From positions 1 through 29,295 of IMG/VR virus record IMGVR_UViG_3300021379_001475: a DNA stretch of 29,295 bases. The stretch is one strand, 5' to 3'. The stretch comes from a virus. The notes below the pieces were generated by a model. It was given only the letters and a program-made list of their open reading frames with translations, was not told the origin of the DNA and made no database searches. Positions 1 to 29,295 of this stretch are shown in pieces (positions within the stretch are counted from its first letter, which is position 1; every line of letters starts with the position of its first letter). A program made the position numbers and the translations under genes.

Positions 1-40
1 ATAATTGATCAAACGTTCTATATTTATGTGATATGCTCAT
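1..40 (-). CDS. 5' end of a further virion/neck-type gene (cut by window edge)
   Basis: Only the first 13 codons lie in the window (MSISHKYRTFDQL...). The ATG at 40-38 shares a base with the TAA of the upstream gene (TAATG junction), the tight coupling used by neighbouring genes. A short 'S-H-K-Y-x-T-F-D-x-L' start followed by a large protein is something I recall from crAss-like neck/tail genes next to the gene seen at 40-711. That is memory, not proof. Function cannot be assigned from 13 residues. Confidence 0.5.
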   Translation of the reverse strand, partial: MSISHKYRTFDQL

Positions 41-711
41 TATCTTTGAATATTAATTTTGTTATCTCCGTCTTCTACAGGAAGTTTGACTGTAATCATC
101 ATTGCATTTACAACTTGAGTTTCTATTTCTGCAAATAAAGCTTCTGGTATATATATTTCTTGTAAATATCTAGGAACACATTTTTCATCATCTTCACATA
201 ACCATTTACCTAAGTCATCATCAAATACACCTTCTAATTTTACTGCATCCCAATCTATATTAGGCATATATAAGTAACCATCAAGAAACCAAAAATATCT
301 TGTTTTATTATATCTAAATGATGTAGTCTTTGTCATTGATGTATAAGTACCAGGTTGAGTTGCTTGTAACTCTATTGATCCATCTATAGAACTAACTGTT
401 CTAATTAGTGGACCCCAATATCCTTCAATAAAATTTGGCAACTTATCTTTTGTTCTTTTTATAGTACATCCACTTTGAATACCTGAGCAATGTGCTTCTA
501 CTTTATCTACATCAATTAATTCTAGATAAGGTAATGTTTTCCATACAGCATTAAACTTCATAAGTTTATTAGCATAATCTTGCCTTCTCATTAAAAGTTG
601 TGCAAATTTTATAATAAGACTATATACATATCTATCAGTTACAAAAGCATCTTGAACTTCTGCTTTTACTTGTCCTCTAATTCTTGATATTACTTCTCCT
701 ACTGTTGCCAT
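40..711 (-). CDS. Probable neck/tail ring-type structural protein, crAss-like (223 aa)
   Basis: The N-terminal third is helical (MATVGEVISRIRGQVK...) and the rest looks beta-rich, with an aromatic stretch RYFWFLDGYLYMPNIDWDA near residues 137-155. Aromatic 'YFW-x-DGYLY-P-N' strands followed by an acidic 'LEG-FDDD' turn recall a family of crAss-like neck/tail ring proteins; I cannot say which ring. The start is preceded by AAATTATG, the initiation context shared by many genes here. The gene follows 717-1277 with a 5-nt gap and couples to the truncated gene at 40-1, so it belongs to one neck/tail transcription unit. Expected location is the virion. Structural role is moderately likely; the exact role is unknown. 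Confidence 0.55.
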   Translation of the reverse strand: MATVGEVISRIRGQVKAEVQDAFVTDRYVYSLIIKFAQLLMRRQDYANKLMKFNAVWKTLPYLELIDVDKVEAHCSGIQSGCTIKRTKDKLPNFIEGYWGPLIRTVSSIDGSIELQATQPGTYTSMTKTTSFRYNKTRYFWFLDGYLYMPNIDWDAVKLEGVFDDDLGKWLCEDDEKCVPRYLQEIYIPEALFAEIETQVVNAMMITVKLPVEDGDNKINIQR

Positions 712-716
712 AATTT

Positions 717-1277
717 TTAATCTTCAAATTCATTATAAACACTTAACTCAGCAGGATCAACATTTTTATTATATAGATGTGCTACTTTATACTTATTTTT
801 CATAAATACATATTTTTGCCAGTTTTTTGGATACTCAGTTGCAACTGCTCTTTTAAACTCTCTTATTGCTGTAAAGTTCCAAAGTTCTCTATTTTTAAAT
901 CTATATTTTGTTGACCAGTTTGTATAAAATATTTTACCTATATTCCCATCTGTTTCCCAATTTTTATTTTGTAAAACTTTACCATATTCTTTTGATAATG
1001 CATAATCAGTATTTACATTATTGCTTGGTTTGCAGGTTCCTATAAAAAGATAACCTAAAGAATCTGGTAATTCTACTCCATCTCTATATTTTATTACACC
1101 TTGCCAAAGCTTCTTATTATATAATTTAATTATACTTTTTAGTTTTTCGTTATCTATGTTTTTATAAGCTGGATATTTTTCTTTAAATTCATTAATAATC
1201 TTAGTATTTAATAAACCTAATTTTTTCTCCCTGTATCTTGGAGCATTTAAATCCGGCTTTTTAAAATTATTTATCAT
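717..1277 (-). CDS. Conserved phage hypothetical, virion-associated by context (186 aa)
   Basis: A basic, Lys/Asn/Tyr-rich soluble protein with no signal peptide or TM segment. A central block carries DSLGYLFIGTCKPS (about 73-86), IGKIFYTNWSTKYRFKN (about 113-129) and a C-terminal RAVATEYPKNWQKY segment. I recall similar blocks in Bacteroidota phages beside neck/ring proteins, but not with a known activity. The gene follows a terminator (1298-1333) and a promoter-like motif ending 1 nt before its ATG, so it may be transcribed leaderlessly or actually start slightly downstream. It is followed after 5 nt by the ring-type gene at 40-711. No catalytic motif is visible. Confidence 0.6.
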   Translation of the reverse strand: MINNFKKPDLNAPRYREKKLGLLNTKIINEFKEKYPAYKNIDNEKLKSIIKLYNKKLWQGVIKYRDGVELPDSLGYLFIGTCKPSNNVNTDYALSKEYGKVLQNKNWETDGNIGKIFYTNWSTKYRFKNRELWNFTAIREFKRAVATEYPKNWQKYVFMKNKYKVAHLYNKNVDPAELSVYNEFED

Positions 1278-1278
1278 A

Positions 1279-1299
1279 GTTTACATTTATAATTTACAA
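1279..1299 (-). promoter_or_regulatory. Recurrent 21-bp motif upstream of 1277 gene
   Basis: The minus strand reads TTGTAAATTATAAATGTAAA plus C. It aligns without gaps to the motifs at 7440-7460, 8479-8499, 9869-9889 and 15836-15856. It lies immediately behind a leftward terminator and 1 nt before the ATG at 1277. The spacing is unusually short compared with the other copies (29-43 nt). Proposed as a promoter or operator; function is inferred only from recurrence and position. Confidence 0.4.
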
Positions 1300-1333
1300 A
1301 AAAAAGATCAGTAAAAAAAGTTTAAACTGATCT
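1298..1333 (-). terminator. Rho-independent terminator after the metallophosphoesterase gene
   Basis: An 8-bp perfect inverted repeat (AGATCAGT at 1305-1312 with ACTGATCT at 1326-1333) encloses a 13-nt loop. On the minus strand it is followed by an eight-T run. It lies only 3 nt past the end of the gene at 1337-2527, which places it to end leftward transcription. Confidence 0.75.
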
Positions 1334-1336
1334 ACT

Positions 1337-2527
1337 TTAATCTAGTATACATGTTAATTCACATATATTACCTTTATTCATTGACTGTAACTCCAATTTA
1401 CCAGACCTTTTATTGCCTACAAATTTTTTATGATAATGCCAATAATCTGTTTTAGATAAACTCGGTAATGTTTTATGCATAAAACCAACACTTTCATTTG
1501 AAGTAATATATTCTACTTTTTTATTTGTATGATAGTGACCTGTAAAAAGAGTTCTATGTCTTGTTGTACCCCACTCTGTTGGAAATTCTGTTGCATATAT
1601 TAAAGGTGTATTTTTAGAATATGAATCACCATGTTCAAATGCATTAAAGTTCTCACCCCAAACATGAACTTTTCTTTCAGCATATTCTATATCCCACACA
1701 ATTTCATCAGAATCTACAGCTTTAGATAATGCATGCACCAAGTGAAAAGAAGATAATCTATCATGATTACCAGGTATGTATACTATAGTAAGAGTATTGC
1801 AATATGCTTTAATAAAATTAATTGCCCATACCATAGCATCAAAAGCTTGTATATAAGCGTTTGTAGCTGATGTAGAGTTATCTACAGGTGTCCCGCTAGT
1901 AGTTGTTCCATTAAACGTATCCATATTAATTAAATCACCGCCTATTACAAAAAATAAATTGTCTATATAATGTGATGATGACCCTCTTAATACTAGATCT
2001 TTTACTGCATCTTCAAAATCTTTATCAATAGTATCATTACCTTCTTTACCAAAATGTATATCTTGCAATGACATAACACCACATACATGAGGTTTAGTTT
2101 TATCATTTAATTTAACAGTAGATATTTTAATTGGTTTAGGCTTCCATGAATCTAGCAACTCTTCAAAATAACTTTCTTCATCTTTTAATTTAGTAACTAA
2201 AGCAGATACTCTCCAATGATCTGCCATCTGCTTATTCCAATATTGAGATAACTTCCATTTTGTAGTATCAATCTTAAGTAATGCAATTATTTCATCAGCA
2301 GTCTTAGGTTCATATGTAGAATTAATAGCAAGCTTTGCTGTACCATTTTCTAAATTAACATTTGATTCTACAGATTTTTTTAACTTTTTCTGAATCTTTA
2401 ATTCTGTTAAAACTTCTTTTTTTAACTTTTTATATTCTGCTATACTGATGCCTATTTTTTCAGAACAATACTTAGCATCTTTCTTCCACTTCAATGAGTG
2501 TTTTACTTTTTTTTTGATAAAGGACAT
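1337..2527 (-). CDS. Calcineurin-like metallophosphoesterase (396 aa)
   Basis: All signature blocks of the two-metal calcineurin-like phosphoesterase fold are present in order: D-I-H (156-158), GGDLIN (196-201, metal-bridging Asp198), GNHD (253-256), an H-G-D at 299-301 and GHYH (330-333). About 130 residues of Lys-rich, helical, probably coiled-coil sequence precede the catalytic domain (KKEVLTELKIQKKLKKSVES region). This suggests a tether to DNA or to the virion. The substrate cannot be read from sequence; phosphomonoesters, phosphodiesters and nucleic acid ends are all possible for the family. It lies between the fibre genes and the neck/ring genes and is bracketed by terminators at 2579-2603 and 1298-1333, so it may be a separate transcription unit. 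Phages of Bacteroidota often carry such an enzyme among structural genes (recollection). Confidence 0.85.
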   Translation of the reverse strand: MSFIKKKVKHSLKWKKDAKYCSEKIGISIAEYKKLKKEVLTELKIQKKLKKSVESNVNLENGTAKLAINSTYEPKTADEIIALLKIDTTKWKLSQYWNKQMADHWRVSALVTKLKDEESYFEELLDSWKPKPIKISTVKLNDKTKPHVCGVMSLQDIHFGKEGNDTIDKDFEDAVKDLVLRGSSSHYIDNLFFVIGGDLINMDTFNGTTTSGTPVDNSTSATNAYIQAFDAMVWAINFIKAYCNTLTIVYIPGNHDRLSSFHLVHALSKAVDSDEIVWDIEYAERKVHVWGENFNAFEHGDSYSKNTPLIYATEFPTEWGTTRHRTLFTGHYHTNKKVEYITSNESVGFMHKTLPSLSKTDYWHYHKKFVGNKRSGKLELQSMNKGNICELTCILD

Positions 2528-2550
2528 TTGAAATTTTTAATTAAACACTG

Positions 2551-2655
2551 TTAAATATATAAAAAATATTTATACAAAGAAGCCCAGTTATTATCTGGGC
2601 TTCCCAACTGTGGTAATGTAAAACCAACTAAACCATCACCTATTGTTGTATTATT
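2551..2655 (-). other. In-frame, protein-like sequence after the stop of the 265-aa gene
   Basis: Directly after the TAA at 2658-2656, the same frame continues open for 34 codons to TAA at 2553-2551. It reads NNTTIGDGLVGFTLPQLGSP then DNNWASLYKYFLYI, which looks more like protein than random AT-rich DNA. The terminator hairpin at 2579-2603 lies inside it. It could be a lost C-terminus, readthrough, or chance. Confidence 0.25.
2579..2603 (-). terminator. Leftward terminator hairpin after the fibre module
   Basis: A perfect 9-bp stem GAAGCCCAG/CTGGGCTTC with a 7-nt loop is GC-rich against a very AT-rich background. On the minus strand it is followed by TTTG, then a T-rich tract. It separates the 265-aa gene from the metallophosphoesterase gene. 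Confidence 0.7.
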
Positions 2656-3453
2656 TTATGGTAATAATGTTTTAAAATATACACTTACACTTTTACATGT
2701 TGTTGTCCCATCTGTAGCTGATATTCTAGCTGCATATTCATTGTCAGATAATAAACCTGTCATTGTATATGAGAACTGTGTTGGTTGTAAAGTAATAAGA
2801 GAAGTATAGTTTGTTGCTCCACCTGTTATATCTATTAATTCAACATTTAATACAGTAGTTGAACTAGATATAGTTTGCCAAGATATTTTAGCAGAATCAG
2901 CTGTAACATTTGAAATACTTAATCCTAAAGGAGCGTTCATTTTATCTGAGTATGCACATTCATTTACACCATTTCCAAGCATTTGAACTATCTTTTGTAA
3001 AGTTAAATCCAATCTTTCTCCATTCTCAATTGTAATACAAAGCTGCGCTGCTGTTAAATTATTAAGTTCAGTTGTTTTTTGCTCAATAGTAATATCTAAA
3101 GCGTCAACTTGAGTTTGAAGATCTGTTATTGCTTTTAGTAAAGTATCACACGCAGGGTTTTCTGGGTTTGGACAACCAGCTTCATCATATTGACCTTGAA
3201 GTTCTTTTATCTGATTTTCAAGTTCAGTTTTATCTGATTGAAGAGCTTTAAGTTCTTGAGTCAAACTTTCTATTTGCTCTTCTCCATTGCACCATGAAAA
3301 AGTAGTACCGCAATACACTACACATTCTTCACATATTACTTCTTCACATGGATTACCGTCTTCACAATTAGTATATGAACATGGAGTATGTAGTGGATTG
3401 TCTTCACATCCACAAGGTTTACTAGTATTACATTTTGAACAATTACAACTCAT
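2656..3453 (-). CDS. Cys-rich / coiled-coil / FN3 fibre-associated protein (265 aa)
   Basis: Three zones are visible. Residues 1-55 contain 12 cysteines (3, 5, 8, 14, 16, 25, 30, 36, 41, 44, 48, 55) in CxC, CxxC and similar spacings, suggesting metal binding or disulfide cross-linking. Residues about 58-150 are a heptad-like coiled coil interrupted at 92-102 by AGC-x7-C. Residues about 173-265 look like a fibronectin type III domain (APLGLSISNVTADSAKISW ... TMTGLLSDNEYAARISA ... YFKTLLP). No signal peptide is present, as expected for a virion protein. The gene follows the 1313-aa fibre gene after a 13-nt gap, so it is probably a fibre partner, a trimeric extension or a chaperone-like tip. The same AGC-x7-C coiled-coil interruption occurs in the protein at 11796-12809. 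Confidence 0.65.
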   Translation of the reverse strand: MSCNCSKCNTSKPCGCEDNPLHTPCSYTNCEDGNPCEEVICEECVVYCGTTFSWCNGEEQIESLTQELKALQSDKTELENQIKELQGQYDEAGCPNPENPACDTLLKAITDLQTQVDALDITIEQKTTELNNLTAAQLCITIENGERLDLTLQKIVQMLGNGVNECAYSDKMNAPLGLSISNVTADSAKISWQTISSSTTVLNVELIDITGGATNYTSLITLQPTQFSYTMTGLLSDNEYAARISATDGTTTCKSVSVYFKTLLP

Positions 3454-3466
3454 TTTATTTTATTTT

Positions 3467-6400
3467 TTATTCTAAAGCATTTTGACAATTTTCACAAGCA
3501 GTGTTGTCTCCAGATGCAGTAAATGTACTATCAAAATCACATGTACCATATTCTGAATTATTATTGTAAGCATTTACTGATGAGCATGATATTACTGTAA
3601 AACATCTTGAATCAGAATTAGCCCAAGTACAATCTCCATCAGCACTCACTAAAGGAGCTCCTGTATTAACTAAACCAACGACACTACCAATGGCTAAATC
3701 ACCGCAACCTTTTGTAGCTATCTTAGCAAAGAACCTTTGTGGTGTTGGTGCTCCCGGTGTACATGACATAGTTCCTCCTGTACAGTAATGAATTTCATAT
3801 ACTGAACATACAGCATCATCACAATCTGATTCTAACGTTGCATTATCAAATGCTACTGTTGCGGCCTCAGCAACATCAAGCGCTACTATTGTATAACACA
3901 CTTCTTTTGTAGGTTTACCATAAGTAGAGTAATATGTTTCACCTACTTGAGGATTAGGTGGCGCTCCTGGTATATTTGACCAGTTTACAAATGCAATCTC
4001 TTCACCTCCACAATATTGAATTCTATGAACTTCATTTGGTGCAGCTGAAAAAGGATATTGATCATCACATCCTTTTACTGATTTAATAACTAAATCTTTA
4101 ACTTCAGGATTAATTGTAGAAGTTAACAAATCTGTTGATTGATCTAATAAAAAGAACATTCTAGAATCAGCAGATGAAGAAGATTGATATCCAATATCAA
4201 ACAATGGTTTAATTGCTGTACCAGCACCTGTAGTAGCTCCTTGATAAGGATTAGCAGTACCTAAGCCTTGCATTATAAATCCACTTACATCAATAGCTGT
4301 TTGAACACCATATTTAACTGGTGGTATTAATTCACCAGTGTAAGCACCTAATGATTGCAATATAAATGCAGCATCAGCACCTGTTGATTGATTATCAGTA
4401 AAAGAAAGTAAAACATGCTCAATACCTTGATCAAATACTGGACTTGTAATACCTAATCCTTGTGCCCAAACACTAACAGCAGTACCTTCAACAACATCAG
4501 ATAAAGTTTCATAGTCTTCTTTATATTCTACAGTTGGTTGATTTGTAAATCCATTTGCTAAGGTAGCATCATGATAATTAGTAGAAGCATCTTTACTTAT
4601 AACTAAAACCCAAGCAGCATTTTTAGATGTTAAACCACCAGGTGTTGCCCATGAAGCGGGTGTATTTTCAATAGCTTGCCATGTTGCATCTGGACTTTGA
4701 ACATAACTAGCACCATTATCTACCACTGCTTTATGATAACTTAACCACCTTTTAGAAGCAGTTGGTAATACATAAAAGTTACCAGTCCAGTTAAATCCAT
4801 CTGGTGCACCTCCTCCAAATTGAGCGGCTAATTGAAGTTTTAAAGAATTAACACTATTTATTGTAGTAATATTATTTCCAAGACTTAATGTATCAACAAA
4901 CATGTAAATATCTTGATCATTATATCTAAGACCAATATCACATGGGATAATTTGTACTTGAATAGTATAAGTACTAGAACTACATTCTCCTTGAACATCA
5001 GATGCTATTGTTACCTGGAATGTATCAGCATAGTTTTTATTTAAATTACCTAAGTTTGTATATGTAATTCGATTACCTGGAGCTGTAGGTGTTCCTATAT
5101 TTGTAAGAACTGCTGTACCTGAAGCTGGATTTTGTGATATAGTTATTGTTGGGCTACCATCACCTAATACATATGGTAAATCAATTTTTTTAACATTACC
5201 TTCTCCACAGAAAGCTCTAAAGTTATCTGTAAGAATAAATGCAGGACATGTACAGCATAAAACAACTTTCACTGGTCCCGCTGATGTCCAACATACATAT
5301 AAATATCTTATTGTTCCTTGTGTATCTACTTTACCTACAAAGTACCAGAATGCATCATAAGACGCTCCTGGTGCAGAATACTGAGTACCTTCACATTCTA
5401 AATATTGTCTTGCTACAAATACTCCTGCAGGTCTACCACCAGCATATTGACCAACATTTAAATTATCTGCTTCCTCTGGATCAGACATAATTTGATAAAC
5501 ATCAGTTGAGAAATCATATCTAATAATATATGGGGCTGATAAAGTTCCTCCTCCACAATCTTGTACAACTTTAAAATAAATAGATCCACTTGTTTGACCA
5601 GTAGCAAGAGATCTAGCTCCAGCACCACCTGATACACTACCTGTATAAATTAAACCATCTGTACTATATGATAAAGCATAAGTAGTACCGCTACCAACAA
5701 CTGTACAAGTTACTGTGCCTCCAGCCGAAACTGCAACAGTATTAACTTCTGGTGCTGCACAAGCTGGTGTACCTTGAAAATCTTCATGTATTGTTCCTGT
5801 ATTACCTTGAAAAAGAGGAGTATTAAAATAAAATTCTTTATAACTAGCTTGCTCACCAGTAGTATCTCCATCATTACCTATATATATTGCACCAGCATCT
5901 TTAGTTGCACTTGTAGCTGTTGTTTCAGAAGAAATACATGTACTTCCAGGAACTTGGACTGTTTGAGCAGGACATGAAGAAAAAGCACCACCAGTAGAGA
6001 TGCTTACTATTACTTCATATGTAACTCCTTGTGCTCCTCCAGAAAAAGTTTGGCTAATAGATATTGGTGGATTATTAATTGTTGCCGTACCTAATTGCGC
6101 TTGAGTTTGTTGATTAATTACATCTATTTGATATGTAACAGATCCTCCTAAAGTATTAGTAAAAGTAACACCAATATCTCCAGATGGTGTTGCTGATACA
6201 TTTATTACATTTGGGCATGGTGCTCCAAGAGGTACAATCTGTGTTGTACTACTTGTACAATCTGAAGAACCATCAGTAATACATGCATTTACAGTTAAAG
6301 TTAAAGGTCCGTACACATCCAAATTTGTATTTGATAATGTAATAGTAACCGGTCCTGCTCCTGATGCTGATGGAACTATTTGGAAGTTAGTTGTAATACT

Positions 6401-7408
6401 ACTTCCATTTTGATCTGTTGTAGTAATTGTGTTTCCAGAACAATCACTAAATCCGTTTGGTATACTACTGTTAATAAAATTAATTTCTAAAGATGTTGGA
6501 ATACCATTGCCATCTGTAATAACTTGATGTGTATAAGATACTTGATAACCATCACAACCACTATCACAACAATTATTTTGTATATCTGTTACAGCTTGAT
6601 ATAAATCACATAATACAATCCACTGATTTTGATTTATCTCAGCTAGTGTACTTGGATTTGCTTGCCATCCTGTAATATTTCCATAATTACCAGCAGAACC
6701 TGATAATGTTGGACTTGCAGCAGTTAGACATTGAGAAACAATTGCTGCATTTATTTGAGTAACTGTACCAATGACATTTCTTAATTCACAAAACTGAGTC
6801 TCAAGAGCTAAAACTAATGTAGATATAGCAACTGTCTGCCCTTGACCTTGGTTATCTAAAAATAAACATGATGAGGTTACATCAAAATCTGATGGTCCGC
6901 TTGGTGTACATGGTAATACACAATTTTCTAAAACAACTATTCTTTGCTCTAAATTAATTAGATCTTGATTAAGCGTTGTAATATCAGTTATTATACTACA
7001 TATTGTGTTACCTACTAATGTAGCCCAATCTACTAATGGTAGCTCTGTTACTATATTTCCAAGTTGATCTGAATACTGTAAGCATGTTGGAAGTGTTATA
7101 TCTGGTAAATCACCACCTTTATTATTTTGATCACATATATAATCAATGATTGCCTGTAAAGTTCCTACAAGTTCTAAATTTAATGGTTGATCTGGTAATA
7201 CACATTTTAAATCTAAACCTTCAAGATTAGGGTCACAATCACATGCTGCATCTAGAAGTTCACATAATTTTTCTGCTAACTTTGCAACAACATCACTTAT
7301 TGTATCACCATTACAAAGATCTATACAAGCTATATCTGGTCCTTGCCATATAACACAGTTAGATGAGATTGATGAACAAGGTGATGTATTTCCACTTACA
7401 GGTATCAT
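3467..7408 (-). CDS. Large Cys-rich multidomain tail fibre / receptor-binding protein (1313 aa)
   Basis: The N-terminus (about 1-95: NCVIWQGPDIACIDLCNGDT, then SDVVAKLAEKLCELLDAACDC) matches a virion-anchor motif I recall from fibre genes of Bacteroidota phages. Residues about 165-290 form a second Cys-containing helical segment. Several Ig/FN3-like beta domains follow (for example TYQIDVINQQTQAQLG and TITISQNPASGTAVL). About 825-1090 resembles a von Willebrand A-type fold, with IYMFVDTLSLG (DTLSL at about 839-843, a degenerate MIDAS) and AAWVLVISKDAS. The C-terminus holds two related modules (about 1126-1201 and 1204-1308), each with HRIQYCGG- or YEIHYCTGG-type starts and a CYTIV- or CFTVI-type strand. 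They end in paired cysteines. Cys-, Thr- and Gly-rich composition fits an extracellular fibre. The role in receptor recognition is inferred from architecture and from being the largest gene in the virion block. Confidence 0.75.
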   Translation of the reverse strand: MIPVSGNTSPCSSISSNCVIWQGPDIACIDLCNGDTISDVVAKLAEKLCELLDAACDCDPNLEGLDLKCVLPDQPLNLELVGTLQAIIDYICDQNNKGGDLPDITLPTCLQYSDQLGNIVTELPLVDWATLVGNTICSIITDITTLNQDLINLEQRIVVLENCVLPCTPSGPSDFDVTSSCLFLDNQGQGQTVAISTLVLALETQFCELRNVIGTVTQINAAIVSQCLTAASPTLSGSAGNYGNITGWQANPSTLAEINQNQWIVLCDLYQAVTDIQNNCCDSGCDGYQVSYTHQVITDGNGIPTSLEINFINSSIPNGFSDCSGNTITTTDQNGSSITTNFQIVPSASGAGPVTITLSNTNLDVYGPLTLTVNACITDGSSDCTSSTTQIVPLGAPCPNVINVSATPSGDIGVTFTNTLGGSVTYQIDVINQQTQAQLGTATINNPPISISQTFSGGAQGVTYEVIVSISTGGAFSSCPAQTVQVPGSTCISSETTATSATKDAGAIYIGNDGDTTGEQASYKEFYFNTPLFQGNTGTIHEDFQGTPACAAPEVNTVAVSAGGTVTCTVVGSGTTYALSYSTDGLIYTGSVSGGAGARSLATGQTSGSIYFKVVQDCGGGTLSAPYIIRYDFSTDVYQIMSDPEEADNLNVGQYAGGRPAGVFVARQYLECEGTQYSAPGASYDAFWYFVGKVDTQGTIRYLYVCWTSAGPVKVVLCCTCPAFILTDNFRAFCGEGNVKKIDLPYVLGDGSPTITISQNPASGTAVLTNIGTPTAPGNRITYTNLGNLNKNYADTFQVTIASDVQGECSSSTYTIQVQIIPCDIGLRYNDQDIYMFVDTLSLGNNITTINSVNSLKLQLAAQFGGGAPDGFNWTGNFYVLPTASKRWLSYHKAVVDNGASYVQSPDATWQAIENTPASWATPGGLTSKNAAWVLVISKDASTNYHDATLANGFTNQPTVEYKEDYETLSDVVEGTAVSVWAQGLGITSPVFDQGIEHVLLSFTDNQSTGADAAFILQSLGAYTGELIPPVKYGVQTAIDVSGFIMQGLGTANPYQGATTGAGTAIKPLFDIGYQSSSSADSRMFFLLDQSTDLLTSTINPEVKDLVIKSVKGCDDQYPFSAAPNEVHRIQYCGGEEIAFVNWSNIPGAPPNPQVGETYYSTYGKPTKEVCYTIVALDVAEAATVAFDNATLESDCDDAVCSVYEIHYCTGGTMSCTPGAPTPQRFFAKIATKGCGDLAIGSVVGLVNTGAPLVSADGDCTWANSDSRCFTVISCSSVNAYNNNSEYGTCDFDSTFTASGDNTACENCQNALE

Positions 7409-7439
7409 ATAAAAATTTTTATCTATTTAATTTCATTAT

Positions 7440-7460
7440 GTATACATTTATAATATACAA
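7440..7460 (-). promoter_or_regulatory. Recurrent 21-bp motif upstream of the fibre gene
   Basis: The minus strand reads TTGTATATTATAAATGTATA plus C, 31 nt before the ATG at 7408, preceded by an A/T tract. It contains a short inverted repeat TGTATA/TATACA. It is the closest copy to the consensus of the five-site family, and a candidate promoter or operator for the fibre transcription unit. Confidence 0.45.
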
Positions 7461-7476
7461 TTTTTTTAATTAACTA

Positions 7477-7704
7477 TCAAGTAGTTGTATCATTACATAC
7501 TACTTTAGCATTTACATCTTCTGTGTGAGTTAACTCTTCACTTTTTAAATCCTGCCAGTCACACAAATATTTTTTTATTGTTACAGATTGAGTATCTTGA
7601 TAACAGCATTTTGAAATACCAAATCTATCTGATTTAAAATCTTTATATATTGCATCTGCAAATGCAGTTTCAATTTTAATCTTATTTACTAAATCATTTG
7701 CCAT
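7477..7704 (-). CDS. Small fibre-module protein of unknown function (75 aa)
   Basis: A soluble helical N-terminus (NDLVNKIKIETAFADAIYKDF) is followed by a short Cys-containing region with KCCYQDT and KKYLCDW. The gene overlaps the end of the 59-aa Zn-finger gene by 11 nt and ends in TGA 68 nt before the fibre gene. I recall this type of small protein sitting between a Zn-finger ORF and a fibre gene in phages of Bacteroidota. No activity is known to me. It could be a fibre assembly helper or a minor tail component. Confidence 0.6.
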   Translation of the reverse strand: MANDLVNKIKIETAFADAIYKDFKSDRFGISKCCYQDTQSVTIKKYLCDWQDLKSEELTHTEDVNAKVVCNDTTT

Positions 7705-7873
7705 TACTAATATTATTCACTGCTCTATTAATAGTTTTTGTTAGACTGCTAACATTATTAGTATTACTTTTATTATAACTACTTAAACATGTTTTACATA
7801 CTGTTTTTCCATCTGCTGCTTTTGCTTTTTGGCAACCACATGTAAAACGTTTATTACAATGTACACAATTCAT
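7694..7873 (-). CDS. Small zinc-finger-like protein (59 aa)
   Basis: Reading the minus strand from ATG at 7873 gives MNCVHCNKRFTCGCQKAKAA, then DGKTVCKTCLSSYNK and a Ser/Asn-rich tail to TGA at 7696-7694. The pattern C-x2-C ... C-x-C ... C-x2-C is a compact treble-clef or zinc-ribbon-like arrangement. The ATG has the AATT context, the leader contains AAAACCAA, and the stop overlaps the next start by 11 nt. All of these argue for a real gene. Possible roles are zinc-dependent assembly factor or small virion protein; the sequence does not decide. Confidence 0.7.
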   Translation of the reverse strand: MNCVHCNKRFTCGCQKAKAADGKTVCKTCLSSYNKSNTNNVSSLTKTINRAVNNISNGK

Positions 7874-7888
7874 AATTTTGGTTTTTAA

Positions 7889-8440
7889 TTAACATCCTTT
7901 TGTTCTGCATGTTAATTTACGTAATTTTTTTAAAGCATAGTCATATAACTCCATTCCTTTTGATGGAGAAGTACAATATTCTACATGTGCAACAGCAGCA
8001 TCTATCAGTGTTCTAATAAAATGCATTTCATCTATAAGATCTTTTTTATCAACATCTGGTTCACAAGGATGGATATCTATATGACATAATACTTCATGAT
8101 ATTCACACATTATATTACATATTCTTAAAGTATTATATTCAACATATACTTTATCATTAGGAGAAACACTATATTTAACAATATATACTCCGTCTGGAAT
8201 ACTTACCATTTCTGTACCACACTGTGATGTTTGAACATTTAAATCACATGCATTTAAATTTAAATCAAAATTTGGTGTTGGCTCAATCAAAACTGGAGCA
8301 TTAAAACCAGGTACTGTAATTAGCAATTCTGGACAATCTATAGGTATCAAGGAAGAATACTTACTTGTATCTTTAATTGATAAGATTGTACAATTTGCTA
8401 CTTTAGGAATTTCTAGACTAAGAATATGTTTATCAGCCAT
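7889..8440 (-). CDS. Conserved tail/fibre-module protein (183 aa)
   Basis: The first two thirds are predicted beta-rich (ILSLEIPKVANCTILSIKDT, PELLITVPGFNAPVLIEP, GVYIVKYSVSPNDKVYVEYN). The last third is helical and Cys-containing (DKKDLIDEMHFIRTLIDAA ... GMELYDYALKKLRKLTC). I recall this two-part family beside fibre genes in several Bacteroidota phages, so I call it a conserved tail-module component. It opens a new transcription unit after the terminator at about 8509-8547 and a 21-bp promoter-like motif, and is followed after 15 nt by the Zn-finger gene. A virion location is inferred; no enzymatic motif is seen. Confidence 0.6.
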   Translation of the reverse strand: MADKHILSLEIPKVANCTILSIKDTSKYSSLIPIDCPELLITVPGFNAPVLIEPTPNFDLNLNACDLNVQTSQCGTEMVSIPDGVYIVKYSVSPNDKVYVEYNTLRICNIMCEYHEVLCHIDIHPCEPDVDKKDLIDEMHFIRTLIDAAVAHVEYCTSPSKGMELYDYALKKLRKLTCRTKGC

Positions 8441-8478
8441 TATACTTTAATTATATAAATATTTGATGTAATCAGTTA

Positions 8479-8499
8479 TATTACAAATATAATATACAA
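8479..8499 (-). promoter_or_regulatory. Recurrent 21-bp motif upstream of the 183-aa gene
   Basis: The minus strand reads TTGTATATTATATTTGTAAT plus A. It contains TATATTTG, a perfect match to the Bacteroidota -7 box TAnnTTTG, and overlaps a 7-bp hairpin TTATATT/AATATAA. It sits 38 nt before the ATG and just downstream of a terminator. Confidence 0.5.
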
Positions 8500-8508
8500 A
8501 AAAAAAGG

Positions 8509-8547
8509 TTTATAAAAAAGAAAAGGTGGAAATTATCCACCTTTCTT
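8509..8547 (-). terminator. Leftward terminator after the 415-aa structural gene
   Basis: Stem AAAGGTGG (8522-8529) with CCACCTTT (8537-8544) has a 7-nt loop and can be extended by AAG/CTT across a bulge. On the minus strand it is followed by TTTTCTTTTTT. It lies 31 nt past the stop of 8578-9825. Confidence 0.8.
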
Positions 8548-8577
8548 ATAATTATATGTAAGTATAATAATTAAATG

Positions 8578-9825
8578 TTACTTCGCACCTTCACAAATAC
8601 CAAGTGCTTGGTTATAGATAACTGGATTACCAACTTCTTCACATCGATTGCTAATTGTAGAAAACAACTCCTCCATTGCTTGTTCACCTTGTTCATCTCC
8701 ACATTTTACAAAGAATTGATATACATACTGATCATTGTCAAATACACCAGTTGGATTATTATATCTTGGAACAGTATGTTGTAGTCTATATACATTATAT
8801 AAAGCATCTCTATCAACTACACCAACAATATCATCACTAAGTTCAATTTCACGGATTCTAGCAGAATCTTTGTTTCCTTGATTGTAAGGATTTTGCATAT
8901 ATGATTCAGTTAATAATAAAGCTCTAAGAACTGTTTCACCTGAAGTAGTAGCCATTCTACCTGGAGTAGATGTAGCAACACCACAATCATTACATGGATC
9001 ACCAGTTTCATCTAATACAGAAAGAACAATACTTACAGGTTCTTTTTCATAATGATCTCTAGTATCAAAAGAACAGTTACCAAATTTAGTATCAACATAA
9101 GCACCTTCAACAGTAAGCTGAGCTGTAACTTCAGCACCAACTGCTGTAGGATCAGTAGAAGGAGTATAAGTACCATCTAATATTTGTGCAATAGTATATG
9201 TTACGGTAACACCACCAGTTGTAACATCAATACCACCAGCAACAGGTTCTTTAATAAATGGAGAAATAAGAGGATCATTAATAACCATATCCGCAGCTTT
9301 TGCTAAAGCAACAGCGGGATCAAGATATTCTTGATCATCAACACAACAAAGTCCAGGAACATTTCCTTGACTAGCATCTCCAGAACTATCACCAATTGAA
9401 TATGCATTGTGATTTAAGAATCTTAATGCAGGAGAACCTTTAACATCAACTCTTAAAAATAAATTTTCTCCACATGGAGCACAATCAGATCCAACACTAA
9501 TTGTTGCAGAAGGTAAAGCACCTTCATCACATTGAACTCTATCTATACTGTGAATAAATTTTGCATTAATTCCTTTAGTTTTAACAGATTCAGCATAACC
9601 ACCGTGACCAGGGTTATTACCAATTTTATCTTTTTTATTTCCAAGTGAATCAACATGAAAAGATCCTACTGCAATAGTCCAAGGCATAGAATCTGTTTGA
9701 GAACCGAACTGCCATCTGTTGTTAAATAAACCAATTTGTCCAGCTGTAAGTTCATTTGTACTTTGTGGTTCGCCACCACTAGTGACTAAAAAGCTTTTAC
9801 AAAAAGCATGATTAAAATAAGCCAT
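8578..9825 (-). CDS. Structural-type protein, candidate tail/virion component (415 aa)
   Basis: It starts MAYFNHAFCKSFLV at an ATG with TTAAAATTATG context. The N-terminus carries a strand-loop region (ELTAGQIGLFNNRW). The body is mixed alpha/beta with ten or more cysteines, including CAPCG, CC and CNDCG. The C-terminal third includes RLQHTVPRYNNPTGVFDND and a Glu-rich helix. I recall 'AYFNHAF...K' N-termini with an 'AGQ-G-F' turn from abundant structural proteins of large phages, but cannot say whether tube, sheath or decoration. Its own terminator downstream and a motif plus 5' hairpin upstream suggest a monocistronic, strongly expressed transcript, consistent with a major virion protein. 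Confidence 0.6.
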   Translation of the reverse strand: MAYFNHAFCKSFLVTSGGEPQSTNELTAGQIGLFNNRWQFGSQTDSMPWTIAVGSFHVDSLGNKKDKIGNNPGHGGYAESVKTKGINAKFIHSIDRVQCDEGALPSATISVGSDCAPCGENLFLRVDVKGSPALRFLNHNAYSIGDSSGDASQGNVPGLCCVDDQEYLDPAVALAKAADMVINDPLISPFIKEPVAGGIDVTTGGVTVTYTIAQILDGTYTPSTDPTAVGAEVTAQLTVEGAYVDTKFGNCSFDTRDHYEKEPVSIVLSVLDETGDPCNDCGVATSTPGRMATTSGETVLRALLLTESYMQNPYNQGNKDSARIREIELSDDIVGVVDRDALYNVYRLQHTVPRYNNPTGVFDNDQYVYQFFVKCGDEQGEQAMEELFSTISNRCEEVGNPVIYNQALGICEGAK

Positions 9826-9855
9826 AATTTTAAGTTTTAATAAATAAATAAATAA

Positions 9856-9877
9856 ATTGTATTATTTCTAATACAAT
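9856..9877 (-). promoter_or_regulatory. Perfect 9-bp hairpin with GAAA tetraloop in the leader of the 415-aa gene
   Basis: On the minus strand ATTGTATTA-GAAA-TAATACAAT forms a perfect stem closed by a GNRA-type loop. It overlaps the right end of the 21-bp motif at 9869-9889 and lies 30 nt before the ATG. If transcription starts near the motif, this would be a 5'-terminal stabilising hairpin. It lacks a T-run and so is not a terminator. Confidence 0.5.
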
Positions 9878-9889
9878 AATAATATACAC
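9869..9889 (-). promoter_or_regulatory. Recurrent 21-bp motif upstream of the 415-aa gene
   Basis: The minus strand reads GTGTATATTATTATTGTATT plus A, 43 nt before the ATG at 9825. A TTTG lies about 24 nt further upstream of its TATTATTG, roughly where a Bacteroidota -33 element would be. Candidate promoter. Confidence 0.45.
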
Positions 9890-9921
9890 TTTTTTTTTAA
9901 AATAACAAAGTAAATAAATAA

Positions 9922-10629
9922 TTAATTTGATCTTTCAGCATCTTGTTCAGAAACTTGCATTTGATTATAATTATCATAATCTCCTGCAAGTATACTAGCA
10001 GTCTCATCAATTATTAATTCTACAACATCATCTTTAAATTCAGATTCAACATCTGCTGCTGCAACAATACCAGTGTATGGGTTAGTTATTCCAGCAAATT
10101 CTATATATCTAGGTCTTTTGTAATAAGTAAGTATTGGCTTTACTATATTAAAACTAGTATCCCTATATATTCTAATTTTATTATCTAAAATTGTACAAAA
10201 AGTTTCACCCCAATCAAAATCAGGTTTCTTTAATGGATCTCTTAATATAAGATTCACATTTGCTTCTTCAGCAAGATAAACAGTCATTGTTCTAGGATCA
10301 GGACAACATTCATCTTTTGCTTTGGTTGTAACTCTTTTAAATTCAAGATATTCATCAACAGGAAAATTATCTGTTTCAAAATATGTATCTGTTTCAAAAC
10401 CTGTGAGTAACATTTCTCTAAGAAGTACTTGCATATCATCAATTCTTCTTTTTGAAAATTCATCACCTTCTTTATAAATATTACCACCGTGCAATTGTCT
10501 TCTTGACCATTCAACTTGAGCTTTATTAAAAGCTTCAATTATCTGCCAAGTCTCAATGTTATCATAGTCATTACTTGCTAACTTATTTAACCTTTGTTTT
10601 ACTTTTAATTGTACAGTTTCGTTATTCAT
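9922..10629 (-). CDS. Probable head-tail connector / neck ring protein, crAss-like (235 aa)
   Basis: A helical N-terminal domain (KVKQRLNKLASNDYDNI ... WQIIEAFNKAQVEW ... RRIDDMQVLLREML) is followed by a beta region (NKIRIYRDTSFNIVKPILTY then YKRPRYIEFAGI). A C-terminal helix follows (FKDDVVELIIDETASILAGD). A helical N-terminus, a barrel-like middle and a 'D-VVELIIDETA-ILAGD' tail are what I recall of the conserved connector/neck protein of crAss-like and related phages. It sits 3 nt after the 337-aa gene at 10633-11646 and has AATTATG initiation context. Expected to sit below the portal. The family is fairly convincing, the exact ring number is not. Confidence 0.65.
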   Translation of the reverse strand: MNNETVQLKVKQRLNKLASNDYDNIETWQIIEAFNKAQVEWSRRQLHGGNIYKEGDEFSKRRIDDMQVLLREMLLTGFETDTYFETDNFPVDEYLEFKRVTTKAKDECCPDPRTMTVYLAEEANVNLILRDPLKKPDFDWGETFCTILDNKIRIYRDTSFNIVKPILTYYKRPRYIEFAGITNPYTGIVAAADVESEFKDDVVELIIDETASILAGDYDNYNQMQVSEQDAERSN

Positions 10630-10632
10630 AAT

Positions 10633-11646
10633 TTATGTCCAATAAGGTGCCACTTTACTTTCTAATGAATCATATATATCTTGATTCTCAGGATTTTTAA
10701 AATATACTAATACTTCTGATGGAGTTTTACCTAATTTTACAGCACTATCTAAAGTTTCAATCCAACCATTAGATTTTGTAGTTATAAATCTATAAAATAA
10801 AGCATCTTTGATTACAGCTTTTATTTTAAGCTCTTTCATGGATAATTTACAAGCATCAATAAATAAACTTGCAGCTCTCTTTTTATTTGACTCAACACCA
10901 TCACCGTTAATAAATTCATCCATATTCTCATATATAATATCTTTGGATGTTGATTGTGTATATTGAGTGCTATTACCATCAACAACTTTAGCTACATATA
11001 ATAACTTACTTGAGTCTTTATCATAAAGTTTTTCTAATTCTGATAAAGCTTTATTTCTAAGTTTTTTATGTTCAGTTCTTGTTTGAACAGTTTCTTCTAA
11101 TAAATCTAAATAAAACTTTTGTGGGTTTGGACTCTTTTGTAATTCTTTATATGATTTAGCTACTATTGAAAATCCACCAGCTTTTATAGCATGAAGTTTA
11201 ATTAAATCATAAGGATCTGTAGCTGGATCAAGAAATACTGGCTCATTACCACATCTTATACTTATTCTAGACCAGAACTTATCATTATCAGGTTTTAATA
11301 ATGAAACTTTATTCCAAAAGTCTTTATCTTCTGGATCAATTACATTAGATGCTAATTCTGCTTCTAACTGAGCAACTGACTTTCTAATTTCTTTTATTTT
11401 AATTTCTCTTTCGCCTGGAGGTAATTTTTTTACATCCGGTGCAAATTCATTTAATCCTGTAACATATCTTTTAACACCGTTCATTTCTAAACATGCTAAA
11501 TTTTCTTCATGCCACACTCCATCATGAAGTGCCATTCCATAATTTTCTAATCCCATATTTTGTTTGTCTGGATTAAAATATGGACGTATAGCTATAGTAG
11601 TATCTTTGCTCTGCTGATACTTTTCTACAATTGTGTAATCTTCCAT
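10633..11646 (-). CDS. Conserved phage protein of the capsid block, function unknown (337 aa)
   Basis: A soluble alpha/beta protein with two Lys/Glu-rich helical stretches (REIKIKEIRKSVAQLEAEL about 79-97, and TRTEHKKLRNKALSELEKL about 189-207). It also carries a conserved-looking core, DNDKFWSRISIRCGNEPVFL then PYDLIKLHAIKAGGFSIVA. The C-terminus is helical with RFITTKSNGWIETLDSAVKL. I believe relatives occur near the capsid gene in phages of Bacteroidota, where an auxiliary head role is plausible, but I do not know the function. The leader carries AAAACCAA 7 nt before the ATG and follows a structured intergenic element (11675-11757). Confidence 0.55.
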   Translation of the reverse strand: MEDYTIVEKYQQSKDTTIAIRPYFNPDKQNMGLENYGMALHDGVWHEENLACLEMNGVKRYVTGLNEFAPDVKKLPPGEREIKIKEIRKSVAQLEAELASNVIDPEDKDFWNKVSLLKPDNDKFWSRISIRCGNEPVFLDPATDPYDLIKLHAIKAGGFSIVAKSYKELQKSPNPQKFYLDLLEETVQTRTEHKKLRNKALSELEKLYDKDSSKLLYVAKVVDGNSTQYTQSTSKDIIYENMDEFINGDGVESNKKRAASLFIDACKLSMKELKIKAVIKDALFYRFITTKSNGWIETLDSAVKLGKTPSEVLVYFKNPENQDIYDSLESKVAPYWT

Positions 11647-11674
11647 TTTATTTTTGGTTTTAAATTATTAACTT

Positions 11675-11757
11675 AACTCAAAAGTACATAATTATGTACA
11701 ATTATTATAATTAATATTTCTATTGCCGGCATTATACCGGCAATGGTTATTTGAGTT
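11675..11757 (-). ncRNA. Structured leader or terminator region, possible three-way junction
   Basis: AACTCAAA (11675-11682) pairs with TTTGAGTT (11750-11757), enclosing a perfect 16-bp palindrome GTACATAATTATGTAC (11684-11699) and the GC hairpin ATTGCCGG/CCGGCAAT (11722-11744). The layout resembles a three-way junction. The inner GC hairpin may act as a weak leftward terminator (no clear T-run) or an RNA-processing site. RNA function is an inference from pairing only. Confidence 0.4.
11722..11744 (-). terminator. GC-rich hairpin between the coiled-coil and 337-aa genes
   Basis: A perfect 8-bp stem ATTGCCGG/CCGGCAAT with a 7-nt loop stands out in this AT-rich DNA. On the minus strand it is followed by AGAAATATTAATTAT rather than a clean T-run, so termination would be weak. 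An mRNA-stability or processing role is equally possible. Confidence 0.4.
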
Positions 11758-11795
11758 TTAGTCTACTAACTTCCAGCTTATGGATCATAAAAACT

Positions 11796-12809
11796 TTATT
11801 CACCATATTTTTTTGCTAGTTCACAATCAATTAAATATAATTGTAAATCTCCAAGTGTACTACCTGGTGAAACGTTAGCTCCATTAATCCAAGTTTCTGC
11901 TACCTGTAACATACATTCTTTTAATTCTGTCATCTTACTCTCTGTTAGTGCTTTTTCATCTTTAAGTGAATCAACAGCTGCAGTATTATCCGTAATTGCA
12001 TTATTTAGAGCCTCAAGTTGATTTTCTAAATCATCAAGTGATTCCTGAATATCTGCAATACTAGCATTATAAGCATCTACTTGTTCTTGTAAATCTGCAA
12101 TTTGTGTTTCAATAGCTTCAATTTCAGCTAAAAGCTTAGCAATAGCCTGGTTTGCATTATTTATCTCTTCTACAAAATCTTGACATTCTGCGCTATAAGG
12201 TTCAATACAACCTGCTAACTCAAAATCAGCTAAAGCTTTATCTCTTGCTTCAGTTGCGGCTTCTAACTCTAATTTTTTTGACGTAAGTTCAGTTTGTAAG
12301 GTCAGAATTCCATCATTCGCCTTGTCTCTATCTTCTTCAATAATCTTTCGTTGAAATACTAATTCATCTACTTCTTTTTCAATATCTTTAAATTTTTTAT
12401 TAAGAAGTTCAATAGATTCATTAGCATTACTAATAGCATCATCAAGAATTAATATAGATTGACCATAAGATCCATATAGATAACCGTTTTCTTCAATTGT
12501 AAAAACTTTAGGTAATCTCCAATATCCAGATGGATCTGTACTTCCTGGTTCACAACCCAAATTAGATCCTGGTTGAATAGAAACCAATGTTGAAGAACAA
12601 TCTGTTTCTCCTTCAGGTGGACACGGCATAGCTACCAATGGTTGATAACTATCTCCTACACCTAAACCTGCAGCTACAGCATCTGCTAAACAACTAAAAG
12701 CTGGTAAGCTCCACTGACCTTTTTCTACACCTTGAACATTTTGAATTCTAGCTAGACTAGCACCCGCTCCTACATTTATTTTAGGATCTATACTATTTTT
12801 ATTTTTCAT
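11796..12809 (-). CDS. Long coiled-coil virion protein, candidate head fibre or decoration (337 aa)
   Basis: Residues 1-110 are non-helical and Cys/Pro/Gly-containing (SLPAFSCLADAVAAGLGVGD, AMPCPPEGETDC, NLGCEPGSTDPSGYWRLP). Residues about 118-300 are an almost continuous coiled coil rich in Leu, Glu and Lys. It is broken at 199-209 by AGC-x7-C (AGCIEPYSAEC), so the helix may fold back as a disulfide-closed hairpin. The C-terminus (about 300-337) is short with one further Cys. It is transcribed directly after the capsid gene, behind a terminator, so it may be expressed at a reduced level. A fibrous head or neck attachment is plausible; I do not recognise a named family. Confidence 0.6.
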   Translation of the reverse strand: MKNKNSIDPKINVGAGASLARIQNVQGVEKGQWSLPAFSCLADAVAAGLGVGDSYQPLVAMPCPPEGETDCSSTLVSIQPGSNLGCEPGSTDPSGYWRLPKVFTIEENGYLYGSYGQSILILDDAISNANESIELLNKKFKDIEKEVDELVFQRKIIEEDRDKANDGILTLQTELTSKKLELEAATEARDKALADFELAGCIEPYSAECQDFVEEINNANQAIAKLLAEIEAIETQIADLQEQVDAYNASIADIQESLDDLENQLEALNNAITDNTAAVDSLKDEKALTESKMTELKECMLQVAETWINGANVSPGSTLGDLQLYLIDCELAKKYGE

Positions 12810-12830
12810 TTTTTTAGGTTTACTAGTTAA

Positions 12831-12856
12831 TAAAAAGGGGAGAGTTTAACCTCCCC
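12831..12856 (-). terminator. Leftward terminator after the major capsid gene
   Basis: Stem GGGGAG (12837-12842) with CTCCCC (12851-12856) and an 8-nt loop is followed on the minus strand by TTTTTATT. It lies 12 nt past the stop of the capsid gene. It is a classical intrinsic terminator that would set the ratio of capsid to downstream products. Confidence 0.8.
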
Positions 12857-12868
12857 CTATAAGAATCC

Positions 12869-14488
12869 TTAGAATGATCCTCCAGTAACTGGATTTCTCA
12901 TTACTATCTTCAACACTTTAGTTGGATCTTTAACCCATACAGCCGGCATGGTTTGAGTCATATATACTCTATATCCATTAAACTGTCCTGTAGAAGCAAA
13001 ACCTTGAGTTCTTCCCATATAGTCCATAGTACCATTTTGGTAGAACCACTTAAGTTGATTATCCCAAGATAACTTTAATAAGAAAATATTATCATTTCCT
13101 TCATCAGTTACATCAAAAATAATAAAGCTAAATGAGCTTAATGGTCTTCCATCAATTAATGGATTCTCAATATCATTTGTATGTAAGTTATCAAAAGCTG
13201 GGTTAAGTACAAACTTAACATTAGCTAAGAAAGGAATAGTAAAGCTAGTATAAGCAAAACCAAAGTCTAAATCCATTCCTGATCCAGTAACTGCACCAAT
13301 ATCAGATGCATTTTGAGTTAAACCTGAACCATATACTTCATTAGCAATAGCCTTGTTAATTAACTGCATACCACCAATACCTGTTTGAACAACAAGTTTT
13401 CTTTGTGGATCTGGACCTTTAAATTCAACCTTACCTTGATAAAAGTTATAAAGCTCAGACTTGAACATATCAAGAGAGAAAGATGATTTGTTATAAACTC
13501 TCTTAAATGAGTTATCTAACTGTGACCATAAACCAACAGATAATCTGATATCATCTGGACCATCTTGTTTAATTCTACCACCTTTACCCCACATTAGGTA
13601 AGTTTCAATATCATTTGCAATTTTAGATAAATGCGCAGCTTCCATATTTGTTAAGAAAGTACGTGTAAGAGTACCACTTTCAAAAGCGTCTCTAGCACCT
13701 GCTTTACCCATACTTTGTACTAAATCTTCAATAGAAGATACAGATGGATTATTTGGATCTTGATTAAAGTTTCTCCAAATTTCAGTTACAGGAACTGTAC
13801 CATCAGCATTCATTCCACCTTTGATCATTAAATCAGCTCTTGAAGAGATTGAATAATGTACGTGAGCTTCAGCACCACCAACATAGTTATAGAATTCTCT
13901 GAATCCAGAACCTGTTTCAATGTCACTAAATCTTTCACCATACTCACCTCTAGCAGAACCTTTTCTAAAGTACTTTGTACCTTCTTTTAGATACAATTGA
14001 GGATTAAGTGAAGCACCACTATCATTATTTACAAGTTGTACAGTATAGATGAATCCATCTCCCGCTTGAATAATATCATCAGCAGTAATGTATAATTCTA
14101 AACCATTATACTTGTCATAAGTGATAATGTCACCATGACCAAATGCACGTTTTGATAATTTAATTTTAAAAGTTGTTCCATCTACACCTGGTTCAGCTGT
14201 ACCTGAGATGTCACAAACTATAAAAGGTAGATCTTGTGCAACGGGAGTTTGCCATTTATACTCACCTCTTGCGTTATCTACTAAAATTGTATTCTTTCCA
14301 CCAAAGGATGCCATTTGATATAAAGGCATTTCAACTTTTTGAGTCATAGCCCATAAATCAACAGGTCCCATATCCATAGGCTCACTAGAACCTAGCATAT
14401 TTGTCAAGTGATAAGAATCAATGTGAGAACTAGCTTTATAAGCTGTATCTCTTAGGAATATTCCATTATTTAAAACTGGAGTTGCCAT
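12869..14488 (-). CDS. Probable major capsid protein (539 aa)
   Basis: The position (portal, then acidic scaffold-like protein, then this gene, then a terminator) and a size in the range of crAss-like HK97-fold capsid proteins support the call. Motifs include a glycine-rich region near LMIKGGMNADGTVPVTEIWR (about 220-239), long helical segments such as FKSELYNFYQGKVEF, and beta-rich ends. The C-terminal region has FRVTQ-like strands (NGYRVYMTQTMPAVWVKDPT). No cysteines are obvious, in contrast with the Cys-rich fibre genes. Start context is CAATTATG. It forms the icosahedral shell, and folding is probably assisted by the co-chaperonin at 20986-21252. The HK97 fold itself cannot be proved without structure comparison. 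Confidence 0.75.
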   Translation of the reverse strand: MATPVLNNGIFLRDTAYKASSHIDSYHLTNMLGSSEPMDMGPVDLWAMTQKVEMPLYQMASFGGKNTILVDNARGEYKWQTPVAQDLPFIVCDISGTAEPGVDGTTFKIKLSKRAFGHGDIITYDKYNGLELYITADDIIQAGDGFIYTVQLVNNDSGASLNPQLYLKEGTKYFRKGSARGEYGERFSDIETGSGFREFYNYVGGAEAHVHYSISSRADLMIKGGMNADGTVPVTEIWRNFNQDPNNPSVSSIEDLVQSMGKAGARDAFESGTLTRTFLTNMEAAHLSKIANDIETYLMWGKGGRIKQDGPDDIRLSVGLWSQLDNSFKRVYNKSSFSLDMFKSELYNFYQGKVEFKGPDPQRKLVVQTGIGGMQLINKAIANEVYGSGLTQNASDIGAVTGSGMDLDFGFAYTSFTIPFLANVKFVLNPAFDNLHTNDIENPLIDGRPLSSFSFIIFDVTDEGNDNIFLLKLSWDNQLKWFYQNGTMDYMGRTQGFASTGQFNGYRVYMTQTMPAVWVKDPTKVLKIVMRNPVTGGSF

Positions 14489-14540
14489 AATTGATTGTTT
14501 TTAGTTATTAATTGTTTATTTGTTTATATTTAATTGTTAA

Positions 14541-15806
14541 TTAAATTCGTTTAAATATGTTTGTAGCACGTGGTATCTTTCTCTTGCTGCTTCTCTTTTC
14601 ATTCTCTTGTTGTTGAACACCTAAAGAATTTCCACCACTATTTGCTTGTTCAGTTTTTAATTTACGTACTGTTTTTTCAACAGCAGACTGAGCACCTTTT
14701 TCCATTATCTTATTTTTATATCCATCAGGATCAGATAATAACCATAATGCTTCAGATATTAAAGTATAATTAGGCTCAACAAATTGATACTTTTCAAGTA
14801 AGTGTCCTAATAAGTTTGTATTTTTTCCACTTACAGAAGGATATGCAGGTTGAACTAACCCATTATATAACATTGACTGTGTCTTCTTATCAAGTTTTAT
14901 TTCACCTAATGTTCCTTCTTTTAATGTTTCATATACACTATGCATGTATTGCTTTGAAGCATTTTCTTGTTGTGCTTTTCTCATTTCTTGCTCTTGCAAT
15001 TTTTGAGCTACAACTTTTTCTTGCATTTTATCTAATTTAGGTTTAAACTTAGAAGCTTGTTTTTCTAATGTTCCTAAATCAGCCCATACTTCAATTTCTT
15101 CTTGTATTTCTTCTGCAGTACCAAAGCCAGTTGCTTTTAAATACTCAGTAATAATTTTTACTTGATCTCTTTCTTTTTTAACATCCAGAGTTCTGCTTTC
15201 TTCTACATTAGCTAATGTTTGAAATAAACCTTTTAAATCTTTACCTCCATCAGCAACATATCTAGCTGCTACTTGAAGTTCAACAGGTAAGCTATCAAAA
15301 AATTGTTTTGGTGTTTCACTTCTAACTTGATTAGCTCTTTCTTCTAAATTTGCTTCAATTAGTTCTTCAAAATCTTTTGCGCTATAATCTTCTAAAGATT
15401 TATCATCATCAAATGGTATAATCTTTTCACTTTTAATAAGCTTTGCAAATACATCAGACATTCCTGAAATAGGCTTTCTACCTCTTTTTTCAGTAGGTTC
15501 TGGATCTTCTTCATTTAGAGAAGCAAAAACTTCTTCAGCTTTTTCTTTTTTATCTTCTTTTGGTTCTTCTGTAGTTTCTGCAGCTGGTTCTTCAGACTGT
15601 GATTCTTGAACCTCTTCTACCTTTTCATCTAAATCAGTAGGTTCTGTAAAAGAGAAATCAGCTCCACCTTTATTTGAAAATATATTTGGTTTTGCATCTG
15701 ATTCTTCTGGTAGAGTTACACTACCTGCATCAGCTCCAAATATATCATCAATATCAATATTTACTGTTTCTACTTTTGTGTCCATAGTTTGATTGTCAGT
15801 ACTCAT
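14541..15806 (-). CDS. Scaffold-like protein between portal and capsid (421 aa)
   Basis: The N-terminal 110 residues are strongly acidic and low complexity (many Glu/Asp, for example EEPAAETTEEPKEDKKEKAE). The middle is a long Lys/Glu/Gln-rich helical region (KLDKMQEKVVAQKLQEQEMR about 262-281). The C-terminus is basic (SSKRKIPRATNIFKRI). An acidic start, helical core and basic capsid-binding tail next to the capsid gene is the classical layout of a phage scaffold. There is no obvious protease catalytic triad. A 21-bp promoter-like motif and an AAAACCAA element lie in its leader, so scaffold and capsid may be co-transcribed from here. Confidence 0.65.
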   Translation of the reverse strand: MSTDNQTMDTKVETVNIDIDDIFGADAGSVTLPEESDAKPNIFSNKGGADFSFTEPTDLDEKVEEVQESQSEEPAAETTEEPKEDKKEKAEEVFASLNEEDPEPTEKRGRKPISGMSDVFAKLIKSEKIIPFDDDKSLEDYSAKDFEELIEANLEERANQVRSETPKQFFDSLPVELQVAARYVADGGKDLKGLFQTLANVEESRTLDVKKERDQVKIITEYLKATGFGTAEEIQEEIEVWADLGTLEKQASKFKPKLDKMQEKVVAQKLQEQEMRKAQQENASKQYMHSVYETLKEGTLGEIKLDKKTQSMLYNGLVQPAYPSVSGKNTNLLGHLLEKYQFVEPNYTLISEALWLLSDPDGYKNKIMEKGAQSAVEKTVRKLKTEQANSGGNSLGVQQQENEKRSSKRKIPRATNIFKRI

Positions 15807-15835
15807 AATTGTTGTTGGTTTTATAGTTTAACAAT

Positions 15836-15856
15836 GTTTACATATACAATATAAAA
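15836..15856 (-). promoter_or_regulatory. Recurrent 21-bp motif upstream of scaffold-capsid unit
   Basis: The minus strand reads TTTTATATTGTATATGTAAA plus C, matching 17 of 21 bases of the 1279-1299 copy. It lies 29 nt before the ATG at 15806 and would drive scaffold and capsid. It is the most divergent of the five copies. Confidence 0.35.
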
Positions 15857-15904
15857 AATCTTTTTTAAATTAAACTTATTTTATTTTAAATAAAAAATCT
15901 TTTT
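15851..15904. repeat. 15-bp direct repeat in the portal-scaffold gap
   Basis: ATAAAAAATCTTTTT occurs at 15851-15865 and again at 15890-15904, 39 bp apart start to start. The first copy abuts the 21-bp motif. This AT-rich duplication could be a remnant of slippage or an extra regulator-binding site. Confidence 0.5.
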
Positions 15905-15936
15905 GTGCAGTATATAGCTATAATGTAAATTGGTTT

Positions 15937-18690
15937 TTATTTATCATCTTTTTTGCCAGGTTTCACGTCATATTTATTTTTATTTTCCCTAGCTATTTGT
16001 AGATTTTTTTCAGCTACATCTCTTTGTGCAGCAATTTTTTCTCTATCAACTTGCATTTTGTCTCTATCTAGTGTTGATTTCATAGCAAATTGATCTCTTT
16101 TCATATTCATTTGTTCTTGATATTGAGATGATTGCTGTATTTTTTCTAAACTATCTACATAATCAGATTGCAAATTTTGATTAATATCTTGCATAGCCCC
16201 ATAACCAGCAGCTCTAATTTCTGCAACAGTAATATCTTTTTGTCTTTCTTTATCATTTTCTTGCTGCTCAAACTGAAGTTTCATTTGTTCTTCTTGTTGT
16301 TTAGCTTGTAATTGCTCTTGCTGCATTTGTTGTTGCTGTTGCATTTCTTGCTGTCTTTGTGCAAGTTGCTTAGTTTCAGCATCTTTAAGTATATCAGAAA
16401 CCTCAGCAATAGATTCTGCTTTTATTATATTACCAAGATCATATATACTAGCTCCAGTAGTATTATTAGTTAGAGCCATTTGTTTTAATTGATCTAATAT
16501 TGCTCTATGATTTGTACGTGTTGTAGCAAATACATTAAAGTCTCTAAGTAATAGATCAGTACCATTTATAGTAAAGTTTACTTTTTCAGCTTCAGATGAT
16601 ATATATTGTAATCTTAAACTTGGATTTGAGCTATAATAAAATTGAGCTAGATCTGTTCTCATTTGATGTACTCTTGGCATTAAGTTATCAGAGTGTTGTG
16701 TAAAATATGTTTCTGTTTGCGCATATGATTGATTTAAAGCTTGTGTAACACCTGTAGCAGTTTGTTGAGAAACAGGAGCGCCAAGTCTTTGAGGATTTAC
16801 ACCAATTGAATCAAATGCCTGTTGTTTAAAATAGTTTGCTAATTGAATTCTTGACATTAATCTACCCGTTTGCTCCATATTAAGAGTTTGGTAATGATTG
16901 AAGTTTGTTGCATTTTCCGTATTAGTGATAGAAGTATCTAAAGGTAACATCTGAAAATCTTTCATTGCTACATATGCCTTAGCATAATTATTTTTACCCC
17001 AATCTTCACCCATAGAATGTCTTGGTAATGCATTCTGATCAAACATAATCACTGTACCAAGTTCATCTACTAATATATCCGCAATTTGATTATTTACCAT
17101 ATTATATCCTACCTGATATGCCTTCATAAGATCTACTAAAGAAGTTGATCTTGTGTTTCTATCTGAGAATACTCTTCCTTCTACAGGAAGTTTACACCCA
17201 TAAAGTGTATTATTACCTTTAAACTGGAAAGGAACTCTTCCAGGTTTAGTTCTATTTATACCTACATATATAGGATTTATATTTTCACCTATATTAGATC
17301 TCCAGAAAGCAGGTAAGTTTGGACCTATTTTTACACCACCCCATACTTCATTAATCCATATCCATTCTACATGCTCACCTTGTAATAAGTTTTCTTTCTT
17401 TTTATTTTTAAATATTGAAGTATCATATAAAGGCTTTTCTGTTATTTTATATGTTTCATCAATAATCTCTTGTATAATCTCTCCATCTTCTTTTATTCTT
17501 GTAAGGTGACCAACTTTTCTTTGAGTCTTCCAATAAACAGTGGTAACTCTCATAAGTTCTCCTTCACCCCAAGTTTGTACATCTTCTCCTTGATCTAAGA
17601 TCATACTTAAAATATCACCACCTTTTGCTGGATCATTAGACCAATTACTTACATATTGTCTATATCCAAGACCAGGCATGTTAGTGTTCCATTCATGAGA
17701 TCTTGAAGGATCATAATATGCACCATCATTTTGATATCCATTTACTTGGTACATTGCAGAACGTGCTGGATAAATCTCTTGTAATGAATGAAGTTGTTTT
17801 TCAGTCATAAGATACCCATATTTGTCAATAACGTCTGCTACAGTCATTAAATCAACTTTACCAGCATAATTACCATCAGCTATATATCTTACATCCGGTG
17901 ACTTTTGGTAGAAAGTAAGAACAGGATTCCATAACTCAACATCATAATCATCCTCTAACATTTTAAAGTGCCAAAACTCTCTATCTGTAATAAGCATATC
18001 ACGGAAAGCTCTTTCCTCAAGTTCATGCATTTTGAATCTTTCTTCATCAACATTTAGCTGATGACTAGCCCATTCTTCAACTAAACTTCTATAATCTTTA
18101 GAAAAGAAGTCTTCAATTTCTGGTAATGATTTTAAATTTTGTGGAGAAAGTTCTTGTTGTGCTTCTTCTGAATCTAAAGATACGCCCATTTGTAACATTT
18201 TTGCAACAAGTTTTGCAGAAGCATCAGCTAATAAATTTTCTTCAACAAGCATTCTTTTTTGTTCAAGCATTTCATTGTATGATAAATCATCTACTGCTCT
18301 AAATTGAACCTTTGTAAATCTTTTAGAAAACTCACCACATAATACATTTATAACATTTGGAATAATTGGATAAAATTTTAACTCTAATGCTGAATCATCT
18401 TCTTTAGTTAAAACATCAATAAGATTACCCATCTCATTATCATCCTCAACTATGTAATCTGTCTTATCTATAATACCCTTTGCTAATTTATAGTTCTTAA
18501 GTAATTTTCTTGCATTATGTCTTAAAAACTCTAATCCTTGAAGTTCTAGCCAATCAATATTCCAAGCAGCCCAATCATCATCTTTTTTCTTACTAGGTAA
18601 AAACTGAATTGGTTGAGTCAAACTTGAAGAAGTAGGGTATCCTTCTCCCTTTGCTCCCGCTTTTAATTGCATTGCATTTAATACTTTCAT
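15937..18690 (-). CDS. Portal protein with long Q/K-rich coiled-coil tail (917 aa)
   Basis: Immediately downstream of the large terminase, of a size and layout typical of crAss-like portals. The body alternates helices and beta strands with Trp/Tyr-rich blocks (DREFWHFKMLEDDYDVELW, EHVEWIWINEVWGGVKIG). A helical stretch about 600-720 resembles the portal stem/crown (MEQTGRLMSRIQLANYF, QTATGVTQALNQSYAQTETYF). The last 160 residues are an exceptional Gln/Glu/Lys coiled coil (QQQQQMQQEQLQAK onward), ending KPGKKDDK, likely to project into the head. The portal forms the dodecameric DNA channel at one vertex and nucleates scaffold assembly. The 103-nt leader has a 7-bp hairpin and no strong promoter match. 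Confidence 0.85.
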   Translation of the reverse strand: MKVLNAMQLKAGAKGEGYPTSSSLTQPIQFLPSKKKDDDWAAWNIDWLELQGLEFLRHNARKLLKNYKLAKGIIDKTDYIVEDDNEMGNLIDVLTKEDDSALELKFYPIIPNVINVLCGEFSKRFTKVQFRAVDDLSYNEMLEQKRMLVEENLLADASAKLVAKMLQMGVSLDSEEAQQELSPQNLKSLPEIEDFFSKDYRSLVEEWASHQLNVDEERFKMHELEERAFRDMLITDREFWHFKMLEDDYDVELWNPVLTFYQKSPDVRYIADGNYAGKVDLMTVADVIDKYGYLMTEKQLHSLQEIYPARSAMYQVNGYQNDGAYYDPSRSHEWNTNMPGLGYRQYVSNWSNDPAKGGDILSMILDQGEDVQTWGEGELMRVTTVYWKTQRKVGHLTRIKEDGEIIQEIIDETYKITEKPLYDTSIFKNKKKENLLQGEHVEWIWINEVWGGVKIGPNLPAFWRSNIGENINPIYVGINRTKPGRVPFQFKGNNTLYGCKLPVEGRVFSDRNTRSTSLVDLMKAYQVGYNMVNNQIADILVDELGTVIMFDQNALPRHSMGEDWGKNNYAKAYVAMKDFQMLPLDTSITNTENATNFNHYQTLNMEQTGRLMSRIQLANYFKQQAFDSIGVNPQRLGAPVSQQTATGVTQALNQSYAQTETYFTQHSDNLMPRVHQMRTDLAQFYYSSNPSLRLQYISSEAEKVNFTINGTDLLLRDFNVFATTRTNHRAILDQLKQMALTNNTTGASIYDLGNIIKAESIAEVSDILKDAETKQLAQRQQEMQQQQQMQQEQLQAKQQEEQMKLQFEQQENDKERQKDITVAEIRAAGYGAMQDINQNLQSDYVDSLEKIQQSSQYQEQMNMKRDQFAMKSTLDRDKMQVDREKIAAQRDVAEKNLQIARENKNKYDVKPGKKDDK

Positions 18691-18701
18691 AATTGTTCAA
18701 T

Positions 18702-18727
18702 TGGGTATGTAGTAGAATATATACCCA
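18702..18727 (-). promoter_or_regulatory. Hairpin in the portal leader
   Basis: TGGGTAT (18702-18708) pairs with ATACCCA (18721-18727) across a 12-nt loop, 11 nt before the ATG at 18690. It lacks a T-run. It may limit or time portal translation, which is needed only in 12 copies per head. It is weak evidence on its own. Confidence 0.3.
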
Positions 18728-18793
18728 TATCATCTGAGTATATGTAATTTATATTCTCTATATAATGTGTACAAGTTAGTGTATATTCAATCA

Positions 18794-20977
18794 TCATCTT
18801 AAATTTTTAAAGCCTGATCTTTTAACTTTTTTAAGTGTACTTTTATTACGTCCAATGTTTTTAAATGGACTATATTTTAATTTATACAAATTTTGTGAAT
18901 TTTCCAAAGAAAAATGCGTATCTGACTCTTTTCTTTTGTTATATCCTCTATTTGCTTGCTGAATCTTAGCAAAAGCCACTAATGCTGAAAAAGCTACTAG
19001 TCTATCCACATTGACTCCCGGTTGATAAGCAATCATCTCTTTCAGTAACATTTGATCAGGTATTCTTGATATTCCTAAAATTTTATTTTTTACTTCTCCA
19101 TCTTCATCTAATTCATCATCTAATTCTTCACGTAAAAATTCTATTGCGTAAGATACTAAATGATTTTTAAATAATGTACCAGTATTTTTCCAACCGTATT
19201 CTTGATAAACATTTGAGTTAGAACCCAAATCTTTTAAAAACACCATTTGTTGTTTTGGTACTAAATATTTCTGTTTCTTTTTTGATATCATGTAGTTTAT
19301 AAAATGAGATATATTGTTCTCAACTACAGTCCATGCATTATACCATTCTATAATTTTTTCTAGTTGTTCATGTGTTTTATTTATATCATCATATCTTCCG
19401 CACCATGCTGCAACTATTTTATCTCTTTCTATAAAATGCTCTAAACCTGCAGATGTTTCTCTTGTAACTTCAACAGGATTTTTGTAAACAAATATACTAC
19501 ACAATGAATCAGATGTAGTTGTTTTACCTTCTGATACAGGGTCAATTGATGCATAGTACATACCAAATCCAGGATCTTTGACAGGTCTTTCCCATACAAC
19601 TAAACATCCACTTTTATCATGCATTTTTTTATCTACTGGAAATTTAGATATAGGAAGTTTTTTGCTTTTTCTTGCTATTATACCTTTTTCATCTTTTTCA
19701 AGTTCAATATGTTCATATAAATATTCTTTTTCTTCAATTCTCTTTAATTGACGAGATATAATAGCTTGAGGAAATATTGATTCCTTTCTATATGCAAATG
19801 CTTCTGCTATGTTTGTTGGTTTCTGTGATATTCTTAATTGATACTGTTCAGGAGTCAATTCATTCTTCCACTTTTCTCTTTCTTCTTTTATAGCTGTAAG
19901 GGCATCATCTATCTTTGAGTTACCATAATCATCAATGTAAGGAGGCATAGACCATTGTTCTGGAATAAATAATCCAGCTAATCCTATAGTACCGTCAGCA
20001 TCCATTAAATCTGTTTCTACAGCATATATATCATTACTTGTAGGATTCAATATCATTTCTTTTAAAGGGTTACATTGATCCAAATCACCAACAGAGCCTG
20101 CAGCAATAAATACACCTGTTGTCATCATGCCAGAACTCATTGCTGGTCTTAAGTATTCATATGTATCCATCATTTTAGGAGCAATACCAGCCTCTTCATG
20201 AAAAAAGAATGTAGTTGGTCCACCAACACCTGTAGTTGCATTTTTTTCAAATGATGCTCCTTGTATTTTTGATTTTAGACCTCTATTTGTTTTTCTATTA
20301 CCAACTCTTACTTCTATCTGCTGTTGCCATAATAAAACTTTTTCAGGGTTACTTGGTCTATACCAAGCAGTATGCTCATTAAGAAAGTCTTTATATTCAT
20401 TTAAAAATTTCCAAGAACCTTTATCATTTATATAGTCTTTAAGTGATGCACCTATTTTACAAACGCTACCTTCTTCAAACCAATACTGATTTATAAGCTT
20501 TGCCATATGAAAATATGATGACGCAATCTGTCTTTTCTTTAATATAGCACAATGTTTATTATTTAGCTCTGCTAACAATTCATATATTGCCATATGATAT
20601 TGAGCATCTCTTACTTTTGCAAAACCATATTTTTTTTCTTCTTTATCATATATTGGTAAAAAATTTAACCACATATAATAATCACGTGTCAAATACCAGA
20701 TGTCTTCTTTTGTTCTATATATAACACCCTCTCTACATTTTTGTTTTTCAGCATTCCAATAAGTTAAAAAATCTTTTGATTTGAAAGGGCTAGAGCAATA
20801 GAATCCTTCTTTATTAAATGTTCTTGCCTCTTTATTAAACTCAAAAGCAATTTCATTAAAATTATATTTACCCGGTTCTTTAAATATAGACTTTAAAAAT
20901 TCAGAAAATGATTCATCATCTTTAAACTTAGTTTCTTCCCACTTACCATTATTATATGTTGGTACTTCTCTTATCAT
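18794..20977 (-). CDS. terL: Terminase large subunit (ATPase-nuclease DNA packaging motor), 727 aa
   Basis: The ATPase half shows an atypical Walker A-like turn LKKRQIASS (146-154) after a buried strand, as in TerL proteins with K-x-R-Q motifs. It also has a Walker B strand ending in acidic residues, TFFFHEEAG (256-264), and a coupling motif FIAAGS (290-295). The nuclease half has the RNase H-like first Asp in YASIDPVSEGKT (475-486, Asp479), a second acidic site VVENN (551-555), and a C-terminal NVDRLVAFSALVAFA with the third Asp. Length fits crAss-like TerL. It packages DNA through the portal encoded next. It follows the co-chaperonin gene with an 8-nt gap. Identity is firm; which lineage needs a tree. 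Confidence 0.93.
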   Translation of the reverse strand: MIREVPTYNNGKWEETKFKDDESFSEFLKSIFKEPGKYNFNEIAFEFNKEARTFNKEGFYCSSPFKSKDFLTYWNAEKQKCREGVIYRTKEDIWYLTRDYYMWLNFLPIYDKEEKKYGFAKVRDAQYHMAIYELLAELNNKHCAILKKRQIASSYFHMAKLINQYWFEEGSVCKIGASLKDYINDKGSWKFLNEYKDFLNEHTAWYRPSNPEKVLLWQQQIEVRVGNRKTNRGLKSKIQGASFEKNATTGVGGPTTFFFHEEAGIAPKMMDTYEYLRPAMSSGMMTTGVFIAAGSVGDLDQCNPLKEMILNPTSNDIYAVETDLMDADGTIGLAGLFIPEQWSMPPYIDDYGNSKIDDALTAIKEEREKWKNELTPEQYQLRISQKPTNIAEAFAYRKESIFPQAIISRQLKRIEEKEYLYEHIELEKDEKGIIARKSKKLPISKFPVDKKMHDKSGCLVVWERPVKDPGFGMYYASIDPVSEGKTTTSDSLCSIFVYKNPVEVTRETSAGLEHFIERDKIVAAWCGRYDDINKTHEQLEKIIEWYNAWTVVENNISHFINYMISKKKQKYLVPKQQMVFLKDLGSNSNVYQEYGWKNTGTLFKNHLVSYAIEFLREELDDELDEDGEVKNKILGISRIPDQMLLKEMIAYQPGVNVDRLVAFSALVAFAKIQQANRGYNKRKESDTHFSLENSQNLYKLKYSPFKNIGRNKSTLKKVKRSGFKNLR

Positions 20978-20985
20978 TTAAATTA

Positions 20986-21252
20986 TCACTCATCAGATAT
21001 AATAGCAAAAATCATATCATTTGATATCAAAAAATGTTCTTCTTCATTATGTCTCATAGGTATTAGTCTTGCATCTTCTGAATACTTAACTGTATCACCT
21101 ACATTTATAAACTTAACATTCTCACCAACTGCTATAACATCAGCAACATATTCTTTTTTTGTTGAGGTTTTAACAATTTTTGTACCTGGAAAAAACTCAC
21201 TTGGTTTTTTTTCTTTTATTAGCAGTCTGCTTCCTATTGGTTTTACTTTCAT
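20986..21252 (-). CDS. GroES-like co-chaperonin (88 aa)
   Basis: The sequence follows the Cpn10 pattern along its whole length. It starts KPIGSRLLIKEKKPSE and has a mobile-loop region with GTKIV (about 23-27) before KKEYVADVIAVGENV. It then has NVGDTVKYSEDARLI and ends HFLISNDMIFAIISDE, matching the Cpn10 ending 'eyliv-eddIlAvi'. Such proteins (T4 gp31 is the classic phage case) replace host GroES to fold capsid protein in the GroEL chamber. Here it sits between the methyltransferase/small ORF and TerL, upstream of portal and capsid. The first codons are overlapped by the small ORF at 21197-21322. A true Cpn10 fold is very likely; the client is inferred. Confidence 0.8.
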   Translation of the reverse strand: MKVKPIGSRLLIKEKKPSEFFPGTKIVKTSTKKEYVADVIAVGENVKFINVGDTVKYSEDARLIPMRHNEEEHFLISNDMIFAIISDE

Positions 21253-21322
21253 TTTTTTTATTTTTTAGACTTTCTAAATCATCCCAATAAATAAATATAA
21301 AATCATTAGATGATTGTTTCAT
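21197..21322 (-). CDS. Overlapped small ORF between methyltransferase and co-chaperonin (41 aa)
   Basis: From ATG at 21322 the minus strand reads MKQSSNDFIFIYWDDLESLK, then NKKNESKTNRKQTANKRKKTK, to TGA at 21199-21197. Its ATG overlaps the methyltransferase stop as ATGA, the junction used by other genes here. Its basic C-terminal half lies inside the first 19 codons of the co-chaperonin gene in another frame. The 5' half fills what would otherwise be a 66-nt empty gap. An acidic/aromatic start with a Lys/Arg-rich tail would suit a nucleic acid or chaperone contact, but no family is known to me. Confidence 0.45.
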   Translation of the reverse strand: MKQSSNDFIFIYWDDLESLKNKKNESKTNRKQTANKRKKTK

Positions 21323-21828
21323 TTTTTTATTATTTTATTAAATCTATGTGGTTCTTTATTCCAAGTCACATTTAAAAATATTTGCTCATCAGGTTTTTGA
21401 TAAGCACTATTTGTTATAAAAACAGCACCTGGTTTCATATGCTCTATAACAAAATCAGGAAATTTTTCATCAAATAAACATGAATTAGAAAATATGTAAT
21501 CAGCTCTTTTAATATAATCTGTGTGTTTATATATATCATAATTAGCATATTCTAAAATTGCTGGAACATGACCTTGTCTATGAGCATATGCATGTACAAT
21601 TCTACATGCATCATATCTTTTTTTATCTTTTTCTATTCCCACTGATCTTATTCCAACTGCATCTCTTACTATTCTTGATATATATCCATAACCAGATCCT
21701 ATATCTAAAAAACTTTTAGCTTGGTGAGTTCTAATATCACCTATAAGATCTAAAATACCTTGAAACGTAAGTTCACCATACCCTCTTGATTTATCCCAGG
21801 TTTTTCTATTTTGCGTTTTCATCTCCAC
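21319..21828 (-). CDS. DOT1-like class I SAM methyltransferase (169 aa)
   Basis: The SAM-binding Rossmann motif I is DIGSGYG (42-48), with the acidic ribose-binding end of strand 2 at GIEKD (64-68). Ahead of it is RGYGELTFQGILDLIGDI (15-32), like the 'VYGET-F--V--MIDEI' block of DOT1 histone-lysine methyltransferases. After it, YIFSNSCLFDEKFPDFV (111-127) and MKPGAVFITNS (131-141) match the DOT1 'VIFVNNFAFG ... MK-GGRIVSSK' pattern. No DNA-methylase (D/N)PP(Y/F) motif is present, which argues for a protein or other non-DNA substrate. It overlaps the 22057 gene and the small ORF. The substrate is unknown; candidates include the phage's own Lys-rich proteins. Confidence 0.75.
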   Translation of the reverse strand: MEMKTQNRKTWDKSRGYGELTFQGILDLIGDIRTHQAKSFLDIGSGYGYISRIVRDAVGIRSVGIEKDKKRYDACRIVHAYAHRQGHVPAILEYANYDIYKHTDYIKRADYIFSNSCLFDEKFPDFVIEHMKPGAVFITNSAYQKPDEQIFLNVTWNKEPHRFNKIIKK

Positions 21829-22057
21829 TTTGATTTTCTTCAGAACTTTTGAAGTATTTATTAATTGTTTCTAATTTATCATCAGCATCAGATAATAAAG
21901 ACAAAGCTTTTTCTGCATCACCAATAAGATCATCAAAACTATGATCTCCTACACCAACAGCATTTGTAGTTAATAATTCTAATGTTAATAATGCTTTTTC
22001 TTTATCTGCATGAGCTTTTGCTGCTAATGCGCTTGCTAATCTTGTTCCTATAGCCAT
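21806..22057 (-). CDS. Small helical protein of unknown function (83 aa)
   Basis: It is nearly all helix: an Ala/Leu-rich N-terminal helix (TRLASALAAKAHADKEKALL), a GVGDHSFDD turn, a second amphipathic helix and an acidic hydrophilic tail ending in TAG. It has no Cys, signal or TM segment. The stop overlaps the methyltransferase start by 23 nt, so the two are probably translated together. A partner or subunit of the methyltransferase is possible but untested; a small virion or terminase-small-like role cannot be excluded. Confidence 0.6.
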   Translation of the reverse strand: MAIGTRLASALAAKAHADKEKALLTLELLTTNAVGVGDHSFDDLIGDAEKALSLLSDADDKLETINKYFKSSEENQSGDENAK

Positions 22058-22076
22058 TTTAATTTAATTTAATTGT

Positions 22077-22595
22077 TTATAATTGATCATAAGCAAGTCC
22101 TTGTCCACCACGGACAGAACTTTCTTGTTCTTGTTTCATATCACTAAATGCGCCTTTGTATGAGTTTCTAATCTGCTCAAACTTTGCAGCAGCATTTACT
22201 AATGAGTTAATATTTCCATCTCTACCATGCTCAATTTGAGTATGCTCCATATATGTTGCTAATCTATCAAGCATTGATTTAATACCTTTATATGCTCTAT
22301 ATGTAGGGGTTTCATATAGCTTTTTACACATGGTAAGACCCATCTGTATTTTACCATCTTCAGTTGATTCCTCTAAACCTATTTCATTTATTATAATATC
22401 CTCTTTCTCATGTTCTGGTAAATTAAAAAAAGGATTCAAATCTGGATTCGGACAAGTCATATAAAATAAATAACAATAGATTTGTAAGTGCGTATCAGGA
22501 TATTCATCCATAATTTCTTTTAAAAAATTTAATGTATAGCAATGCTCAGTAGGAATTACTTTTCCGTTCTGTATATCAAATAATCTTGTTATCAT
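22077..22595 (-). CDS. Conserved helical phage protein (172 aa)
   Basis: Conserved-looking blocks are EHCYTLNFLKEIMDEYPDTH (17-36), a Tyr/Phe-rich YLFYMTCPNPDLNPFFNLPE, and a C-terminal ETPTYRAYKGIKSMLDRLA then EHGRDGNINSLVNAAAKFEQ. I recall these blocks in Bacteroidota phages near terminase genes, with no assigned function. It is soluble and largely helical. It overlaps the nuclease gene upstream by 4 nt (ATGA) and is followed after 19 nt by the helical 83-aa gene. A terminase small subunit would fit the position, but I see no helix-turn-helix, so I leave this open. Confidence 0.6.
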   Translation of the reverse strand: MITRLFDIQNGKVIPTEHCYTLNFLKEIMDEYPDTHLQIYCYLFYMTCPNPDLNPFFNLPEHEKEDIIINEIGLEESTEDGKIQMGLTMCKKLYETPTYRAYKGIKSMLDRLATYMEHTQIEHGRDGNINSLVNAAAKFEQIRNSYKGAFSDMKQEQESSVRGGQGLAYDQL

Positions 22596-23407
22596 ACATT
22601 TCTACTTTTAAACCAACTGATAAGAGAATTAACTTCATCACTTAAATATGGTAATTTATATATTTTAATTTCATCTATTACTGGCTCACCATCTACATGT
22701 TCATTTATTGGATAACCATTTTCATCTTCACCTACTTGTACAAATTTAACATGCTGTATTTTTAATTCACCAATTTTTAATTTAGGATTATGCTTCTTTA
22801 TAATATACGCATATATACTTAATTGTAAATTATAATGATTTAAATTACAGTCATCTAAATGATTTACTGGATTAAACATTTTTGATGTAATACCTTCCCA
22901 GTTTTTAAAACCTTTTTCTTTAATCTGCTTATTTGTTTTATAATCAGTAATATTAATTGTACCATTTATTATTTCAACTAAATCTGCTTGACCACATAAC
23001 CCAACTGATTTTAAATATACCAGGTGTTCTGGATATAACCCTTCATCTAATTTTTGTTTTGGTGCTATTTTAATACCATTTTGATCTATTATTGGTTTTA
23101 TAATAGCTAAATCTACACCATTACGTTGTATTGTTGTACAATCTAATATATCTTTTTCTCTTTGTAAATGATACCAGTTACCCAAAGTAATAGCTCTTTC
23201 TGTTTCATTATCCCATGCTTTTAAAATGTCTTTTTCAGACATATTGTACCACTTTGATTTTTTATTCTTAGATGATTTTTTTGCCTGCTGTTTTGCATTG
23301 AACTTTGGTTTGAACATGCTTATAAATGATGTAACGCTTGTCCAGTTTATTGAATCATTCTCAATACTTTCATAAATATGACCATCTTCTTTAAATAATA
23401 TTGACAT
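22592..23407 (-). CDS. PD-(D/E)XK nuclease, RecB/Cas4-like (271 aa)
   Basis: Motifs occur in the family order: G-x3-H in LGNWYHLQREKDIL (H80, E84), a helix with PEHLVY (E127), GQADLV (Asp142), the catalytic DYKT (Asp155, Lys157) and HYNLQLSIYAY (Gln195, Tyr199), the RecB-type Q-x3-Y motif. The N-terminus has a KPKFNAKQQAKKSSKNKKSK basic segment that could bind DNA. Activity expected is metal-dependent DNA cleavage, perhaps recombination or trimming of phage DNA; the biological role is unknown. It overlaps both neighbours (ATGA at its end, 17 nt at its start), placing it in one unit with the IHF-like and zinc-ribbon genes. Confidence 0.85.
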   Translation of the reverse strand: MSILFKEDGHIYESIENDSINWTSVTSFISMFKPKFNAKQQAKKSSKNKKSKWYNMSEKDILKAWDNETERAITLGNWYHLQREKDILDCTTIQRNGVDLAIIKPIIDQNGIKIAPKQKLDEGLYPEHLVYLKSVGLCGQADLVEIINGTINITDYKTNKQIKEKGFKNWEGITSKMFNPVNHLDDCNLNHYNLQLSIYAYIIKKHNPKLKIGELKIQHVKFVQVGEDENGYPINEHVDGEPVIDEIKIYKLPYLSDEVNSLISWFKSRNV

Positions 23408-23621
23408 CTCTTAAAAATTTTCTTATATGATAACCAAACTCCTGATTGTTTGGGTAGGTTTCATGTAAAGATTTTACATGAATTAACATTCTTTTTTCTT
23501 GATATGTTACAATTTTAGTTCCCTTTTTTGTAACCATACCAGTTAGTTCTTCTTTTTCAGGATTAGTATAACCAAAATCCTTACTTTGTCTGTATTCATC
23601 AAGTGTTCTCTTCTTTGCCAT
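23391..23621 (-). CDS. Small conserved-context protein (76 aa)
   Basis: A basic, soluble 76-residue protein (MAKKRTLDEYRQSKDFGYTN then PEKEELTGMVTKKGTKIVTY) with a C-terminal helix HIRKFLRDVNII. It has no Cys, TM or recognisable motif. It overlaps the zinc-ribbon gene by 23 nt and the nuclease gene by 17 nt, so translation is coupled and a role alongside the nuclease is possible. I do not recognise the family. Confidence 0.55.
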   Translation of the reverse strand: MAKKRTLDEYRQSKDFGYTNPEKEELTGMVTKKGTKIVTYQEKRMLIHVKSLHETYPNNQEFGYHIRKFLRDVNII

Positions 23622-23928
23622 TTTCCATTAGTTGTTCATTTAATAAATCTTCTTCTTCTTCAGTTAATAATGCAGGCCATTTACCTTGAGGACATTCTGA
23701 TGAAAGAGATCTAGTTTTTAGACTTAAACTACATCCACAATCAGAGCAACATGGTTGTGTTCCTGGAACTAAACATTTTGATCCTTTGGTGTCTAAATGA
23801 TTACAAGTATTACATACTTCCATCCTTAGATTTGCTTCTGCTTCAATATGCTCTTGTTTAAAGATTCTGTTTTTAAAACCTTCTAATATTTGTTTACTAG
23901 ACTTAAGTGCTCTTAAATATTTATTCAT
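23599..23928 (-). CDS. Eight-cysteine zinc-ribbon-like protein (109 aa)
   Basis: A helical N-terminus (MNKYLRALKSSKQILEGF) is followed by a cysteine cluster at 39, 42, 52, 60, 61, 64, 66 and 79: EVCNTCNHLD, KCLVPGTQPCCSDCGCSLS, SSECPQGKWP. The arrangement could hold two zinc ions. The C-terminus is acidic (LTEEEEDLLNEQLMENGKEE). I recall this 'CCx2CGCSLSLK-R-LS-xCPxGKW' pattern in phages of Bacteroidota, always unannotated. It overlaps the IHF-like gene as ATGA and the 76-aa gene by 23 nt. A small nucleic-acid-binding or virion-associated protein is most plausible. Confidence 0.65.
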   Translation of the reverse strand: MNKYLRALKSSKQILEGFKNRIFKQEHIEAEANLRMEVCNTCNHLDTKGSKCLVPGTQPCCSDCGCSLSLKTRSLSSECPQGKWPALLTEEEEDLLNEQLMENGKEENT

Positions 23929-24284
23929 TTCTTATTAGCTTTAAATTTTTTCTTTTCTTCTAGTAATTTATTACACATATCTAACATATTTTCCATCTTA
24001 TCAATTTTGTCTTGTATAGTAAGATGTTTTTCATAACCATTAATTGTATTTTTAGTTATGTTTCCTAAATAACTTTTATTCTTTTTTATATTTTTTTCAA
24101 GTCTTACTTTTCTAATTGTAAATGTTCCTAGTCCAGTTATATTAATATTAGGATGCGTAAGATCAGATAAATTTTTTCTAACTTTTCCATAATAAAAAGT
24201 TACAAGATCATCTACAACATTTTCATGAACACCCACTTCATCAGCTATTCCTTCTTTAAATATTTTATAACTTTTAGGATTCAC
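23925..24284 (-). CDS. HU/IHF-like DNA-binding protein (119 aa)
   Basis: The helical N-terminus (KSYKIFKEGIADEVGVHENV then VDDLVTFYYGKVRKNLSDL) is followed by the hallmark strand ITGLGTFTIRKVRLEKN (about 49-65), equivalent to the HU/IHF 'I-GFGtF-vR-R' turn. A basic arm region follows (KNIKKNKSYLGNIT), and the C-terminus is a Lys-rich helix. HU/IHF proteins bend or coat DNA. Phages of the crAss-like group carry one or two copies near structural or packaging genes (recollection). Here it lies beside a possible winged-helix protein and upstream of a nuclease and terminase, so roles in DNA condensation, packaging or late control are all reasonable. It overlaps the upstream gene by 11 nt. Confidence 0.8.
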   Translation of the reverse strand: MNPKSYKIFKEGIADEVGVHENVVDDLVTFYYGKVRKNLSDLTHPNINITGLGTFTIRKVRLEKNIKKNKSYLGNITKNTINGYEKHLTIQDKIDKMENMLDMCNKLLEEKKKFKANKK

Positions 24285-24636
24285 TTCCTAATATTTTAAA
24301 ATCAAGTAATACAACACCATCAGTCTGAATATTTATCTCATCATTTATCTTAATTGTTTTTTTATTCTTACCTGATTTAATAACCAACTGTTTTCTTTCT
24401 GCTTTATTTATAGCATTACGTGCAGATTGACAACTTTTAAATATGCTTTTTTCAGTTGCTAATTCACAAAATTTTGTTATTTCAATATTATCATTTTTAG
24501 CAAGTTCTGATAAACATTTAAGATCGGAAGTACTAATCTGTATATCATTGAAAAAACAATAAGTTAATATTTGATACTGTATAGTATTATCAATAGTTGA
24601 TTTAATTCTTTTATCTACTTTTTTTACTAGTGTCAT
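24274..24636 (-). CDS. Possible winged-helix DNA-binding protein (120 aa)
   Basis: Residues about 20-75 are a run of short helices with a helix-turn-helix feel (IQISTSDLKCLSELAKNDNI, then FCELATEKSIFKSCQSARNA). They are followed by KAERKQLVIKSGKNKKTI (about 78-95), which looks like the wing hairpin, and a beta-rich acidic tail. It is basic in the middle. The gene overlaps the amidase stop as ATGA and the IHF-like gene by 11 nt. A transcriptional regulator or DNA-packaging factor is a fair guess; I do not recognise a named family. Confidence 0.5.
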   Translation of the reverse strand: MTLVKKVDKRIKSTIDNTIQYQILTYCFFNDIQISTSDLKCLSELAKNDNIEITKFCELATEKSIFKSCQSARNAINKAERKQLVIKSGKNKKTIKINDEINIQTDGVVLLDFKILGSES

Positions 24637-25565
24637 AAGCTTAATATTACTTCTACTAATCTTGGATCTGGATATACATCCATTTTATCTTTTCTTACAT
24701 TAGTATGTGATAATAATCCTTTTACTTTTCCATAATAAGCATCTTCATGAAACTCAAAAGCTTTTGTAGGACCATATTTTTTAATCCATTGTTGAAGTCC
24801 CAGCCTTACATCAATATTGTCTCTTTCAGCAACATATTCAATTAATTTTTTTGTTTCTTCTATTTGTTTATCAGAATATTTATGCCAATGTTTTTTCTTT
24901 TTAAAAGCTTGATCTAATGTTATAACTTGTGACTCATGAGCTTTTCTTTTTACGTAGCTTTTATATTCATCATCCAAATAACCTATTGAACATATCTCTA
25001 ATCCAACAGAATGTTTTACCATATGACCTGAACCTGTTTTACCTAAATGCCAACCATATCCTGTCTCAGGAAAAGCTTGAACCATAACCCCGTCATGCTC
25101 ATCATCTCCTGTTCTATAGTTTTGCCCACCTAAAACAAATTCAGTTGAAACACGTCCTCTTGAATCTCTACCCCAATGATCAATACATCTAAATGGATTA
25201 TCACCACCTGCTGTATGATGTAAGAAAAAGTATTCATTTTTACCATACTTTCTACTAACATACTCACCTTTTGGTAAGTAATATTTATGTATTGTTTGAT
25301 CAAATCTTGTTGTAAAGTATTGTTCATTTGAGTCTGTTGATTCATCTGCTGCTTCTAATACAACAGCTGCCCCCATCAAACTTGCCCATGTTTCAGCCCC
25401 TACAAGTCCATCAGGCTTTAAGTTTTTTAACAATTGAAATCTAATAACAGCTTTTTTGGTTTTAGGACCAAAATCACCATCTACGGTAATACCTAATTTC
25501 CTTTGTAAGTCTTTTACTCTATTACCACTTGAACCTTGTTTAAGTAATTCCATTATTTGATGCAT
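24633..25565 (-). CDS. Endolysin: PG-binding domain + N-acetylmuramoyl-L-alanine amidase (310 aa)
   Basis: Residues about 11-65 are a PG_binding_1 repeat (GSSGNRVKDLQRKLGITVDG, GPKTKKAVIRFQ, PDGLVGAETW). Residues about 105-305 are an Amidase_2-type zinc amidase with FFLHHTAGG (113-121, His116/117), STEFVLGG, GYGWHLGK (169-176), HSVGLEICSIG (185-195) and the C-terminal HTNVRKDKMDVYPD (287-300). It cleaves the amide between MurNAc and the stem peptide. No signal peptide is evident, so export would depend on the membrane proteins upstream in the same direction. The domain order (binding first) is typical for phages of Gram-negatives. An alternative start is Met5, just ahead of LLKQGSS. The fold assignment is firm. 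Confidence 0.92.
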   Translation of the reverse strand: MHQIMELLKQGSSGNRVKDLQRKLGITVDGDFGPKTKKAVIRFQLLKNLKPDGLVGAETWASLMGAAVVLEAADESTDSNEQYFTTRFDQTIHKYYLPKGEYVSRKYGKNEYFFLHHTAGGDNPFRCIDHWGRDSRGRVSTEFVLGGQNYRTGDDEHDGVMVQAFPETGYGWHLGKTGSGHMVKHSVGLEICSIGYLDDEYKSYVKRKAHESQVITLDQAFKKKKHWHKYSDKQIEETKKLIEYVAERDNIDVRLGLQQWIKKYGPTKAFEFHEDAYYGKVKGLLSHTNVRKDKMDVYPDPRLVEVILSL

Positions 25566-25874
25566 TTATTTTCTTTTTAATGTTCTACCTGGACTTTCCA
25601 TAGCAGCTTCAAAATCTTGACTAGCATCTGATGATTCTTGTTGATCTTCAGGAGATGCGTATGCTTGCGCTAAAAATGCTTGTGCTTGCAATCTCTCTGC
25701 TCTTAATTTTTCAATATCAGTTAAAAGTTGTTCATATTCTAGCTGAACTTTGAGATGTTTGATATTTTCTTTATAGAAATTTGTTACCTCAACTCTACGC
25801 TTAATGATTTCTTCTTTAGATAATTTATCATTACTTGTTTCATTTGAAACTGGCGCTTCTTTTACTTTAGTCAT
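25566..25874 (-). CDS. Helical protein upstream of the endolysin (102 aa)
   Basis: Mostly one long helix from about residue 18 (KLSKEEIIKRRVEVTNFYKE ... KVQLEYEQLLTDIEKLRAER), ending in an Ala/Gln-rich stretch QAQAFLAQAYASPEDQQESS and a basic LKRK end. There is no TM segment or lipobox. It adjoins the endolysin gene with no gap and its leader has AAAACCAA 5 nt before the ATG. I recall similar 'KRRVEVTxFYKExI-HL--Q--YE-LL-DIE--RA-RLQAQ' proteins in phages of Bacteroidota without a function. It could regulate or escort the endolysin, or be an internal virion protein. Confidence 0.55.
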   Translation of the reverse strand: MTKVKEAPVSNETSNDKLSKEEIIKRRVEVTNFYKENIKHLKVQLEYEQLLTDIEKLRAERLQAQAFLAQAYASPEDQQESSDASQDFEAAMESPGRTLKRK

Positions 25875-25941
25875 ATTTTTTGGTTTTAATTAATACTTAA
25901 GCTAATTTAATAAAAAAAGTTTAAACACTCAAGGTTTATTT

Positions 25942-26319
25942 TTATTTTGTTGTGTTTGATAAATCATCATTTATAGAATTTAAACAATGATCTTTGTCAA
26001 TAAAGTCTAGTATGACTCTAATTACTTTTCCAGTATGTGTGAGTGTATTTGATCTTTGGTTTTTACCCATTACAGAAGATATGGTTTCTTGTCTATTGCC
26101 AAATTTATAGCCACCTTTTTTTATAAGTGCGTCATTAAATAGTTCTGATGCTTCAACATTGGCAAAAACATCTATAGATCTAGCTGTTTTACATGCCCAT
26201 GTTTTTATCATTCTTTTATTTGCTGTAAAAACATATTTTAAAAAAGTATAGAAACATGCTATTGGCAATAGTATTAATAATAATATTATAGCGGTAAGCA
26301 GCAATAACAGTTCTATCAT
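25942..26319 (-). CDS. Membrane-anchored protein of the lysis cassette (125 aa)
   Basis: The N-terminus is one strong hydrophobic segment (IELLLLLTAIILLLILLPIA, about residues 2-21, extending to 32), followed by a soluble domain. The domain holds ARSIDVFANVEASELFNDAL (about 46-65) and GYKFGNRQETISSVMGKNQR (about 70-89), then HTGKVIRVILDFIDKDHC. This soluble domain is one I recall as common in many unrelated tailed phages near lysis genes, without a known activity. A holin-associated or envelope-disrupting role is inferred from the membrane anchor and location. It is the last gene before the 67-nt gap upstream of the endolysin unit. Confidence 0.6.
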   Translation of the reverse strand: MIELLLLLTAIILLLILLPIACFYTFLKYVFTANKRMIKTWACKTARSIDVFANVEASELFNDALIKKGGYKFGNRQETISSVMGKNQRSNTLTHTGKVIRVILDFIDKDHCLNSINDDLSNTTK

Positions 26320-26325
26320 TTTTTT

Positions 26326-26625
26326 CTAGTTTTTTAAGTCATTATCAATAGTTTTCCACCAATCTAATTGTTTTAGTCTTTTATAGATCATGTAGGGTTG
26401 TAAAATTATTCCTATTAAAAAGCCATAAGTTGCAATAAAACAACCTACAACTGGCCAGATAGGTATCCAGCCTCCCATATATTCTTCCATTACTGGACCT
26501 GGGACTGCAATACTCATAAAAATAGCCAATAAAGTAGCTAAAAACTTTAGTACTCCTTGTTTATTTTTAAAGTAGTGATCAGTAAATACCCATTTGATAT
26601 ATGATGGTGTGCTTATATTTTTCAT
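26326..26625 (-). CDS. Two-TM small membrane protein, candidate holin (99 aa)
   Basis: Two hydrophobic helices are visible at about 26-43 (LKFLATLLAIFMSIAVPG) and 53-76 (WIPIWPVVGCFIATYGFLIG). They are separated by an acidic Pro/Gly-rich loop (PVMEEYMGG) and followed by a basic/amphipathic tail. Size and topology match class II holins, which make holes in the inner membrane to release endolysin. It ends in TAG, 6 nt before the one-TM gene, and starts at an AAATTATG site. There is no second line of evidence for holin function. Confidence 0.55.
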   Translation of the reverse strand: MKNISTPSYIKWVFTDHYFKNKQGVLKFLATLLAIFMSIAVPGPVMEEYMGGWIPIWPVVGCFIATYGFLIGIILQPYMIYKRLKQLDWWKTIDNDLKN

Positions 26626-26651
26626 AATTTTTTGTACTAAATATAATAAAT

Positions 26652-26873
26652 TTATTTTTCATATATACTACCTTCTGGTTGTATGATATCTATTTGTTTT
26701 AATTTATACCAACCGTTTAGTTCTAATTTATCTGCTGTAAATATAATTACCACATCTCTTTTCTTTGGGCTATGCATATGGTACATATTTACATCTAATT
26801 CTTGAACAACTTGGTATTTTGCACTGCATCCTGTTAGCAACAATCCAAGTATTATAAAAATATTTTTAATCAT
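26652..26873 (-). CDS. Small lipoprotein of the lysis cassette (73 aa)
   Basis: MIKNIFIILGLLLTGCSAKY has a basic start, a hydrophobic core and a lipobox L-L-T-G-C with the lipidated Cys at 16. The mature part is only about 58 residues (YQVVQELDVNMYHMH onward). A tiny outer-membrane-type lipoprotein next to a holin-like gene is the profile of an outer-membrane spanin (o-spanin) partner, but no coiled-coil i-spanin was recognised with confidence. It overlaps the 41-aa membrane ORF by 8 nt. Confidence 0.6.
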   Translation of the reverse strand: MIKNIFIILGLLLTGCSAKYQVVQELDVNMYHMHSPKKRDVVIIFTADKLELNGWYKLKQIDIIQPEGSIYEK

Positions 26874-26991
26874 CTTTTTTCTTTTTATTTTTTACTCCAT
26901 CCATATATCCATCTATAAAACCTTTTATAAATTGAAAGTATATTCCTAGTAAAGCGGAAAGAATAAATAGTTGACCAATGAAAACTATCAT
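26866..26991 (-). CDS. Tiny membrane protein (41 aa, or 47 aa from an upstream TTG)
   Basis: From ATG at 26991 the minus strand reads MIVFIGQLFILSALLGIYFQ, then FIKGFIDGYMDGVKNKKKKD and D to TAA. There is one TM helix (about 2-20) with a Lys-rich tail that would be cytosolic. An in-frame TTG at 27009 lies 5 nt past AGGAGG (27015-27020), which would give a 47-aa start LKYIFDM. That site is a Shine-Dalgarno-like exception to this phage's habit. The stop overlaps the lipoprotein start by 8 nt, so coupling is likely. It is a candidate lysis-related peptide; function not known. Confidence 0.55.
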   Translation of the reverse strand: MIVFIGQLFILSALLGIYFQFIKGFIDGYMDGVKNKKKKDD

Positions 26992-27011
26992 GTCAAATAT
27001 ATATTTCAACT

Positions 27012-27560
27012 TTACCTCCTTTCTTTTATTTTAATTTTAATATCATGAGGAGCTGTTTCATCTCCTCCAAAATAAGGGTATAGATAATATTTACGTTGAT
27101 TTAAATCACAAGGTGCTCTAACAACATTCACTTTTGTTCCATCAACAGTCATTACATATTCATGTTCTTTTATTTCTAGTGAACAACTAATAGGTAAACC
27201 AATAGGTGCATCACAAATCTTTTCAAATGAGAATTCACTATCTGAATGCTTAAACCAATGTATTTCTAAACTATCATTATACCATCTCCAACCAAATCTC
27301 ATAGATGACTCCATATGAGTTGCCCCACAGTCACTTAATCCGTATAATTTATTTATATCTAATTGATTAACGGAATCTTTTGTTTGATATACAGCACTTT
27401 GATCAAATAATACTGAAAATTCTATTTTGTCTGAACGAGTTGTTTTTATACGGAATACTGAACGATGCCCACCCTCCTTTATAACATAGGTGGTGTACCC
27501 ATTAGAGTCAATCTTTCTGCAACCTAAGAAAGATAATAAAATCAGTAGCCATCTCTTCAT
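27012..27560 (-). CDS. Probable lipoprotein of unknown function (182 aa)
   Basis: MKRWLLILLSFLGCRKI gives a signal with a somewhat weak lipobox (S-F-L-G-C, Cys14). The mature domain is beta-rich with YVIKEGGHRSVFRIKTTRSD, MRFGWRWYNDSLEIHWF and HEYVMTVDGTKVNVV, resembling a single sandwich-like domain. It begins with a TAATG junction to the gene upstream and ends in the AGGAGG-containing Arg-Arg codons. It would sit in a host membrane. Possible roles: spanin partner, superinfection exclusion, or envelope-binding protein; none is proven. Confidence 0.55.
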   Translation of the reverse strand: MKRWLLILLSFLGCRKIDSNGYTTYVIKEGGHRSVFRIKTTRSDKIEFSVLFDQSAVYQTKDSVNQLDINKLYGLSDCGATHMESSMRFGWRWYNDSLEIHWFKHSDSEFSFEKICDAPIGLPISCSLEIKEHEYVMTVDGTKVNVVRAPCDLNQRKYYLYPYFGGDETAPHDIKIKIKERR

Positions 27561-27886
27561 TACACTTCACTTGGATATCTTTCGTTCATAATCTTGTTTA
27601 GTTTGGCACATCTCTCATACATCTCTCTTTCTGGTTCAGCATAATACTCTATCATGTTCTCCAGCTCTTCTTTCTTTGGACCATTATCAGGATCAAATGC
27701 CATCAATGCAGAATAGCCATATTCTTTTTCTTGAGCTACGTGACGGTTTAATAAATCATCAAAGCTTACTTCTTTTACTAAAACTCTATAGGAATTATCA
27801 TAAGCAATCTCCAGTATAGCGTTTTCTATATTTATTTTTTCATGTTCACTTAAGTGATCATCATGTTCAAAACCGTCTGAGTCCAT
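27560..27886 (-). CDS. Acidic protein of unknown function (108 aa)
   Basis: It has a His/Asp-rich N-terminus (MDSDGFEHDDHLSEHEK) and a helical body. The C-terminal segment ALMAFDPDNGPKKEELENMI (about 65-84) is followed by a Glu-rich helix ending CAKLNKIMNERYPSEV. I remember 'DPxxGPxxEELxxMIxYYxExExYExCAxL' in phages and hosts of Bacteroidota as a generic domain with no known job. It has no TM or signal, and sits upstream of the lipoprotein with TAATG coupling. Confidence 0.5.
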   Translation of the reverse strand: MDSDGFEHDDHLSEHEKINIENAILEIAYDNSYRVLVKEVSFDDLLNRHVAQEKEYGYSALMAFDPDNGPKKEELENMIEYYAEPEREMYERCAKLNKIMNERYPSEV

Positions 27887-27911
27887 TTTAAATTTTTTTT
27901 AAATGTAACAA

Positions 27912-28391
27912 TTATTTATAAAATACGGTTACTCTCCAAGTTGCGCTAAATACAAACGTTGGATTAGTAGACTGTATATTCTCAATGTAAACTCTTACTA
28001 AATTTGCTCCGGTATCATGTTCAAACTTCAACTGCGCATCTCCTATTTGACCGCCATACGAATGTGCAATCACACCATCAAAAAAGACCCCGTTCCCAGG
28101 CAAACTACAATGACCAGTCACTAACTTATGACCATCATCATGAGAAAAATTAACAAAAGCCCTTATACTTGATACTTTATCAGCAGGCCCTTTGAATATA
28201 TCAACTTCACTACCCCCTAGAGATATTCTAGTGATATTATAAGCATCTCCCTCAAATTCTTCTATACGTGGGGATTTACCTTTGTTCATCACCCTAGTAA
28301 CATTCTTATCAAACTCACGTGTTTTAAAAAAATGGTCCACTGATTCTTTTATAAACTTTTGAACTTTTCTCTTATATGATGTATGTCCCAT
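27912..28391 (-). CDS. Unknown protein opening the leftward unit (159 aa)
   Basis: I start it at ATG 28391 (MGHTSYKRKVQKFIKESVDH). The open frame extends to 28697, but that part lies antisense to the rightward gene and reads like non-coding sequence. The N-terminus is basic and helical. The rest is beta-rich with GDAYNITRISLGGSEVDIF, GNGVFFDGVIAHSYGGQ and FVFSATWRVTVFYK, like a small jelly-roll-type or receptor-binding domain. It is the first leftward gene after the divergent control region. No family is recognised. A TTGTATATTATG stretch lies only 3 nt before the ATG, so a leaderless transcript or a later start is possible. Confidence 0.5.
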   Translation of the reverse strand: MGHTSYKRKVQKFIKESVDHFFKTREFDKNVTRVMNKGKSPRIEEFEGDAYNITRISLGGSEVDIFKGPADKVSSIRAFVNFSHDDGHKLVTGHCSLPGNGVFFDGVIAHSYGGQIGDAQLKFEHDTGANLVRVYIENIQSTNPTFVFSATWRVTVFYK

Positions 28392-28571
28392 AACATAATA
28401 TACAAATAAATTTATTGCCCGCCAATTTTTAGTATTGGAAAAAGTTTGTGTGTTGCATTGTGAAAGGGTCCTAGCATTTGACTCCCCGGCTGTATCTTGC
28501 GGTGCAGGGTGCCCCGTCAGATATACAAGAGTATGTCTGTACATATATTTACTTACACAAAAATTAAAATT
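28392..28571. promoter_or_regulatory. Divergent control region with a GC-rich structured island
   Basis: This 180-nt gap separates leftward and rightward transcription. 28462-28520 is markedly GC-rich for this genome. GGGTC (28466-28470) can pair with GACTC (28480-28484), while the same TGAC (28479-28482) can instead pair with GTCA (28516-28519) around an inner CTGTA/TGCAG stem (28490-28494 / 28503-28507). These are two mutually exclusive folds. A weak rightward promoter candidate is TTTG (28445-28448) with TAGCATTTG (28472-28480), which carries one base more than the Bacteroidota -7 box. It may be a leader RNA or attenuator for the rightward gene. Confidence 0.45.
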
Positions 28572-29090
28572 ATGAAAAGTAAGATAGTTGTGACTGCAGA
28601 TGACCAAGGCAATGTCATCAGACAGACAAAGAATCCTGAGTGGGGACAAATCAGAATCACTCAGAAAGAAATGACCTTTGTTAATAATACAGGTCAAGAA
28701 AGGACTTTAAGTGCCCTATTATTAGCTAAGGTAGAGCAACTTAAAAACCTTAATTGGGTAGAAGGTCAGACATTAGTTGGTAACATTATTGTTAAAGAAC
28801 AGACTGAACCTTTTAACTCTCTTTCTCAACCTAAGAGAGCAGGTGAAGATGGACCTCATTGTGTTACTGAAGATGGTGAATTCATCTACAGACAGACGTT
28901 CTATGACCCAAGTGGTTCACTAACTGATAAGCTTATTCCTCATGCAAATGGTGATGAGATAAGAGCTTTCTATAGTAACTCTACTACTGCTACTGAAACT
29001 GCGGACAATAAGCAAGTTGACTTAGAAGATGCAATAGAAGAGGTAGAGAAAGAAGAAGAGTTAGTAGAAGAGGACGCATTTGACATGTAA
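28572..29090 (+). CDS. SSB-like protein with acidic tail, rightward gene (172 aa)
   Basis: I start it at ATG 28572, preceded by AAAATTATG, rather than at the upstream TTG. Residues 1-120 look beta-rich with a possible OB-like core (KIVVTADDQGNVIRQT ... EWGQIRITQKEMTFVNNTGQ ... GQTLVGNIIVKEQTEPF). The C-terminus is strongly acidic (VDLEDAIEEVEKEEELVEED). A compact beta domain plus acidic tail is the layout of phage ssDNA-binding proteins such as T7 gp2.5. It is the only rightward gene seen, pointing towards early/replication genes off the right edge. The SSB role is an inference, not a sequence match. Confidence 0.5.
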   Translation: MKSKIVVTADDQGNVIRQTKNPEWGQIRITQKEMTFVNNTGQERTLSALLLAKVEQLKNLNWVEGQTLVGNIIVKEQTEPFNSLSQPKRAGEDGPHCVTEDGEFIYRQTFYDPSGSLTDKLIPHANGDEIRAFYSNSTTATETADNKQVDLEDAIEEVEKEEELVEEDAFDM

Positions 29091-29097
29091 GATTAGT

Positions 29098-29136
29098 AAG
29101 TGCTATGCATAACGTGTAGCACTTCTTTCTTTTTTT
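29098..29136 (+). terminator. Rightward terminator after the SSB-like gene
   Basis: AAGTGCTA (29098-29105) pairs with TAGCACTT (29117-29124) over an 11-nt loop, followed by CTTTCTTTTTTT. It lies 7 nt past the stop of the rightward gene. It suggests that this gene is, at least partly, its own transcription unit. Confidence 0.8.
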
Positions 29137-29295
29137 AATAAAACTAAAAAGAAATACAACTTATCTCTAAAAAAAAGTAAAACAACAGATCTTTTTTATT
29201 TTTTCTGTACAAATTTTATTTTTTTGTGTGTGTCAAAGAAAAAGTGATCCACATTATCCCACTTTCTTCCATAATTACACACATTATTTTTTTAT
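29137..29295. other. AT-rich intergenic end of the window
   Basis: No gene is supported in these 159 nt. Seen: long A- and T-runs, a quasi-palindrome AGTGATCCACATTATCCCACT at about 29243-29263, and a minus-strand frame of 18 codons from ATG 29272 that has an AATT context but no other support. It may hold the promoter of a gene beyond the edge. Confidence 0.3.

Follow-up and report, generated by a model that had tools for sequence, protein, structure and literature searches.

The locus raises the question of what a DOT1-like gene does among the packaging genes of a bacteriophage; we know of no bacterial host with nucleosomes of the eukaryotic kind. The stretch analysed (the window) is a virus record of 29,295 bases. 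On its minus strand, an open reading frame of 169 aa at 21319..21828 is assigned, from the frame itself, Pfam, a prokaryotic profile and an AlphaFold2 model, to the DOT1-like class I SAM-dependent methyltransferases. It starts with GTG at 21828 and stops at 21319; an in-frame ATG two codons after the GTG is an equally good start. An earlier note had placed a class I methyltransferase of the DOT1 type within a phage packaging operon, and Pfam, the profile, the model and the neighbouring genes all agree with this.

The neighbourhood is that of a crAss-like phage. The minus strand carries the large terminase subunit (TerL; 18794..20977, phrog_6681, 246.7 bits, at 26-28% to crAss-like phages), the portal protein (15937..18690, phrog_6547, 323.1 bits) and an IHF/HU-like, Lys-rich protein (23925..24284), and the match of the major head protein (MCP) is phrog_11589. 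MCP, TerL, portal and IHF form a conserved block of crAss-like phages (PMC10136315), and here they lie in one stretch, as expected of Crassvirales. That an IHF-like, Lys-rich protein is encoded near the methyltransferase, as the earlier note had it, is supported by counterparts that sister phages carry in this position; two of them (L256 and L279) pass the Pfam cut-off for Bac_DNA_binding, the window copy itself being below it. The operon order p102, endolysin, p120, IHF, p109, exonuclease, p172, GroES, TerL, portal is kept among 80 TerL relatives.

The methyltransferase gene occupies a cargo slot in this order. One side of the slot is bounded by the conserved 172-aa operon protein p172 (22077..22595, minus strand), and the gene of an 83-aa protein (p83; 21806..22057, minus strand, phrog_1811) overlaps the methyltransferase start. 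The GroES-like co-chaperonin (20986..21252, minus strand; Cpn10 30.6 bits over a cut-off of 21.1) lies on the other side, and a 41-aa Lys-rich mini-ORF, 'YWDD' (21197..21322, minus strand), stands between it and the slot. The mini-ORF has a YWDD/YWDE core, overlaps the start of the GroES-like gene, is kept across most of the clade and is easily missed by gene callers. The GroES-like gene directly precedes the terminase, and a PhoH-type NTPase takes that place in the L205 clade (L205 7034-7696). A 1313-aa ORF was also observed downstream of the head genes (window 3467-7408, minus strand).

The three blocks for which the DOT1 assignment had been proposed are all present in the ORF, namely GYGELTF (residues 16-22), the SAM site DIGSGYG and the NSCLF/MKPGAVFITNS region (the latter block at residues 131-141), and the Pfam DOT1 match is over its cut-off. 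A fourth block goes beyond that proposal: VTW (154-156), aligned to DOT1 VSW. We compared the protein with the seven motifs of eukaryotic DOT1 as given in PMC10951340. Motif X (GYGE, residues 16-19, 21772..21783; VYGE in human DOT1L) keeps the catalytic glutamate, with V135 replaced by G; by alignment E19 is the counterpart of DOT1L E138, mutation of which abolishes activity (PMC10951340). Motif I (residues 42-48, 21685..21705) follows DLGSGxG with one conservative change of L to I, and motif II (GIE, residues 64-66, 21631..21639) follows GxE. Motif IV (NSCLF, residues 115-119, 21472..21486) keeps N, L and F of NNF(L/A)F, the second N and the first F being altered. Motif III, F(V/L), is absent, I99-Y100 after D98 occupying the aligned place, and so is motif VI, Gx6K, with S141 standing seven residues past G134. 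Motif VIII (VTWN, residues 154-157, 21358..21369) keeps V and the channel W of VSWT; close to the C-terminus, NVTWN of the phage is paired in the alignment, with no manual help, with the SVSWT of the human and yeast proteins.

The tryptophan of motif VIII lines the lysine channel of DOT1 (PMC10951340). Phage W156 aligns with W305 of human DOT1L, and the position is Trp in 55 of the 57 prokaryotic homologues; the spacing of 22 residues between YGE and the SAM motif is the same in phage, human and yeast. The channel that the earlier note had wished to see is partly conserved in terms of aligned residues: human V135/G137/F243/A244/W305 correspond to phage G/G/C/L/W, so that G137 and W305 are kept, and V135, F243 and A244 are changed.

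At the family level, DOT1 (PF08123) is the best Pfam match (31.8 bits, E 1.3e-7, curated gathering cut-off 23), and no other Pfam family exceeds its own cut-off for the 169-aa protein; the protein P0002 of a close relative scores 34.2 bits. PHROGs and NCBIfam give weak matches only, and a PDB profile search with the phage protein and one close relative ranks DOT1 chains at the top, weakly (E 0.034). To place the protein among prokaryotic sequences, genome contigs were scanned with a fixed-spacing pattern (YGE, 22 residues, DxG[ST]GxG), which gave more than 100 stretches among the matches listed. By later motifs, 87 proteins among the matches listed are DOT1-like, from Legionellaceae, Patescibacteria, Chlamydiota, Rickettsiales, Myxococcota and others; 17 matches that resemble ordinary methyltransferases and carry the pattern by chance served as controls.

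A profile was built from the 87 proteins, the phage being left out (E-values on a nominal database of 1000). Over the whole protein it gives 94.8 bits to human DOT1L, 74.8 to the yeast protein, 52.4-54.2 to the phage pair (52.4 to the phage protein itself) and 37.2 at most to the controls, a comparison that is conservative on the YGE/SAM pattern, since the controls were picked by that pattern, though they are few. With the sequence past motif I the values are 40.5 bits (human), 26.4 (yeast), 15.2-15.6 (phage pair, 15.6 for the phage protein itself) and 7.0 at most (controls). Identity of the phage protein to prokaryotic DOT1-like proteins is 13-23%. We regard membership in the DOT1-like family, taken in the broad sense, as highly probable.

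Within the family the position is peripheral. A maximum-likelihood tree puts the phage pair, with a branch length of 1.87, in a position intermediate between the controls and the whole set of DOT1-like proteins, outside the sampled DOT1s of eukaryotes and bacteria taken together (99/86). Long-branch effects may explain this position, and our claim is therefore limited to the statement that no close cellular source was found. A recent transfer from a eukaryote or from a single bacterial group was considered and is unsupported, the pair standing outside both on a long branch of unsure placement. Nor would we class it as an H3K79 DOT1 of the eukaryotic type: motifs III and VI are lacking, motif IV is altered, the nucleosome-reading parts are absent and the pair lies outside the sampled DOT1s. 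Motifs X, I, II, part of IV (N..LF) and VIII (V.W) are shared with eukaryotic DOT1/DOT1L (KMT4, H3K79), whereas the C-terminal extension, the motif VI lysine and the F131 position are not, and the stretch from motif VI to motif VIII is about 20 residues shorter in the phage; the N-terminal domain of eukaryotic DOT1 is absent from the 169-aa ORF. Prokaryotic DOT1-like proteins (PF08123; Legionella, Patescibacteria, Chlamydiia, Rickettsiales, Myxococcota; PDB 9ne1) have YGE, the 22-residue spacing, DxGSGxG, G[IV]E and the motif VIII W in common with the phage, but the bacterial ones found here mostly lie in frames of 200-250 aa, in which about 40-80 residues precede YGE. In the phage protein just 16 residues stand ahead of YGE and a C-terminal extension is lacking, so that it has no recognition domain.

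The AlphaFold2 model, built with 57 prokaryotic homologues, has a pLDDT of 88.3 and a pTM of 0.85 (a single-sequence model was poor, pLDDT 44.6, and was set aside). Counting Z-scores within 1 as ties, aKMT (5fa8; the highest Z, 16.4 across 145 residues, rmsd 2.7), 5bxy (15.9), bacterial DOT1L (15.8), yeast Dot1 (15.4), human DOT1L (15.2) and TbDOT1A (15.1) tie with other class I structures, and generic ones score alike (a putative O-methyltransferase 15.8, TTHA0928 15.6). The search of PDB folds with the predicted model alone thus cannot part DOT1 from other class I enzymes. For the structural comparison proposed in the earlier note, this means that no other family claims the protein firmly, and equally that other class I methyltransferases tie with DOT1. 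In BFVD the best match is a DOT1-domain protein of Hyperionvirus (A0A3G5AC17, E 1.1e-10), and another viral entry there, A0A516KYS0, has a predicted structure close to that of the phage protein; Hyperionvirus and the other giant viruses with DOT1 differ from the phage in infecting eukaryotes, hosts with histones.

In the model N115 immediately follows strand beta-4 (111-114), the position at which PrmA N191 and DOT1L N241 flank the substrate lysine (PMC10238732). DOT1L with the N241A change retains H3K79me2 production (PMC10951340), and many bacterial DOT1-like homologues have no Asn at this place; N115 is therefore supporting, not decisive.

The nearest functional parallel is the archaeal aKMT4 (Sulfolobus, 5fa8; relatives FAM173A/B), which at 161 aa against 169 is, like the phage protein, a bare catalytic core of about 160 aa with the seven-beta-strand fold. 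In sequence the phage protein is not closer to aKMT than to DOT1: aKMT has YVPT instead of YGE and no motif VIII W, both of which the phage has in the DOT1 form, and aKMT is missing from the PDB sequence matches down to E 1, and likewise from those of the two-sequence profile down to E 10, where DOT1 chains are present. The 18-kDa aKMT4 is a Dot1-like core without recognition domains, and the proteins that it methylates in vitro comprise chromatin proteins, exosome subunits, a ribosomal protein and MCM (PMC4639711). By analogy, we take it as the best working model for the phage enzyme.

The gene is rare. In the comparison of 80 close TerL relatives it was found in the window and in L001 only; a DOT1 match is absent from 49 other records searched whole, many of which are fragments. 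A protein scan of genome contigs with P0001 found no relative, and tblastn of P0001 and three bacterial DOT1-like proteins against a phage collection gave no match. Scans of viral sequences (A1, A2 and the YGE-F-SAM pattern) returned the known relative, one chance match (L084) and nothing further. The DOT1-like gene thus sits as a rare insert in the interval from p172/p83 to the GroES-like gene. Its two phage copies share 91% identity, with no difference in the aligned motifs or over the final 27 residues. Their dN/dS of 0.62 is the highest of the compared operon genes, at a dS of only 0.07 and with few changes; this hints, if weakly, at selection that is relaxed or diversifying, and constraint looks weak.

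What else enters this slot was surveyed in 146 loci having p172 and TerL together, several of which had been retrieved by searching with the SET protein. Apart from GroES or PhoH and p83, the interval holds only a few insertions longer than 100 aa: the DOT1-like gene (window and L001), a SET gene with a gene for a 209-aa protein (one clade), a 4HBT thioesterase (L008 3927-4337), a Core-2/I-branching glycosyltransferase (L074 1065-2723) and an unassigned protein (L257). The SET domain is a fold unrelated to DOT1 and is also typically a lysine methyltransferase. The 120-aa SET-domain protein lies in the slot in L047 (7265-7627) and L077 (5383-5745), with 40.2 and 30.3 bits against a Pfam cut-off of 22.4, and in their close relatives L200-L202. 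A protein of 209-211 aa with no family match accompanies it in every copy seen (L047 6639-7268; L077 4751-5386). Related small SET proteins lie in the packaging operon outside the slot, between the exonuclease and p172 in L205 (5971-6375) and upstream of TerL in L234 (3169-3561); the SET genes of L047, L077, L205 and L234 share the operon with the DOT1-like gene, and those of L047 and L077 the slot, but are not homologous to it. A second, distinct phage SET family ('YRPLPE...RTPLGGFINHSD') was found in phages related to these and in others: L013 (2975-3304), L059 (L293 1486-1812), L206 (5965-6264) and L207 (5959-6279).

Folds of lysine methyltransferases thus make up about two of five apparent types of slot insertion, a number too small for a statistical claim. 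Of the contextual evidence, the sharing of the slot by DOT1 and SET speaks most strongly for lysine as the target; since the slot also takes a thioesterase and a glycosyltransferase, it is suggestive only. A bolder reading would be that some crAss-like phages recurrently recruit protein-lysine methyltransferases of the unrelated DOT1-like and SET folds into the packaging operon, where both kinds would modify one shared late protein, such as the IHF-like chromatin protein; we consider this improbable as it stands. If true, the convergent recruitment would be a phage counterpart of chromatin methylation.

With modest confidence we presume that the gene encodes a minimal, divergent DOT1-like (KMT4-related, seven-beta-strand) core that acts late in infection as a protein-lysine methyltransferase similar to aKMT4; the lysine target, the late expression and the class of substrates are each what we infer. 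SAM would be held by motifs I and II beneath a lid made by the YGE loop, and lysines would enter past W156, where the methyl group would be passed from SAM to the side chains of one or more proteins, with a loose specificity like that of aKMT4. In crAss-like phages the genes for terminase and structural proteins belong to the late class (PMC10136315), and the position of the methyltransferase in an operon with them is why late expression is proposed: as accessory cargo it would be made at the same time as the IHF-like protein and the proteins of the virion. The likeliest substrates would be basic nucleic-acid-binding proteins of the phage or host. The IHF-like protein, the Lys-rich mini-ORF, virion proteins and host nucleic-acid-binding proteins are candidates, with none favoured, and we give a low probability to any one of them in particular. 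The link to IHF suggested in the earlier note gained no specific support, the IHF-like gene being conserved across the relatives and the DOT1 gene occurring in two records. The 'YWDD' mini-ORF as a substrate specific to methylase-bearing phages was rejected, since most of the clade has the mini-ORF but no methylase.

The alternative that deserves the most attention, although we consider it rather unlikely, is that a DOT1-like class I enzyme acts on RNA or a small molecule. Class I folds switch substrate easily, TrmR, O-methyltransferases and the annotated RNA methyltransferase 5bxy tie structurally with DOT1, and the best PHROG match is a tRNA methyltransferase (E 0.04). However, 5bxy is itself aKMT-like (1.8e-39 to aKMT) and its RNA label is unproven, neither it nor TrmR turns up when PDB sequences are searched with the phage protein to a limit of E 1, no RNA-binding addition is visible within 169 aa, and W156 and the sequence past motif I follow the DOT1-like proteins, not the controls. 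Methylation of another protein residue (glutamine, arginine or the N-terminus) seems less probable still. PRMT and HemK-type enzymes do appear among the weak sequence or structure matches, and an Asn ending beta-4 is not restricted to lysine methyltransferases; nonetheless, the sequence shows neither the NPPY motif of HemK nor a PRMT double-E loop, and the DOT1-specific YGE and VTW are present.

Location in the packaging operon, together with the fact that DNA methylases are common in phages, would suit an enzyme that counters host restriction. We believe this to be very improbable: no DNA methylase family is matched in Pfam, NCBIfam or PHROGs, and the protein has no space for a target-recognition domain. 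The earlier observation that a DNA-methylase catalytic motif is missing holds as well, NSCL occupying the aligned place and [DNS]PP[YFW] occurring nowhere in the sequence. The gene might instead be transient cargo on which selection hardly acts and which at present does nothing for the phage, as its presence in two records, with L001 the sole carrier among the 80 close TerL relatives, and the dN/dS between the copies would allow; yet both copies are intact with all DOT1 motifs of the phage form and an identical C-terminal end, and the few substitutions leave the ratio uncertain. We give little weight to this explanation, about as little as to that of another residue. The reading as a late lysine methyltransferase of the aKMT4 kind is the one that we retain.

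DOT1-like genes are known in eukaryotes, archaea, many bacteria and giant viruses and have been exchanged among these groups (PMC10117894). Our literature search, which was not exhaustive, found no description of such an enzyme in a tailed phage and no report of tests for methylation of late phage proteins, or of host proteins, in crAss-like phages. The kind of enzyme is already known; new here are a DOT1-like gene in a bacteriophage and the SET gene that takes its slot in other phages. Little work exists on protein-lysine methylation by phage-encoded enzymes, and a bare-core DOT1 branching outside the cellular forms in our sample is relevant to the origin of the family. Two unrelated folds of lysine methyltransferases in one slot provide a testable hint that late proteins of the phage, or proteins of its host, may be methylated.
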